Of a DNA stretch of 64,000 bases, positions 1 through 64,000 are shown piece after piece. The position numbers were made by a program, and so were the translations under genes. Position 1 is the stretch's first letter. Every line of letters begins with the position of its first letter. Origin of the DNA: Alteromonadaceae bacterium (GTDB lineage: Bacteria; Pseudomonadota; Gammaproteobacteria; Enterobacterales; Alteromonadaceae); NCBI GenBank assembly GCA_016765535.1, contig JAESPQ010000022.1, positions 105,285-169,284 of the forward strand, written 5' to 3'. The notes under the pieces were generated by a model. The model searched no databases. It was not told the origin of the DNA and was given only the letters and a program-made list of their open reading frames with translations.

Positions 1-483
1 TAAGATTAAATGGTTGTCAACGTCCTTACGTGAACGGTGAACGGCTTCGGCTACTTCACCCTTTGTCATGCCTTGGTTAATCATACGTTGGTACGCCTGC
101 GCTCGTTCTACGGGCTCTAACTGACGGCCTTGGCTTGACGTAATCATGAATGATAGTTCTTCGAGTTTTGACCCGGTGAATTCTTTCACTTCGAGGCGGG
201 TACACTCGGCTTGCATTGCCGCTAAGTAACGGTGATGACCATCAATGATTTTAAACCCGTCTGGGGTGGTCTTAATCATGATATTCGGTAGCTGTGCGCC
301 TGCTGCATAAGCTTTAGCTAACTGGTCTACATGGTCTTGGTCGATGTCACGAACGTTAAAGCCTTCTTCAATGAAGATATGTTCCATTGGTACAAAGAAA
401 GTCTTAGTTACTTTGATACCTAGGTCTTTGTCTTTAGCGTATGCAGAACCTACTGAGATGCCCGTTACTGTTGTGTTTGTCAT
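1..483 (-). CDS. ParB-like N-terminal (ParB/Srx-type) domain protein, truncated by window edge
   Basis: Hand translation from ATG at 483: MTNTTVTGISVGSAYAKDKDLGIKVTKTFFVPMEHIFIEEGFNVRDIDQDHVDQLAKAYAAGAQLPNIMIKTTPDGFKIIDGHHRYLAAMQ...; FNVR-D and DGHHRYLAA are ParB box motifs; absent from ORF track because it has no stop in the window. Confidence 0.85.
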   Translation of the reverse strand, partial: MTNTTVTGISVGSAYAKDKDLGIKVTKTFFVPMEHIFIEEGFNVRDIDQDHVDQLAKAYAAGAQLPNIMIKTTPDGFKIIDGHHRYLAAMQAECTRLEVKEFTGSKLEELSFMITSSQGRQLEPVERAQAYQRMINQGMTKGEVAEAVHRSRKDVDNHLIL

Positions 484-529
484 GTGATACCCTTACTTGT
501 TTGTGTGATGTTTCGTTCTTGATAACTTA

Positions 530-558
530 ACTATAGTAGACGTTTCCGATTGTGCAAA
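530..558 (-). promoter_or_regulatory. sigma70-like promoter, TTTGCA-N17-TATAGT
   Basis: reverse complement AAATAAAATTTGCA-N17-TATAGTTAAG upstream of the ParB-like gene; member of a recurring family. Confidence 0.75.
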
Positions 559-560
559 TT

Positions 561-908
561 TTATTTAATAAATTGGTAAAATTCTTTCATCGGGTACGAC
601 TTCTGTGTGATGTCGTAAATGGAGAACCAATCGTCACAGTGTGGAAGTTTCCCCTTGTTGAAGTCGCCAACCATTACTAGCAATTGTTCGAAGGATACTA
701 CTTCCTGTTCGCCTACACAGTCAGGGCCATTCATCGGGACGATAAGATATTCTTGCTGGGACAGTTCACGGTGTAACTTGCGACGCTTCTGCTCCATATC
801 CATCACCATTTGTAACAGCTCCGTTGCGGTGTTGGGTTGTGGTGTGTCGCTGCCTGTAGAGGGGGTAGATTCGTTAGCGCAAAGAAAGAAATATAGTGGG
901 TTTTTCAT
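561..908 (-). CDS. hypothetical protein
   Basis: 115 aa ORF with family promoter just upstream. Confidence 0.7.
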   Translation of the reverse strand: MKNPLYFFLCANESTPSTGSDTPQPNTATELLQMVMDMEQKRRKLHRELSQQEYLIVPMNGPDCVGEQEVVSFEQLLVMVGDFNKGKLPHCDDWFSIYDITQKSYPMKEFYQFIK

Positions 909-943
909 GTTACCGCCTAGTGTGCTTTGTTGTTGATAACTTA

Positions 944-972
944 ACTATAGTCGAGGGTTCCAATTGTGCAAA
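944..972 (-). promoter_or_regulatory. sigma70-like promoter, TTTGCA-N17-TATAGT
   Basis: same motif family, upstream of 561..908. Confidence 0.75.
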
Positions 973-974
973 TT

Positions 975-1229
975 TTATTTTCCTCCTCTCTGGATTATCT
1001 CAAGAATCATTGCGCCATTTCGTAGTCGTACCCCTCGCGGTATGCTCTCGGCGGTGTAGTGGTGGAAATGGATACTTATAGGGAATGGATACCACCCGAA
1101 TATTCTCACGAACGACGTGGACTTGTCCCGGCGTACCAACTCGGCGTTATACTTCCGGCCGTGGTAGAACGATGTAACGCTGTACGTTCTAGACATCATC
1201 GCCATCCTTACACGTCGGGCAACATACAC
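975..1229 (-). CDS. hypothetical protein (start may be internal, near MMSRTYSV)
   Basis: leftward ORF in consistent gene order. Confidence 0.5.
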   Translation of the reverse strand: MYVARRVRMAMMSRTYSVTSFYHGRKYNAELVRRDKSTSFVRIFGWYPFPISIHFHHYTAESIPRGVRLRNGAMILEIIQRGGK

Positions 1230-1452
1230 CCACTTGGTCGTCGTCGTGTGCTATACACCAATTGCGGCGGAGTACTGCCTCTTCTGCGGCTTCTTCCACG
1301 GTGCTAGTGATGATACTTATTTGGAAACGGCACCACGAACACGACCACACGAATTCAGTTACCACATCGTCCGCGAACTCGCTAGCGTGGTTGTCTAGGT
1401 CTGCGTACCAGTTCTTACACTTCTTTAAAACTTTCCCGTTTGGTCCCGGCAT
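1189..1452 (-). CDS. small Cys-containing hypothetical protein
   Basis: 87 aa, WSCSWC and CCPTC motifs; start lies directly next to the tandem repeat array. Confidence 0.6.
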   Translation of the reverse strand: MPGPNGKVLKKCKNWYADLDNHASEFADDVVTEFVWSCSWCRFQISIITSTVEEAAEEAVLRRNWCIAHDDDQVGVCCPTCKDGDDV

Positions 1453-1465
1453 AATCTTGTCCTCA

Positions 1466-1610
1466 TTTCAAAAAATACATACGGCCGACGTTTCAAAAAA
1501 TACATACGGCCGAGTTTCAAAAAATACATACGGCCGGGTTTTCAAAAAATACATACGGCCGACTTTCAAAAAATACATACGGCCGGGTTTTCAAAAAATA
1601 CATACGGCCG
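1466..1610. repeat. six direct repeats TTTCAAAAAATACATACGGCCG, period alternating 24/25 bp
   Basis: copies start at 1466, 1491, 1515, 1540, 1564, 1589. Confidence 0.98.
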
Positions 1611-1627
1611 ACTTTTTATGTCATTTT

Positions 1628-1751
1628 GCTAAGTCATTGATATTTGCTAAGTCATTGATTTTAGGTCATTTGAGCTAAGTCATTGATTTTAGGTCATTTT
1701 CGCTAAGTCATTGATTGTTGCTAAGTCATTGATATTAGCTAAGTCCTTGAT
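1628..1751. repeat. six direct repeats GCTAAGTCATTGAT
   Basis: copies start at 1628, 1646, 1674, 1702, 1720, 1738 (last is GCTAAGTCCTTGAT). Confidence 0.97.
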
Positions 1752-1759
1752 TCTAAAGC

Positions 1760-2158
1760 CTAACGCCCTAGAGCCGCAAAGGTCGCACCGCGGCCGATAA
1801 TCTGATAAATGTCTTCTATTTCAAGGGTTATGAGGTTCTTTATCGCTAGTCGAAGCCTAACGTTCTCTAGCTGTGCGCGGTACATCTGCGACGCTGTGCC
1901 CATGGTGTGCCATTCTTGCCCCGTGTAGCTGTGCTGGGACGTCACCCGGGCAAGGAACGCGGCGTAATCTGCCTGCGACTCTAGCGCGGCCCCGGCTTGT
2001 AGTTCGTCCATAATCAGGCGGGCGGCTAGACATTGCGCTTCGGTGTACATAGGGCAGTCTAAACGGGCCGCTGGGGCGCTTTGTTCTTTAGCGACCCCAG
2101 TGCTTAGGGTGGTAGCTTTAAACGGCGCTATGGGCTTTCTAGGGGGTGTATATTTCAT
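1760..2158 (-). CDS. hypothetical protein
   Basis: ORF; likely start MKYTPPRK at 2158 rather than the track start 2377. Confidence 0.6.
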   Translation of the reverse strand: MKYTPPRKPIAPFKATTLSTGVAKEQSAPAARLDCPMYTEAQCLAARLIMDELQAGAALESQADYAAFLARVTSQHSYTGQEWHTMGTASQMYRAQLENVRLRLAIKNLITLEIEDIYQIIGRGATFAALGR

Positions 2159-2344
2159 TGTGTATGCCTCGTTTCGGTTTGTTGGGTGTACTACTGCCAA
2201 AGGAGCCACAGAGGCCCCCAGATTAAAATTAGAATTGTGCGCCATACAGGGCAAAAAATACCGCCCGGGCAATTTACTAGCCGCGTTTAAATCTTGCGGG
2301 CTTTTGAGTTTTGAAAATATCAATTTTATAGGGTGAAAAAATCG

Positions 2345-2436
2345 TTCCCAGAAAATTACTAGGTCGGAAAAATTCACCCCAGAAAATTACTATCTCGGAA
2401 AAATTCACCCCGGGCTTTTACTAGGGTGAAAATTTT
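2345..2436. repeat. short direct repeats (CAGAAAATTACTA..TCGGAAAAATTCACCCC) with an imperfect inverted copy
   Basis: two near-identical units at 2345-2372 and 2373-2403, then TTCACCCC...GGGTGAAAA. Confidence 0.8.
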
Positions 2437-2484
2437 CATTTTTAGAGCTGTCTAGGGCCTATGATAGCACCCCTGATAATCGAC

Positions 2485-2916
2485 CTATAGGTAGGTGTGT
2501 TGCTTTGCTATATCGGTTATAAATATGACGTCTTGACCATCGTGTCGGGAACCGCTCGCGCATTTGGGCGCAGTGTCGCAACCTTCACCCAATTGGAACG
2601 CACACCCGGCGCATTGATCTATGACGTTGGCGGGGTCTTGGCGCTTGGATAAGTCCACGGGAACCACTAAGGCTATAACACCATTAGCAATCGTGTAACG
2701 TGGTTTTTGGTGGCTCTCTAGCGGCGTTAATAAATAGACCTGCTCATAGCTAAAAAACCATGTTGTCGATACTCTCGCGAGTGTGCCGACCGGGTGCGGA
2801 AACGTTACAAGGAATCCGCCCGCGTCGGGCTTGTGGTCGCCGTATAGTGTCGCGCCCTCCCATGTGCTAGAGAATGAAAAATTGCTTTTGAGTAGTATTA
2901 ATCGTTGCTTAGACAT
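2485..2916 (-). CDS. Cys-rich hypothetical protein, possible metal-binding cluster
   Basis: CAGCAFQLGEGCDTAPKCASGSRHDG. Confidence 0.7.
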   Translation of the reverse strand: MSKQRLILLKSNFSFSSTWEGATLYGDHKPDAGGFLVTFPHPVGTLARVSTTWFFSYEQVYLLTPLESHQKPRYTIANGVIALVVPVDLSKRQDPANVIDQCAGCAFQLGEGCDTAPKCASGSRHDGQDVIFITDIAKQHTYL

Positions 2917-2988
2917 AATGCGGTACTCCGTTGTGGTGTGCTTATACCAGCAAAGGCCCCAAAAAGGAGCTATGCGGGGCGTTCTCTG

Positions 2989-3303
2989 TTAATCCTGTTG
3001 ATAGTGTGTGTACATGGCGTTGTCGTGTATCTGCGCGTTGTAGTGGGCTAGCGTGTGAATCGCCGCGATTGCTTCCGAGTCTTCGAAGGTTGCCACAATG
3101 GCCGACTCGTTAAGCGTGATAATCTTGCCCGGGGCGGTCGGTTTAAATGCCTCCTCGATTAAGTAGGTGGTCCGCCTGTGCTCTATCATCACAGATACGG
3201 TGCGGAGTTCTTTAAATATCCAGAAGCCGCGGCTAGCTGTGCGGGTTTCCATTGTGTACCCGCGGACCGTTGACGCTTTTATATTCCGTGTGAGTATTGG
3301 CAT
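2989..3303 (-). CDS. hypothetical protein
   Basis: internal start MPILTRNIK at 3303 preferred over track start. Confidence 0.55.
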   Translation of the reverse strand: MPILTRNIKASTVRGYTMETRTASRGFWIFKELRTVSVMIEHRRTTYLIEEAFKPTAPGKIITLNESAIVATFEDSEAIAAIHTLAHYNAQIHDNAMYTHYQQD

Positions 3304-3311
3304 GTAACCCC

Positions 3312-3452
3312 CTAGCCCATAGAAGCCGCAAGATTTAAAATAGTGTATTGAACGTTGCCGATTAATTCGAAAGCTACATAACAAATAGTTGCTAATGCTA
3401 CGCCTAATTTTACTAGTGTTTCGCCTGTTAATTCTTGGATGAATGTAAACAT
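3312..3452 (-). CDS. 46-aa small protein with a hydrophobic segment (not in ORF track)
   Basis: hand translation MFTFIQELTGETLVKLGVALATICYVAFELIGNVQYTILNLAASMG*, AAGGAT upstream, family promoter at 3496-3524. Confidence 0.55.
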   Translation of the reverse strand: MFTFIQELTGETLVKLGVALATICYVAFELIGNVQYTILNLAASMG

Positions 3453-3495
3453 AATTTGTTATCCTTGTTTGAGTGTGGTTTGCCTTACACAACTA

Positions 3496-3524
3496 AGAAT
3501 AGTACACGGTCGGCAAACCGCAAA
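3496..3524 (-). promoter_or_regulatory. sigma70-like promoter, TTTGCG-N17-TATTCT
   Basis: same motif family. Confidence 0.65.
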
Positions 3525-3536
3525 CATTATTTAAAA

Positions 3537-4025
3537 TTAAATCATACAATGCCCGGGAGGCTTGAGACTAAACTCCGCATAGCGTCCGACCACGTCGCCG
3601 GATGTTGGGCCCGGGTCAACGTCGTGGACCACTCGCAAAAGTTCCACCGTGGGGGCGTCGCATAGGCTGTGTTCTAGTTCCATTAAATCCCAAAGGCGGG
3701 CAATGGTCGCCAATTGGTTATAGGTCCACCGTTCGCCCTTTGGCAGGCTGTCCACATAGGCGGTTAACTCCGCGTTCATAGATGAAAGGCGGCTTACTAA
3801 CTCCGCTTGTGTTTGGTCGCAGGGGTGGAGCTGTCCGGGGTGGAATGGTCCCGGGTCTATCTCCGACACGCTGCCCGCATCCAGTACAAAACCGGGGACC
3901 TCTTCCGAGTCTTGCCCATACGGCGCACCCAACGCGGGCGACATACCACAAGCGCGGCGGCCTGTTACGTGGTGGGGGATATGTCCGGCTAAAGCTGTGC
4001 TATAAAAATCTTGTTGATTATTCAT
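3537..4025 (-). CDS. hypothetical protein
   Basis: ORF; start MNNQQDFYS at 4025 or MSNNRNTS at 4061. Confidence 0.6.
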   Translation of the reverse strand: MNNQQDFYSTALAGHIPHHVTGRRACGMSPALGAPYGQDSEEVPGFVLDAGSVSEIDPGPFHPGQLHPCDQTQAELVSRLSSMNAELTAYVDSLPKGERWTYNQLATIARLWDLMELEHSLCDAPTVELLRVVHDVDPGPTSGDVVGRYAEFSLKPPGHCMI

Positions 4026-4050
4026 GTTTTGACTCTCCGATGTGTTGCGG

Positions 4051-4320
4051 TTATTGCTCATTAAAAAATTGTTCGTGGCTGTTAATCTCGCGACGTAAAG
4101 CGCGGGCGCTGGGGCAATCAATTATAACTAAATCACCCTCGCAATATGAATATAACTGATTGTCGCCGCGGTTCACGTAGCAGGCCGTTAAACCATCATC
4201 ATAGATTCTTTCGTGTGCGGCGTTGGCGTTGGTGAACCCTATAAAATGGTCGTGGCTGGGGCAATGTGAACGCTGTATAAGTGCGCCCGCTTTTGTGTGT
4301 TCAATGTTAGCTTTTAACAT
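4051..4320 (-). CDS. hypothetical protein
   Basis: ORF in compact leftward array. Confidence 0.6.
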   Translation of the reverse strand: MLKANIEHTKAGALIQRSHCPSHDHFIGFTNANAAHERIYDDGLTACYVNRGDNQLYSYCEGDLVIIDCPSARALRREINSHEQFFNEQ

Positions 4321-4631
4321 GGTGATGCCTCCGCGTCGAATGTATCAGTGATGTGATTTAGCATGTATACAGAGTTGTGACAGTGGCGGCACGGTATCCA
4401 ATAATTAAGGCTACCGACTACGAGCCCGCCGCCCTCGATTAATTGGTGTATAGCGTTTGTGTTCCCGGCTGGGTGGAACGGTTCGACACCGTCAAAGCTA
4501 AGTAACGCGCCGCAATCAACATCTAGTAACGCGGCATGTTTAAGATTTGAATCTGGATAATAGACTAGCACGGCCTTGTAGGTTTGAACGTTTGGCGCTG
4601 CGCGTTGCGTGATGGCTGGTAATGTTTTCAT
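4314..4631 (-). CDS. hypothetical protein
   Basis: ORF overlapping next start by a few nt. Confidence 0.6.
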   Translation of the reverse strand: MKTLPAITQRAAPNVQTYKAVLVYYPDSNLKHAALLDVDCGALLSFDGVEPFHPAGNTNAIHQLIEGGGLVVGSLNYWIPCRHCHNSVYMLNHITDTFDAEASPC

Positions 4632-4692
4632 GTGGGCGAATCCTTGAATGATTTAAAAGAGTTTAACAGCGGGCCACTGGGGCCCAAATTAG

Positions 4693-4962
4693 CTAGCTTT
4701 TATCGCCAACTTTACGCCCTAGGTAATAGGCAAAACCATCATTTAATTTACCAATCAATACGCGGGGTGTTTCGGCACAGTCTAGGCACGAAACCATATA
4801 CCATTTTTTATCGGCTTCAACGCGCATTAGGTCCACAGCATGATACCCGTTGCGGCTTCCGTATTGGTAGCGGTAATCGCTGCCAGATTGAACTAGCTCT
4901 AGGTTTACTTCTTGGATTTCTGCGCGTAAATTTGTAACGGTGGTGCGGCTAAATGATGACAT
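4693..4962 (-). CDS. hypothetical protein, paralog-like to 5080..5283
   Basis: MSSFSRTTVT... and RYQYGSRNGYHAVDL; CGGAGTA RBS. Confidence 0.65.
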   Translation of the reverse strand: MSSFSRTTVTNLRAEIQEVNLELVQSGSDYRYQYGSRNGYHAVDLMRVEADKKWYMVSCLDCAETPRVLIGKLNDGFAYYLGRKVGDKS

Positions 4963-5003
4963 AATTTAATACTCCGTGGTGGTGGTTTGGTCTTACACTT
5001 TTA

Positions 5004-5032
5004 AATATAGTCTGCTTTTCCGAGAGTGCAAA
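5004..5032 (-). promoter_or_regulatory. sigma70-like promoter, TTTGCA-N17-TATATT
   Basis: AAATAAAGTTTGCA-N17-TATATT. Confidence 0.75.
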
Positions 5033-5079
5033 CTTTATTTGAAAATGACCCGGTAACGTCCCCCGGGCCGGGTGTGGAA

Positions 5080-5283
5080 CTAGCCGCCTACGACGACAAT
5101 CGAATCACCTTCTTTCGCGATGTACTGACTGTGTCCAACATGTTCTAGCGTAACCCCGCGGCAACCGTAGCGGCTAACCTCGCTATCTGCTTCTACTTGT
5201 ACCGCCTCTTCTGTGCCAATGTAAATAGTTTCGTTTTGATTGCCGTTAACGGTGGTAAACGTTGCTCTGAATATTGAAGACAT
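5080..5283 (-). CDS. hypothetical protein, paralog-like to 4693..4962
   Basis: MSSIFRATFT..., SRYGCRGVTLEHV; CGGAGTA RBS. Confidence 0.65.
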   Translation of the reverse strand: MSSIFRATFTTVNGNQNETIYIGTEEAVQVEADSEVSRYGCRGVTLEHVGHSQYIAKEGDSIVVVGG

Positions 5284-5298
5284 AATTTAGTACTCCGA

Positions 5299-5652
5299 TT
5301 AATTTAATTGAACTAGTAAAGCGTTTAATTCTGCGCGTACTCGTGGCGGTGTGGTCGATTGCATAACGAGATATACTAGCGCGTCGCGTTGGCTTGTGCT
5401 GACTCGCACAGACGTAAAGCGGGCGAATGTTGGCACGACTTCGGAGTCTATAAAATCGTAGTTAGCCGCGTTGGTGATAGCGTTGTTAACGTACTCGGTT
5501 TTCGTGTCGTAACGTGCGCCGCGTTGCTCGGTTTCTTTGGTGCGGTTATTCATAATCACATAAGACCAAATAGAACCCCAGCGAACAATTAAAAATGATT
5601 CGGTGGCCGATTGTGCAACTAATACTTTAGCGTCAAAGTCTGAAATAATCAT
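5299..5652 (-). CDS. hypothetical protein
   Basis: ORF with CGGAGTA RBS and conserved promoter/leader cassette. Confidence 0.65.
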   Translation of the reverse strand: MIISDFDAKVLVAQSATESFLIVRWGSIWSYVIMNNRTKETEQRGARYDTKTEYVNNAITNAANYDFIDSEVVPTFARFTSVRVSTSQRDALVYLVMQSTTPPRVRAELNALLVQLN

Positions 5653-5725
5653 AGGGTGGTACTCCGTTTAATTGATGATATTTGCCTAACAATTTAAGTA
5701 TAGGTGATGATTCCAGAACCACCAC
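5653..5725 (-). promoter_or_regulatory. promoter plus 5' leader cassette (-35 GTGGTG, -10 TATACT)
   Basis: near-identical to cassettes at 6.5, 7.3 and 8.2 kb. Confidence 0.8.
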
Positions 5726-5737
5726 CCGGTAACGCAA

Positions 5738-6031
5738 TTAAACTATAAAATTAATATTGTGGGCTGGGGTCATAAAGTGTTGTTGCATTTGGAACACTGG
5801 ACACCGGGCCCCGTGGAACTCACGACCGCCCCAAACGTTCACGGGCTGCAATGTTAGAGGGTCGCGGCCTTTTACCACGTACACGGCGCGGGCTGTGGCG
5901 TCTAAGCCCTCGCAGTACATAAACGCTGCGCCATGTGTGGCAAAGTACGTCGATTCGTAACCGTTATCATATGTTTTTTCGCCTTGATGTAACACAACGT
6001 ATTTAACGGTAAATTTAGCTAATTTTGGCAT
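5738..6031 (-). CDS. hypothetical protein
   Basis: start MPKLAKFTVKY at 6031. Confidence 0.6.
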   Translation of the reverse strand: MPKLAKFTVKYVVLHQGEKTYDNGYESTYFATHGAAFMYCEGLDATARAVYVVKGRDPLTLQPVNVWGGREFHGARCPVFQMQQHFMTPAHNINFIV

Positions 6032-6087
6032 GGTGTGCCCCTTGTATGATTTGGATAGTGTGGACCCTTCCGGGCCCATGGTGCCAA

Positions 6088-6507
6088 TTATGCGCGGCGG
6101 TCTTGAATCTGTGCGTAGAACCCATTTGCTACCCATGACCCGGCTTTGAAGGTGATTAGCGAACCATCATTAAAATCGACTGTTAACCCGACTATGTCAA
6201 TGCTTGCGACCTCACGAATAAACATGTTAACGAGACATTCAAAAGCAACTTCTTTCGTAACACAGTAGCCCATAACACCCTTAACAGTTTGACCGTGGAA
6301 AAAGTCATAAGCGGCCTGTGCTGTGTTCGGTGTGTCTAGCACTTCGACGTTGTAGCTTTTCCAGATTGAACCGCCCGCGGTGTGGAGGTCTAGCGTTTCG
6401 CCTTCGTCGGTTGTGCTTGCGATGCCGTGGAATTTAATAGTTTTGATTGCGCCAGTATGAAGATTTTTGATAGTTGCGCCGACTGGGTAAAGGTTATGTA
6501 TTAGCAT
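6088..6507 (-). CDS. hypothetical protein
   Basis: ORF with conserved leader cassette upstream. Confidence 0.65.
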   Translation of the reverse strand: MLIHNLYPVGATIKNLHTGAIKTIKFHGIASTTDEGETLDLHTAGGSIWKSYNVEVLDTPNTAQAAYDFFHGQTVKGVMGYCVTKEVAFECLVNMFIREVASIDIVGLTVDFNDGSLITFKAGSWVANGFYAQIQDRRA

Positions 6508-6509
6508 GG

Positions 6510-6580
6510 GTAGTACTCCGATTTGATTGATGTTGTTTGCCTAACAATTTAAGTATAGGCGATGTTTCCAGAACCGCCAC
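6510..6580 (-). promoter_or_regulatory. promoter plus 5' leader cassette (GTGGCG-N17-TATACT)
   Basis: -10 at 6552-6557, -35 at 6575-6580, AATTGTTAGGCAAAC leader. Confidence 0.85.
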
Positions 6581-6710
6581 AAATTAGCTAAATTAAATGA
6601 AATTAATAATAACGCACTATGCGTGTGCTGTGTTGGTGCGCCTATTCTAGCGCGTGGCCTTGGCTCTTAAAAAATCCGCTGTGGCCGTTTTCGAAGTCAT
6701 AAGTCATACA

Positions 6711-7019
6711 CTACCCCACTAAGGAAACGATGTGGCCCGTTGGGGCTGCGAGAATCAGCGTTAATTGCTCCGTGATAGTGGCGGGAGTATCAACCATTTT
6801 ACCGCCGTGCTGCGGCTGGCAGTATTCAAAGCGCGGGTATTGGTTGAACCGTTTAGAGTAGAAGCTTTTACCCTTCAATGGCCCGCTAACCATAACGACA
6901 ATGCAATGGTTATCTGATTGTAATCTAATCTGTGAGTCGTCCGCAGTGAATGGGTAGACTGTGAATTCTGCCGCAGTGCGGGCGCGTGGCATTTTGTAGC
7001 TTACATGTGGTGCGTTCAT
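6711..7019 (-). CDS. hypothetical protein
   Basis: ORF. Confidence 0.6.
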   Translation of the reverse strand: MNAPHVSYKMPRARTAAEFTVYPFTADDSQIRLQSDNHCIVVMVSGPLKGKSFYSKRFNQYPRFEYCQPQHGGKMVDTPATITEQLTLILAAPTGHIVSLVG

Positions 7020-7060
7020 AGGTAGAACCTCGATTAATTGAAAGGGGTGTTACTGGGGGC

Positions 7061-7312
7061 CTAGTACCCGGCCCAATTACACAACGCTGTGAAGTCTTCG
7101 AAGGACTCCGTGTTTTCGTAGTCACTATCGACATACACCCACACGAGGTAAGCGCCGGAGGTTAACAACTCCGCGTTGCTGTACCAGTCATGACTTGCAC
7201 ACCATCGCATTTGTGCGGCTGTAATAGGGTTACTCGGTGCCATGGTAGCAAGTATGCTTTCAAGTGTGGCGATGTCTGCTTGTATTACTGCGGGGGTGGC
7301 GTTGTTGTTCAT
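7061..7312 (-). CDS. hypothetical protein
   Basis: ORF with leader cassette upstream. Confidence 0.6.
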   Translation of the reverse strand: MNNNATPAVIQADIATLESILATMAPSNPITAAQMRWCASHDWYSNAELLTSGAYLVWVYVDSDYENTESFEDFTALCNWAGY

Positions 7313-7314
7313 GG

Positions 7315-7385
7315 TGTCGTACTCCGTTTAATTGATGTTGTTTGCCTAACAATTTAAGTATAGCCGCTATTCTGTAAACGGCCAC
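7315..7385 (-). promoter_or_regulatory. promoter plus 5' leader cassette (GTGGCC-N17-TATACT)
   Basis: -10 at 7357-7362, -35 at 7380-7385. Confidence 0.85.
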
Positions 7386-7388
7386 AAA

Positions 7389-7577
7389 TTAACTAAATCT
7401 TTTCTTTGCTGCCTTGTACACTGGGGACACGACGACCCAAACAAGCGCGATTAATAGCCCCGCACCTATTAGCACGTCCACAAAACGCCACGCTAACCAG
7501 AGTGCAACCACAAGCGCAATATTGCCGGGTGCGTCCCCTTTGCGAGCCCTGCGGGATATGCCCGCATAGCCGCTCAT
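7389..7577 (-). CDS. small membrane protein
   Basis: hydrophobic stretch IALVVALWLAWRFVDVLIGAGLLIALVWVVV. Confidence 0.6.
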   Translation of the reverse strand: MSGYAGISRRARKGDAPGNIALVVALWLAWRFVDVLIGAGLLIALVWVVVSPVYKAAKKRFS

Positions 7578-8194
7578 TAGCTAGCCCCTTTACACTGTGC
7601 CACGGTCCAAGTAAATGAAGCCTTGGCTAACTCTACTACTGATTGTTGTATAAGGCGGTCCATATCCTTTTTTGCTACCGGGTGCCCTGCGCTATACGCT
7701 TGTATCACTATTTCGGGCGTTGTGTTGTTATGGGTGGCGAATAGTTCGGTGGCTTCTTTTAATATGGCGGCCATTGCATCAGGTGTATTAATGATGGTTA
7801 GACAGCGGGTGACTAGCATCGCGTTAGCTGTGCTCTGTACTTGCTCATTGGTTAGGTCTATCGCATCGCCTGCGGCTTTCATATTGGCAGTGGGTGCAGT
7901 TCGTGCCGCAGTCTCTAGGGCTTCCATGTAACGCATGAAAACGGTGTACATGCCGTTAATTTCACGGGCAGACCATACGCATTGATAACCGTCGCACATG
8001 TTAACCATATAGCCGCTGTTGTCGCTGTCGAAGTCGTTTGTTAGTAGGTCGTTAATGTTACAGAAGGCGCTTGTACCGCGGTTAGCTTCTGACAACATAC
8101 CCTCTAAAAGTACGCGCTCTTCACCGTTGCATTTGCCAGTAAAGAAGTTGCTAATTGCTGCTAATTTAGTTAATGAATTTTGTGTATATTCCAT
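7577..8194 (-). CDS. hypothetical protein
   Basis: 205 aa ORF with leader cassette upstream. Confidence 0.7.
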   Translation of the reverse strand: MEYTQNSLTKLAAISNFFTGKCNGEERVLLEGMLSEANRGTSAFCNINDLLTNDFDSDNSGYMVNMCDGYQCVWSAREINGMYTVFMRYMEALETAARTAPTANMKAAGDAIDLTNEQVQSTANAMLVTRCLTIINTPDAMAAILKEATELFATHNNTTPEIVIQAYSAGHPVAKKDMDRLIQQSVVELAKASFTWTVAQCKGAS

Positions 8195-8199
8195 GGTAA

Positions 8200-8267
8200 C
8201 ACTCCGTAAAAGTTTGATGATGTTTGCCTAACAATTTAAGTATAGGACACTTCCCAGCATCCGCCAC
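8200..8267 (-). promoter_or_regulatory. promoter plus 5' leader cassette (GTGGCG-N17-TATACT)
   Basis: -10 at 8239-8244, -35 at 8262-8267. Confidence 0.85.
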
Positions 8268-8274
8268 TAAATAA

Positions 8275-8466
8275 CTAAATTAGGTCCGCCATGGTCGCGG
8301 GTGTTACCTTCCGCCAATCTGCAAAGTCTACCAAATCCGACACGGTAAAGCCGCTCGTTAAGAGCTTGTCGCAACACTCGTCGAAGGTAAGGCCCGCTTT
8401 AAAATGGCGTACTGTTTGCGCTCTGATACGCTCGTTAATGTTGCCCGGGGGGACTAGTGTTAGCAT
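8275..8466 (-). CDS. hypothetical small protein
   Basis: 63 aa ORF. Confidence 0.55.
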   Translation of the reverse strand: MLTLVPPGNINERIRAQTVRHFKAGLTFDECCDKLLTSGFTVSDLVDFADWRKVTPATMADLI

Positions 8467-8470
8467 GGCT

Positions 8471-9637
8471 CTATCCTCTACTTATTGCTAGTTTAAAATC
8501 GCGTGATAACATGCGGATTTTCGAAAAGTGGTGTCTAGTTGGTACGCCGTCCCAGCCGAAAACGTCCACAGTGTAAAAGCGTGTTGTTTCACTGAATAGA
8601 ACCGCTCTAAATTGGTTATTTGTTTCGACGTCTATAACGTGGCATACCGTGTCAACATCGCCGCGAACCTCAAGGGCTAAATGCGCGTTGTGTAGGGTGT
8701 CAAATGGGAACGGTCTGACTAAGTCACCGAAAACCCCCGCGTGTATCAGTACGGTGTACCCTTGGGCTGTGGCTTTCAATATCTCCGCGTCGTATGTGCT
8801 CCCGTCGTGCTGGTTGTGGACTATGACCGTCTTGGTCGCTGTTAGTGCTTCCTCTTCATCATTGGCGCAGTCAATACAGATTAACATTGTGACCCACGCG
8901 GAGGCGGTCATCTCGTCGGCTTTCACGTAGCTTTCACATGCTGGGCAGAAGTGCGGCGCGTCGTGTGATATTGGTCCGCCCGGGTCGGTGTGTGTGGTTG
9001 GTGTGCTGTGCTGTGCGGCTGCGTTTACTGCGGCTTTAACCGCTGGGCTACATTGCAACCACTGCGCCGGGTCTAGTTCGTTTAATGCTACGCGTCTGTG
9101 GTTCCCGTCTAGTAATGGGGCTGTCAACACACGGTCAATTATTTGGCTACATTGCTCTAGTACTTCGGGAGTGTTTACCGCTGGGGTGTCTAACGCTTTC
9201 GGTGGGTTGGCTTCATAGTCTGCTTTATCGCTCGCGCACTCTGGGCAAATCAGCATATCCCAGTCAGCGGAGAATGTTAGGCCGTTGCTGTGACATTCAC
9301 AGTTAAGGCAGTAGCCGCTTGTTGGGGCTAGAACATTTAATAGCTCTTGTTCGTCTGTGGCTGCGCGGTCTGCTTTCACTGCTTCGATTCGTGCGGCGGT
9401 TTCTTCTTTAACGTTGCGGATGTATAAGCAAAGTTCATCTATACACATGGTAGCTTTATGGAAGCGACGAACCGCCACAGCGCCACGGGATAACATGCCT
9501 GTGACCTCTACAATGTAATACCACTTTGTTTCGCTGCGTAGGCTACAAGAATATTTAGCCCCGGTGTAAAGGTTTAGAATGTAGAAGGTGTGCGCGTCGG
9601 TGGCTGGGGTGCTTAGTGCGTGGGTTGATAGTTGCAT
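8471..9637 (-). CDS. multidomain hypothetical protein with two CxxC..CxxC clusters and repeated beta-rich modules
   Basis: CLNCECH...CPEC and CPACES...CIDC; N- and C-terminal segments alignable. Confidence 0.75.
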   Translation of the reverse strand: MQLSTHALSTPATDAHTFYILNLYTGAKYSCSLRSETKWYYIVEVTGMLSRGAVAVRRFHKATMCIDELCLYIRNVKEETAARIEAVKADRAATDEQELLNVLAPTSGYCLNCECHSNGLTFSADWDMLICPECASDKADYEANPPKALDTPAVNTPEVLEQCSQIIDRVLTAPLLDGNHRRVALNELDPAQWLQCSPAVKAAVNAAAQHSTPTTHTDPGGPISHDAPHFCPACESYVKADEMTASAWVTMLICIDCANDEEEALTATKTVIVHNQHDGSTYDAEILKATAQGYTVLIHAGVFGDLVRPFPFDTLHNAHLALEVRGDVDTVCHVIDVETNNQFRAVLFSETTRFYTVDVFGWDGVPTRHHFSKIRMLSRDFKLAISRG

Positions 9638-9681
9638 AATGTGTTACTCCGTTGTGATGATGTGTTTGCCTTACACAACTA

Positions 9682-9710
9682 ATGATAGTACAGGTATTCG
9701 AAAGCGCCAC
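9682..9710 (-). promoter_or_regulatory. sigma70-like promoter, GTGGCG-N17-TATCAT
   Basis: same family; first leftward promoter beside the noncoding region. Confidence 0.7.
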
Positions 9711-9735
9711 TATATAGGGTAAATAAATGTAATCT

Positions 9736-9832
9736 CCCAGAGCCCGGAAGCAGGACGGAGGCCCCAAGGCTGCTAGAGCCCTTTTAGAATCCTTCTATAT
9801 AAGCACTATTTAAACGCTTCCGGGCCTCTGGG
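9736..9832. repeat. inverted repeat CCCAGAGCCCGGAAGC / GCTTCCGGGCCTCTGGG
   Basis: arms 9736-9751 and 9816-9832, one-nt bulge. Confidence 0.85.
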
Positions 9833-10035
9833 GACGCTTCCACAGTTTCCGCTCTGGGGCCTCTGGGGCACCTTTAAAGCTTCCGGGGCCTTAAGCGCGT
9901 TAATGGTATGGACGGGCTATTTTAACCCCTTCCGGGGCTCTGGGGCGCTCTCTGGGGCTAGGCTGGGACGCCATATAGTAACGATCTCCAAAGCTACCCG
10001 GGCAATGGACAGGCAAGGCACGTTATCCAATTACT

Positions 10036-10805
10036 TCAATGACTTACATGTGATACACGCGCCCTGTGCTATGGTCATCATAAGGCCCCTGTGCTGCTTA
10101 TTAGCCTTTCATGTGGTGATAGTATCTAAGGGTCTATTTCTCAGGTGGGAAATGGACAGAGACAGTGGACGCGCTAAGTGTCTGATTAGTATGGTGTTAG
10201 TGGTGGTTAATTCTTTAGCTCTCTAAAGGATTAAAAGAATAATAGTATAAGTAACAGTAAGTTAAAAGTTATTAGGTCTTGAGTATCATTTAGAAAAGTA
10301 TTAGATAGAGTTAGTTTATCCCTGTATAGGTCACATTCCCAATAATTAGTACAGCCACAGGGCCCTAGAACGCTAACCCCGGGAGCCCTAGAGCACAGTA
10401 ATTTTTCTAAATGATACTCAAGACCATGAAAGTTGTAAGTCATTGAAACCTATATGGCTATGGCTCCCAGCTCTAGAGCGTCCACCTGTGCGGGCTGTGT
10501 AACGTGTTGTAATCATTGGCGTTCGTGTGTCCACTGTCTCTGTCCATTTCCCAGCTCTAGCACCACATCAAATGAAACCACAATAACTATAGTAGTATCA
10601 ATCACTTAGTGCTCTAGCCTCTCTGGGGCCACAGGCTGACAGGGCCACCATAACGCTAAGTGTATGATACTATTAGGTATTCTCTTTAGCAGGGCTAGGG
10701 GATAAGTGTATAAGTATCAATGACTTACCTCTTCATCACCAGGAAACCTGAGTAGTATCAATGACTTAGCATCAATCACCTTCATATCACTGTAAGTCCT
10801 TGATA
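10036..10805. repeat. dispersed AAGTCATTGAT / ATCAATGACTT copies
   Basis: 10036-10046, 10436-10446, 10597-10609 (variant), 10716-10727, 10757-10769, 10793-10805 (variant). Confidence 0.85.
10146..10553. repeat. 25-bp perfect inverted repeat enclosing a second 23-bp perfect inverted repeat
   Basis: outer arms TGGGAAATGGACAGAGACAGTGGAC 10146-10170 / 10529-10553; inner arms GGTCTTGAGTATCATTTAGAAAA 10275-10297 / 10403-10425. Confidence 0.95.
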
Positions 10806-11057
10806 TATAACGATAAAACGTCAGAACCGCCCAGAATTCACCAAAAACGTCCACGTCTGCTGCCGTAAAATTCCCGGGGCTACAGGAAAGTGTACACCTT
10901 AAGCTCTAGGGCGCTAAGAAGATGAATTCTTTAATTGACGGGAAGCAAAGGGCGGGTTAATATCTCGTGTAGATTAAAGCTTCCTGAGAAAAAGTCGCCG
11001 TAGAATTTTTTCTGAAAATTTTAAAAGCATAAGTAGTCTTTGCTCTGCGTGAGAGAT

Positions 11058-11086
11058 TGGCTAGCCCGGGAAACTTGGACTATACT
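11058..11086 (+). promoter_or_regulatory. candidate rightward late promoter TGGCTA-N17-TATACTTAAGTTAAG
   Basis: same family as the leftward promoters, immediately before 11117. Confidence 0.7.
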
Positions 11087-11116
11087 TAAGTTAAGCGCCA
11101 CAGAGAGAACACGATT

Positions 11117-12214
11117 ATGAAGCCCTTATTTAAAGATGATAAAACCTACCCGCGAACAGTCTTCGGGATTGGCTACCAGATAGAAGGCGGTGGGTCCACG
11201 CACTACACCAAGATTTATAACCATTGGCGCGATATGCTGCGACGCTTCCTAGAGCACGAGAAAGGCTACAACACTTTAAACCTCGCGCACGGGTGGGAGT
11301 GCTTCGACACCTTCCGTGACTGGTACTTGATTAAAGAGATTGGGCTGCACAAGCTTAAGTCGCGCTACCTCGTCTTCCTCGCGCCGGAGTTCTTGCCAAA
11401 GCGTATGAAGGTCGGGGGCAAAGTCGAAATGATAGTTAGTCCGAAGTTCGGGCCGAAGACTTGCACCCTGTCTATTAAGAAGCCGCCGACGTGGCGTAAA
11501 GCCCGCTGGGTGGAAGCCCGGGTCAGGGATAAAGAAACCAAAGAGGTCGAAGATAAGATGGTGCTCCGGGAAGGTACAAAGAACGCGCAGCGAACACAGT
11601 TCTTTGTACCCATGGACACAGTATTATACCGCCGCAAGAAAGCAGCTATTAAAATTTGGTCTGAATATATCGGCAGTGAAGAGGACCGAATAGCCCTCGC
11701 GTCCCTAGAGCGGACGAAGGACCGCAACACCCGGGAATTGATGCGGATAGGCCGCAGTAACTTAACCAAGGGTGCCACTCAGCACTATAATAAAATAATC
11801 GCCCCCGCACAGGCGCTACAGGGCAAACAGCTTCTTAAGGCCCGGGCGAAGGAAGCCAAACGACTTGCAGGGCTGGATGATGTCGAATTAAGAATAAAAC
11901 AGCGGGGCATATATCGCGGGCTGGGCTACATCGGGGAAGGGAAATACCCTACCAGAATAAACAAGGTTAAGACCCGGGCATACAACCGATGGATGTGGAT
12001 ATTAGACAGGTGCTACAAGAATTGTGACCGCAGAGAAGACACCAACATGTACCTAGGTTATAGGCTGGGCAAAAAGTTCTTGTGCTTCCAAGATTTTGCC
12101 AAGTGGTTCGAGAAACATGACCGCCCGGGCAGCCCGCTTCCAACCTTCATCGTCAAACCCAATAGTAACGGTAAATTGGTCCTCGGGCCGAAGAATACTA
12201 AATTAATGTTCTAG
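11117..12214 (+). CDS. protein with two copies of the N-terminal module seen in phage HNH/AP2-type endonucleases
   Basis: FGIGYQ...YNHWRDMLRRF...LAHGWECFDTFRDWY and RGLGYIGEGKYPTRI...YNRWMWILDRCY...FLCFQDFAKWFE. Confidence 0.65.
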   Translation: MKPLFKDDKTYPRTVFGIGYQIEGGGSTHYTKIYNHWRDMLRRFLEHEKGYNTLNLAHGWECFDTFRDWYLIKEIGLHKLKSRYLVFLAPEFLPKRMKVGGKVEMIVSPKFGPKTCTLSIKKPPTWRKARWVEARVRDKETKEVEDKMVLREGTKNAQRTQFFVPMDTVLYRRKKAAIKIWSEYIGSEEDRIALASLERTKDRNTRELMRIGRSNLTKGATQHYNKIIAPAQALQGKQLLKARAKEAKRLAGLDDVELRIKQRGIYRGLGYIGEGKYPTRINKVKTRAYNRWMWILDRCYKNCDRREDTNMYLGYRLGKKFLCFQDFAKWFEKHDRPGSPLPTFIVKPNSNGKLVLGPKNTKLMF

Positions 12215-12224
12215 GAGAACAATC

Positions 12225-12758
12225 GTGAAAAGACAAAAGTACCCAGTATCAGTAATCAACATCGGCGCGGTCATTTATGACGTGATGGCTTTCACCTACG
12301 AAGGCAAAACAGAAATAGATATTCGCCATTGGCATGTTCGCTCTATCCAGCGGAAGCGTATGTCTCGCTTAGAGAAACGTTTCCTCGCGATGGGGACACA
12401 TCCCCGGGATGCCACGCAGTATGTGGGCCTAACAGCCAAGAACGAATTCACTTGGGGCCGACTCGGGGGGATATCGCCTCGTGTCGATGGTTGGTCCAAG
12501 TCTATCAGCCGCCGGGACCGCATGAAGTTCACGGTCGGGGACGATTTACCGTCAGGTGTATACACCACGATTCTACAGGCGCTAAAGTATGCCTTGCTCG
12601 ACGCGCAGGGGGACCTAAACCGTTGGCAGGCTAGCCAAGCGGAAGTAGGCAGCCCCGAAGAGTGGCAAGAGTGGGAAGATGAAATAAACGACTGTAAACG
12701 GGAAATTCGCGCACTGAAAACACGCTTAACAAAAATAAAGAGAGGAAAGTTTGCATAA
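12225..12758 (+). CDS. hypothetical protein
   Basis: 177 aa ORF, RBS AGGAG upstream. Confidence 0.7.
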   Translation: MKRQKYPVSVINIGAVIYDVMAFTYEGKTEIDIRHWHVRSIQRKRMSRLEKRFLAMGTHPRDATQYVGLTAKNEFTWGRLGGISPRVDGWSKSISRRDRMKFTVGDDLPSGVYTTILQALKYALLDAQGDLNRWQASQAEVGSPEEWQEWEDEINDCKREIRALKTRLTKIKRGKFA

Positions 12759-12874
12759 TCGAAAACGTATACTAGTCTTAGGTGTATCAGGACATACAAC
12801 GCACATCGTGGAAATGCTTAAACGCGAAGGCCACAAGGTGATAACATTACACGACATAGAACGAGGATTAAACA

Positions 12875-14320
12875 ATGAGTCTTTCAGCAGAATTGAACCA
12901 TTTCAGAATACCGATGCTTGGGCGCTTTCTAGGCCACGCAATGCAGAACACCCACGGAAGCTTTCTCGAAGGGGAAGTCTACGTCATCACCGCATACAAT
13001 CCCCAAGATAAAACGGTGCAAACAACGGGCCGCACCACCCGTAACCGTTGGATAGACGCCAACTCATTTGAAGTTGTCCGCAATGCGTCATGGGACTTTG
13101 CAGAAGGGCATTGTGCTCCGCATTTGGAAGCAGCAAGTGACTTCACGAATGACCTAGCCAAGTTCGAAGACCACGGCCATGACGACCACATCGAAACGTT
13201 GGCATTTGCCCCTTTCCTTAACATAGATTTGGCTAACAGCCCGGACTACTCCGCAACAGGTCGCTACATTGGTGATGCTTGGCCGGAAATGACATCGAGA
13301 ATGCTGCGCCCCGCACGTCCGCTAGCCGCGGACGAAAACCAACATAAAATACTAAGCCATGACTTTACGTCACTTGAGCAAAAGGCCATGACATATGCCC
13401 GCAAAGGTAAAAGCCGAGCGAACGCGATGTTCCATTACGCGACAGGTAGAGCAGAGTTCTTAGCACAACAACATCGCGAGCGCCGCTTCGCATCTCTCGG
13501 ACCTCATGCGGATAGACTCTTCTTGACCTTGCGTGACCCCGAAGAAAGCCGAGCAATGCTAAAAGAAAAGTTCGAGGCTATCCAATATTCAGCCAAGCAG
13601 GAACCGTCCCTAACAGATGATATAAGCGACGCCTTTTTAGCAGTGCAACGCTTGATGCAAGTGCCTGACCATCTATTAGTCGAGAAGCAGACACTAACGG
13701 CTGACGCGATGCACCAAATGCAGTTTAATTGCCGATGTGTCATGCCTGACCTCACAAAAGGTGCGTTTATCTTAGATGAAGGATATATAGAGCGCATAGA
13801 AGACGGCAAACCGACGTACTCGAAGCCTTTCATGATTAAGGGTGCAGAGATGTCCGCTAAGTTCGAAAAGACCATGAGAGCGCGATTAGAGCGCGATATG
13901 ACCCGGGTTAACCGCACGGTGTTGGGTATGTCGCCCGTGTCAAGCGGAGTTTACAACTGTACCGTTGAGTGCATCATGGGTATAGGTGACTTTATCCAAG
14001 GCCGCACATACCGTGCGATATTCAACGGCATTAGCCAGAACATCCGAGTCGAGCACCCTGATACCTTAGTGCCTGTACCCGTTGACCGCTTGTACTTCGA
14101 CCGCAAGCAAGAGCTAACATTGATGGACGACCGTGACGGGCCAATGTCACCTACCTTTGAAGAGCAGACCACGAAAGACGAATCGTATGGGCCGAAGGAC
14201 TCGTCGCCGGAAGAAACGACTTTTGTACATAAATCAGCAACCCGTAAAACGCAGGAAGTGCATGAAGAAAATGAAGGCACAGCCAACCTACGCAAATACC
14301 GCTTCAATCCAGAAGCATAA
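12875..14320 (+). CDS. hypothetical protein
   Basis: 481 aa ORF. Confidence 0.75.
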   Translation: MSLSAELNHFRIPMLGRFLGHAMQNTHGSFLEGEVYVITAYNPQDKTVQTTGRTTRNRWIDANSFEVVRNASWDFAEGHCAPHLEAASDFTNDLAKFEDHGHDDHIETLAFAPFLNIDLANSPDYSATGRYIGDAWPEMTSRMLRPARPLAADENQHKILSHDFTSLEQKAMTYARKGKSRANAMFHYATGRAEFLAQQHRERRFASLGPHADRLFLTLRDPEESRAMLKEKFEAIQYSAKQEPSLTDDISDAFLAVQRLMQVPDHLLVEKQTLTADAMHQMQFNCRCVMPDLTKGAFILDEGYIERIEDGKPTYSKPFMIKGAEMSAKFEKTMRARLERDMTRVNRTVLGMSPVSSGVYNCTVECIMGIGDFIQGRTYRAIFNGISQNIRVEHPDTLVPVPVDRLYFDRKQELTLMDDRDGPMSPTFEEQTTKDESYGPKDSSPEETTFVHKSATRKTQEVHEENEGTANLRKYRFNPEA

Positions 14321-14329
14321 GGCGACATT

Positions 14330-14572
14330 ATGAAAATCTATGCAACAGATGATAATGACTTAGCAGTAATCGGCATGGGCGAGAAGTGGACCATCAAAGA
14401 TATAAACTTCGCGTTCGGTTGTGGTATGAACCGCTCCCGCCTCCTCGTTAAAAAAGCAATTCGCTGTGGGGTGATGCAAAAGGGTGTAGACGAGAACAAA
14501 GCGTTTACTGTAATTGCCAAATACACGTACAACTTAGATACCATTAACGCCGCAGACGCGTCCATAAAATAA
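14330..14572 (+). CDS. hypothetical protein
   Basis: 80 aa ORF. Confidence 0.6.
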   Translation: MKIYATDDNDLAVIGMGEKWTIKDINFAFGCGMNRSRLLVKKAIRCGVMQKGVDENKAFTVIAKYTYNLDTINAADASIK

Positions 14573-14672
14573 AAACCATTTGTTAATCGACCCCTTTATC
14601 CTGTAGTATGCTTTCATACACAGAATCAACAAGGGGTCTTTTATCAAAACTTTAGAAGAAAAAATCGAAGCA

Positions 14673-15038
14673 ATGTGCGAAGAGATTGGGGCACCAAAGC
14701 CCTTCGAATTCCTCATGCAGGTAGCGAGCGGAACAGACCCACGTAACACCTCGCTAATCTACAATATGGTCGAAGCATTAGACGGGCAGAACGGCGAAGG
14801 CTGCGCCCCGGATGACTTTGATTGGATGGAACTAGTTGACGTTATTCGCGAGAAGTACAAGGGCGCGAAAGTGTCCATCGGTGAGTCTCAAGCAGCTACC
14901 AAACTCATTCTAGAATACACACATTCCAAGAAGCGTCAGACCGATTTAAACGGCGCTGCGGAAGGACAGCAAGAAATAGAAAAGCTGACAAAATCCGAAA
15001 TTCGAATGTTCACCAAGAAATTCAACCACGAGTATTAG
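14673..15038 (+). CDS. candidate small terminase subunit (by position)
   Basis: 121+ aa immediately upstream of large terminase; frame stays open to ~14643. Confidence 0.5.
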   Translation: MCEEIGAPKPFEFLMQVASGTDPRNTSLIYNMVEALDGQNGEGCAPDDFDWMELVDVIREKYKGAKVSIGESQAATKLILEYTHSKKRQTDLNGAAEGQQEIEKLTKSEIRMFTKKFNHEY

Positions 15039-15042
15039 ACCC

Positions 15043-16620
15043 ATGCCGTTAGCTGACAAGAACGACAAAATAGAAGAAGAGGTCAAGTGGACACGCAACG
15101 AAAAGCGGATGCTCAAGCATTTGCTATTGAATGATAACCTTGCGTATAGCCGATACTTCTTCAAGCACAGGGAAGCGATGAAGATGCTGATTAGTCCACA
15201 CCATTTGATTATGGCGGACACTTTAAGGAAAGTATTCACCGGGGAAATTAAACGACTCATTATTAACGTGCCACCGGGATACACAAAGACCGAGATGGCC
15301 GTTATCCTGTTTATGTCACAGGGCCTAGCAATCAACCCCAAGGCCAAGTTTATTCACGCGACTTACTCCGGCGATTTAGCATTAGAGAACAGCCAGAAAA
15401 CAAAAGATATTGTCATCTCTCCCGAGTTCCATGACCTCTTCGGTCTTAACGTCCGACAAGATTCTAAGTCCAAGAAGAAATGGTATACAGAAGAAGGCGG
15501 CGGTGTGTATGCGGTTGCTGCGGGTGGTGCGATTACTGGCTTCCGTGCAGGACGGTTCCAGTTAGGTTTTCAAGGTGCGTTTATCTTCGATGACCCGATT
15601 AAACCCGATGATGCGTACAGCCCAACGAAAAGGGCCAAGATTAACAACCGATTTATGAACACCTTTAAAAGTCGTCTTGCTCTTGAGAAAGAAACGCCGA
15701 TGATTCTTATCATGCAGCGTATCCACGAAGACGACCCAAGCGGTTATTTACTTACAGGCGGTACAGGTGAGAAGTGGCACCATTTGTTATTACCTACACC
15801 AATGCCACCGGGGCCCGTAAGCAAGTGGTATCCTAAAGAGTATACCCATGGCATACCTATTGAGTATGACCTCGAACCCGGGCCGCTGTGGCCCTTTAAG
15901 CATGATGCAGAAAAGCTCGTAGAGATGGAACGGACAGACCCATATACTACATCGTCGCAGTACGGCCAACGCCCTACACCTAAAGGCGGTACGATCTTTA
16001 AGGATGAATGGTGGAAGTATTGGACTGTGCTACCGAAAGATTTAGCGTATATGAGAATCTATGCGGATACAGCCCAGAAGAAAGAAGAACACAACGATTA
16101 CACGGTACTTCAAGCATGGGCATATTCGCCTAGCATGGGCATCATTTTAATTGAACAATTTCGTGGTAAGCTAGAGGCCCCGGAGTTAGAAAAAACCTTT
16201 GTCGAATTCTGGAATAAAATGACGGATTGGTGTAAGGCGCAGGGCATACGTTGCACCGTGGTAAAAGTGGAAGATAAATCGTCGGGGTCGAGTTTGATTC
16301 AGACCATTAAGAAAAAGACGCTAGTACCGATTAAAGGTATCCAGCGTTCTAAGGATAAAATCACTCGTGCTTACGGTGTGGTCCCACAGATTACAACGGG
16401 TAACGTTTGGCTACCACAAAACGCCGTTTGGATATTTGATTTTAAAGACGAGTGCCGTAAGTTCAGCCCGTTAATGGCACACAAACACGATGACCAAATT
16501 GACCCATTGATGGATGCAGTGGAAGATATGTTAATGAATAAAAACGTCGTGCCAGTTGGCGGCGAGTCACACACGCAAACAGATGATACCCCGGGGACAG
16601 ATTATGGCTACTATGGGTAA
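15043..16620 (+). CDS. terL: large terminase subunit
   Basis: NVPPGYTKTEMAVI ATPase motif, FIFDDPIKPDDA Walker B-like, MQRIHEDD motif, nuclease-like C-terminus (MRIYADTA). Confidence 0.92.
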   Translation: MPLADKNDKIEEEVKWTRNEKRMLKHLLLNDNLAYSRYFFKHREAMKMLISPHHLIMADTLRKVFTGEIKRLIINVPPGYTKTEMAVILFMSQGLAINPKAKFIHATYSGDLALENSQKTKDIVISPEFHDLFGLNVRQDSKSKKKWYTEEGGGVYAVAAGGAITGFRAGRFQLGFQGAFIFDDPIKPDDAYSPTKRAKINNRFMNTFKSRLALEKETPMILIMQRIHEDDPSGYLLTGGTGEKWHHLLLPTPMPPGPVSKWYPKEYTHGIPIEYDLEPGPLWPFKHDAEKLVEMERTDPYTTSSQYGQRPTPKGGTIFKDEWWKYWTVLPKDLAYMRIYADTAQKKEEHNDYTVLQAWAYSPSMGIILIEQFRGKLEAPELEKTFVEFWNKMTDWCKAQGIRCTVVKVEDKSSGSSLIQTIKKKTLVPIKGIQRSKDKITRAYGVVPQITTGNVWLPQNAVWIFDFKDECRKFSPLMAHKHDDQIDPLMDAVEDMLMNKNVVPVGGESHTQTDDTPGTDYGYYG

Positions 16621-16864
16621 TAAACCAGACTCAAAGCTTGAGGAAATATCCAAGAGCAATAAGGTCAAGCGGGACAAGTTGAAGGTCCCAATAAAGCTAA
16701 AGAAACGTCGCTGGTTAGAGCCACTAGTCTTCTTTATCAAAATATGGTGTATACTTAGGGGCAGAGGGCCGAGCAAAGCTACTGTTAATTGGCTAGCGAA
16801 GTACGGCATCAAACAAACCATCGGAAAAGTAGGGGCAGGTAATGGCGAAGAAAAAAGTAAATAA
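16604..16864 (+). CDS. hypothetical protein
   Basis: ORF overlapping terL end; start MATMGNKPDSK at 16604. Confidence 0.5.
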   Translation: MATMGNKPDSKLEEISKSNKVKRDKLKVPIKLKKRRWLEPLVFFIKIWCILRGRGPSKATVNWLAKYGIKQTIGKVGAGNGEEKSK

Positions 16865-18266
16865 AAAGCTCGACACAGGCGGGGGCGATAAAGGCAGTAA
16901 AAGCCTTTTTGACAATAAGGGCTCCCCCGGCTTTGCGAGTTATAACGGCTTTATCGAGGAGAAAGAGAAACACCCCTCGTTAATTGGCGCGAAGAAGTTC
17001 ATAACTTATAGTGATATGCTCGCTAATACGTCCATTGTGGGCGCAGGGGTGCGATATTTCCTTAACTTAATATCTAAGGCACAGTGGAATGTAGAACCGT
17101 TTGACGATAGCCCAGAGGCGCTAGAATACGCGGAGCTGTTAGAATCGGCTATACATGATATGGAAACCCCGTGGTATCGTATTGTGCGACGTTCAGCAAT
17201 GTACCGCTTCTATGGTTTCAGTATACAAGAGTGGATACTTAAACGCCGAATAGACGGTCGCTTAGGTTTCAAGGATATTGAGCCACGACCACAGCATACT
17301 ATCGAACGCTGGGACATCGAAAACGGGCGAGTAATCGGCGTAGTACAACGCGACGCGCAAGACTTTTCAGAGGTATACCTAGACATAAACTGGCTAGTAT
17401 ATATCACGGATGACAGTATCACCGATGTACCAGAAGGTATCGGCCTGTTTCGTCACATTGTAGAAACGGTTGAGAAGCTAAAACGCTATGAGCAGTTAGA
17501 AGCGTTCGGCTTTGAAACAGACCTACGCGGTATCCCGATTGTTAAAGCCCCGTTAGAAGATTTAGCCGATTTAGTAAGCCGCGGTGAGATAACCCCGGCA
17601 GAGCGTAATATTATATTACAACCGCTCAAGAACTTTGTCGCGAATCATATCAAGAGTGCTAAGTTAGGCATGATGATAGATTCTAGCACGTACAAGAGCA
17701 AGGACACGGCGGAATCGGTATCACCTACGCCCAAGTGGGACGTAGAACTATTAAAGGGCTCTAGCACATCACAGGACGCCATAGCGGTAGCGATTAACAG
17801 ACTTAACCACGAGATTGCACGTTTACTCGGTGTTGAAGCGTTATTACTGGGTGCCGACGGCCGTGGTTCAGAAGCGTTATCGCGTGATAAATCACAGAAC
17901 TTCTTTTTAATTGTTGATTCTACATTAATGGAGTTGGCAGAATCTTATAAGAAGTCTATAGTTACAGTACTAGGCGAACAGAACGGCATGGACTTGCAGA
18001 AGAAACCAAGCTTTAAACCCGAAGCGATTAAATTTAAAGACGTTGAAGAAATTACAACGGCCCTTAAAGACCTTGCAAGTGCAGGCGCTCCGATTATGGC
18101 TGATGACCCTATTATTAACGAGATACGCGATTTACTTGGCACCTCACGTATTGACGTAGTAAAGATTCTTCAAGACCTAGCGGTAAATACTGACCACAAT
18201 TCAGACCACCCAAAAGACGACGATGAAATAGCAGCAGAAGTCGATAAACTATTAGGAGGTAAATAA
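16842..18266 (+). CDS. portal protein, DUF935 (Mu gp29)-like
   Basis: position after terL; FYGFSIQEWILKRR...GFKDIEPRPQHTIERW pattern. Confidence 0.85.
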   Translation: MAKKKVNKKLDTGGGDKGSKSLFDNKGSPGFASYNGFIEEKEKHPSLIGAKKFITYSDMLANTSIVGAGVRYFLNLISKAQWNVEPFDDSPEALEYAELLESAIHDMETPWYRIVRRSAMYRFYGFSIQEWILKRRIDGRLGFKDIEPRPQHTIERWDIENGRVIGVVQRDAQDFSEVYLDINWLVYITDDSITDVPEGIGLFRHIVETVEKLKRYEQLEAFGFETDLRGIPIVKAPLEDLADLVSRGEITPAERNIILQPLKNFVANHIKSAKLGMMIDSSTYKSKDTAESVSPTPKWDVELLKGSSTSQDAIAVAINRLNHEIARLLGVEALLLGADGRGSEALSRDKSQNFFLIVDSTLMELAESYKKSIVTVLGEQNGMDLQKKPSFKPEAIKFKDVEEITTALKDLASAGAPIMADDPIINEIRDLLGTSRIDVVKILQDLAVNTDHNSDHPKDDDEIAAEVDKLLGGK

Positions 18267-18817
18267 TGGCATTAGTCGTAGGCACAAATAGTTACGCACC
18301 CCGAGCGGACGCGGACACGTACTTCGCAGACTCTATCCGGGCAGCGCAGTGGATTGCGTTTAGCGAACCTCTACGTGATTCGGGAATGGTGGAAGCCACC
18401 CGAGTTTTCGAGCGTCAGCGTTGGCGCGGGGAGAAAGAAATTAGTACACAGACGTTAGCGTTTGGCCGTACGGGTCTAACAGGTAAAGAGGGTGAATCAG
18501 TTACACCCGCACAGTCCCTATTAGATATAAGCGAAGCCCAATTCGAATACGCGCTTGCACTGTTAGTGGACGCGTCGGTATTGGAAAGCAACGACGCCAC
18601 GGGCTCTAACGTTAAGAGTCTGAAAGCAGGTTCAGCAGCGATGGAGTTCTTCCGGGTTACGACGGGCACAAGGTTCCCGGTCATTGTTACTGACATTATC
18701 GGTCAATATCTGTTAGGCAGCGCAGCAGCACTCGGGGTAACTCCGTGTGTCAGTGGAACAGATGTAGAAAGTGGCTTCACGGACCGCGACCAGTTTGGAT
18801 TTAGGGAGCCCCTATAA
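18266..18817 (+). CDS. head-tail connector-type protein (DnaT-like family)
   Basis: NSYAPRADADTYFADSIRAAQW...ATRVFERQRWRGEK motif. Confidence 0.65.
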   Translation: MALVVGTNSYAPRADADTYFADSIRAAQWIAFSEPLRDSGMVEATRVFERQRWRGEKEISTQTLAFGRTGLTGKEGESVTPAQSLLDISEAQFEYALALLVDASVLESNDATGSNVKSLKAGSAAMEFFRVTTGTRFPVIVTDIIGQYLLGSAAALGVTPCVSGTDVESGFTDRDQFGFREPL

Positions 18818-19191
18818 TGTCTCATTTACCCAATATATTTAATGCGAATATCGCCCAGCTACTAAACAAGAACATGGGGCAATTAGTGTTCCCACTTACC
18901 CTTAAAAAGGTAGTGGCGACCCGTGACCCTAGTGACTCTACAAAGCAAATAGAAGTTGTTACAGAGCACCCCGGGAGGGGCTTCGTAGATGACAACGCAC
19001 TTAGGTTCCGTAGTGGGACCACGACACAGTTCAGCGAAAAAAGTATCGCTATCTTAGGCGACAGTCTACCCGATAATATCATCCCAGAACCGGGCGACCT
19101 TATCTTCATCGAAAACGAGGACCATACAATCGCAGAAAACGGCGTAGTGCGGGACCCGGCGGGGGCGTTGTTCGAATGTGTAGTCGAGTAG
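18817..19191 (+). CDS. hypothetical head protein
   Basis: 124 aa ORF within head module. Confidence 0.6.
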   Translation: MSHLPNIFNANIAQLLNKNMGQLVFPLTLKKVVATRDPSDSTKQIEVVTEHPGRGFVDDNALRFRSGTTTQFSEKSIAILGDSLPDNIIPEPGDLIFIENEDHTIAENGVVRDPAGALFECVVE

Positions 19192-20174
19192 AGAAGCAGG
19201 ACGACCTAGACCCACTATCGCGTATAGAGGGCCTAGTAAGTCGGTTCGAGTCGGACTTCACCGCAGCGTTCCTAGTACTCATGGGCACCATTAAAAGTGA
19301 ACTAGTATTAAGCGAGATAGCGGACCTAATCGAGCAGGGCCTATTAACCCAAGCCCTCGAAAAGGTGGAACAGTCCATAGCTAAGTTCTCTGACGTGGTG
19401 GTAACAGCTATCGCCGCGTCGGGTGCGAGTACAGCAGAGTTTCTACAGTCGGCGCTCAAGGTGGTAGTAAGCTTTGACCAGACTAACGAAAATGCTGTAA
19501 GCGCAATGCGTGATACTAAATTACGAATCATGCAGGGCCTTAGCACAACGCAGATGCAAACAATACGGGAGACATTAATCGAAGGCATTACTAATGGCGA
19601 TAACCCTCTACAACAAGCGCGACGGTTCCGGGATGCTATCGGGCTAACGCCTAACCAGAATAAAGCGGTCGCGTCGTACCGTAGAGCACTTGAGAGCAAT
19701 AGCGCGGCAGCGTTAAATAGGGCGCTACGTGATGCAAGGTTTGACCGAACGGTGGAGAACGCGCTATCTTCGGGGGACCCCTTATCAGCGAAACAAATTG
19801 ATAAGATGGTCAATCGCTACATTGAACGTAGTGTAAGACACCGAGCGGAAGTGATAGCACGAACCGAAGCACTAGCGGCAGCGCACAAGGGTAACAACCT
19901 TATGTACGACCAAGCGATAGCAACGGGCATCCTTGAAAGGGAAAGGCTGTTACGAACGTGGAACCGGGCGAAAGATGACCGGGTCCGTGATACTCACGAC
20001 GGTATGCAGGGACAACAGCGGGGCTTTGGCGTAGAGTTTATGTCAGACGCAGGCGTATTGCTCATGTACCCGGGGGACGAAAACGCACCGGGTAAGGAAA
20101 CGATACAATGCCGTTGTTTAGTAACGACGAGACTTTTACCAATAGGCCAAGTGGCCGGAGTAACAATACTATGA
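19176..20174 (+). CDS. minor head protein, Mu F / SPP1 gp7-like
   Basis: ARTEALAAAHKGNN...TWNRAKDDRVRDTHDGMQGQ...IQCRCLV. Confidence 0.88.
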   Translation: MCSRVEKQDDLDPLSRIEGLVSRFESDFTAAFLVLMGTIKSELVLSEIADLIEQGLLTQALEKVEQSIAKFSDVVVTAIAASGASTAEFLQSALKVVVSFDQTNENAVSAMRDTKLRIMQGLSTTQMQTIRETLIEGITNGDNPLQQARRFRDAIGLTPNQNKAVASYRRALESNSAAALNRALRDARFDRTVENALSSGDPLSAKQIDKMVNRYIERSVRHRAEVIARTEALAAAHKGNNLMYDQAIATGILERERLLRTWNRAKDDRVRDTHDGMQGQQRGFGVEFMSDAGVLLMYPGDENAPGKETIQCRCLVTTRLLPIGQVAGVTIL

Positions 20175-20605
20175 GTAATGAAAAGCAGTACAAGTCCAGC
20201 GGGGACGTGTTCAAGCAGGATGCAAACCAGCAGATTATTGGTGGGTGGTTCAGCGTGTTCAAGATAGACGGCCAAGAAGTAATGGACAGTGATAACGAAG
20301 CCGTTGACATCGCTAGTTACCGCAAGGTATTCGTGGAGTTCTCGAAAGAGTACCGTAGCGCGAACTTTGACCACGCGGGCGAGTCAGTGGGCACCCTCAT
20401 TGATAATATCTTGATTGACACCGAAGAATTCGCTAAAATGCTAGTTCATGAAATAACAGGTATCCCAGTTGACGACATCCCAGTGCAGAAGCTAGGGCAC
20501 TTCGGAAGTTTTCAAATCCCCAACGTAGACGACTACGAAGATGCTATCAAGAACAAGTTAATGTTCAGCATTGAAGGTAGTTGCACCCGAGAGGTTATAG
20601 AATAA
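20171..20605 (+). CDS. XkdF-like prohead protease
   Basis: GGWFSVFKIDGQEVMDSDNEAVDIASY...SFQIPNVDDYEDAIKNKLMFSIEG. Confidence 0.7.
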   Translation: MSNEKQYKSSGDVFKQDANQQIIGGWFSVFKIDGQEVMDSDNEAVDIASYRKVFVEFSKEYRSANFDHAGESVGTLIDNILIDTEEFAKMLVHEITGIPVDDIPVQKLGHFGSFQIPNVDDYEDAIKNKLMFSIEGSCTREVIE

Positions 20606-21801
20606 TGGCACCACGCAAAAACGTAAACAAATTGACCCCGCATAGCGATGGATTACCCCGTCGTATGGTGATGACTAAGCTAACTGCGGTTGCCCTCACG
20701 GCCCGTGGTGCTAACCCTCACGCGGACGTTACCTTCTTTAAGTCGCACAAAGGTGATACTATTAGCACAGTAGGTAAGAGCGGCGACCTAGTTGACTTAC
20801 TAACTAGTTCCGATAATGGGCATCAACATGGCATCCGTGTGCGGTTCTATGAAGATGGCCTATACTTGGATGTGGGATACGCAAGCGGTGACGCAGCGGA
20901 CTCGTCGCACTTTCATTCCGTCGTTATCGACGCAGCGGGTAACTTCGTTGTAAGTGAAAACAACGGCCATACGCACGACATATCCGCAGTGGATGTGCAA
21001 AGCTTCCTTTTAGGCTCACTAAACAAAACCTTTGATTATTTGCAAGAACATGGTAATGTTAGCGACTTGGAAGACAGTTTAATCAAGACCACTGCATTTA
21101 AAACACTTGGAGAAGACCGAATGACTTTAGAAGAGCAACTAGCGAAAGCTAAAAAAGACTTAACGGCGTCGCGAGCAGCGTTGAAAACTGCGGTAGCATT
21201 AGGTGGTCTTACGGACACCGAAAAATCGCATCACGCTAAACTTGGCGAAGCAGGTAAGGAAACGTTCTTAGGTAAATCAGCTACAGAACGTAACATAGAC
21301 ATCGAAGAAGCATTAAAAGCTGACCCGGTAGTGTATACCTCCGATGACGGTGTAGAGTTCCGCAAGTCGGATGACTCACGCATGGTACAAATGGCTAAGA
21401 CGAACGACATTTTAGCTAAACGCCTTAATACCGAAATGGAAGCGGGCTCAGTAGCTAAATTCGAAAAACGTGCCGAAGACGAACTCGGTAACTTAACAGG
21501 TACAGTTGAAACACGCGCAGCCATCCTCAAGTCAATTGACGCTATCGAAGATGAAGCGGTACGCACCGAAGCAATGAAAACGCTTACTGCTAAAAACGTA
21601 TCTAATAGCGGTGCATTTGTAGCTAAAGGCAAGGGCGGTCCATCGTCAGTTAGTGCAGGCGGTTCAGCCGATGACCAACTAGACGTATTAGCTAAAGAGC
21701 ACATGACCGCGAACACTGGTTCATCGTTTGCGAAAAGCTATCAAGCAGTCCTAGAGACACCCGCGGGTGAAGCCCTTTACAACGAAAGCATAAACGCTTA
21801 A
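20605..21801 (+). CDS. scaffold-type head protein
   Basis: TKLTAVALTARGANPHADVTFFKSHKG typical of XkdF-linked proteins, then coiled-coil-like region, directly before decoration and capsid genes. Confidence 0.6.
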   Translation: MAPRKNVNKLTPHSDGLPRRMVMTKLTAVALTARGANPHADVTFFKSHKGDTISTVGKSGDLVDLLTSSDNGHQHGIRVRFYEDGLYLDVGYASGDAADSSHFHSVVIDAAGNFVVSENNGHTHDISAVDVQSFLLGSLNKTFDYLQEHGNVSDLEDSLIKTTAFKTLGEDRMTLEEQLAKAKKDLTASRAALKTAVALGGLTDTEKSHHAKLGEAGKETFLGKSATERNIDIEEALKADPVVYTSDDGVEFRKSDDSRMVQMAKTNDILAKRLNTEMEAGSVAKFEKRAEDELGNLTGTVETRAAILKSIDAIEDEAVRTEAMKTLTAKNVSNSGAFVAKGKGGPSSVSAGGSADDQLDVLAKEHMTANTGSSFAKSYQAVLETPAGEALYNESINA

Positions 21802-21827
21802 GTTTAACCAGATTGGAGAGTAAATAA

Positions 21828-22220
21828 ATGGCAACAGTAAACGCAACAGTCGCAATTTCGCTAATCGCATCAGCGGACTTAAAAGCAAACCAGTTCCGCT
21901 TCGTTAACGTAAATTCTAGCGGCGAAACAATCGCAATTACCGGAGTCGGTGAACGCGTTGTCGGTCTACAAGAAGACAAGCCCGGTGAAGCGACAGGGCT
22001 AGCGGGCGAAACGTCTGAGGTATCTATCTCAGGTGTTGTAAAAGTAATCGCAGGCGCTACGGTAGCAGCGGGTCAAGAAGTTAAATGTGACGCAGTAGGT
22101 CGTGTAATCGACGCAACGAGTCGAGTAGTTACGCACTTTGTAGTCGGCACAGCATTAACAGGCGGTGCAGTGGGCGAGCTAATTGAAGTACTGATTAGCA
22201 AATATCAGCAAGCGGTATAA
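21828..22220 (+). CDS. capsid decoration protein, DUF2190-like
   Basis: small Gly/Val/Ala-rich protein just upstream of capsid gene. Confidence 0.65.
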   Translation: MATVNATVAISLIASADLKANQFRFVNVNSSGETIAITGVGERVVGLQEDKPGEATGLAGETSEVSISGVVKVIAGATVAAGQEVKCDAVGRVIDATSRVVTHFVVGTALTGGAVGELIEVLISKYQQAV

Positions 22221-22260
22221 ACCTAACCTAATTTAATAAGAGCTATAGGAGCTTTGATTT

Positions 22261-23256
22261 ATGAATCCAACTAAAGGCGACGTCCATGTAAACCGCCCCT
22301 TGACCAACATCTCGGTAGCGTATTTACAAGACCAAAAGAACTTTATTGCTGACTCAATCTTCCCGAACATCCCGGTAAGTAAACAGTCAGACCTTTACTT
22401 CATGTACGACCGTGGTTTCTTTAACCGTGATGAAATGAAAGAACGTGCGCCGGGTACAGAATCAGCGGGTGGTGATTACACCATCGAAGTTGATACACCG
22501 TACTACGCTCGTGTGTATTCGTTCCATCATGATATTCCTGACCAACGCCGTGCGAACACTGATTCGGAATTAGCCCCGGATAGAGAAGCAACGGAACTAG
22601 TTACGCGTAAAGGTTTAATCCGACGCGAAACGTTATGGGTTTCTAAGTTCTTCAAAGCAGGCGTGTGGACTAATGACCGTACAGGTGTTGACTCAGCGCC
22701 CGTTGCAGGTACTTCTACACTGCGTTGGAATGATGACGCTAGTACGCCAATTGAAGATATTCGTGCATCGAAAACGATTGTGTTAGAAAGCACAGGTTTT
22801 GAGCCGAATACTTTGGTACTAGGTCAGAAAGTTGTTGATGCGTTATCAGACCATCCTGATATTGTTGACCGCGTTAAATACGGTCAGACTGCGAATGGTC
22901 CCGCGATGATTGAATTGTCAGAACTTGTGGCACTATTCAAAATCCCACGTATCTTCGTAATGAAGTCTATCGTAAATACTGCGAAAGAAGGTGCCGCTAA
23001 CGTGCATAGCTTCATCGGTGGTGCTCACGCATTGCTAGTGTACTCTGCGCCAACTCCGGGCCTTATGACCCCGTCAGGTGGTTACACGTTCTCATGGACT
23101 GGCTTCTTAGGTGCCCAACCACAGGGACAACGTATTAAACGTTTCCGTATGGAGAACCTAGCGTCTGACCGTGTTGAAATTGATATGGCCTTCGACCAGA
23201 AGTTAATCTCTGCGGACCTTGGCTTCTTCTTCGACGGTATCGTGAAAGAAGTATAA
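22261..23256 (+). CDS. major capsid protein
   Basis: position; KGDVHVNRPLTNISVAYLQDQKNFIADSIFPNIPVSKQSD pattern. Confidence 0.85.
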   Translation: MNPTKGDVHVNRPLTNISVAYLQDQKNFIADSIFPNIPVSKQSDLYFMYDRGFFNRDEMKERAPGTESAGGDYTIEVDTPYYARVYSFHHDIPDQRRANTDSELAPDREATELVTRKGLIRRETLWVSKFFKAGVWTNDRTGVDSAPVAGTSTLRWNDDASTPIEDIRASKTIVLESTGFEPNTLVLGQKVVDALSDHPDIVDRVKYGQTANGPAMIELSELVALFKIPRIFVMKSIVNTAKEGAANVHSFIGGAHALLVYSAPTPGLMTPSGGYTFSWTGFLGAQPQGQRIKRFRMENLASDRVEIDMAFDQKLISADLGFFFDGIVKEV

Positions 23257-23278
23257 CCTGTAAAGGTTTAATGACTAT

Positions 23279-23315
23279 AGGCCCTCTACGCAAAGTTTAG
23301 GGCCTTTATTTTTTC
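23279..23315 (+). terminator. rho-independent terminator after capsid gene
   Basis: AGGCCCT...AGGGCCT then TTATTTTTT. Confidence 0.85.
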
Positions 23316-23335
23316 TAAGATAAGGTAATATCATT

Positions 23336-23755
23336 ATGGCACAACGCCCAGAATTCAATAGCCGTCAAAAATTCGTAGTATTCCGTGATTTAAAATTCGC
23401 AGGCCGTACGTTCCTAGAGGGTCAAGAGTTCCCTTGGCGTTCGATTGGCTGTAGCGTACGTCGTCTTAATCAGATGTATAAAGCGCGTAAGTTGAACATG
23501 CTAGATGCACAAGAACCCGTGACAGAAGAAAAGCTATTAGCAATGGAACCCGAAGTTAAACCAGTAGTAAAAGAAGTAGTTAAACCTGTAGTAAAAGAAG
23601 TTGTGAAAGAAGTCGTGAAAGAAGTCGTGAAAGAAGTTGTGGACACGTCCGAAGAAGACAAAAAACCCGAGCTTTCTGACGAAGAAAAGAAAGCAAAGAA
23701 AGCGGCTCGACGTAAAGCAGCACGTAAAGCAGCCAAACTAGCCAAAGGGGAGTAA
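23336..23755 (+). CDS. hypothetical protein with (KEVV)n repeat and Lys/Ala-rich tail
   Basis: KEVVKPVVKEVVKEVVKEVVKEVV; KKAKKAARRKAARKAAKLAKGE. Confidence 0.75.
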   Translation: MAQRPEFNSRQKFVVFRDLKFAGRTFLEGQEFPWRSIGCSVRRLNQMYKARKLNMLDAQEPVTEEKLLAMEPEVKPVVKEVVKPVVKEVVKEVVKEVVKEVVDTSEEDKKPELSDEEKKAKKAARRKAARKAAKLAKGE

Positions 23756-23762
23756 CTGAACT

Positions 23763-24131
23763 ATGAGTAAAGCATATACGCATTTATTGAAACATAGACT
23801 ACGCACAGGGCAGGTAATCGCCCTCGCTGCGGGCGCAGCCACATTAACGCTGGACGTGGACCCCTCGTACCGTCATTCGTTCGCTGCGGTGGAATACTAT
23901 AGCGATGCCTTGGGGGCCACTCAAGTCGTCCCCTCGGCAGGCACAGAGACTTTTACGCTCATATCGCCGTTACTCCCTACCGCGGAGCAGGTCTTTACAG
24001 ATAACACGTCAAACTCTGCCGATGAACAAACGGTAAGTTGGGCATTTAATATCGTTACGGTCAAGGCTGTACTAGCCGGGGTCGTTGGTGCGACACATTG
24101 CCGCATTAGATTCATTGGTAACATTAGCTAA
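23763..24131 (+). CDS. hypothetical virion-associated protein
   Basis: ORF in structural block. Confidence 0.6.
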   Translation: MSKAYTHLLKHRLRTGQVIALAAGAATLTLDVDPSYRHSFAAVEYYSDALGATQVVPSAGTETFTLISPLLPTAEQVFTDNTSNSADEQTVSWAFNIVTVKAVLAGVVGATHCRIRFIGNIS

Positions 24132-24142
24132 GGGGGTATTCT

Positions 24143-24985
24143 ATGGGTACACCAATTGACAAGGCGTTCGGGAAGGGCACGGGCGCTTCTTCTCCTACCA
24201 CAACCAAGGGCGATATAATTGTCCGTGGCGCATCGGCGGACGAACGATTAGGGGTGGGGACCGATGGACAAGTCCCCGTCGCGGACGCCGCGAGCCCCAC
24301 AGGTATTAAATGGGAAACTCCCGCCGCAGGGAGTTTAATCGCAGCTGACTTCAATAACCTACCAGCACCCGCGGGTTTCCACATGCTAGGTGATGTAGCT
24401 TTGGGGGCTACTCATGCTGATAACGCGGTCGCTCCCGACCTTATCAAATTCGACTTCGTCTTCTTTGAAGCCACCACAACTACCATTAATAAAATATCGT
24501 GCGCGTCTGATACCGCCAGTAATGGTGGTTCAATGTTCGTAGCATTACACCCTATGACGGCTAAAGGGGTTATAGGCAACCAATCATTTGTAGCCACAAT
24601 CACGGTAGGCACCGCTATTGACACTGAGCATGAAGAAACGATAGGTACACCTTGGGTGGTGCCTAGAGGACATTATGCAATAGTCATAGGCAATAATACT
24701 GCCACCAACCTTACTAATATAATCTCTTCCATCTCAGGCAACAGTGCCTCGCATGTATTTGGTAAGCATGTTACAGCTAAAGTGATATTCAGGTCTGACT
24801 TGGAGAACGAGGCAGAAAGTAGAACCATGTTTATGTTCAAGGATGATTACATTGCATCCCCTGACCTATCAAGCTTTGACTTCAATGACGTGACTAACTA
24901 TGTAACGTCACCCTCCGTCAATGGTGATTTAGCACTAAGTACCCACGTCCCTATTGTTCTCTTCCGAGTGGACAGCACTACATAA
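24143..24985 (+). CDS. hypothetical virion appendage protein
   Basis: collagen-like-free, Gly/Ser/Thr-rich N-terminus (GASSPTTTKGDIIVRGASADERLGVGTDGQV) typical of phage fibers. Confidence 0.6.
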   Translation: MGTPIDKAFGKGTGASSPTTTKGDIIVRGASADERLGVGTDGQVPVADAASPTGIKWETPAAGSLIAADFNNLPAPAGFHMLGDVALGATHADNAVAPDLIKFDFVFFEATTTTINKISCASDTASNGGSMFVALHPMTAKGVIGNQSFVATITVGTAIDTEHEETIGTPWVVPRGHYAIVIGNNTATNLTNIISSISGNSASHVFGKHVTAKVIFRSDLENEAESRTMFMFKDDYIASPDLSSFDFNDVTNYVTSPSVNGDLALSTHVPIVLFRVDSTT

Positions 24986-25000
24986 CGAACAGGTGAACGT

Positions 25001-26023
25001 ATGACGATTTTTAGAATGAATGGCTTTGGCAACATAGCAAATGACAGCGGGGATTTACTAGCTACGGGTTGGGCCTTCGCTGGGGGCACTAGAGCCCTCG
25101 CCGGGGGCCGCTTCGGCGGTAACGGGTACAAACTTAACGGTGATTCTCAAGTCCTCGTTGAGGGCGCTATAGGGAGCATCCTCTCTAACCCGCGTTGGGG
25201 TAATACTTGGTGGGCTAATTGGGCGAACATCGGGGCGGATAGTAACATATGGATAATAGGGAACTTCACAGCGTCAGGTACTATGCCGAGTAGCACAACT
25301 GCGTCGGTAGTAGTTAGGCTCAAGTCCGATGGAGCGTTAGAGCTGTATACCACCGGGGTACTACGCCAAACAACTGCCACAGGGGTAATAACTACTGCCA
25401 CGGACCACCATATCGAAGTACGGGCTTTCGCAAGTGACGTAGGGACTGCGGACGTGTGGGTAGATGGTGTCTCTGTGTTGTCCTTCGCTGGGGATTGTCG
25501 CTTCGGTTCAGCTAGCCCGACGTCATTGTTCGTAGGTGGGGGCCTGTCCACGGATTGTGTGATAGATGACCTAGTTACTATCAAAGACGATGTCACCCAG
25601 TTAAACTCGCACCAGATACATGAGCTGTTACCAGACGGCGCAGGTGATAACACAGCATGGACAGGTACTTTTGCAGATGTAGATGACCCACTAGGCACCC
25701 CCGACGAGGACACAACCGTTATCACTTCCAAGACCCTAGGGGATAAGCAGGACCACAACTTCGGAGCACTCCCGGTAAGCCCGGTAATCACTACCATTCA
25801 CGCGGTCGAGTTAAATGCCCGTGTTCGTGTAACGCAAGACATCCCCCGTGATATAGTGCAATATACTATCTCGGGTGCAACAGAAACCGACGAGGCTACA
25901 AAGGCCGTAACGGACAGTTATGTAACCCAAGGGGACATACTTGCCCTAGACCCTAACACCGCCGCAGCATGGACAGTAGCAGCAGTAGACGCACTTAAGG
26001 TCGGCGTCAAAGTAACAACTTAA
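25001..26023 (+). CDS. LamG/concanavalin-like beta-sandwich candidate
   Basis: VRLKSDGALELYTTG...HHIEVRAFASDVGTADVWVDG pattern. Confidence 0.55.
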   Translation: MTIFRMNGFGNIANDSGDLLATGWAFAGGTRALAGGRFGGNGYKLNGDSQVLVEGAIGSILSNPRWGNTWWANWANIGADSNIWIIGNFTASGTMPSSTTASVVVRLKSDGALELYTTGVLRQTTATGVITTATDHHIEVRAFASDVGTADVWVDGVSVLSFAGDCRFGSASPTSLFVGGGLSTDCVIDDLVTIKDDVTQLNSHQIHELLPDGAGDNTAWTGTFADVDDPLGTPDEDTTVITSKTLGDKQDHNFGALPVSPVITTIHAVELNARVRVTQDIPRDIVQYTISGATETDEATKAVTDSYVTQGDILALDPNTAAAWTVAAVDALKVGVKVTT

Positions 26024-26039
26024 CTAAGAGGTACAAATC

Positions 26040-27275
26040 ATGGGCTCATTAATCACGCAAGCTTACCCAAGCGCGAGGCTCTTAGCGTCTCTCGTACCAG
26101 TAACCAAAGCGTCAGATTTAGCCGGAATACTGGATAGCACTAAATTTTATTTCATAGATGGTGCGGTAGATATGGGAACTCAATCAATTGAGATACCTGC
26201 CGGGGGCCTCTTTCTCGGGGGCCTCAATGTCGAAGTCTCTAGGCTTTTTAGCACAGAGGATAACCACACGATGTTTACATCCCCCGTGGGCGGTAGCGGT
26301 AGTTTCTTGTCAACCTTTGTCACATTCACCGAGTCCGGGGCTACCTCGCAGCTATTCAACATAGTGGGAAAAACCGGAAACGAAGCGATAGAATTTCAAA
26401 ATACAATTTTCCGTGATTGCGATTCTTTGGGGACAGTAGATAACTACCGACAAGGTTTGGAAACGATAACCAGCCGCTTTGGTCGGACGCCTACATTAAC
26501 CCTTAAAGGCGCTTGGGCCGGAGGGTACAGGGCAACTACCACTCTTGTTCGTTCCCTTGCCGCGGGAATGACAGACCCGATATTTAAAGCAGGCGCAGGC
26601 TTCATAATGCAGAGTCGATTCTTAACAGATGTGAATGTAGACTTACCTGCGTTAGCCCCGCTCTTTGACTTTGCCCCAGCGAATTTCCCCAACGTAGGTA
26701 CAGTGTTATTGGATAGGTGCGTGATAACTCGGGACGGCGCAGTAGACGCTAATGACCCTAACATAACGCCTAATCTCGCTGCTGGGGACTTAGCTAGCTT
26801 TTGGACAGGTAACAACGGCATAGCTAACACCCTTGTCGGTGGTGCCAGCGTTATTACCGTCGAAGCGGTAACGACCATTACTGCACAAGACGCTTTTGTA
26901 GCACTAGCGGGTACTTGGACGCCCTCGGCACTCCAACATTTTGACGCACCCGCTAATGGTCAGTTACGACACAAGGGTAATGTCCCCCGGGAGTATGTGG
27001 CTATCATAGATTTAGTAATCGCTGGGACACAGAACACAGAAATTACCGTCAGGTTAAAGATGTGGGACGATTCCACATCTTCCTTTGTAACAGTTCATGA
27101 CCAAACAAGGCCCGTCCTTAACCAACCCGGGGGCACGAATGTAGCGTTTTTCGGCTTGTCTCATGACATAACATTAGATATTAACGACTTCGCCTTTTTC
27201 GAAGTAGCTAACCGCTCGGGAACACAAAACGTAACGGCACAGTTAGAAGGGGCCCTCATTTTAAACGGCAGGTAA
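26040..27275 (+). CDS. beta-helix-like appendage candidate
   Basis: FYFIDGAVDMGTQSIEIPAGGLFLGGLN... pattern. Confidence 0.5.
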   Translation: MGSLITQAYPSARLLASLVPVTKASDLAGILDSTKFYFIDGAVDMGTQSIEIPAGGLFLGGLNVEVSRLFSTEDNHTMFTSPVGGSGSFLSTFVTFTESGATSQLFNIVGKTGNEAIEFQNTIFRDCDSLGTVDNYRQGLETITSRFGRTPTLTLKGAWAGGYRATTTLVRSLAAGMTDPIFKAGAGFIMQSRFLTDVNVDLPALAPLFDFAPANFPNVGTVLLDRCVITRDGAVDANDPNITPNLAAGDLASFWTGNNGIANTLVGGASVITVEAVTTITAQDAFVALAGTWTPSALQHFDAPANGQLRHKGNVPREYVAIIDLVIAGTQNTEITVRLKMWDDSTSSFVTVHDQTRPVLNQPGGTNVAFFGLSHDITLDINDFAFFEVANRSGTQNVTAQLEGALILNGR

Positions 27276-27278
27276 TAT

Positions 27279-27665
27279 ATGGCTAAACATGAATCCGCGG
27301 CAAGCGTCGCGCTACAGCTAAAGAACTTTACAGAGGACATCATCCAGCAAGTGACATTGGAAGTGACCGCGGTACTTGGAGAAGATACCCCGGTCGATAC
27401 TGGGTGGGCTCAAGCGAACTGGGTCCCTAATATTGGGGCTTCCCACACGGGGACAGTAGGGACAAAAGAGAGCGTAACCGCCACGGCGAAAGAAGAGGGA
27501 ATCGCTAAGGTGTTGGCACTTTACAAATTACCCGCTATAGTTTTTGTAACGAACAATGTCCCGTATATCGAGAGGCTAAACTCGGGTCACTCAGACAAAG
27601 CACCGTCGGGCTATGTACAGCTCGCGATATTAAAGGGGATACAAGCAGTAGAAAACAGGGTATGA
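27279..27665 (+). CDS. HK97 gp10-like head-tail protein candidate
   Basis: DTPVDTGWAQANW...YIERLNSGHSDKAPSGYVQLAI. Confidence 0.7.
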   Translation: MAKHESAASVALQLKNFTEDIIQQVTLEVTAVLGEDTPVDTGWAQANWVPNIGASHTGTVGTKESVTATAKEEGIAKVLALYKLPAIVFVTNNVPYIERLNSGHSDKAPSGYVQLAILKGIQAVENRV

Positions 27666-27686
27666 TAACCGAAAGGCAGGTATATT

Positions 27687-28094
27687 ATGGCAACAATTAA
27701 CGAAGCCCGGAAGCTGATTTATGATAAGTTTATCAGTGAATGGGGTGCTACGACATTGATTGACACCGATAACGGCGATTTTACAGAGCCCGAGTCGGAC
27801 CCTTGGGTTCGTGTAGTATCCCGGGGGCAAGAAGGCGGACAGTCTTCAATAGGCAAGAAAGGTAACAGACGATATGAACGAAAGGGCATATTTTTTGTGC
27901 AAGTGTTCACCCCCGTATTAACGGGTACATCGCAGTCAGATATATTAGCGCAATTGGCTATGGATATTCTAGAAGGCGAGAGGTTGTCAGGTCAAGTATG
28001 GACTGGTAACTCAGTTAACCGCGAAGTCGGGGCGCAAGGTAAGTGGTACGCCACAAACGTTGAAACCGAATTCACTTATGAAGAAATTAAATAG
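27687..28094 (+). CDS. tail terminator-like protein
   Basis: position and PWVRVVSRGQEGGQSSIGKKGNRRYERKGIFFVQVF pattern. Confidence 0.7.
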   Translation: MATINEARKLIYDKFISEWGATTLIDTDNGDFTEPESDPWVRVVSRGQEGGQSSIGKKGNRRYERKGIFFVQVFTPVLTGTSQSDILAQLAMDILEGERLSGQVWTGNSVNREVGAQGKWYATNVETEFTYEEIK

Positions 28095-28105
28095 GAGCCC
28101 GACAC

Positions 28106-29593
28106 ATGGGTAGAGTATTAACGAACAACACGTCACTAGCAGTGGCGATTGAAGCCTCTTTAGGTGTCCTTCCGGGTACGCCAGAATGGGACCTCTTAGA
28201 ACCTAACTCGATTGGTGCCTTTGGTGCGACTATTACAACGGTGGCCCGTAGCCCTATTTCACGTAACCGACAGCGCCGTAAAGGCACGATTACCGATTTA
28301 GATAGTGTGGTAGATTTTGACGCAGATTTAATCGTGTCTCACTTCGACGTTTTCGCAGAAGGCTTCGTCTTCGCGAACTTCTTGGGTGAAGTAGACCGTG
28401 CGCCGTCAGCAGTAACCGCGACGCAATACACAGTAGACTCGGGAACGACTCTGCCTGTGGGCTCATTGGTCCGCGGCGTAAACTTCGGTGTACCGGGTAA
28501 CAATGGCCTGCATCTAGTTAATGGCGTACCAACACCGACAGCGATTACCGCAGCAGGTCTAGCGACCGAAGCGACACCACCTACAAACGCCCGCGTTGAA
28601 GTGGTAGGCGTTGAAGGCACGACAGGTGATATTACTATCACTAACTCAGGCGGCGTAATCACTCTAGGCAGTACTGCGCTAGACTTTACAACGTTACCTA
28701 TGCAAGTGGGTGAGTTTATCTTTCTTGGCGGCACAGCGTTGGCTAATCGCTTCTTTGCGTCACCAAGTCTGGATAACTCGGGTTATGCTCGTATTGTCTC
28801 TATCGCGGCTAGCGCAGTTGTCCTCGACAAGGTGACAGAAACCTTCGTTACTGATTCGGGTACAGGTAAACTAATTCAAATCTTCTTTGGACGCTTCCTT
28901 AAGAACGTGCCAACAGATGACGCGAACTTCTTAGAGCGTTCGTACCAGTTTGAATTAGAATACCCGGGTCTAGCGACTAATGGCGTTGATTCGAAATTCT
29001 CTTACGCAGCGGGTAACTTCGCTAACACTATGGCTATCTCAATGCCATTAGCGGATAAAGCGGGCGTGTCCTTTGCCTTCATTGGTACAGACACACTACC
29101 ACCAACAGAAACGCGTAAAGCCGAAGCAGAAAACGCAGTCGAGCCGCCACGTACGGCCGCGTATAACACTACCACCGATTGTGCGCGTTTGCGTATCACT
29201 AAGGTAGACGAAACGGGTCTAACGACGGACTTTAAATCGTTAACGGTTACGCTGAATAATAACGTGTCACCAGAAAAAGTACTTTGTAACCTTGGTGCGA
29301 AGTTCATGAACTTTGGTAACTTCGAAGTTAATATCGAAGCGCAACTAGTGTTTACTGATAGTGCGGTTATTGACGCGGTCCGTAATAACGAAACGGTAGC
29401 AATGGACTTCGCTGTTAAGAACGATGATGGTGCTATCATGTTCGACATCCCTGCAATGACGCTAGGCGGTGGCGACACAGAGTTCCCGGTCAATGAGTCA
29501 GTGCTGATTAATATCACGTCTGAGGCGTTCCAAGACCCAACGACGGGCAACTCGATTGGTATCTCAGTGTTCCCATTTGTACCGACGCTCTAA
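28106..29593 (+). CDS. major tail tube protein
   Basis: 495 aa in position before chaperones; VNIEAQLVFTDSAVIDAVRNNETVAMDFAVKNDDGAIMFDIPAMTLGGGD. Confidence 0.75.
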   Translation: MGRVLTNNTSLAVAIEASLGVLPGTPEWDLLEPNSIGAFGATITTVARSPISRNRQRRKGTITDLDSVVDFDADLIVSHFDVFAEGFVFANFLGEVDRAPSAVTATQYTVDSGTTLPVGSLVRGVNFGVPGNNGLHLVNGVPTPTAITAAGLATEATPPTNARVEVVGVEGTTGDITITNSGGVITLGSTALDFTTLPMQVGEFIFLGGTALANRFFASPSLDNSGYARIVSIAASAVVLDKVTETFVTDSGTGKLIQIFFGRFLKNVPTDDANFLERSYQFELEYPGLATNGVDSKFSYAAGNFANTMAISMPLADKAGVSFAFIGTDTLPPTETRKAEAENAVEPPRTAAYNTTTDCARLRITKVDETGLTTDFKSLTVTLNNNVSPEKVLCNLGAKFMNFGNFEVNIEAQLVFTDSAVIDAVRNNETVAMDFAVKNDDGAIMFDIPAMTLGGGDTEFPVNESVLINITSEAFQDPTTGNSIGISVFPFVPTL

Positions 29594-29640
29594 TATGGAT
29601 ATTGAACTTTGGCCCGGTGCCTAACATAACCCCTACGACT

Positions 29641-29664
29641 CGGCCGCTTCTTGCGGTCGTTTTG
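29641..29664 (+). terminator. rho-independent terminator after tail tube gene
   Basis: CGGCCGC TTCTT GCGGTCG TTTT. Confidence 0.75.
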
Positions 29665-29683
29665 TATCTGCATTAAAATAATA

Positions 29684-29712
29684 TTTGCATTAATTCAGAA
29701 CTAGACTATCCT
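29684..29712 (+). promoter_or_regulatory. internal late promoter TTTGCA-N17-TATCCT
   Basis: same motif family, plus strand, right after the terminator and before 29766. Confidence 0.75.
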
Positions 29713-29765
29713 TAATTTAAGTCAAGAAGACTTACCCCCCCTCATAATTATTGGAGCACTAAACA

Positions 29766-30188
29766 ATGGCTAGCTTTTCCCATTTAGCAAAATTAGAAGT
29801 ATCAGGCAACAAGACAGTAGACTTCGCAATCTTTCAGATTGAAGGTGCGCCCGTTCTACATGTTGTAGCCGCGTCGGAAAGTAACCGCGCATATTTCAAT
29901 GAGCTTTTACGCAAAGGCGGTAAACGTCAGGCGAAGAAGAAGGTCGATGCGGAAACTGTTAAGAGCAACCGTGAAGAAGACCGCGTATTGTACGCACGTC
30001 ATATCGTTAAAGGTTGGTCAGGCATCAAAGACGATAAAGGCAAAGTAGTTGAGTACACCGAAGGCGAATGTCTTGGTTTCTTATCGAGTCTACCCGATTG
30101 GATATTCGACGAACTCCGCACATTTGCGTCGGACCTACAGAACTTTATTGAAGCACCTATCGACGTAGAGGACAAAGCAAAAAACTAA
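29766..30188 (+). CDS. tail assembly chaperone, short (G-type) product
   Basis: position before tape measure; ends at the slippery site. Confidence 0.85.
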   Translation: MASFSHLAKLEVSGNKTVDFAIFQIEGAPVLHVVAASESNRAYFNELLRKGGKRQAKKKVDAETVKSNREEDRVLYARHIVKGWSGIKDDKGKVVEYTEGECLGFLSSLPDWIFDELRTFASDLQNFIEAPIDVEDKAKN

Positions 30189-30544
30189 GTGAGCGTCTAG
30201 TTTGGGACTTACGTTACGCACGGGACGGCTTCTCTATCGAGGCGTCCAAACGTAAGAATAGACAGCTCCCCGAGTGGTACTTGGATGAACCGGAAATAGA
30301 ATCACAGGATATATTCTACCTAAAAGCCTTTTACGATTTAAACACATGCCGAGCGGGTGGTATGGGACTCTGTCCTATCCCTTGGCGTGACATTGTCCAC
30401 TATGCAGAGTTTTATCAACTAGATTGTGATATAGTGGAGGCGTTTATAGACATTATCCGGGAAATGGACGGGGCATATATGGAATGGCAGAACGATGAAG
30501 CCGAACGTAAAAAGCCTAAACCCAAGCCACCACCACCAAGATAG
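29766..30544 (+). CDS. tail assembly chaperone, -1 frameshift (GT-type) product
   Basis: A AAA AAC heptamer at 30179-30185 in frame, stop TAA at 30186-30188, -1 frame open through to 30544 (LSERLVWDLRYARDGFSIEASKRKNRQLPEWYLDEPEIESQ...). Confidence 0.9.
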
Positions 30545-30558
30545 AGGGCAAGTACATT

Positions 30559-33360
30559 ATGGCAGATTTTCGAATACGCGTCATAGTGGACCCGTCGCAA
30601 GCAACAGCAGGAACCGACAAAGTGCGTCGGGGCCTGACAGATGTAGAAAGAAGCGCGAACAAATTGAGAGATACAATTGCTCGCGCTTTTAGCTTTGCGG
30701 CCGTTTCATTTGGCATACAACAAATACTAAAATTAGCAGATGCTTACGTGACTCTAACGAACAGGGTTAAAGTCGCGACTAATGGTGCTGCGTTCTCGGG
30801 TCAGATATTGGACCGGGTATTTAAGATTGCAAATAACGCTAGGGCACCCGTTGCACAATTAGCGTTCCTCTACCAGCGTATATCCGTGGCCTCCGATGAA
30901 TTGGGCGCGTCACAAGAAGATGTACTCAAATTCGTAAACGCAACAGCGCAAGCACTAGCGGCCCAAGGCGGTACAACTGCGGAGGCGGCAGGCGCGCTCA
31001 TTCAGTTATCCCAAGCCCTAGGTAATGCCAACATTCAAGCGCAGGAATTTAACTCGCTTGTTGATGGTGCGTTTCCCTTAGTTCAAGCAGCAGCCCGAGG
31101 AATTGACGAGGCGGGTAATTCCGTGTCGCGTTTACGTGGGTTAATCATTAAAGGTAGGATTACTAACGAACAATTCTTTAAAGCGGTACTGAGTCAAGCT
31201 GATTCATTGGAAGCAGCCTTCGCTCGGACTACTCCAACAATCGCACAGGGCTTCGTGGTCCTGACTAACGCAATGACACAGTTTATCGGTGAAGCGGATA
31301 GCGGCCTTGGTATAACTAGTTTAATTGCAGGCTCACTACTCAAGCTAGCGTTCAACTTGGACACAGCAGCGAAAGCAGCAGAGGCTCTAGGGTTATTCCT
31401 TGGTGTCGGTGGTCTAGTTAAGGTGCTACTCCTCGTTAAAGCAGGCGTAATCGGACTGACAGTAGCAATTGCAGCGAACCCTCTAGGTGCCTTGCTTATT
31501 GGAGCACTAGCTGTTATATCGGTGCTGATAGCCTTTAAGGACGAGATTAAGTTCACTGAGAATGGCGTTTCGACGTTTACCGATGTAATCACGGTCCTAA
31601 TGTCTAGAGCCCGTATAGAAATTGAGAACTTTAAAGCAGCGTTCTTAAATATCGGTAATTTCATTGGCGACCAGTTTGGACCGATTATCGGCCTACTTAC
31701 CCCGGTGTTTAATGAAATAAAGGAATTCTTCGCAGACATCGAGTTCTCGTTCGCGGGCATCATCATCGCGGCAGCACGTACGATTGATAAGATTATCGGA
31801 ATATTCAGCGGGGGCATTAAAGTTATTGCGTCGTTGTTCCAGACACTTCCGGGCATCATGAAGGAAGTCGGTATCAATATTGCTAATTCATTATTGGAAT
31901 CTATCGGCGGCGTTGTTAATCAAATAATCACGAAGCTAAACTCTATTGGTGACTTCGTAGGCTTGGACCCTATCGACCTAATCAGCGCACCACAGCTAGA
32001 AGCAGTAACAGGGGCGACGTTCCTTGATGTTGGTAAAGCAGCTCAAGAAGCGTTTATGAAGGGCTTCAACAGGACACAACTCGAAGACCTCGTACGTGGC
32101 CTAGTGGAAGAGGTAGAAAAAGTGGGTCAAGCGCGTATAGCTAATGCGCCTAAGACAGAAGCCGGAGTAGACTTAACAGAGACGCCGTTTAAGCGCATAA
32201 CTATCGACCCAGCAGTTCAAGGCGAGATTGATAGCATTGAGAAGAGAACGGCAGCACTAAAACTTAACACCCGTGAGCGTGAGGTACAGCAATCGGTGTT
32301 AGCTTTAGAATCAAAACTACGCCGTGAGTTAAATGTCTTAGAAGAGAACGCGTTGAAATTTACTTTACGTCAGAATCAGGCGCAGAAGGACCGAACAGAT
32401 ATACTCGACCGTTTGAATGGCACCATGAGTGAATTAGCGATTAGGCAGGCAACACTAAACGAACTTTTAAACACGGGTTCAATATCCGCGAGTCAGTTTA
32501 AAAACGAAATGATTGCATTACGCCTAGAACAAGCTAACCTTAATATAGAACTGGGTGACGCCACTTTTGTTGATGGCTTCCTTATTGGCATAGAAAGTAT
32601 GCTAGATGCGGTTAGGAACTTCCAAGCAGAAGCGGGTATGGTATTCGGTGAGTTCTTTACTAGTACTTCGGAAGGTTTCGCAACGGCAGCAGCAGACGCG
32701 ATTATCTTTGGTGATAGTTTCCAAGACGCCATTGGTGATGTAGCACGAAAAGCGTTACGGGACTTACTAGCAGGGATTATCCAAATAGGCATACAGTTTG
32801 TGCTCAACTCGGCTCTAGCGAACACCCTTGGCGCGGCATCCGTTGCATCGTCAGTAGGTCAAGCAGCAGCAGTGGGCTCGGCATGGGCAACACCAGCGGC
32901 GTTAGCGTCATTGGCTACCCTTGGTACTAACTCCGCGGCGGCAAGTACAGGTATTCTCGCTACGGTAGGTTTGGCCGAAGGTCTAGCAGTTGCAGGCTTC
33001 GCTAATGGTGGTGACGTTCGTGGACCGGGTGGCCCTCGTAGCGACTCTATCCCAGCGATGTTATCTAACGGGGAATTCGTGGTTAATGCTAAATCAGCAG
33101 CGCGGTTCCGCCCTTTACTTCAACAAATTAACAACCCGTCATCGTTCCAAAACGGCGGTAATGTTGGTACAGGTTCTTCGGATACTGGACGAGCAACACC
33201 ACAAAACGGACCAGACGGCAACGGCGGTATTCGCATTGTGAATGTAATAGACCCGTCAATGGTAGAAGACTTCCTAACTAGCTCAAGCGGTGAGAAAGTC
33301 CTAATTAACACTATTGAGCGTAACGCAAGTTCGCTTAACCAGATATTGAGGAATAACTAG
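30559..33360 (+). CDS. tape measure protein
   Basis: 933 aa; lambda-like TMP N-terminus, hydrophobic segments, C-terminal ANGGDVRGPGGPRSDSIPAMLSNGEFVVNAKSAARF. Confidence 0.92.
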   Translation: MADFRIRVIVDPSQATAGTDKVRRGLTDVERSANKLRDTIARAFSFAAVSFGIQQILKLADAYVTLTNRVKVATNGAAFSGQILDRVFKIANNARAPVAQLAFLYQRISVASDELGASQEDVLKFVNATAQALAAQGGTTAEAAGALIQLSQALGNANIQAQEFNSLVDGAFPLVQAAARGIDEAGNSVSRLRGLIIKGRITNEQFFKAVLSQADSLEAAFARTTPTIAQGFVVLTNAMTQFIGEADSGLGITSLIAGSLLKLAFNLDTAAKAAEALGLFLGVGGLVKVLLLVKAGVIGLTVAIAANPLGALLIGALAVISVLIAFKDEIKFTENGVSTFTDVITVLMSRARIEIENFKAAFLNIGNFIGDQFGPIIGLLTPVFNEIKEFFADIEFSFAGIIIAAARTIDKIIGIFSGGIKVIASLFQTLPGIMKEVGINIANSLLESIGGVVNQIITKLNSIGDFVGLDPIDLISAPQLEAVTGATFLDVGKAAQEAFMKGFNRTQLEDLVRGLVEEVEKVGQARIANAPKTEAGVDLTETPFKRITIDPAVQGEIDSIEKRTAALKLNTREREVQQSVLALESKLRRELNVLEENALKFTLRQNQAQKDRTDILDRLNGTMSELAIRQATLNELLNTGSISASQFKNEMIALRLEQANLNIELGDATFVDGFLIGIESMLDAVRNFQAEAGMVFGEFFTSTSEGFATAAADAIIFGDSFQDAIGDVARKALRDLLAGIIQIGIQFVLNSALANTLGAASVASSVGQAAAVGSAWATPAALASLATLGTNSAAASTGILATVGLAEGLAVAGFANGGDVRGPGGPRSDSIPAMLSNGEFVVNAKSAARFRPLLQQINNPSSFQNGGNVGTGSSDTGRATPQNGPDGNGGIRIVNVIDPSMVEDFLTSSSGEKVLINTIERNASSLNQILRNN

Positions 33361-33362
33361 TC

Positions 33363-34358
33363 ATGGCCTTTGAAAACGCAACAGCAACGGGACCAGCGGA
33401 TTTACTCGCTAAGTTCCGAACGTTCATCACAACGCACCCGGACTTACTAGACCCGGCGGGTGATTCATCTATCCCGTCACACGCATGGACTATCCTTAAG
33501 CAAGTAGTTGATGGGGATGACGAAGAACTTTACTTAAGCGGCCCCGGGAATAACGCGGACCAAACCATTTACGTCAACACGGCCTTCGGGCCGGACGCCG
33601 CCGCAGGTTCCGACGCGTTCTCTTGGGACACTCGCGGGGCTACCGCGTTTAACACTAACGACACGTTCGTAGCGCAACCGGGGATAGACCCGAACAGTAA
33701 GGTGATGCCTTTACAAGACCAAGCGGTACAATATTGGTTCTTCGCCAACGGCCGCCGTTATATCATCATCGCGCAAGTCACGGTATCAGTTTACACTAGT
33801 ACTTATGCCGGGTTCATTAGTCCATTCGAACCTGTGAGTGCAGCGTTAGCGTACCCCTACCCGCTGTACATTGGTGCGAGCATGGGTCAACTAGGTTTAC
33901 GTTTCTCTAGTGAATCAAATGCACTTCACCGTTCTTTTTGGAACCCCGCGTTTAACACAACTACTACAGGTTCGGCAGCGGTGTTCTCCTCGGGTAACGT
34001 ATGGAAGGGCCTCGCTAACTTCGTTAGTAACGGCACTAACGAAGCGGACTTAGCAGTTCCACCACTTGTCGGAGGCACGGAACCGTATAGTAACGCTAAT
34101 GGCGTCGGGGCTTTCCAAGTGGACAACGTAGAACCCCTACTCGGGGGCGACTATCTATTAACAGATGTGGAAGTGTCCTTCGGGGACAAAGACGTAGGCA
34201 ACTACCGTGAACGCTTCGGGGTACTTGATGGTGTCGCACATCTTACGGGTATTTCACAAGCGGTACTAAATGAGGTTACAATCGGTGGCGATACCTATAT
34301 AGTATTCCAAGAAGCCTTTAGAACAGGTCAAGGCAATTTCGTAGCAATTAAAAAGTAA
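33363..34358 (+). CDS. tail protein
   Basis: PADLLAKFRTFITTH N-terminus shared with the next gene. Confidence 0.65.
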   Translation: MAFENATATGPADLLAKFRTFITTHPDLLDPAGDSSIPSHAWTILKQVVDGDDEELYLSGPGNNADQTIYVNTAFGPDAAAGSDAFSWDTRGATAFNTNDTFVAQPGIDPNSKVMPLQDQAVQYWFFANGRRYIIIAQVTVSVYTSTYAGFISPFEPVSAALAYPYPLYIGASMGQLGLRFSSESNALHRSFWNPAFNTTTTGSAAVFSSGNVWKGLANFVSNGTNEADLAVPPLVGGTEPYSNANGVGAFQVDNVEPLLGGDYLLTDVEVSFGDKDVGNYRERFGVLDGVAHLTGISQAVLNEVTIGGDTYIVFQEAFRTGQGNFVAIKK

Positions 34359-34367
34359 GGGCACAAC

Positions 34368-35315
34368 ATGGCACATGAAACAGGCAGCGCAACAGACCCG
34401 ATTGACTTACTAGATAAACTTCGATTATTCTGCATCGCTCAGAGCTTAACAGTTAACGAATTCCGCGACGAAGGCGTAGCACCGGGCAAGTTATTATCCG
34501 TGTCGTTTAACGGCGGGTTCTTTAGTATCGGCTTCGTGGTTAACGCTACCACAGGGTTCGAAGGGTATGTGCTAACTCAAGCCTCGGGGTTTAACGCTTC
34601 AACCGCTTGGGGCTCGCAACCGAACGAAACATCTCCGACGACCTCGCAGAAAGTAGTATGCTTCGGGATACTAAACGGCGCGGCAATCAGTGATTACCAT
34701 TTTGCATTCTTTACAGGTGGGGTAGTAATGGTGTCCCTTAATACCGTCGCGGGCTCTTGGAGACATTTTTGTTTTGGCGATATTGAGAAGTACGGAACGT
34801 ATACAGGGGGTGCTATTATTCTGGGGCACTTCATCGAATTCAACGCGGGCCTAGATAACCCCTTCTCAGCAGACAACGTACCCTTTGGTTATATGCCCAG
34901 CAGTATCGCCACGCAACAACGTGGTGGCTTTGTTCGCGTTGACGACATAAGCGGGATTAAGTTCCGTAAGATGGCAACAACGGGCCTAGTTTCCGCAAGT
35001 ATTAGGATGTCGAGTAACCAGACGATACTTGAAGCAAGCAGAAACCGTATACACAACACGTCACCCTCGACGCCTACACAAGCATCGTCGCTGCACCCTA
35101 TTGCGTTCGCAGTTCCTATCGCGGATGGTTCCGCTAAGTTCTCCCCTATCGGGGTACTGCGCGACGTGCGCTTCTGCAACATACAGCTTTTGGATAACGA
35201 GCAGGTATTCGATACTGACTGGCTAGCGTTTAGCCAAGGTGTTAAAAATAACCCTGACGCCCGACCGGGAACAGAAAATACCGGGTTCTTGGGCATAACT
35301 GTTAAGGTGCTTTAA
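34368..35315 (+). CDS. tail protein, N-terminal paralog of 33363..34358
   Basis: PIDLLDKLRLFCIAQSLTVNEF. Confidence 0.65.
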   Translation: MAHETGSATDPIDLLDKLRLFCIAQSLTVNEFRDEGVAPGKLLSVSFNGGFFSIGFVVNATTGFEGYVLTQASGFNASTAWGSQPNETSPTTSQKVVCFGILNGAAISDYHFAFFTGGVVMVSLNTVAGSWRHFCFGDIEKYGTYTGGAIILGHFIEFNAGLDNPFSADNVPFGYMPSSIATQQRGGFVRVDDISGIKFRKMATTGLVSASIRMSSNQTILEASRNRIHNTSPSTPTQASSLHPIAFAVPIADGSAKFSPIGVLRDVRFCNIQLLDNEQVFDTDWLAFSQGVKNNPDARPGTENTGFLGITVKVL

Positions 35316-35317
35316 CT

Positions 35318-36967
35318 ATGGCAGATATTTTCGTAGGTGTTGATTTAAGCACAGAGGGCCCCGCTAATGGGGCTAACCCCGTTTTAGAACTAAGGGACCC
35401 GATACCAGCACAGATACCCTTTAGCGTCTTGGGGTTACAACAGCAGGGGCCGTTAGTTAATAACTTCCCTGTGTCTTGGGCTACCGTCGTTAGTGCCGCT
35501 GAGAGCGCGTTAGACTACCGGGACGACTTCTATAACCGTATCCGCTATCTACCGGAACGCATAGACCTTGGCGCGTTAGTGAGCGGCCAAACCCGGGACT
35601 TAGTGATATGGAACCAACACCCCGACGCAAGGGTACTAACATCCTTAACGCTGATTAACGGCGATGGCATTGAGTTCACAGGACCGACTAGCTTTACGTT
35701 GGCCCATAACGGTTTCCAAACGTACACCATTACGGTTAGTGCCGATGGTCCTCCTACCGTTAATGCACAACTAGCCTTCGACTGGGTGGCACCGACAGAA
35801 GACAACTCAGTAGCGATTATCGGGTCCCGTGTTGTACCGTTCCCGTTCTTATATGGACAAGGCGCGGTCGAGACTTTAAAATGGCAGACACAGGTTATTA
35901 CCAGTAACGACGGCAGCGAACAACGTATCAGAGTTCGGAACCATCCACGACAGGGCTTCGCGGTTACTGCGTTTATCCCGCGCCCCTTACTAGCGTTCGC
36001 GGATAACTTGCTCTATGGGTGGCGTAGCAACCTTTGGGGTATACCTGTTTTTGCTGAATGTCGGACGCTTAACACCGCTACAACTATTGGCTTAAGCACC
36101 GTAGATGTAAACACCGACTTTGCACAATTCGTAGTAGGTGAGTTAGCTATAATCTATAACACGGCTACCGACTTCGAAATTATTCAGATATTCTCATTTA
36201 CGGCTAACGAGATAGTCACCAAGTCACCACTAACGAAAGCGTTCAATACTAACGCCGTGGTCACACCTATGTTATCTTGTCGTATGCTTGGCAATCCTAT
36301 TCGTCAGACTACGGGTTTTGGGGCGTTCATAACAGCGGATTTTGAGGCTATTAAAAATAGTTCATTACCGTCAATTGCTAGCCCTATTCAGTTCCTTGGT
36401 GACGATGTATTCTTAGACGAGCAGTTAGCGATAGAGAACGGGGTAAGCGACACATACACAAGCCGGGTAGACACCCTAGACTTTGCGTCATCAAACGTAG
36501 CGATTTTCGCCCCGTGGGATAACACTAAGAAGTCTCGTGTATTCGGTCAGCAGTTAACGAGCCAAGAGGAGTTATGGAACTTTAGACTTTTCCTACACCG
36601 TAGGGCTGGACGACTTAGACCCGTTTGGATGCCAACACATGAAGTCGATTTTACATTCCAAAGCGTAGGCACCGTAAACACGACTTTGTTAGTCCGTGAT
36701 GATGGTCAAGTGCTTTACTCTTCGGCCCGCACACACATACGGATTCTAACTAAAACTGGGGACGTACTCGCGACCATCAATTCAATGGTGACGGACGGTT
36801 CCACAATTACAATGGTTATCGACGTAGACTTAAACCGCGACGCTAGTGAGTTACTTCATGGTCAGCACTTAGGCTTACAACGCCTATCTTCGGACCGCAT
36901 AGAGCTAAGTCATGGGTCTAACTTCGATTCAGATGTTAGTGTCCCAATTATTGAATTAAAACCATAG
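35318..36967 (+). CDS. distal tail protein, DUF2460-like
   Basis: LKWQTQVITSNDGSEQRIRVRNHPRQGFAVTAFIPR. Confidence 0.65.
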   Translation: MADIFVGVDLSTEGPANGANPVLELRDPIPAQIPFSVLGLQQQGPLVNNFPVSWATVVSAAESALDYRDDFYNRIRYLPERIDLGALVSGQTRDLVIWNQHPDARVLTSLTLINGDGIEFTGPTSFTLAHNGFQTYTITVSADGPPTVNAQLAFDWVAPTEDNSVAIIGSRVVPFPFLYGQGAVETLKWQTQVITSNDGSEQRIRVRNHPRQGFAVTAFIPRPLLAFADNLLYGWRSNLWGIPVFAECRTLNTATTIGLSTVDVNTDFAQFVVGELAIIYNTATDFEIIQIFSFTANEIVTKSPLTKAFNTNAVVTPMLSCRMLGNPIRQTTGFGAFITADFEAIKNSSLPSIASPIQFLGDDVFLDEQLAIENGVSDTYTSRVDTLDFASSNVAIFAPWDNTKKSRVFGQQLTSQEELWNFRLFLHRRAGRLRPVWMPTHEVDFTFQSVGTVNTTLLVRDDGQVLYSSARTHIRILTKTGDVLATINSMVTDGSTITMVIDVDLNRDASELLHGQHLGLQRLSSDRIELSHGSNFDSDVSVPIIELKP

Positions 36968-36978
36968 GATAAAACATT

Positions 36979-37815
36979 ATGTCTTTTGATAGCATTGAGG
37001 TTTCAGAGTTTGGGAACCACCCGATAGAAACGTACGAGTTTCAACGGGGCCCTACCTTTTTTCGGTATACATCGAGCGACGAGAGCTTCTTCCCTACCGC
37101 GGGTACAGAGTTCCCGGCCATACAGATAAAGCGTTCCCGTATTCTCGGGACGCAGGATATTGGTAAGACTAGTTTAAAGATTACTATATCTCGCCGTGCG
37201 GATATACTTAACCAGTTTATCGCTACGTCCCCGTCGGATATTATTACGATTAAGGTTACTCGCTACCATCAGGGCGACCCGCTAAATAGCGCGATTATCT
37301 TTAACGGCCGTATTGTTAACGTCAAGTTCTTGGAGAATGAGGCAGAGATAACATGCCAGCCTATCTTTTCCGCGTTAAAGCGTCCGGGCTTACGTCGAGC
37401 GTACCAGACTGCTTGCCCCCATGTACTATATGGAACCGCGTGTTTAGCGAACTCTGCGCTATTTAACGTAGACGCAGTACTAACGGACGTGTCCGGGAAC
37501 TTAATAACGAGCCCTGACCTTATCGTGTCCATTAACCCTACCTTTGATGCGGACCATTTCACAGGTGGCTTTGTGGAGTTCGTAAACAATAACAACACCG
37601 ACCGCCGATTTATCACAGACTTTAATAATGCCTCCGGGACGCTAACGCTAAACCTCCCGTTTCCAGACTTAGTCTCGGGAAATACCGTTAAGGCTTTCGC
37701 TGGGTGCAACCATACAACAGAAGTTTGTGACGGTAAGTTCGATAATCTGTTAAACTATGGTGGCTTCCCGTTCATACCACAGAAAAACCCGATGGACGGG
37801 ACCAGTATCTTTTAG
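36979..37815 (+). CDS. tail-tip protein, DUF2163 / BR0599-like
   Basis: AFAGCNHTTEVCDGKFDNLLNYGGFPFIPQKNPMDG. Confidence 0.85.
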   Translation: MSFDSIEVSEFGNHPIETYEFQRGPTFFRYTSSDESFFPTAGTEFPAIQIKRSRILGTQDIGKTSLKITISRRADILNQFIATSPSDIITIKVTRYHQGDPLNSAIIFNGRIVNVKFLENEAEITCQPIFSALKRPGLRRAYQTACPHVLYGTACLANSALFNVDAVLTDVSGNLITSPDLIVSINPTFDADHFTGGFVEFVNNNNTDRRFITDFNNASGTLTLNLPFPDLVSGNTVKAFAGCNHTTEVCDGKFDNLLNYGGFPFIPQKNPMDGTSIF

Positions 37816-37825
37816 GAGGAATACC

Positions 37826-38050
37826 GTGGAATATTTAATTTACATTATCATTGTTATTATTATCGCAGTGGCGCTACAGCCAAAACCACCGGGTGCGAAG
37901 CCAGCGACGTTAAGCGAAGTTGACGCACCCACAGCACAGCAAGGCAAGCCTATCCCTAAAGTGTTCGGGACCTACGTTGTACAGAGCCCTAATATTGTAT
38001 GGTACGGTGACTTGAGTTATACCAAAATCCTTTCAGAAGGTGGCAAGTAA
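37826..38050 (+). CDS. tail assembly / baseplate hub N-terminal-type membrane protein
   Basis: GTG start with AGGAGGA; hydrophobic MEYLIYIIIVIIIAVAL then QQGKPIPKVFGTYVVQSPNIVWYGD. Confidence 0.7.
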   Translation: MEYLIYIIIVIIIAVALQPKPPGAKPATLSEVDAPTAQQGKPIPKVFGTYVVQSPNIVWYGDLSYTKILSEGGK

Positions 38051-38235
38051 TGATTATCACACCTCAACACGTTCGGGACGTCTTGTTTTGCTTCAAGGGG
38101 GCGCGGGCGTTTTTTGCTAAGTACGACTTGGACTATTCAGACTTTTTAAAGAATGGTATAGATGAACAGAAGCTATTAGACCTAAACGACTCTATGGCTA
38201 ACAAAGTAGTAAGGGCAGCACATGGGTGGAAGTAG
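38050..38235 (+). CDS. small hypothetical protein
   Basis: 61 aa ORF bridging adjacent genes. Confidence 0.55.
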   Translation: MIITPQHVRDVLFCFKGARAFFAKYDLDYSDFLKNGIDEQKLLDLNDSMANKVVRAAHGWK

Positions 38236-40540
38236 CAAGCAAGTAATCGGGTATAGATACTATCTCGGGTTACACATGGCTATTTGTCATGGACCAGTAA
38301 AGCAACTCAATAGGATTCTAGTCGGCAAGCGTGAAGCTTTTGTCGGTACTGTCTCAGCGAGTTCGACAATAAACATCTTCAAGCCCGACCTGTTCGGTGG
38401 GGACAAGAAAGAAGGCGGTATCGTGGGCGTCGCTGATATTATGTTCGGGGAACTAGCCCAAACAGAAAACGCGTACTTACAAAGCCAGTTAGGCACGGAT
38501 ATTCCCGCCTTTCGTGGGGTGCTAACAGCGGTGTTTCGTGAGGGTGCTTTCACGGAAACGGTCGTAGGCTTTCTTCCCGGCGGCGGCTTAGGAGAGTTCA
38601 TAGTCCCTATCTACACGTCGGATGGTGATGGCGGCTTCATTGCGTCAATGTCCCCATACCCGAAACCGTGGGCCTTTGAGGTTCTAGACTTACCGGGGGG
38701 CACGTTTAACCCGACTAAGCAGGACATTAATAACGGCTCTGCTAATGGTGCCCATATTCTCTATGACACACTAACTAATGCCGAATGGGGTTTAGGTCTG
38801 CCTGTGGGCGAATTGGATACCGCCTCTTTTCAAGCGGTGGGCGACACCCTCTTTACTGAAAACTTCGGGCTGTCTCTTGTCTACGCGCAACAAAGTTCCG
38901 TTGAAGAATTCGTTAAGCAGATACTAACGCTAATAAACGCAGTGCTGTACCCAGACAGAGTGACAGGTAAATTTCGATTGTCGCTTATCCGGGACGACTT
39001 CGACCCAAACACACTACCCGTATTCAACGAGTCGAACATATCTTCGTTAAAGTCTTTCGAGCGCCCTGCTTTTGCGGAGTTAGTTAACGAGATTGTCCTT
39101 ACCTACCGTAAGCGTGGTGACTTGGATGACACGACCATTACCGCGCAGGACCTAGCATCGGTTCAAGCACAGAATGGTATTATCTCCCAGACTAAAGACT
39201 TCACCGGGGTAGACACCGCGGATATAGCCGCTAAAATCGCCGTCAGGGAGTTACGTCAGTCATCTACGCCATTGGCAAGGGTAAGCTTTAAAACGGACCG
39301 TACAGGCTGGGACGTGAACCCGGGGGACGTTATTAAGCTATCTTGGGCCGCTTACGGCATAGTACAAGTGATAATCCGTGTAACAGAAGTAGATTACGGC
39401 GCGTTAGAAGACGGCGAAATACTAATCGAGGGTGTAGAGGACATCTTCGGCCTGCCTTCGAACGCTTATATAACCCCTTCGGAAACTGAATGGAACGAGG
39501 AAGTAGTGGACCCATTACCTGCGCTATCATCAGAGTTAATGGAACTACCCTTCTATGTGATAGCTACGACGTTTACTTCGGGCGACTTCGCGGCGATTAC
39601 GGACACGACTACGTTTGTTCAAATGGTGGCGCGTAAACCGCTACAGGCTACCTTTGGTATGCAACTATGGACACGTACAGGTACTTTGGTATATGAGTTC
39701 GCCATTGATGGTAAGTGGACACACTCAGCACTCTTAACAAGTAACCTTGACCGCATTGACGCTACGGCCATTTCTATTAACACTTTCGTAGGTTCGACAA
39801 GTGAAATAAGACCGGGCGGGTATGCGTACATTGACGACGAAGTTCTACGCATCGACGCAGTGGACACAGTACTATTGACCATAACCGTCGGGCGTGGTGC
39901 TTTTGATACGGTTCCTGTAGCGCATACGGCGGGTGCAGTTATCTACTTTGCAGATGGTAACGACGCAGTAGACCCGTTTGAATTCGCACCGGGCATTACT
40001 GTAGATGGTAAAGCTGTTACGCAAACCAGTATCGGGATACTAGATATTGCTGACGCTACGGAAGTGTCCCAAACACTAGTAGGGCGTCAGTTTAAGCCTT
40101 ACCCGCCGTCACAGGTGCAGATACATGGCGACCTGTTCCCCGCGGCCGCGGGATTCTTCCCAGTTAAGGTTATTGGCGCGGAGGTTATTGTTACTTGGAA
40201 GCATCAAGATAGACTCCAACAGGTAGCAAATATCGAAGATTGGTTCAATGTTGCCCTTGGTTCTCAGGAAGCGGGTGTAACGTACACCATTCGGACGTAT
40301 AACGACGACACAGCGACTTTGTTATCAACTGATACAGGAATAACCGCGGCGACGTTTACGGTCGTTACGGGGCAGCCTGCGGACACTGTGTTTAATATGC
40401 GGGTAGAGATTGAAGCTGTTAGGGGTGGCGAGGTTAACTTCCAAACTTTTCAACACATCTTTATATATGAATCTACCAATCAAACGCCTATCAATGTCAC
40501 CCAACAGACTATAGACGTCTTGACGGACTTCACACCTTAG
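38222..40540 (+). CDS. tail tip / host-interaction protein (TipJ-like)
   Basis: 772 aa; GYRYYLGLHMAICHGPV...LYDTLTNAEWGLGLP...SFERPAFAELVNEIVLTYR. Confidence 0.75.
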   Translation: MGGSSKQVIGYRYYLGLHMAICHGPVKQLNRILVGKREAFVGTVSASSTINIFKPDLFGGDKKEGGIVGVADIMFGELAQTENAYLQSQLGTDIPAFRGVLTAVFREGAFTETVVGFLPGGGLGEFIVPIYTSDGDGGFIASMSPYPKPWAFEVLDLPGGTFNPTKQDINNGSANGAHILYDTLTNAEWGLGLPVGELDTASFQAVGDTLFTENFGLSLVYAQQSSVEEFVKQILTLINAVLYPDRVTGKFRLSLIRDDFDPNTLPVFNESNISSLKSFERPAFAELVNEIVLTYRKRGDLDDTTITAQDLASVQAQNGIISQTKDFTGVDTADIAAKIAVRELRQSSTPLARVSFKTDRTGWDVNPGDVIKLSWAAYGIVQVIIRVTEVDYGALEDGEILIEGVEDIFGLPSNAYITPSETEWNEEVVDPLPALSSELMELPFYVIATTFTSGDFAAITDTTTFVQMVARKPLQATFGMQLWTRTGTLVYEFAIDGKWTHSALLTSNLDRIDATAISINTFVGSTSEIRPGGYAYIDDEVLRIDAVDTVLLTITVGRGAFDTVPVAHTAGAVIYFADGNDAVDPFEFAPGITVDGKAVTQTSIGILDIADATEVSQTLVGRQFKPYPPSQVQIHGDLFPAAAGFFPVKVIGAEVIVTWKHQDRLQQVANIEDWFNVALGSQEAGVTYTIRTYNDDTATLLSTDTGITAATFTVVTGQPADTVFNMRVEIEAVRGGEVNFQTFQHIFIYESTNQTPINVTQQTIDVLTDFTP

Positions 40541-40614
40541 ACTTTATCTCGGGGTTTATGTTAAGCTCAGTCACCAAGACGTCTTAGCATAGACCCACAA
40601 ACGAGGTAAACCCG

Positions 40615-41070
40615 ATGACAATGTTCTCGCTCTACACACTAATTGCAATATGTACTTTATCAATATCTCTAGCGGCCCAGACTAAGTCTCTGTGGCGCGT
40701 AGGGGTGTTGTTCTCCTTGAACTGGGCCACACTAGTTCTAATAAGCTCCGACGTAACCCCCGCGTTTCTAGCGACCCCGTCAGCCCTCGCGACGATATAT
40801 ATGGCAAACACACTACTAAACTTCAAGTTCTACTTACAGCACCGATGTACCACAGGATTAGCGATAGCCTCTTTACAAATACTAAGCGTTATGTTTAACG
40901 GCTATTCACAGGACACCCTAAATAGTGTTAGTATCAATTTCGTACTTAGCGCATTGATAATCATTGCAGTTTCACTTTCACATGTTCTACCTGTGGAGTT
41001 AAAAAACTACAAGAGCAGGGCGCAGGGCAAAACAGATAAGGATGAAACACAAACAAACGCAGGGTCATAG
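40615..41070 (+). CDS. multi-TM membrane protein (holin-like by position)
   Basis: about four hydrophobic segments, polar C-terminus. Confidence 0.55.
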   Translation: MTMFSLYTLIAICTLSISLAAQTKSLWRVGVLFSLNWATLVLISSDVTPAFLATPSALATIYMANTLLNFKFYLQHRCTTGLAIASLQILSVMFNGYSQDTLNSVSINFVLSALIIIAVSLSHVLPVELKNYKSRAQGKTDKDETQTNAGS

Positions 41071-41108
41071 AGTTGTGTTGTACTAGACCCCCTTGAGGAG
41101 CAGGACCG

Positions 41109-41366
41109 ATGACAGATAACGTAAACGTAACTTTAACAGAGGCGCAATTACGGGACTTAATTCAACAAACCATCACGCAGACGTTAACAACCATTGGCGT
41201 AGATGCCACGGACCCACATAAGATGCAGAAGGATTTTATCCACTTGCGGGAAATGCGGGAGTCTGGGGAAGCAATGAAGAAGAAGACACAGGTAACGTTG
41301 TTGGGTATTTTCATTACAGGCGCTATAGCCGCGATTGCGTTAGGCATTAAAGAGTACTTCAAGTAG
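41109..41366 (+). CDS. single-TM holin-like protein
   Basis: polar N-terminus, C-terminal VTLLGIFITGAIAAIALGI. Confidence 0.5.
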   Translation: MTDNVNVTLTEAQLRDLIQQTITQTLTTIGVDATDPHKMQKDFIHLREMRESGEAMKKKTQVTLLGIFITGAIAAIALGIKEYFK

Positions 41367-41383
41367 TAAGCAGCACATAATAA

Positions 41384-41407
41384 AAAAGGGCCTTCATTGG
41401 CCCTTTT
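41384..41407. terminator. bidirectional terminator between convergent blocks
   Basis: AAAAGGGCC TTCATT GGCCCTTTT. Confidence 0.9.
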
Positions 41408-41445
41408 GCTTATCTGCTATTTAGTACTATGGCCCTACCATCTTA

Positions 41446-41658
41446 TTAAAGTTCATACGGCAGACCATCCAGTGTTACGGTGCGGATTTCGACTTCGCTT
41501 TCCTGTTCCTGCGCGTCGTCGGGCTCAAGATTACATTCGAGGTTTTCGCGGTTGAAGTCCCCCATTTCGTCCGAAGGCCAATCAATCGTTTGCGTTAGCG
41601 TACGGGTTTGTGTATACGTCACTTTGATACTAGCCACAGAGCACATCCTTATAGTCAT
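41446..41658 (-). CDS. hypothetical protein
   Basis: 70 aa ORF. Confidence 0.55.
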   Translation of the reverse strand: MTIRMCSVASIKVTYTQTRTLTQTIDWPSDEMGDFNRENLECNLEPDDAQEQESEVEIRTVTLDGLPYEL

Positions 41659-42316
41659 CTACTGCGTTAACGAGGTCCATTGGGTCGCCGTTAAGTGTAG
41701 AGGCCATTAAGACATCTATCGTTAGTGGTGACTGAGGGAAGCGGCGCATATGGTCCGAGCGTAGGTCAGAAGCCCACAGGGTAGAGACTGCTTGGTTATG
41801 GTGCTCTATGCCTAGGTAAGCTTGGCCTATCTCTAACTGGATGTCTCCCAGCTCTACAGGAAGGCCGCGGCTACGAAGACCTAAACAGATGTAGGCCCCC
41901 AATACCGATAGCTCTACAGAGCGGCGGGAGACGTCGCCCCAAATGTCCACGGCACATAGTGACGCGATGCAATGCAGCTCATTACCAATTACTACGAAGC
42001 GTATCTCCGAGTAAGGCGTACTTGGTATGTACAGCGTGGCATTAGAGTGTAGTTGGTCCTTTTCTAGACAGTCAATGATGTTACACAGTTGGCGTGGAAC
42101 GTTACCAAACCCACGTAGAAACGTCTGTGTGTTACAAAGAAGGTCAGCGTAGTACGTTGGTGACGCATGAAAGAAAGTAACCGCAGGGTCGCGCATAGGT
42201 ACGTTGTATTGCACGTCTTCACGAAACGTGGTTTTATCGCGGCCTGTCCCTACCAAATGGCTGAGAACGTTTAACCACATTTTGTTAGCTTCTGAGATAC
42301 TAGTTTTATTGGTCAT
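41630..42316 (-). CDS. thymidylate synthase-like protein, divergent
   Basis: RFVVIGNELHCIASLCAVDIWGD...LGDIQLEIGQAYLGIEHHNQA resembles the C-terminal half of ThyA; no PCH catalytic motif. Confidence 0.45.
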   Translation of the reverse strand: MTNKTSISEANKMWLNVLSHLVGTGRDKTTFREDVQYNVPMRDPAVTFFHASPTYYADLLCNTQTFLRGFGNVPRQLCNIIDCLEKDQLHSNATLYIPSTPYSEIRFVVIGNELHCIASLCAVDIWGDVSRRSVELSVLGAYICLGLRSRGLPVELGDIQLEIGQAYLGIEHHNQAVSTLWASDLRSDHMRRFPQSPLTIDVLMASTLNGDPMDLVNAVDDYKDVLCG

Positions 42317-42327
42317 ATATTTACCTT

Positions 42328-43494
42328 TTACATTGTGGGCGTAATGCCCTTGAGTTCAGCGATACGCTGCATTAAAAGAGCATAGTCGCCGTCGATGTCC
42401 ACGTCAAAGATACACGCCCGGAGGCTTCCGAGTGCGTCATCTTCTTCGGGCCAAAACTTACCGAGTAAATTAGGGCGGTGGTCCTCGTCGAATCGGAAGG
42501 GGGTAAAGTCTTGGATGTCGAGCGCGTCCCCTTCTTGGATGCCGTCATCTTGGTTGAGGGACAAGTCCGGGTCCGTGTGGTCTTGGTCCGGGTCTACTGC
42601 GGGTAATTCGTCGTCGGCTAGGGCCTGTGCATGTTTGATGCCAAAGACGAAACATTGATACGCCTCGACAATCTTCTCCATCTCTAGGTACATCTCGCCG
42701 CCGTTACCAGCGCGTTCTAAAAAGCGTTCGCGGTGCTTCGCTACGTTCTTGGCACCGAAGGGCATACAGAATACATAGATGGCGTCGTTAGCCATTAGCT
42801 CCATGAAGCCATCTTCTGCTAGTTCCGGCCAACTTGTGCCCCCGCGGAACACGTCTGCGTAGATAAATTCGCTAACCCAGCTACGGTCAATAATGACTAG
42901 GCCGCCAGCGTCCGCGATGATTACTGCTTCTGCAATTTGTTCCATGATTATAGTGTGCTGGACTTGTTCGGCTTCTTCGCTCCAAGTGCCGTGAATATAT
43001 TTCGCGCCGTAAGTGTCTACGAAGTGGTTGGCTAGCGTGGTCTTCCCGGTACAGTCTGGGCCTTCCAGAACGATGATACCCTTAAGGGGCATGATGTCCT
43101 GTTCTAAGTACTTAAAGGTGTCATGCTTCCCGGTGTATGAGTTGCTTAGGAACTTGGGCCACGAGTAGTCTTGTTGAAACCCTTGGTACGCGCTAACAGT
43201 GCCCGCAATACCTTGGAGGTTCATAAGGTGCCCGAGCTGGTTCGCTAGTGCCGCGGGTTCGCCACCGTCAGTGCGTAGGTCGGCATTGTGTAGCATATCT
43301 AATAAACTATCGTGACACGGTTCTTCGCTAAGGATAGGTCCCAAGTCGAAGACGCTATCGCTGTAGTTCAGCAGGGCTTTGTACATCTCTTCGATGACCC
43401 CGAGGTGTGCAGATTTGGATAGTGGACGGGGGAAGCTTGGTGCCACTTCGCCTTGATGCACTAACAACTTTTTCATTGCGTTAAATTCACTCAT
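42328..43494 (-). CDS. P-loop dNMP/thymidylate kinase-like protein with N- and C-terminal extensions
   Basis: GIIVLEGPDCTGKTTLANHF, VIIDRSWVSEFIYADVF. Confidence 0.8.
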   Translation of the reverse strand: MSEFNAMKKLLVHQGEVAPSFPRPLSKSAHLGVIEEMYKALLNYSDSVFDLGPILSEEPCHDSLLDMLHNADLRTDGGEPAALANQLGHLMNLQGIAGTVSAYQGFQQDYSWPKFLSNSYTGKHDTFKYLEQDIMPLKGIIVLEGPDCTGKTTLANHFVDTYGAKYIHGTWSEEAEQVQHTIIMEQIAEAVIIADAGGLVIIDRSWVSEFIYADVFRGGTSWPELAEDGFMELMANDAIYVFCMPFGAKNVAKHRERFLERAGNGGEMYLEMEKIVEAYQCFVFGIKHAQALADDELPAVDPDQDHTDPDLSLNQDDGIQEGDALDIQDFTPFRFDEDHRPNLLGKFWPEEDDALGSLRACIFDVDIDGDYALLMQRIAELKGITPTM

Positions 43495-43505
43495 TGGATT
43501 CTCGC

Positions 43506-43826
43506 TTAACGGTACTTAGGATTGTTTCGTTTGTGACGTGCTTTCGCTTTCGATGCGTCCTTACGACGTTTGGCCGTAGCCATCATGTACTCGCGTTTGT
43601 CTAAAGTCTTCTGACCGACGCCGGACTCCCCAACATACATCACCTTTCGCTCTTTGGAGATAAGACCGTCACGGAACAGCGCCGCGGCATAGTGCTTAAT
43701 GCGTTTAGACATATCGCGATGGTTACGGCCGAAGTTTTCTTTTAGTGCGTAGAGAATGTTCGCGTGACTGCTTCCGGCCTGTATCATACTTTCACAGACG
43801 TTCTTGATGGTAGGAGAGTTAGACAT
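43506..43826 (-). CDS. hypothetical basic protein
   Basis: 106 aa, family promoter upstream. Confidence 0.65.
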   Translation of the reverse strand: MSNSPTIKNVCESMIQAGSSHANILYALKENFGRNHRDMSKRIKHYAAALFRDGLISKERKVMYVGESGVGQKTLDKREYMMATAKRRKDASKAKARHKRNNPKYR

Positions 43827-43858
43827 TTTTATTACCTCTAGGTATTGGGTTCTACTTA

Positions 43859-43887
43859 ACTATAGTCGGAAATGGCAGGACTGCAAA
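43859..43887 (-). promoter_or_regulatory. sigma70-like promoter, TTTGCA-N17-TATAGT
   Basis: AAATAAAGTTTGCA-N17-TATAGTTAAG. Confidence 0.8.
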
Positions 43888-43908
43888 CTTTATTTACAGC
43901 CCTGCGGT

Positions 43909-44175
43909 CTATGCCTTCTCTGGGTAGCAAGAACATGGCAGCGGTAACGACGCAGGGGCGTTATGGATACCACAGTCGCTAAAGTGTGCGCCTTCCTGCG
44001 TGAGGTGTACGTGTTCCACGGCTATCTCATGCGCTGATATGCCACGCGTGACACTCAGTGTTTCACATAGGCCCACGAGACAGTCATAGTCATCGGGGTT
44101 TAAGCTATCAGCACCTATGTTTAGCACCCGGGCTAGTACCTGTGCTTCTTCGGTCTTAGTTATATTTAATTTCAT
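43909..44175 (-). CDS. hypothetical protein
   Basis: 88 aa ORF overlapping next gene by 4 nt. Confidence 0.6.
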   Translation of the reverse strand: MKLNITKTEEAQVLARVLNIGADSLNPDDYDCLVGLCETLSVTRGISAHEIAVEHVHLTQEGAHFSDCGIHNAPASLPLPCSCYPEKA

Positions 44176-45707
44176 CGTTTATTCCTCTTCTTGCGTTTCG
44201 CACGTTCTGCGGTGATTTTTCTCTTCAAGTGCTTGGATAGCAGTCTAAAGAAGTCTTGTTGTTTGCCGTCCTTAATCTGTAGGCTATGGTAGATTACCTC
44301 GTCAATGCTCCCGCGTATCATGAGGAAATGGTTACGCACAGTTTTGGTCGCACCCTGACGCCATAGACGCTTAATGAATTGGTCGAATATCTCCAAGTCA
44401 TATATGAGACTGAACCAACAAACGTCGCCGCCTGCACCTTGGAAGTTAAGGCCATGGGCTACCGACGCGGGCTGTGCTAAGAGGACCGGGATTTTCCCCG
44501 AGTTCCAATTCTTCTCGATTGATATTGCTTCACGGTCAGAGGTCTTAGAGTTGAGAATAACTATCTTGCGCTTCTTGGCTTTGAAGTACTTCTCTATCTC
44601 TATTAACTCGTGGTGATACCAGTAAGCGATGAACAACGGCTTGCCCTGTAGCTCCTCGATTAACTCGTCTAACGCGGCCATCTTCTCCTTGTGTAATTGG
44701 AAGTACGGGCGCTTACTTGACGAAGGGATGGCACCCATATCTTCAACGTCCCAATCTTCGTACAGATTACCGTTACAGATTTGGTGTAGCTTCTGGGCTA
44801 CCGACGCCGCTGTAGGGGGGTAAACATCTTTGCCTTTGATGGTGACAAAGTTCTCCTTCCGTAGCTTGTCGTAAATCTTTTGTACAGGCTTTGGCAGGTC
44901 AATCATTATCTTGTTTTCAATGAGCGGCGGTAACTTAAGGTTGTCCTCCGCAGATAGTCGGATAATGAAGGGGGCAATCTTCCTATTGATACGCTTCTCC
45001 GCACCCACTTGTAACTCGAATTGCTTAAACTGCGGGTTCCCGTATTGGCGGAAGTACTCGTAGCGGAAGTGTCCTATCTTCGTACCCAGCGAGCGACCTT
45101 CATCGACTATCTGCATTTGGCCGAACAACTGCATGTAGCCGTTAGGTATTGGCGTTCCCGTCAGGATGTAACGACGAGCGAACCGGGGCACTAATTTCTT
45201 CATCATCTTGAAGCGAGCCGACGCGTGGTTCTTGAACATAGTTGATTCGTCAACCGTCAGCATATCGAACGGCCATGAGGTCGTACGCTTGCCTTTCAAC
45301 TGTTCCATGAGCCATGGTAAGCCTGCGGGATTAATAACGTGTATGTCAGCGTCTAGGTTCCCCCAAAGGTCCTTATTATCGCCGTGCATAACGTTTACTT
45401 TCATGTGTTCGAAGTTAGACCATTTCTGTGTCTCTAACGGCCACACAAGATGACAAACTCGAATAGGGGCGATGACTAACATGCCCTTAACTTTGTCGTG
45501 CATCTTGAGCATCTTATAGAGCTGTAGAATTAAGGTGGTCTTGCCTAGCCCCGGGTCCAGAAAGTAACCGATATACTTCTGCATGAAACCCCGGGATATA
45601 CACATGCGTTGGTAGCTGTGGCCCTTCCATCTAGGTTTTACTTTTGCGATGCGCCGCGATTTCCGCTTTGAAAGTTTTAATCGCTTCTGCTTTATTGTCG
45701 ATAACAT
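44172..45707 (-). CDS. SNF2-family DEAD-like helicase
   Basis: DPGLGKTTLILQL, VDESTMFKN, LTGTPIPNG, RLWRQGATKTV motifs. Confidence 0.9.
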   Translation of the reverse strand: MLSTIKQKRLKLSKRKSRRIAKVKPRWKGHSYQRMCISRGFMQKYIGYFLDPGLGKTTLILQLYKMLKMHDKVKGMLVIAPIRVCHLVWPLETQKWSNFEHMKVNVMHGDNKDLWGNLDADIHVINPAGLPWLMEQLKGKRTTSWPFDMLTVDESTMFKNHASARFKMMKKLVPRFARRYILTGTPIPNGYMQLFGQMQIVDEGRSLGTKIGHFRYEYFRQYGNPQFKQFELQVGAEKRINRKIAPFIIRLSAEDNLKLPPLIENKIMIDLPKPVQKIYDKLRKENFVTIKGKDVYPPTAASVAQKLHQICNGNLYEDWDVEDMGAIPSSSKRPYFQLHKEKMAALDELIEELQGKPLFIAYWYHHELIEIEKYFKAKKRKIVILNSKTSDREAISIEKNWNSGKIPVLLAQPASVAHGLNFQGAGGDVCWFSLIYDLEIFDQFIKRLWRQGATKTVRNHFLMIRGSIDEVIYHSLQIKDGKQQDFFRLLSKHLKRKITAERAKRKKRNKR

Positions 45708-45936
45708 ATACGTTAAACCCCAATTTCCTTAACTTGCGATGCCAATATAATTGGTGCGGCTTGGCCTTTTCCCCGAGGCGTTTCAGCTCCACGTAAAAGA
45801 TTAGTCCGCCCCGGCCTACTACGGTCCTGTCTGGGAAGCCTGACCGGGATACGGCCACGAGTTTAATTGATAGTAAATTAAGTTTCGCAGCCTCCCGGTT
45901 GAAGGTTTTCTCTAAGGACGATTCCAGCTTACTCAA
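45631..45936 (-). CDS. VRR-NUC nuclease
   Basis: SGFPDRTVVGRGGLIFYVELKRLGEKAKPHQ. Confidence 0.88.
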   Translation of the reverse strand: MSKLESSLEKTFNREAAKLNLLSIKLVAVSRSGFPDRTVVGRGGLIFYVELKRLGEKAKPHQLYWHRKLRKLGFNVYVIDNKAEAIKTFKAEIAAHRKSKT

Positions 45937-46150
45937 CTACGGCTACCTCGAAGATTAGCTCTACGTCCACGATAACGCCGCATGAAGCAACGTGTAGCGG
46001 CAGCAGGGCTAGTAACGCTTTCTTGCTCCCGTCACAGTTGGGCTTGTACTGTATACCCGGGGGTAGCTTGTCCACATGCACTTTTAACGCACTTTTGATA
46101 AGCATCCGGTTATAGTACTGAGTTATTAAAAAACACATATAGTCTGACAT
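45929..46150 (-). CDS. hypothetical protein
   Basis: 73 aa ORF. Confidence 0.55.
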   Translation of the reverse strand: MSDYMCFLITQYYNRMLIKSALKVHVDKLPPGIQYKPNCDGSKKALLALLPLHVASCGVIVDVELIFEVAVVE

Positions 46151-46159
46151 AAGTTACCC

Positions 46160-46531
46160 CTAGTAATTCTTGCCGCCTTCTTTAGCGCGGTTCGCAGGCT
46201 TATGGTCCGCTCGGGAGTCATTAAAGACCAGTTTCTCAGCCATTGCGCCGCCGAGGTCCATGCCCATAGCACCCGCTAAATCGAAGATGCGTATAACCGC
46301 GTCAGCCAATTCAACTTCAACCATTTTACGGTGTGGGAGTTTATCATCCATTTGGTCCTTGCGGTCCCCTTCTAGGGCTTCGCTCACTTCGGAATGGATT
46401 AACGCTAACTTTGCTGGGATGACGAACGGTGCGAAGACGTCTACACCTTGCCACCACCCGTTATCAACTTGGGCTTGGTGGCAGATATCAACTAGGTCAT
46501 TTACATCGCGTTTCATTTCACTATCACTCAT
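46160..46531 (-). CDS. MazG-like nucleotide pyrophosphohydrolase
   Basis: LALIHSEVSEALEGDR...VEVELADAVIRIFDLAGAMG. Confidence 0.82.
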   Translation of the reverse strand: MSDSEMKRDVNDLVDICHQAQVDNGWWQGVDVFAPFVIPAKLALIHSEVSEALEGDRKDQMDDKLPHRKMVEVELADAVIRIFDLAGAMGMDLGGAMAEKLVFNDSRADHKPANRAKEGGKNY

Positions 46532-46562
46532 TTTGATTACCCTCTACGTTATAAGAAATTTA

Positions 46563-46591
46563 AGTATAGACTACTATTTACGATACCGCTT
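46563..46591 (-). promoter_or_regulatory. weak family promoter, -10 TATACTTAAA
   Basis: -35 poorly conserved. Confidence 0.45.
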
Positions 46592-48571
46592 GCCCTCCCA
46601 ACCTTCGGCCTCAATCGGACAACCTTTAGCCCACTTCGGAGAGACACACATTAGGTCTTCATATTCCTTAACAGACCCCTCGCCTATCTTGGCTAGACTG
46701 ACCCCTTCATCGTGTACAGTGAACAGGGTTTTATACACACCGCTAGCTTCACAGTTCATAAGCCCTACGGCCATGTAGTCACGGGCTGCGGCTTGTGTGA
46801 AGTTCTCCGTCAGTTTCCCGCCCCAAGTGTCCAGCTCACGCCACTTATTTGTATATGAGCAATGACCATCATAGAAGAGTTTCGGCTGTGGCCCGAATCG
46901 TGTCTTAACTGTACGCACACGGGCGAATGGATAGCATAGCTCTCTACCACTAGGCAGACGGCAATATAAGTGCTTACCGCGCTTCTGGTACGATATTTTC
47001 TTGTAGGTGAACCGCTTCATGGGAACAAGCACAGCCCTGATAGCCGCTTTCTCTACTTTCTCCCACAGGATAGGCACCATTTTGTAACGTTCTTTGTAGC
47101 CTTCAATCGCCTTCTTGCCCAGCGCCGGACTAACTACAATCCCGCCTTGGTCCCAACACGAGGTAACGAACTTACGTGGGCCCATGCCGAAGCCTGCACC
47201 GAGCACCGTAGATTTACCGATGTCACGTTCGAAAGAACCTTTTTTAATCATCTCCTTCTTAACACCATAAATCTGTGCGGCCATACCTTCATACACTTTA
47301 CCGTCGCCGCCAAAATCTTCTAAGCCTACCGGGTCATCTGCTAACCAGAAAATGAACCGTGCTTCAATTTGAGAGTAATCGGCAGATACGAATTTATACC
47401 CCTTGGGGGCACAGATAGCACCACGTAAACACCCGGCCAATACTTCCATTGGGTCGCCGTACTTCTTAAGCAATTTTAGCTTACGCTTCTTAACGACTTT
47501 GATTACTTCTTCCCAGTTCAAATGGTACACAGTTTTACCCGGTTTAGGGAAGTTTTGAATCTGAACACCACGCCCGCCCCAACGTCCCGTACGGGCAATG
47601 TGATACTTGAGGAAGCCATGTAGCCAACCATTGTTATCAACGCCATCGGCCATGCGTACATACTTAGCCGTTGAAGCCTTCGCGGCCTGTGTGCGTAGCT
47701 GTAGAATGGTCCGGCATTTCTTAGGGATGGTCTTCATTGAATCGCCTAGCCACTCCGCGATAACATCCTTCTGCATGTTCGGTATGTCACAGCCATTAGC
47801 GTTTAGCCAATCCTTCACCTTAGCGGTTTGCGTTAGGAACTCGAAGCCACAGTCGGGCCCTGCGAGGCGTTTAGCTTTCTTGTTGGCGTATACTTGGAAT
47901 TGGCCTACCAACTCAAGCGCCGCGCTCACGAGGTCACGGTCAATCGGCAGCCCTAAAACGTTCATCCGCTCGGTCATGAGAAAAACTTCGTGCTCGAAGG
48001 GTGATAGCAGTTCGGACTTGTCCGCGATAGCCATTTGTGTCGCCACATCGTCATCACAATAGTCGATAAACTTCTGGAACTTCTCGGGGTGGTCATGTGG
48101 ACAGCGGAAGCCTTTGCCGTTCGCTTGGGGTTTACTAAACCAGTTAATTAAGATCATACCGCCCGGGTCTTTAGTTACCTTGGCTTTAATCGCCGCTCCG
48201 GCTTTCTCTAACGACGCAGGAAACGCCATAGCGCATGACATAGCCATGGTGTCATAAAACTGTTCTACGGGCACCTCGGGCCACCCAAATTGACGGGTCG
48301 CAACTAAGTTGGTCATCCAGTACTCGAACTCGCTATTGTGAGCACGGATAATCCACCCACACTTGATTAGCGCGAGTAGTACGTGGGGTGCTGATGCTTT
48401 GCTGGTAAAAGGATTCCAGTTATAAACGGTGCGGCCATTGTACGAGAAGCTAACCATCATTATCTCAGTGCTCGGATGCTCTGCGTATTTCATGGCACCG
48501 ACCTTCGTGATGTCCGCTTCTGACCTCGCCTCGTAATCTATATCTAGGAAATGTTTGGGTGTTTCTATCAT
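46574..48571 (-). CDS. family A DNA polymerase
   Basis: exonuclease-like DIDYEA; SADYSQIEAR (motif A), RDIGKSTVLGAGFGMG (motif B), VHDEG (motif C). Confidence 0.95.
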   Translation of the reverse strand: MIETPKHFLDIDYEARSEADITKVGAMKYAEHPSTEIMMVSFSYNGRTVYNWNPFTSKASAPHVLLALIKCGWIIRAHNSEFEYWMTNLVATRQFGWPEVPVEQFYDTMAMSCAMAFPASLEKAGAAIKAKVTKDPGGMILINWFSKPQANGKGFRCPHDHPEKFQKFIDYCDDDVATQMAIADKSELLSPFEHEVFLMTERMNVLGLPIDRDLVSAALELVGQFQVYANKKAKRLAGPDCGFEFLTQTAKVKDWLNANGCDIPNMQKDVIAEWLGDSMKTIPKKCRTILQLRTQAAKASTAKYVRMADGVDNNGWLHGFLKYHIARTGRWGGRGVQIQNFPKPGKTVYHLNWEEVIKVVKKRKLKLLKKYGDPMEVLAGCLRGAICAPKGYKFVSADYSQIEARFIFWLADDPVGLEDFGGDGKVYEGMAAQIYGVKKEMIKKGSFERDIGKSTVLGAGFGMGPRKFVTSCWDQGGIVVSPALGKKAIEGYKERYKMVPILWEKVEKAAIRAVLVPMKRFTYKKISYQKRGKHLYCRLPSGRELCYPFARVRTVKTRFGPQPKLFYDGHCSYTNKWRELDTWGGKLTENFTQAAARDYMAVGLMNCEASGVYKTLFTVHDEGVSLAKIGEGSVKEYEDLMCVSPKWAKGCPIEAEGWEGKRYRK

Positions 48572-48597
48572 AAGATTCTCACGATATTTAGTGAAAA

Positions 48598-48627
48598 AAA
48601 AAGCACCCCATGTGGAGTGCTTGGGTT
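48598..48627 (-). terminator. terminator after DUF2815-like gene
   Basis: AAGCACTCC ACAT GGGGTGCTT TTTTTTT on minus strand. Confidence 0.85.
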
Positions 48628-48642
48628 CAGCTTACTTGAGTG

Positions 48643-49410
48643 TTAGCCGATTAGTTTGTTTAACGCTTTCGCTACGTCATCGTACTCGTCTTCGTCGAGT
48701 TCTTTGATTGCTTCAACATCGAATTTGGCTAAAACTTTCTTAGCTTTTTTCTTGCTTGTTTCCGCTACCGCTTCTTTGTAAAGCGACTGTAACTCTTTTT
48801 TCGTGATGCCGTCATCATCATCGTCATCATCGTCATCATCATCGCTATCTGTAGCATAGTCACCGAAGTCACTTTCCGCAGAGGCCGAACCATCAAGACG
48901 TTCACCCGTTTTCTGGAACATAAGGTTATTCAATTCAGCACGAACACCTTTAGATTCATTGTCGAAGCCTTTCATCGTAACGGAGAACAGGAAGTAGTTA
49001 CCTGACACCATCATTTCTTCGAGTTCTTCGGGGTCAATCACACGTTGGCCGGACTTGTCCACGAGCTGTGGAACTTTATAACATGAGGTTGATAACATCC
49101 ACATGCCTTTAGCTTCTTCGCCTACAGTGTAATCTTCGTCTTCAAACATTTCAGTACCACAACGAAGTGGGCTTAAATATTTGCCGCCTAACTTGAACTT
49201 GTCACCGAACTTTTTCTTGCCCGCAGCAAGGATGGCATCGTTAACTTTCTTGGTCATCTTTTTATCTGACTTCGGAAAGAGAATTGCACATTTACCTTTT
49301 GCTGAACCTTCGCCGTCTTCTGGTTCTTTTAGAACACGACAGAACATGAATGTAGAACGACCGGGGTTTTTGTTAGTACCGACGATTACTTTAGCGTTAT
49401 TTTGAGCCAT
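48643..49410 (-). CDS. DUF2815-like (ssDNA-binding-like) protein with acidic run and C-terminal helical module
   Basis: RSTFMFCRVLKEP...AILFPKSDKKM; synteny with DUF2800 and PolA; DSDDDDDDDDDDD linker. Confidence 0.75.
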   Translation of the reverse strand: MAQNNAKVIVGTNKNPGRSTFMFCRVLKEPEDGEGSAKGKCAILFPKSDKKMTKKVNDAILAAGKKKFGDKFKLGGKYLSPLRCGTEMFEDEDYTVGEEAKGMWMLSTSCYKVPQLVDKSGQRVIDPEELEEMMVSGNYFLFSVTMKGFDNESKGVRAELNNLMFQKTGERLDGSASAESDFGDYATDSDDDDDDDDDDDGITKKELQSLYKEAVAETSKKKAKKVLAKFDVEAIKELDEDEYDDVAKALNKLIG

Positions 49411-49524
49411 AATTTTCTATTACCTTTTATCTATTGAGTTGTAGTCTAGGAGACTGTTAGTTCTTAAAGGCTTTGGGGGCGTTTACTTCCCGGGTGATGC
49501 CTGACCCTCTTGCTTACCCAACTA

Positions 49525-49553
49525 ACTATAGACTAGTTAGCGGGTATTGCAAT
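49525..49553 (-). promoter_or_regulatory. sigma70-like promoter, ATTGCA-N17-TATAGT
   Basis: same motif family. Confidence 0.75.
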
Positions 49554-49555
49554 TT

Positions 49556-50803
49556 TTATTTTTCGATGAATTCCGCGAACTCGTCAGCGGCAGTGTCACA
49601 GCGGTACATAACGTAGCCATTCTGTGTGCGTGTGGTGGCCTGCTTCATGAATTTGGCTACTTCGTCCTTGTTCCAGCCTTTAAGCGCGTTAACGTACGCC
49701 TCAAGCTCTGTAACCGTCATGATGCGTTCTTCCTTGGCGATGGTTACTTCTTCCGGGCCGATGCCTTTCTTCTGTAGCAGTGGGGTGATTACCGCCATGG
49801 AAACAAGCTTGCGATTGCCCCACTTAGGCGTAACAGTCCAGCCATCAAGAGCCCCGCGGTCTTCTGCCATGAGCCCTAAAGCATGTGCCTTGGCGTCTTG
49901 GTAGAACTTAATTACGCGGTCCCCGTCATCTACGATATGTTGTAGCTGTTCCCGTGACAATTGGTGCATCTCAGGTAGCGTGTTAATCGTAGTCGTTGGG
50001 ATGATGTTAGCCATAACCTTACTGAGCATTTTAGGCTTGTTCTTTAAGTACGCTTCGCAATGCGGTTTAGCCTCACACCAAAAGCATTGGTCCTTGCCCG
50101 GGACTAGTTTGCCCTTCTTCGACACAACCTTTTTAAGTGCAGGTACAAGCGTTTTTTGTTCCCACTTCAACAGGGCTTTAACCGAGACAGTTTGCGAACG
50201 GATTGCGCCGTCTACATGGTTGTCGTTTGGCTGGACCACCGTGACTTTAATCTTCTTGAACTTATACTTTTTATGGAAGCGGTAGAACGCCCCGAGAGCA
50301 TAGATTCTAAGCTGTGAGTTATCGTTCACATCAACGGACATACGGCCATTTTTGTAATCAATAATGTGGAGGGTTCCGCCAAATTCAATAATAGTTATAT
50401 CGGCAGTCCCGCCCATTGGAGCGTTATAGATTTTGGTCAGGTCGTACTTGCGTTCGGGGAACATCTTGACCTTCTTCCCGTTGGCCTTTTTCTTGGTGCG
50501 CTTGTACTCTTCCTTCACGTACTTGATACAGATTCGGGCACAGGCTAATTCATGCTTAGAGATAAGCACTTCGTCCTTCATGCCGTCCTCTAGAATCATA
50601 TCACCTAGAAACGATTTTAGTTTACGCTTTTTAAGCAGCACTTGCTCGACCACGAAATGGACCGCGGTGCCGAGTTGTGATGCTGCGTTATACGTGCGCT
50701 GGGGTATCATCTTGGAGGCTTTCAAGTGCTCTATCAGTTCCACAGAACCGAAACACTTTAGCCAACGAGACGAGCCCGAGGCGGATATACGATGGTGCCC
50801 CAT
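49556..50803 (-). CDS. DUF2800-like PD-(D/E)XK nuclease
   Basis: MGHHRISASGSSRWLKCFGSVEL...GTAVHFVVEQVL...GGTADITIIEFGGTLHIIDYKNGR. Confidence 0.88.
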   Translation of the reverse strand: MGHHRISASGSSRWLKCFGSVELIEHLKASKMIPQRTYNAASQLGTAVHFVVEQVLLKKRKLKSFLGDMILEDGMKDEVLISKHELACARICIKYVKEEYKRTKKKANGKKVKMFPERKYDLTKIYNAPMGGTADITIIEFGGTLHIIDYKNGRMSVDVNDNSQLRIYALGAFYRFHKKYKFKKIKVTVVQPNDNHVDGAIRSQTVSVKALLKWEQKTLVPALKKVVSKKGKLVPGKDQCFWCEAKPHCEAYLKNKPKMLSKVMANIIPTTTINTLPEMHQLSREQLQHIVDDGDRVIKFYQDAKAHALGLMAEDRGALDGWTVTPKWGNRKLVSMAVITPLLQKKGIGPEEVTIAKEERIMTVTELEAYVNALKGWNKDEVAKFMKQATTRTQNGYVMYRCDTAADEFAEFIEK

Positions 50804-50809
50804 TAGCTA

Positions 50810-50971
50810 TTACTCCGGGTAGTCTTCAACCATGAATGAATTTTCTTCGAGTACAGCTTCGAGGTGCTGGATGTTAACTTTTGCATACGGTTCATGCTTC
50901 TCTGTACTCTTCGCCATGTGCTGTAGTACGAAAGCGCAATCGTTGTATTGTTGTTGTGTTGGCTGTGCCAT
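50810..50971 (-). CDS. small hypothetical protein
   Basis: start MAQPTQQQYND at 50971. Confidence 0.5.
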   Translation of the reverse strand: MAQPTQQQYNDCAFVLQHMAKSTEKHEPYAKVNIQHLEAVLEENSFMVEDYPE

Positions 50972-50981
50972 GTGCTGCCCC

Positions 50982-51098
50982 TTATAGGTCGCGGAAGTCG
51001 TCGTCGTTAGGATGTACGGGGAAGTCTTCATTGGCCCCGTAGTAGTTTTGGAATTCGTCGTCGCAATTAGTGACGTGCTTGATGGCGCGTAAGTTCAT
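50982..51098 (-). CDS. 38-aa acidic small protein (not in ORF track)
   Basis: hand translation MNLRAIKHVTNCDDEFQNYYGANEDFPVHPNDDDFRDL*. Confidence 0.4.
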   Translation of the reverse strand: MNLRAIKHVTNCDDEFQNYYGANEDFPVHPNDDDFRDL

Positions 51099-51576
51099 AC
51101 GGGTGTACTCCCTTCATTACAGCGGGGCCCTTGACAGGGTCATGGACACATACGGTTAACACTACGAAGCCATCGTCATTCAGCGCGTAGCCATAGAGCT
51201 GTACAGGTGCCGAGTTTCCTGCTAAGTGGTAAGTGTGCTTAGGTGGGTATTGGTCCACAACATCCTTAACCATTTTGTCCAGCCCTGCATACCAAAGGTC
51301 GTAGTCTTCTTCATTGGCTAACTGGATGTCGGACAAGTCCACTTCTTCGCCATTGGCACGATAGATGGCCTTAACGATGTATTGAAGTTCGTCGCCGTCC
51401 ATTTCGTAAGACTCGACAATCTTAACGCGTTGAGCACTTAGGCCCGCTAGCATTAGTTTGCTACAGAACTCTTCACGGGCAATGCTAATCTGTTCGGCCA
51501 ACTGTTCCTTAAGGCCCTCGATTATTGCTATTTGGAGTTCGGCATCTACTGAATTACTCTTAGGTGTTAGTTTCAT
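51067..51576 (-). CDS. hypothetical protein
   Basis: 169 aa ORF. Confidence 0.65.
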   Translation of the reverse strand: MKLTPKSNSVDAELQIAIIEGLKEQLAEQISIAREEFCSKLMLAGLSAQRVKIVESYEMDGDELQYIVKAIYRANGEEVDLSDIQLANEEDYDLWYAGLDKMVKDVVDQYPPKHTYHLAGNSAPVQLYGYALNDDGFVVLTVCVHDPVKGPAVMKGVHPYELTRHQARH

Positions 51577-51596
51577 AGTGGGATACTCTAGAGATT

Positions 51597-51622
51597 AAAA
51601 AAGCCCCCGTGAGAGGAGGCTA
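51597..51622 (-). terminator. terminator after poly-Asp gene
   Basis: minus strand AGCCTCC TCTCAC GGGGGCT TTTTT. Confidence 0.85.
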
Positions 51623-51645
51623 TAAATGATCATTAAACCGGGTGA

Positions 51646-52428
51646 TTATTCGTCGTCAACAATTTCAAGTAACGCGTCGTATAAGTTAGCTAAATCGTCT
51701 TCATCTTCTGCAAGTTTTTTCAGACCACGGATAGTGTTTAGACCTGCTGCTTTCAACGCTTTTTCAGTTTGCTTTTTGCTTTCTTTACGAGCGGCGGTAT
51801 ACGCGTCTTTGACTTGGTCAATGGTAACGGGTTCGTCATCGTCGTCATCGTCATCATCATCGTCATCGTCGTCGTCATCGTCGTCGTCATCATCATCATC
51901 GTCGTCGTCATCGTCGTCATCGTCATCATCATCATCGTCGTCGTCATCATCGTCATCGTCATCATCATCGTCGTCGTCGTCATCATCATCGTCATCATCG
52001 TCGTCATCATCATCGTCGTCGTCATCGTTATCCAACAACTCAGCAATTTCTTTCGCAATTTCGGCATAGTCGTCTTCATCCACTTTTTTAGCATTTTTGT
52101 AATCATGCTCGGCTAGAATCGTCATGACTTCTGCTTTACTTGATTCAGCGATTGCGGCTTTAACCAACGCTAAGAATTCTTTCTGCGTCATTTCAACTTC
52201 TGGGGCCGTTTTCTCTTTCTCTTTTTCTTTCAATTTCGCCGCGGCTTTTTCGGCTTTAGCGATAGCTTTCAGCTCTGCTTTAGTTGGCTTCTTGTCAGCC
52301 TTGCCCGATTTAGGTTTCTTATCAACCTTCGCTTCGGGTGGGACCGTTGCGCCCAATGCTTCTGCGATTGCAAATGCTAGAGATTTAATAGACGCTTCAC
52401 ATAATGTTACTGTTTGAACTTTAGCCAT
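51646..52428 (-). CDS. poly-aspartate protein with two helical modules
   Basis: start MAKVQTVTL at 52428; 64 consecutive Asp codons at 51835-52026. Confidence 0.85.
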   Translation of the reverse strand: MAKVQTVTLCEASIKSLAFAIAEALGATVPPEAKVDKKPKSGKADKKPTKAELKAIAKAEKAAAKLKEKEKEKTAPEVEMTQKEFLALVKAAIAESSKAEVMTILAEHDYKNAKKVDEDDYAEIAKEIAELLDNDDDDDDDDDDDDDDDDDDDDDDDDDDDDDDDDDDDDDDDDDDDDDDDDDDDDDDDDDDDDDDDDEPVTIDQVKDAYTAARKESKKQTEKALKAAGLNTIRGLKKLAEDEDDLANLYDALLEIVDDE

Positions 52429-52601
52429 TTGATAATTTCCTTGAGGCCGTAGCCTCGATAATTTAAAGATTAAAAGTACTGTTCGGGTTTTCTTGTTCAC
52501 CCCTTAAGCTTAGGGGAAATTTGCAATAACGCAACTTTTATTTTTGTTTATTTCGGCACGTTCTTTCTCCTGTAAAGTTGTTCGTTCTCGTCATACAAAT
52601 A

Positions 52602-52630
52602 AGACTAGTAGAGTATCCGAGAACTGCAAC
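52602..52630 (-). promoter_or_regulatory. sigma70-like promoter, GTTGCA-N17-TAGTCT
   Basis: same motif family. Confidence 0.65.
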
Positions 52631-52635
52631 TTTAT

Positions 52636-55080
52636 TTATAAAATAGTTTGGTATGCTTCTGCTACTTCTTCTTCGCAGCGTTCAAGCTTGCCAATGATCT
52701 TAGCCTTGTGCTTGGCATCCAGCTCCATCTCAGTCGTCTTAGGCATTACCCATGCTGACTGACGCTTACCATTTACACGTAGGCGACCATCTGACGACCC
52801 GGGTACTTTCAATTCGTGGAAGCCCGCGTCGTTGAGCGCATGTTTTAGCTCTGACGTCTTCTTGGATGCTGTGCCGAGAATAGCCTCGTAAGGGCTCACG
52901 TTGCCCCCATTTTGGTGCATCTTTAATAAGAACATTTGGCACAACGATTTCCACGTCATGTAAGTGTACTTATTCAGCATAGACTCGTCATCGTCCAGTT
53001 CATCTTTAACCAATGCTTCGGCCCAATCCAGTGATGAACGCATAACCTGCTTGGTGTACTCAGTCTTCGGCAAGTTGTAAATATCAATGGTAACTATTTT
53101 CATGTGCTTAAAGAAGTACGCGATAGCTGGTATGTTAGCGTCTAGGTACTTAACCAACTTGGCATAGTACTTCGCGTCCCGGGGCATAACTTCACAACGC
53201 AGCATACAGAATCGACGTTCATCCGCTGTTACGAAGAGTGCATCCTCGTGGTTGGTGAAGGCAAGCATATTAGTAACGTTTGGAAGCGTCACATAATCTT
53301 TTTGCATGGCCCTGATTTTTACTGTGTCCTCTGTGATGAATGACTTCAAATTTTCGGTAATCGTTTTACGCGCCTTGGCGGCATACAGCTCGTGAATTAG
53401 TACTAACTGTGAACCAGACTGCCAAGAGTTAAACTTCTCTTCTAGTGGCTGCGTGGTGTTCAATTCATTCACGTTCTTAGCACCGAAGATAGGCTTAATT
53501 ATCTTGGCGGCGATGATTGATTTACCGATACCTTTACGACCTTTAATAATCGGGGCCCACATAATCTTTTTACCGGGGTTCTGGTAATTGTATGCTATGA
53601 ACTCCAACACGATTGCACGTTCATAAGCGTCTGGGAACAAGTACTCAAAATGTTCACGTAACGGCTTAGTCTTGCCCTTCTTCGGTTTCACATCTGACGC
53701 GCAATAAGTGTTAAGCAATTTACTACGTTTATCCAGTGGGTCCCGGAACGTTCTTTCATGCGCCGGGGAGTAGCGACGAGCATCAACCTTCTGCACCGCG
53801 CCAATATCTGTCAAGATTTTGAACGGGGACAATTTGGTATAGCCGAAGTCTTCATTCATCTCAGTGTTCTTGGTGTTGAAACCTTCCGGTTTATACTCCA
53901 ATTCAGCACGTCGATTATAGATAATATTTTCACTGGCAATATAGTAAAAGTCGTCAAACTCCCGGATGTACTTATCAATTACCGGGCCGTCTAAATCGCT
54001 ATCAATATCTAAGCGTTCTTTCGCTTCGGTCTTCTCGACTTTCTGCGTTTTAATCTTAGACTTAATTTCGCTCTTAAGGTCAGCGAGTGAGATGTCCTTC
54101 ACCCGGGCGCTAATCTTTTTAAGCATTGAGTTAAGTTGAATCGGACTCGTCTTGTTGGACTGCACACTCGCAGCGGCCATGGTCAAGATATGGTCAACGT
54201 CACTCTCAAGCGATTCTGATTTTTGAATACGCTCTACGATTTGGTCGTGGGACCATTCCAAGTCATTATGATTACGTGAGTGCGACTTCCATACCGACTT
54301 AACGGTGGTTTTAATCTCGCTCAGTTTCATTGGTGGGCTGAACTTAAGTTCGTTAATCTCCCAGCAAAAATCCATAATCTCTTGAAGCGGTTTGCCCTGA
54401 CCAATTAATGTCCCTGCAACCTTCGCGATATGGTCATTACGGCCGCCTTCCGTCAGCTCCGCAGTAATATCGACCTTCTCGTTTATCGAGTTGTTTAGCT
54501 CCTCCTGCTCCCATAGCAGTTCGGGCGGGACTTCGATTTTCTGTTCTGGGTCAAGTAACGCCTTTTGCTCAGTGGCGTAGTAGTAAAAATGTTTCTCCAT
54601 TTCTCGTGGACAGGCAGGCAGATACATTGGTCGTGATAAAGCTTTGGCTGATGTATCGACGCCTGTACTGCCAAACAGGTAATTAAGATAGATAGTCGTT
54701 TCAACGTGCTTGCCTTTGCTAACAGGTTCGATGTAAGGGATAACCACACGATAGCGGTTGCCCTTGCCTTCCATCTTGTGACTATGCGTGGTGTATATGC
54801 AGTAGCGACACTTGAGCGGCTTAAGGACCTTACGGATACCCTTTGGCGTAATGTTCGAGTTATCTAAATCGAGCGTGGCCCCATAGTAGAACTTGACTGC
54901 ACTCGCGTTACGCTTCTCACCCTTGAAGGATGCGAAAACGAAGTACGGGCCGTCTTTTTTCTTACGACGTACCGCAGTCTCTAAGTTCTTAAACAGTTTA
55001 TCAATGCTAAGTTTCTTTTGCACAATCTTAGAATTGAATACGGATGAACCAAGCGCGATTACTACTTTTTTCTTCGCCAT
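52636..55080 (-). CDS. primase-helicase (AEP-like N-terminus, SF3/VapE-like helicase)
   Basis: GATLDLDNSNITPKG; IIKGRKGIGKSIIAAKI Walker A; LVLIHELYAAKARK; NMLAFTNHEDALFV. Confidence 0.88.
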   Translation of the reverse strand: MAKKKVVIALGSSVFNSKIVQKKLSIDKLFKNLETAVRRKKKDGPYFVFASFKGEKRNASAVKFYYGATLDLDNSNITPKGIRKVLKPLKCRYCIYTTHSHKMEGKGNRYRVVIPYIEPVSKGKHVETTIYLNYLFGSTGVDTSAKALSRPMYLPACPREMEKHFYYYATEQKALLDPEQKIEVPPELLWEQEELNNSINEKVDITAELTEGGRNDHIAKVAGTLIGQGKPLQEIMDFCWEINELKFSPPMKLSEIKTTVKSVWKSHSRNHNDLEWSHDQIVERIQKSESLESDVDHILTMAAASVQSNKTSPIQLNSMLKKISARVKDISLADLKSEIKSKIKTQKVEKTEAKERLDIDSDLDGPVIDKYIREFDDFYYIASENIIYNRRAELEYKPEGFNTKNTEMNEDFGYTKLSPFKILTDIGAVQKVDARRYSPAHERTFRDPLDKRSKLLNTYCASDVKPKKGKTKPLREHFEYLFPDAYERAIVLEFIAYNYQNPGKKIMWAPIIKGRKGIGKSIIAAKIIKPIFGAKNVNELNTTQPLEEKFNSWQSGSQLVLIHELYAAKARKTITENLKSFITEDTVKIRAMQKDYVTLPNVTNMLAFTNHEDALFVTADERRFCMLRCEVMPRDAKYYAKLVKYLDANIPAIAYFFKHMKIVTIDIYNLPKTEYTKQVMRSSLDWAEALVKDELDDDESMLNKYTYMTWKSLCQMFLLKMHQNGGNVSPYEAILGTASKKTSELKHALNDAGFHELKVPGSSDGRLRVNGKRQSAWVMPKTTEMELDAKHKAKIIGKLERCEEEVAEAYQTIL

Positions 55081-55159
55081 AATCTCGCCTTAGCTTGCTT
55101 TGGTTAGTGTTGGATTAATCATCGTCAGTGTTTCCCTCCCTATGGTTAAGGGGTGTGCA

Positions 55160-55188
55160 ATATTATGCTGAAAAGCTAGGACTGTAAA
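55160..55188 (-). promoter_or_regulatory. sigma70-like promoter, TTTACA-N17-TAATAT
   Basis: same spacing, upstream of primase-helicase. Confidence 0.6.
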
Positions 55189-55202
55189 CTAGTATTTTAG
55201 CT

Positions 55203-55523
55203 CTAGTGTACGGTGTCCTCATTCTCGTTATATATTTCGACCACTTGGAACACCCCAACTTCGATAGCTAACGCGTCTTCAAAAAGAACGGTCAAGTTTT
55301 CTGTTTGGCTCTCACTGAGAAGTCTCCGACCCCAACAAGCATTAATAGAATCTGTGAAGTCATTCGCCTTTTCGTTTAAATCTTCGACTGATTCTTGGTC
55401 GCGCATAAAGGTTAGTTTTACCACGAGTTCTTGTTCCAGCCCGGGGCCTAGTTTCCAGATTACCTCGTTAATGTCTTTCCAGAATTCGTCGCGTTCAATG
55501 AAGTCTTTAGATAGTTGGCTCAT
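55203..55523 (-). CDS. hypothetical protein
   Basis: 106 aa ORF. Confidence 0.65.
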   Translation of the reverse strand: MSQLSKDFIERDEFWKDINEVIWKLGPGLEQELVVKLTFMRDQESVEDLNEKANDFTDSINACWGRRLLSESQTENLTVLFEDALAIEVGVFQVVEIYNENEDTVH

Positions 55524-55527
55524 AAGA

Positions 55528-55842
55528 TTATTTCCTGCTGTAGTCTTCGAGAGATAAGATACCCGTAAAGCTCTTGTGGGTCATTCCTACTGTGCCGTCG
55601 CATCGAACTAGATAACCATCTTCGGCATTGGTAATCCACCGGGCATGTACCCAGCCTGTGTTATTAAGTTTAATCCATACGTTGCCCGAAGACCAACGGT
55701 ACACCTTGAAGTTAACAACGGCCTTTCCTAGCCGTGTACACTGCTTGGTTAACAGTTCCCGTAGCTCTACAGTCGTTAACCCTTTACGCTTGAGGTATAC
55801 CGCTAACGCGATACTGACTAGCAATGATATTAAGTGAATCAT
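55528..55842 (-). CDS. hypothetical protein with N-terminal hydrophobic segment
   Basis: MIHLISLLVSIALAVYLKRKG. Confidence 0.6.
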   Translation of the reverse strand: MIHLISLLVSIALAVYLKRKGLTTVELRELLTKQCTRLGKAVVNFKVYRWSSGNVWIKLNNTGWVHARWITNAEDGYLVRCDGTVGMTHKSFTGILSLEDYSRK

Positions 55843-56084
55843 TTATTACCTTCCACACTGTCCCAAGGACAGATAAAAGCCTTGTCGGGGCGTCCCAGTT
55901 TACTAAGTTGTTTTGCTACGTCCTCAGTGTCCGTCGTTCGTACGTTAAGCACCACACCGTATACATGCCATTGGTAGCATACCTCCGGGTCCTTAGCGGC
56001 CTGCTTAGGCCCTGCAATCGAGTATAAAACAAATGTGGCTACTACCGCGATGTAACATACTATACTGATAAGGTGCTTATTCAT
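55839..56084 (-). CDS. hypothetical membrane/exported protein
   Basis: MNKHLISIVCYIAVVATFVLYSIAGPKQ; start at 56084. Confidence 0.6.
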   Translation of the reverse strand: MNKHLISIVCYIAVVATFVLYSIAGPKQAAKDPEVCYQWHVYGVVLNVRTTDTEDVAKQLSKLGRPDKAFICPWDSVEGNK

Positions 56085-56095
56085 GCTGCTGGCCT

Positions 56096-56449
56096 CTAGG
56101 CTTTGATGTAGGAACACATAGCCGGGTACATTTCCTCGACTAAACTTTTAATTGGTACTCCTTGCATTTTAGACAACTTTTTCAAAAGCGCCACAGTTTC
56201 TTTTACTTCCTTCTCAATCATCACCATGTTTTTGCCAGTACTGGTCGTTAAAGCTATGAAGATTTTCGCGTCTTCGGGCTTGTCCAACTTGTTCGCGAAC
56301 AGGGCACACGTTAGGTGGTTAGCAAAAGAGGAGCCATAGCGCGGCGCTGCTTCGGCGTTCAGACTCACTAGGGACGTGAAGGCCCCCAGTAGAAACACAG
56401 TTAGGACAAAGGCTATTACATTTTTCATTTTGGTTGATGGCTTTTTCAT
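56096..56449 (-). CDS. exported protein with signal peptide
   Basis: MKNVIAFVLTVFLLGAFTSLVSLNAEAAP. Confidence 0.65.
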   Translation of the reverse strand: MKKPSTKMKNVIAFVLTVFLLGAFTSLVSLNAEAAPRYGSSFANHLTCALFANKLDKPEDAKIFIALTTSTGKNMVMIEKEVKETVALLKKLSKMQGVPIKSLVEEMYPAMCSYIKA

Positions 56450-56708
56450 CTTGATTAACTCCGTTGAGTTGGTCTTCGTGTGCCTGCGCTTCTGCTAGAA
56501 GTTCGGGCGTGAGGTCTATCTTATTCGAGTGTATCTGTTCCGGGTGTAAACCGAGTTGGAATAGTATCTCTGAGTCGAGGACTATGCCGCTGCTATGCGC
56601 CCAACGTAGGTAGCTCGGGCCCGTTTCTTTTCGTAGTACTTGGGCCCCGGTCAAATAACGGAAGCGTCCAAAACTTAAGTAACGGTTCAAGTGTATATGT
56701 GAGGCCAT
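56319..56708 (-). CDS. hypothetical protein overlapping the next gene by ~130 nt
   Basis: 129 aa ORF; C-terminus overlaps the signal-peptide region of 56096..56449. Confidence 0.55.
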   Translation of the reverse strand: MASHIHLNRYLSFGRFRYLTGAQVLRKETGPSYLRWAHSSGIVLDSEILFQLGLHPEQIHSNKIDLTPELLAEAQAHEDQLNGVNQDEKAINQNEKCNSLCPNCVSTGGLHVPSESERRSSAALWLLFC

Positions 56709-56712
56709 GGGA

Positions 56713-57387
56713 CTACTCCTGTATCGGTTGAACTTGCTGGGCTAGAACGCGGTATATCTCTAGGCTCGCTTCGGGCTGGATGTGCGCGAGAATACTGTTA
56801 GTTTCGACGTATGTTTCAACGTCTAGGACTCGACACCGGGTTCCCTTCTTAACAACTAGATTGTCTATGTTGTTAGGGCGCTTAACGTCGATGTCTACGA
56901 TGGCTACAACCAAGTCGCCTTTTTCTACGGGCTTGCTAAGGAACTGGGTATTTACTGGGTGGAATGGCTTGGCCGGGAGTAAGCCCCCGACTTGTGCTTG
57001 GTTAGCCCCCGGGCCTTCGAGGTATACGCCTTGGTTATTCAGTTTCTTTTCGATTATCTCAAGGTCACGGACCACCCACTCTTTAATCATTGGGAGAATC
57101 TGGTCTATCTGTTCAGCGAATAGCTCTGTGAGGACCATGTTATTACCGACGGACAGTTCCAATTGACACGGCTCGAACTGCTCGGGCTCGTCAATCATGC
57201 CTAAGCAATAATCGCACTCGTCGTCGTCGCCATCGTCACAGTCACAGACACCTTCAACGGGTGGTGTGGTCTGTGTTTCGAGCCAAAGTACGCTACGCAA
57301 TTGAGCGCCCTTGTCGTTAAGTTGTTTCAATAATGCTTTGATGTTCGCGCCACTCGCAGGGCTGGTAAATCGTTCTAGGTTGTTCAT
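56713..57387 (-). CDS. hypothetical protein with Cys cluster
   Basis: CDCDDGDDDECDYC. Confidence 0.7.
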   Translation of the reverse strand: MNNLERFTSPASGANIKALLKQLNDKGAQLRSVLWLETQTTPPVEGVCDCDDGDDDECDYCLGMIDEPEQFEPCQLELSVGNNMVLTELFAEQIDQILPMIKEWVVRDLEIIEKKLNNQGVYLEGPGANQAQVGGLLPAKPFHPVNTQFLSKPVEKGDLVVAIVDIDVKRPNNIDNLVVKKGTRCRVLDVETYVETNSILAHIQPEASLEIYRVLAQQVQPIQE

Positions 57388-57418
57388 GGGGTCATTCCTA
57401 TTTTCTTCTGGTAATTTA

Positions 57419-57447
57419 AAGATAGTATAAAATTTACATACTGCAAC
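57419..57447 (-). promoter_or_regulatory. sigma70-like promoter, GTTGCA-N17-TATCTT
   Basis: same motif family. Confidence 0.7.
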
Positions 57448-57448
57448 T

Positions 57449-58120
57449 TTATTTCGATGGTGGGTTTAATCGCTCCCACTCTACACGCACTAAGTCTGTA
57501 ACTTCGGCCGTTGGTAACGGGGTGTTGAACTTCTTGTTTTTAGTGAGTGCTAGCTTAAGAACTCCCGCGCGGTTCTCACCGTTCTTGAATGCCTTAACGA
57601 TCTTTTTATGTATACGGGTGTTGCGACTGCCTTTGTCCGACTTAGTCTTCTTGGTCTTGGCAGGCTTCTCGTTCCCGACTGTCGCTTTATCCGCACCCGA
57701 CATACTGGACGTGTCCAACCAATCTTTAGCAGCACACAGCTCGTTAAGGATGTCCATAATGTGTGCATCACCAAGCGGCACTTCCATCGTTAGGTTGAAC
57801 TTCTTCGCTTTCCGTATCGTCGCTGCGGGAGTCATGCCTCCGATAAGGGACACACGGATATGGTCGCTCATTATCGTCAGGAACTTCTTGGCAGGCTTAA
57901 CGTCTTTTTTAGCTGCGACCTTCTTTGCTTTCTTCGCGACCTTGGCTAAATTCTTCGCGGCTTTCATTGCGATGACGTCAGCTAGGTAATCGTTGTAGGC
58001 TTCTTCCACCGTGCCACCATAACCGCTGGCTGACTCTTGGATATTTTCAAATTTCGGACCTACGCAGCACCATGAGTTTCCGTCTTTAAAGAGGCGGCAT
58101 TTCTTAGATGTTTTTGACAT
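57449..58120 (-). CDS. hypothetical basic protein
   Basis: start MSKTSKKCRLF at 58120; Lys/Ala-rich linkers. Confidence 0.65.
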   Translation of the reverse strand: MSKTSKKCRLFKDGNSWCCVGPKFENIQESASGYGGTVEEAYNDYLADVIAMKAAKNLAKVAKKAKKVAAKKDVKPAKKFLTIMSDHIRVSLIGGMTPAATIRKAKKFNLTMEVPLGDAHIMDILNELCAAKDWLDTSSMSGADKATVGNEKPAKTKKTKSDKGSRNTRIHKKIVKAFKNGENRAGVLKLALTKNKKFNTPLPTAEVTDLVRVEWERLNPPSK

Positions 58121-58128
58121 AATATTAC

Positions 58129-58356
58129 CTATTGAGTTTGTGCTAATTCTAAGCACTTTATTGAAATAAAAACCATGGCGTCGTCTTCTTCTAACCGGAC
58201 TAGAACCTCGTAAGGGTCTGCACGGAACAACACCTTGAAGCTTACCAGTTCGCCATACGTTCCCGCTTTGATAGCGCGCTTCTCTAACCGGGTGTTGTAG
58301 GCGGTGTCTCTAGTGACTACTACGCGGTCCCCTTCTAACACATAATTTCTAGTCAT
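58129..58356 (-). CDS. hypothetical protein
   Basis: start MTRNYVLEGDRVV at 58356. Confidence 0.6.
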   Translation of the reverse strand: MTRNYVLEGDRVVVTRDTAYNTRLEKRAIKAGTYGELVSFKVLFRADPYEVLVRLEEDDAMVFISIKCLELAQTQ

Positions 58357-58387
58357 TTTATTGAGCCTTGTTGTGGGTGATACATTA

Positions 58388-58416
58388 AGACTAGTTGGCA
58401 TCTTGGAGACTGCCAA
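58388..58416 (-). promoter_or_regulatory. sigma70-like promoter, TTGGCA-N17-TAGTCT
   Basis: same motif family. Confidence 0.65.
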
Positions 58417-58423
58417 CTTATAT

Positions 58424-59038
58424 TTATATTATTTTTACTCCCGGGCTAACGTTGTATAAAAGGCCCACGACTTTCTCCATATAGAAAGCGTTCTTAACTT
58501 CGAATAAGTCCGAGTGGCCTTCCAGTATCCCGGTTAGGTCAATGTTCATTACTCGTGGGTCTGAGCCTTCGTAACCATAGGCCCCCATAGCGCCCCAAGC
58601 GTTCGGGATGATAAGGCCGATAAAAGGTATGCGGTCAAACCAACGGGCCACCCGGGTCGGGACATCGTCTTCGGTGTGAACTACTATCACCTGTCGGATG
58701 TTCGGGGGGAAGACAGTATCTACATTGAGCGCGGGATTAATTAGTAGAAGCGTCTTAAACTCCATGCCTAACTGGGCCGCTCGTAGCAGTATGGCGCATC
58801 CATTGCTGTGACCAACCGCATAGCATGGCGACACGGGATAAACCTGTGCATGGGCCATAGCGAGGCGTTTAGCCACAATCTTGTTTTTGAACAGCACTGA
58901 GAGCAGGCCGAACCACCCATACTTCCACGATTTAACCGTAGTGCTCCCGGGGTGCTCTCGTAGGAACGGTCGCAGCATCTCCACGGTATCCGCGCCCCCG
59001 TCCCTAACGTTAAATCCATGTAGTAGATATGTCTTCAT
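58424..59038 (-). CDS. alpha/beta hydrolase fold protein
   Basis: GHSNG nucleophile elbow, HTEDDVPTRV acid, GHSDLF histidine. Confidence 0.82.
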   Translation of the reverse strand: MKTYLLHGFNVRDGGADTVEMLRPFLREHPGSTTVKSWKYGWFGLLSVLFKNKIVAKRLAMAHAQVYPVSPCYAVGHSNGCAILLRAAQLGMEFKTLLLINPALNVDTVFPPNIRQVIVVHTEDDVPTRVARWFDRIPFIGLIIPNAWGAMGAYGYEGSDPRVMNIDLTGILEGHSDLFEVKNAFYMEKVVGLLYNVSPGVKII

Positions 59039-59044
59039 AGTGTG

Positions 59045-59323
59045 TTAGTCCTCTTTGCAATGGATGACGTATTTCGCCATGAGTTCAGACATACGCGCTT
59101 TAATAAACTTCTTGCATATGCCATCGGTTTTAAAGTCTTCGTTTAGCATGAGGAGGTTGAACCCTTCCCCCGGCCTAACGATATGTAGTTTAATCTTCCA
59201 GTAGCTATGCTGGGCTTCACCCGTTGGCGCTATGATGATACCGCAGACAACGTCGTTAACCTTTATCTGTATGTCCGGCCGCTGCTTCTTGGAATTAAAC
59301 TTTACATTGATGGTGGTTGCCAT
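59045..59323 (-). CDS. hypothetical protein, possible paralog of 59836..60195
   Basis: start MATTINVKFN at 59323. Confidence 0.6.
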   Translation of the reverse strand: MATTINVKFNSKKQRPDIQIKVNDVVCGIIIAPTGEAQHSYWKIKLHIVRPGEGFNLLMLNEDFKTDGICKKFIKARMSELMAKYVIHCKED

Positions 59324-59649
59324 GCGCAATCCGTCCATTTTACAGGGGTATCGCTGGACTCTAAATTGATAGCGACACGAAGTTGCTTACCTAGCCCGAA
59401 CATTGGGATGTTGGTGTACTTGTCGATAGTGAAGAAAAACTCGGTCCCGGTTTCGCCTTCTTCTTGGCGCTCCCATATATGGTTAGTCATAGACGCTGCA
59501 ATGCGGGTCATAGCAACTACCCATTCGCGGCGTAGACTAATTGGGTGGATTCGCATTACGTCCGTGTCTAACGCGCCCGTTGCTTCTTTCAGTTGGCGTA
59601 GAACTTCTGCGAAAGCTACTCGGTTCGGTGTTTCATTTTGTTGGTGCAT
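59302..59649 (-). CDS. hypothetical protein
   Basis: 115 aa ORF. Confidence 0.6.
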   Translation of the reverse strand: MHQQNETPNRVAFAEVLRQLKEATGALDTDVMRIHPISLRREWVVAMTRIAASMTNHIWERQEEGETGTEFFFTIDKYTNIPMFGLGKQLRVAINLESSDTPVKWTDCAWQPPSM

Positions 59650-59660
59650 ATTAACCTACC

Positions 59661-59852
59661 TTATTGCATGTGCTCTGGGGCACGTTCTATTAGTTGCCCG
59701 TTAGGGTGGTCGGTAATCATAATCAACGTGCCCGCACTGTCACGCAGGTACTTAACTTTAGCCGTGCGGACCTTTGTGTTTCTAGCACGTTCGAGGTTAG
59801 CCGCTTTACGCTTTAACTTAGCGCGTTGATTACGTTTATTTGATGAAGCCAT
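59661..59852 (-). CDS. small basic protein
   Basis: MASSNKRNQRAKLKRKAANLERARNTKVRTAKVK. Confidence 0.6.
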   Translation of the reverse strand: MASSNKRNQRAKLKRKAANLERARNTKVRTAKVKYLRDSAGTLIMITDHPNGQLIERAPEHMQ

Positions 59853-60195
59853 ATTTTATCGCCATTTGGTTGATAGGGGTTAACCACAGGTTGTGCTCTG
59901 TGATTAGTTTCATGGTGTTCTTCTTGAGCCATTTGACTGCGGCTGTAGAGGAACGAAACTTGATGCTGTGCTGTACTTGTCGTTCTAGCCCTGAGTCGAA
60001 TCCGTCGATGTTATCTGGGTAGACCCAGAACTTAACCACCCAGAACACCTCGCCTAGCCATTCCCGGGGGCACTGGACGATTCCACATGCCTTGGCCCCG
60101 TACTTGATGAAGAGGCTACGCTCCGAGTTCTTAAACTCTGTTTGGCCCGGCATAAGGTCGAACTTGCGTGTGGTGAACTCTGTTACGTCTTTCAT
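59836..60195 (-). CDS. hypothetical protein
   Basis: start MKDVTEFTTRK preferred because the promoter -10 sits at 60227-60232. Confidence 0.6.
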   Translation of the reverse strand: MKDVTEFTTRKFDLMPGQTEFKNSERSLFIKYGAKACGIVQCPREWLGEVFWVVKFWVYPDNIDGFDSGLERQVQHSIKFRSSTAAVKWLKKNTMKLITEHNLWLTPINQMAIKYGFIK

Positions 60196-60226
60196 ATCAG
60201 CGGCCTCGGTTTGTTTCCATACCATA

Positions 60227-60255
60227 ACTATAGGCCATAACTCACGAACTGCAAA
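60227..60255 (-). promoter_or_regulatory. sigma70-like promoter, TTTGCA-N17-TATAGT
   Basis: AAATAAATTTGCA-N17-TATAGT. Confidence 0.75.
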
Positions 60256-60271
60256 TTTATTTATCGCAGAC

Positions 60272-60300
60272 GCAAAAAAGCCGCTATAAAAGCGGCCGTT
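60272..60300 (-). terminator. terminator after 60354..60605
   Basis: minus strand GGCCGCTTTTATAGCGGCTTTTTT. Confidence 0.85.
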
Positions 60301-60353
60301 TGGTGATCGTTAAAACTGGGGTTATTTCTCTGGGGCAATCGCTGTCTCGTTAG

Positions 60354-60605
60354 CTAAGTATCCGGGACTGGTAAGGTCAGGCGATTATCTTCATCATGTT
60401 CTCTAGGAATTTTAACACATACCCCAGCGGAGTATGAGGGCGAGTCAGCTTCGTCGATTAGGCTGTTGTTCGGGGTTACGGTTTCCTTGTGTACACAAAG
60501 AGTCGTATCCGTTTCATCGAAAGCAATGGTGGCCCACTCCGGCCATGATACTGTCGAACAGCCTATCAACATAAGAGACAACGCGAACGCTATTAAAAGC
60601 TTCAT
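60354..60605 (-). CDS. small lipoprotein
   Basis: MKLLIAFALSLMLIGCSTV lipobox. Confidence 0.75.
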   Translation of the reverse strand: MKLLIAFALSLMLIGCSTVSWPEWATIAFDETDTTLCVHKETVTPNNSLIDEADSPSYSAGVCVKIPREHDEDNRLTLPVPDT

Positions 60606-60625
60606 TCGTCAGTTCCTTTTGTTGT

Positions 60626-60658
60626 AGTCAAAAAAGAGGCCCCTATAAGAGGCCGACT
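60626..60658 (-). terminator. terminator after 60778..61032
   Basis: minus strand GGCCTCTTATAGGGGCCTCTTTTTT. Confidence 0.85.
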
Positions 60659-60777
60659 TTCATTATTAGATTGATCACCCCCTTCAAGTGCGGCGAGTCC
60701 CGCAATAAATTCGGCTTAGGTTTTCCGTCTAATTGAGTAACACAGTAAACCCGTTTATTAATTAAGTACAGTAGTTT

Positions 60778-61032
60778 TTAACTTTCTTTTACTTGCGTAA
60801 TGGTCATCGTTTCTAAGTCGCAGTTAATGATAGCTAATACCGGGCCACAATCGCTTGCTGCGTCCGCTGATGGGATTAACTCACCTTCCAATATCGTTGG
60901 TAACACTTCGGCAAACTGCGTCATGATGATGTCGAGAGCGTAGTAATAGAAGTTCCCCTCGAACAGGATGATGCAGTCGTTATCCCCAACGGGGTCTATG
61001 TCGTCATAAACGGTTACAGTGATATTATTCAT
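60778..61032 (-). CDS. hypothetical protein
   Basis: 84 aa ORF. Confidence 0.6.
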   Translation of the reverse strand: MNNITVTVYDDIDPVGDNDCIILFEGNFYYYALDIIMTQFAEVLPTILEGELIPSADAASDCGPVLAIINCDLETMTITQVKES

Positions 61033-61354
61033 TGGGGAAGTCCTCTTCGTCTAGCCCTGCGTAGTCCAACGGTTCGAAGACGATGTAATCGTGCATATCG
61101 GGGACAGGTGCTAACTGTAGTATTAAATTGGCACCTAATGTCGCGTCTAGCTCATTAGTGAAGCCTTCGGATAGTATGACTGACGGTTCACGGAACCCAG
61201 CGCCTACGCCCGCTATGTGCGTTTTGACGGTGGCAACAAAGAACTTGCCCCGGTCTTGGATGACCGTAGGGAGGGACAACACAAAGACTGTGTCACCTTC
61301 GTAGTTGATAGCCCGGGGGCATACTAGAATTGGTCCAATAAATTTAATCATCAT
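61025..61354 (-). CDS. hypothetical protein
   Basis: 109 aa ORF. Confidence 0.6.
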   Translation of the reverse strand: MMIKFIGPILVCPRAINYEGDTVFVLSLPTVIQDRGKFFVATVKTHIAGVGAGFREPSVILSEGFTNELDATLGANLILQLAPVPDMHDYIVFEPLDYAGLDEEDFPNE

Positions 61355-61574
61355 TCCACCTTAAATCATTGTATACGGCATGTAACAACGCTTCCTGTAG
61401 CCCTTCCGCATGTAGCGGGTAATCGGACCTTAGAGCTATTGTTAAACTCTGTATTAGTCGTTCAAGCCGGGGCACTGTGAGCAGGTCTGTTTTAGCTATG
61501 CTTTGCTCTCGTGTGCGTTTGGCAATGTGTTTGGCTGCGCGGTCTATCGCGATAGTTAATCTCTGTTTGCTCAC
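61344..61574 (-). CDS. hypothetical protein
   Basis: 76 aa ORF. Confidence 0.6.
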   Translation of the reverse strand: MSKQRLTIAIDRAAKHIAKRTREQSIAKTDLLTVPRLERLIQSLTIALRSDYPLHAEGLQEALLHAVYNDLRWNDD

Positions 61575-61653
61575 TAGGTCCCCCGGTGGCTAAAGTTGGT
61601 TATGTCCAATGACTATAAACCAAGTGGGGGCAGAACGGTACAATTATTTTTTT

Positions 61654-61953
61654 CTATACGGCCTTTGCTAGCTCTTTCTGTAGCCCCGGCTTCGTGTTGT
61701 TTGAGTGGCTACATTCAGAGTACTTTAGCTGTAATCCAAGGTGTAGGCATTTCTTTCTAACCGTGGCCGCTGGTCGGTCTAGGTACTCTCCGGCTTCTGC
61801 CGCCGTGTACTCGGCGTGGTTGACTTGGAGCCAATCCGTTTCGACCGTAGTGAAGCGGCGACATACTCGGGTGCCTTCTGCTCTGGGTGCCGAGTCCTTT
61901 ACTTCTGCTGCTCGGGTAACGGAGCTGATATTCAGCAATTGCGTTAAGTTCAT
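61654..61953 (-). CDS. HTH-like DNA-binding protein
   Basis: TTVETDWLQVNHAEYTAAEAGEYLDRPAATVRKKCLHLGL. Confidence 0.6.
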   Translation of the reverse strand: MNLTQLLNISSVTRAAEVKDSAPRAEGTRVCRRFTTVETDWLQVNHAEYTAAEAGEYLDRPAATVRKKCLHLGLQLKYSECSHSNNTKPGLQKELAKAV

Positions 61954-61968
61954 TGTGGTATCTCCTGT

Positions 61969-62015
61969 AAAAATACATACGGCCTACCTTCTTTTCTGAA
62001 AAAATACATACGGCC
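61969..62015. repeat. two copies of AAAAATACATACGGCC, same motif as the 1466-1610 array
   Basis: 61969-61984 and 61999-62015. Confidence 0.95.
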
Positions 62016-62411
62016 TTACTTGTCACAGCCCGGGTGTAGGTACTTATATTGCTGGGCTAGGTCGGTCAGGTCTTGGACCGATACGCCGGGGCTGCCCGGG
62101 TCATAAAACCAAAATTTAAAGTAACCTGTTGTCGGTTGTGATAGGTGGTCCTGTAGCGACAAGTCTGCTTGAATGGGCCCGTGGTGTAAGAACCGGGCGA
62201 ACTCGTGAAAGTCCATTACTGCGTTCTTTGACGCGACGGCCAATCTATTGAACACTGCGGCTACCTTTTCGGCGGGTGCTACCGCGGCCTTCATTAGTGC
62301 GTTTTGGCGGTTACATCGCTTTACGTGGAAGTAAACTGCGGCACCTTTACGCGGGCCAAATAGTTTAATCGCTTTCTTTGTGCTTAACTTCTTACTGCGG
62401 TTCGTGTTCAT
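62016..62411 (-). CDS. hypothetical protein
   Basis: start MNTNRSKKLSTKK at 62411. Confidence 0.6.
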   Translation of the reverse strand: MNTNRSKKLSTKKAIKLFGPRKGAAVYFHVKRCNRQNALMKAAVAPAEKVAAVFNRLAVASKNAVMDFHEFARFLHHGPIQADLSLQDHLSQPTTGYFKFWFYDPGSPGVSVQDLTDLAQQYKYLHPGCDK

Positions 62412-62442
62412 CTTATTGTGTCCGTTTGCTTCTGATAACTTA

Positions 62443-62471
62443 AGAGTAGTTGACGCTTTCCAAAACGCCAA
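62443..62471 (-). promoter_or_regulatory. sigma70-like promoter, TTGGCG-N17-TACTCT
   Basis: AAATAAAAGTTGGCG-N17-TACTCTTAAG. Confidence 0.65.
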
Positions 62472-62483
62472 CTTTTATTTTAA

Positions 62484-63455
62484 TTAATGGCTGATAGGTG
62501 TTGTGCTTAATATCACGTTGTCAAAATGTACCAGTGAATCAACACTCGGGGCCCATGATGAAGACGAGCCGCCATGCCAGATATAAAACATTAAATGATT
62601 GATAGCATAGATGCGATTTTCTCCCAGCATCATGTTAGTTCTTTCGAGAACTAGCTGACCATTTACCCAGATTCTAACGATACCATTTGCCACGTTGGCG
62701 TCGTTCATTTGGGCGTACGTTTCGACGTAGTATTTAACACCGCGTTGGAAGTGGAACGGTTCCCCGTTGTGCATGTAACTAATCTCTTCACCGCAGTACC
62801 CGTTAAGCAGGGGGTTATCTTGGTGATAGAAGTAGCCAATAGCGCGACCATCCTCACGGAACATTGAGCGCAGACTAAAGCCTTCGTCAGGGCCTTGGCC
62901 GTAGGCGTTACAGCCATCGGGGTAGACCTGATTACCGTTAGGCTTTTTAAGGTCCTTATTCAGCCCCACGAGCCCGGGAAGCTTACCCCCCATAGAGAAG
63001 TCATACCCCGGTGCGAACTCTATCTCGTAACCGAAGTATACTGACTCGGTAGGCGTCAGGTTCTTGGCTGCGTGGACGCCCTTTTTAACTAGGTCCTTTG
63101 GTATCAGGATGTCCCAGCGGCCACCGTTGATGGTTGACTCCTTCATCGAGAAGGTTTCCCACTGGAAGTTAAAATCTGTATCCCCTAGGTCCTCGGTGTA
63201 GGTGGTGCCGTTGGCGTATTGGTCGAAGTCTACGGACCATATGGCCCCGGACGTGTCCAATGGTGGTAAGGTGTGGATGTCAGCGGGGACTATAACAACG
63301 TCGTCGCCCTCGTCTTCATCCGTGGGGGTTACTACATCGTCCCCTACGTCCACAATCTTAATGGGCTCGTAATCGTCGGGAACTGTCAGCCCAATTTCGA
63401 ACTGACAACCTACTAATAACAAACTGGCTAACATGCCTATTAGTAATTTTTTCAT
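62484..63455 (-). CDS. lipoprotein resembling polysaccharide lyase family 14 (alginate/glucuronan lyase-type)
   Basis: MKKLLIGMLASLLLVGC lipobox; FSMGGKLPGLVGLN, RIWVNGQLVLERTNMM, FYIWHGGSSSSWAPSVDSLVHFDNVIL. Confidence 0.7.
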   Translation of the reverse strand: MKKLLIGMLASLLLVGCQFEIGLTVPDDYEPIKIVDVGDDVVTPTDEDEGDDVVIVPADIHTLPPLDTSGAIWSVDFDQYANGTTYTEDLGDTDFNFQWETFSMKESTINGGRWDILIPKDLVKKGVHAAKNLTPTESVYFGYEIEFAPGYDFSMGGKLPGLVGLNKDLKKPNGNQVYPDGCNAYGQGPDEGFSLRSMFREDGRAIGYFYHQDNPLLNGYCGEEISYMHNGEPFHFQRGVKYYVETYAQMNDANVANGIVRIWVNGQLVLERTNMMLGENRIYAINHLMFYIWHGGSSSSWAPSVDSLVHFDNVILSTTPISH

Positions 63456-63464
63456 GATGTACCT

Positions 63465-63908
63465 CTATCGTTTTTTGTTAATGGCTAACGCGCCTTGGTG
63501 GAGCTTTTCACGTACGTCGCTATGGGTGCTATTGCCTGTGGGTAGCAGTAGCATTAGTTGGTTTATCTCCTCTTTGCTTAACCGTACATCGGTAGTGGTT
63601 AGTTCAATGTATAACTGCTCTGCTTCCTGCATCGGGTGGCGTCTACGTTCCACGCCTTGAGTTGGGCATAGCTTGCTGAACGAGAATGTGACAGTGTCCT
63701 TGTCATTGACGACCGCTAGTCTTACAGCGGTTGGTGCGTCAATGGCCTGTAACGACTTAGTTAACGTGCGGTCTATCAACTTAATTTCACGCCAAGAACT
63801 GTCCCGGTCAATGTCACAAATGGGGAAAACGCCACGCTCCCCGTGCATGGCATCGCTGATTGAGTCGTATGTGTCCCCGTCGTATGAGACTACAGTGAAT
63901 TTAGTCAT
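63465..63908 (-). CDS. hypothetical protein
   Basis: 147 aa ORF. Confidence 0.6.
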   Translation of the reverse strand: MTKFTVVSYDGDTYDSISDAMHGERGVFPICDIDRDSSWREIKLIDRTLTKSLQAIDAPTAVRLAVVNDKDTVTFSFSKLCPTQGVERRRHPMQEAEQLYIELTTTDVRLSKEEINQLMLLLPTGNSTHSDVREKLHQGALAINKKR

Positions 63909-64000
63909 AAGTTTTCTGCCTTAACTCTTGGGGAAGGACCCACAGCCCATGTACCTTCGTGCTTGTGGTACGCCTGACCTGTTAGCTTGCCCTTCCATTG

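Follow-up and report, generated by a model that had tools for sequence, protein, structure and literature searches.

The run of 64 consecutive aspartates encoded in this phage DNA (the window, 64,000 nucleotides, positions 105285-169284 of the 219,479-base contig C21, G000:C21) is real and apparently old, but it belongs to a variant of a known, uncharacterised family whose members freely swap the linker between their domains. Judged by its modules and gene order, the gene can be assigned to the unnamed phage family of the PHROG 7721/408/32389 group, as a two-module member. Sequence comparison identifies the conserved parts of the protein as its helical modules, which a preliminary description of this DNA had missed, and the tract between them as a replaceable linker. 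The gene is laid out as follows:

51646..52428, minus strand: gene for the Asp64 protein, 260 aa with two modules (orthologs by synteny: L189:2215-2781, KPP23 ORF022)
52357..52425, minus strand: N-terminal predicted helix, aa 2-24 (low confidence)
52201..52350, minus strand: basic Lys/Ala/Glu-rich disordered linker, aa 27-76 (net charge about +6)
52027..52200, minus strand: helical module 1, aa 77-134 (by module homology)
51835..52026, minus strand: Asp64 tract, aa 135-198 (64 codons, 32 GAC and 32 GAT, in random order)
51649..51831, minus strand: helical module 2, aa 200-260, four helices (AlphaFold2 pLDDT 87)
51602..51621, minus strand: hairpin resembling a terminator, with a T run, beyond the stop codon (z = -2.2; match at consensus level only)

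The preliminary description had counted 64 aspartates at 51835-52026, all encoded by GAC or GAT and with N-D on their N-terminal side, and our recount agrees with it: there are exactly 64 codons, Asp-Asn directly precedes the run, and neither Glu nor any other residue interrupts it. The order of the codons is indistinguishable from random, with 31 switches between GAC and GAT against 32 expected, a longest repeated codon string of 9 (P = 0.74) and no favoured repeat offset. The tract thus carries no visible remains of expansion in the form of repeat structure; in neighbouring genes GAC:GAT is 98:66. The chance of finding zero Glu is at most 0.002 for transition/transversion ratios up to 10, and 0.04 at a ratio of 20, a rough estimate, based on 32 independent transitions, that inherited codon mixtures would weaken. 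That Glu is missing from 64 codons whose third positions are randomised suggests that Asp has been selected for. Because the synonymous codons are randomised and no Glu occurs, the run appears to be old and to be maintained as protein sequence, as had been proposed, rather than freshly expanded. The gene had also been given a terminator of its own (51597-51622): a hairpin does follow the stop codon at 51602-51621, but it matches at consensus level only, and a scan of the region found terminator-like hairpins no more numerous than in shuffles. The leader before the gene (52429-52540) contains the palindrome CCCCTAAGCTTAAGGGG and, just 5' of the ribosome-binding site, the hairpin GAGGC-UACG-GCCUC.

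Contig C21 consists of about 3.4 tandem units of one phage genome of about 65 kb (contig 1-219479), a repetition that we infer would be expected if the assembled genome is circular or circularly permuted. In a 100-kb self-match the later units are 99.87% identical. The first represents a diverged, co-occurring strain, which differs by 2.5-18% along the genome, with identity falling from about 99% to 82%. Three complete copies of the gene, one of them from the diverged strain, encode 64, 65 and 64 Asp, and the difference amounts to one GAC codon. The diverged strain's copy is not a fully independent confirmation, because the central stretch of the gene, which contains the tract, hardly differs there; recent exchange or a shared consensus could account for this. 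The window contains other repeats: six tandem copies of TTTCAAAAAATACATACGGCCGACT (25/49 bp) and then degenerate 14/28-bp repeats at 1466-1749, which could be an origin or a regulatory array; a pair of 31-bp direct repeats at 2347-2411, close to where a minus-strand ORF ends; and a 12/24-bp tandem repeat at 23554-23641, within ORF 23336-23755.

The gene had been placed between recombination and primase genes, and this holds: the primase lies upstream, the exonuclease, the single-stranded DNA-binding protein (SSB) and PolA lie downstream, and two small ORFs stand in between.

52636..55080, minus strand: primase-helicase (PriCT_1, DUF5906/VapE-like)
51067..51576, minus strand: 169-aa ORF between the tract gene and the exonuclease (no confident family)
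49556..50803, minus strand: DUF2800/PDDEXK exonuclease
48643..49410, minus strand: DUF2815/Enc34-type SSB, T7 gp2.5-like (PF10991 1.4e-25; phrog_112 8.6e-31)
48811..48843, minus strand: Asp11 run in the SSB, aa 190-200 (from the sequence)
48646..48810, minus strand: module at the SSB C terminus, aa 201-255 (40% identical to module 1, tblastn)
46574..48571, minus strand: family A DNA polymerase (PolA)

A third copy of the module in this phage sits behind an 11-Asp run and ends the neighbouring SSB. The closest named relatives are the Pseudomonas phages KPP23 and RSP (exonuclease 40%, primase 38%, SSB 56%). KPP23 ORF022 (BAO53049.1) occupies the same slot, after the primase and before exonuclease-SSB-PolA, and has the same succession of N-terminal segment, linker, module 1, linker and module 2, but its inter-module linker is Gly/Lys-rich, 39 aa long and of net charge 0, with no poly-Asp. 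The other ortholog, L189:2215-2781 (IMGVR_UViG_3300027852_000072), shares the slot, with exonuclease and SSB following it, as well as the arrangement module-Asp run-module. It differs in having 30 Asp, in mixed codons, and a shorter N-terminal part; a longer stretch of this locus (L317) has a related primase upstream. The SSBs of KPP23 and L189 are without the module, unlike that of the window phage. Small proteins of Casjensviridae (Enc34 ORF3, KFS-SE1 gp03, AH2 gp76; phrog_7721) and of Rhodobacter and Roseobacter phages (phrog_32389; RDJL Phi 1 gp46) also share the replication-cluster slot and the module, which follows an N-terminal helix (predicted at low confidence in the Asp64 protein) and a low-complexity linker, but they have one module only, and their linkers are basic or mixed (K/A-, K/E/P- or G/K-rich). 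PHROG holds these one-module versions as 7721, 408 and 32389. The slot and its neighbours are common to KPP23, L189, Enc34, KFS-SE1, AH2, RcRudolph, RcSimone-Hastad and RDJL Phi 1.

Since the direct PHROG match of the Asp64 protein is weak (phrog_408, E 0.38), we place it in this group through a chain formed by L189, KPP23 and L318. The module of about 55 aa and four helices is detectable in it by profile, and its gene has the position between primase and DUF2800 exonuclease-DUF2815 SSB-PolA. At its N terminus a basic linker stands behind a helix (2-24) predicted at low confidence. Net charge of the inter-module linker in the two-module proteins is -66, -35 and 0, and linkers in one-module proteins are basic or mixed; the family therefore needs no polyanion. 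Because in its relatives this place holds fewer Asp or a linker of the usual sort, we consider the Asp64 protein a genuine, if extreme, form of a phage protein already known. The view of the 64-residue polyanion as the conserved essence of the protein is not supported by the orthologs with D30 (L189) or a Gly/Lys linker (KPP23). The earlier concern that homologs might show random tract length in a dispensable gene is borne out for the length, which goes from 0 to 30 to 64, and not for the gene, which is kept in place.

The two modules that flank the tract are similar to each other. In leave-one-out profile tests, module 2 matched its orthologs with 41.6 bits, the SSB module matched the module-1 set with 23.3 bits, and module 1 of L189 matched the module-2 set with 24.2 bits, with 0 of 2000 shuffles as good in each case. 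The test failed for KPP23 module 1 against the module-2 set and for L189 module 1 against other modules 1, so the relation between modules 1 and 2 is weaker than that among modules 2. A profile-profile comparison of two module sets, the first of which contains two bridging sequences, gave 97.5% (E 5.7e-12). Foldseek against viral models returned as top match the 222-aa BFVD entry W8VUN1 (TM 0.88, E 0.02), which equals KPP23 ORF022 in length, and its matches include a 132-aa protein of Burkholderia phage AH2. A search of PDB folds with the module gave no match of known function. Pfam matches to HHH_5 and ribosomal S13, which would have made the module a helix-hairpin-helix, were not significant, and matches of the whole protein to Nop14 and BPS1 (Pfam) and phrog_30618 were discarded as low-complexity. 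No PF10991 or phrog_112 match, and hence no OB fold, was found in the Asp64 protein. Searching the phage collection with the 134 N-terminal residues (tblastn) gave no match; scans of viral and genome contigs with the exonuclease, SSB and primase found nothing close, the primase yielding only distant helicase matches, and 148 related genomes plus 398 genomes of the phylum held only distant matches.

Two observations concern the one-module relatives. RDJL Phi 1 gp46 (L326:4683-5159) belongs to the module family; its label, membrane protein TolA, probably stems from the Lys/Ala-rich linker. Chi-like one-module proteins (L327, L328, L329) differ in their acidic C-terminal ends, which finish on an aliphatic residue (EEEEV, EEDDV, DDEL); the tails of the SSBs of the same phages are much alike (DEDEV, WEDEV, PADGL), and by sequence both look as if they docked on one partner.

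Phages carry long mixed-codon poly-Asp rarely but repeatedly. In 2.9 million viral contigs, a scan for 25 consecutive Asp codons found 86 stretches, among them L189, which turned out to be an ortholog. Distinct mixed-codon ORFs with at least 25 Asp number 65; ten of these have at least 64 Asp, and the longest run is D120. Among the 48 poly-Asp phage ORFs scanned against families, SSB is the sole known function that recurs: phrog_1192 (8) and phrog_15004 (3) are ssDNA-binding families whose sets may overlap, so that SSBs make up to 11 of the 48, and Pfam gp32 confirms L132, L185 and L194. Among 85 neighbouring ORFs that have no long Asp run, the leading families are clamp loader and UvsX (7 each), DnaB is also frequent, and no SSB appears among the best 25 families. 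Phage poly-Asp is thus concentrated in replication loci and, among the proteins encoded there, in SSBs. In L169:8119-8583 (D65) and L178:13177-13500 (D64) the run is followed by Lys/Arg/Gly/Pro-rich, AT-hook-like sequence (RGPGRP, RGRP), and in L120, L132 and L173 by short helical SAP/HeH-like segments. In genome contigs, at least about 80 bacterial or archaeal loci (L203-L282) have at least 40 consecutive Asp codons, the longest among the matches listed being D171 in pure GAT and D161 in mixed codons. We found no literature on long poly-Asp in phages.

Acidic tails in the SSB family bind replication partners. By analogy, the reading that we favour, at about even odds, is that the Asp64 protein serves the SSB/exonuclease machine as an accessory, with Asp64 acting as a disordered polyanionic tether that resembles an SSB acidic tail. 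In such a mechanism the modules of about 55 aa would be docking domains, binding either the SSB's own module or a partner that the SSB binds too, and Asp64 would bind basic DNA-binding surfaces reversibly (the SSB groove, exonuclease, polymerase), tethering them and competing with ssDNA. SSB loading or removal could thereby be helped, or the SSB kept off dsDNA. It speaks for the tether that the same genome fuses D11 and a module to its SSB, that L189 independently has module-D30-module, that poly-Asp phage ORFs include SSBs at the frequency given above and are flanked by many clamp loaders, UvsX and DnaB, that the lack of Glu suggests selection for Asp, that the acidic tail of the Enc34 SSB behaves as described below, and that module homology goes with a conserved slot beside exonuclease-SSB-PolA. 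An SSB-type acidic tail is accordingly the best supported of the functions first suggested, given the D11 and module of the phage's own SSB and the recurrence of such tails in phage SSBs. Against the tether, the neutral linker of KPP23 and the basic or mixed linkers of single-module proteins make the polyanion dispensable for the function of the family; the protein ends IVDDE, so that the tract is internal rather than at the extreme C terminus and has no terminal hydrophobic residue as SSB tails do; and the module resembles no PDB fold of known function.

The serious, main rival is a plain spacer: Asp64 would be a disordered, soluble connection that keeps the modules a given distance apart, its charge having no specific partner, and Asp would be kept because poly-Asp stays extended and soluble. 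That linker charge varies while its position between modules is conserved, that the tract is predicted to be unstructured, and that near-identical copies differ by one codon all fit a spacer. A neutral linker is not expected, however, to remain pure Asp over 64 codons, with no Glu, Asn or Gly, and the recurrence of SSB as the sole known function among phage poly-Asp carriers also speaks against it; we hold the spacer possible, though doubtful. We think it improbable that the tract merely arose by codon slippage where the linker tolerates it, and itself has no function. Such neutral expansion would suit the variable length among relatives, the one-codon indel and the poly-Asp of unrelated prokaryotes (up to D171 among the matches listed), but the codons show complete randomisation with not one change away from Asp, they keep no repeat structure from an expansion, and at transition/transversion ratios up to about 10 the absence of Glu has a low probability (roughly, with 32 independent changes).

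A polyanion could also imitate DNA and so occupy restriction, nucleoid or nuclease proteins of the host. The extreme negative charge of the tract, and nothing else, favours this; relatives in the same slot are without a polyanion, and the place of the gene within a replication cluster, with its module fused to the SSB, points to phage partners. In the full-length predicted model the tract (pLDDT about 43-58) has no secondary structure and no structured surface. We consider such an anti-host role quite unlikely, and found no evidence for the sequestration of host proteins or metals that had also been suggested. Least probable is an artefact of assembly or sequencing: the contig is itself a repeated unit and its copies differ by one codon, but 64, 65 and 64 codons occur in three copies that include a diverged strain, the codon pattern is aperiodic, and D30 is found in an unrelated assembly.

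A wider and more doubtful proposal can be made: phages might repeatedly evolve very long pure-Asp tethers as electrostatic regulators of their ssDNA-binding and annealing machinery, placed here on an SSB (D11-module) and on a two-module mediator (module-D64-module), a class of regulator undescribed before. An odd homopolymer becomes a testable question about the regulation of phage SSBs: a single uncharacterised module is present on the SSB and again on another protein of the same cluster, joined in each by an Asp run. The recurrence of long poly-Asp in SSBs of uncultured phages suggests that the charge and length of tails are evolutionarily tuned in replication and annealing.

These proteins have to be compared with two kinds of SSB tail. 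The gp32-like SSBs of uncultured phages (L132, L185, L194 and others) share long mixed-codon Asp runs within phage replication proteins, but their tails are borne on gp32 OB-fold domains and alternate with Lys-rich stretches, and we found in them no homology to the module. The other kind is the acidic C-terminal tail of T7 gp2.5/Enc34-type SSBs. In crystals, the acidic tail of the Enc34 SSB inserts into the groove of a neighbour, and its removal allows dsDNA binding (PMC5686142). Such tails are short, terminal and attached to an OB-fold protein, whereas Asp64 is internal to a protein without that fold; both are disordered, Asp-rich polyanions encoded in the same kind of gene cluster, and the SSB of the window phage adds a module after its own Asp run.
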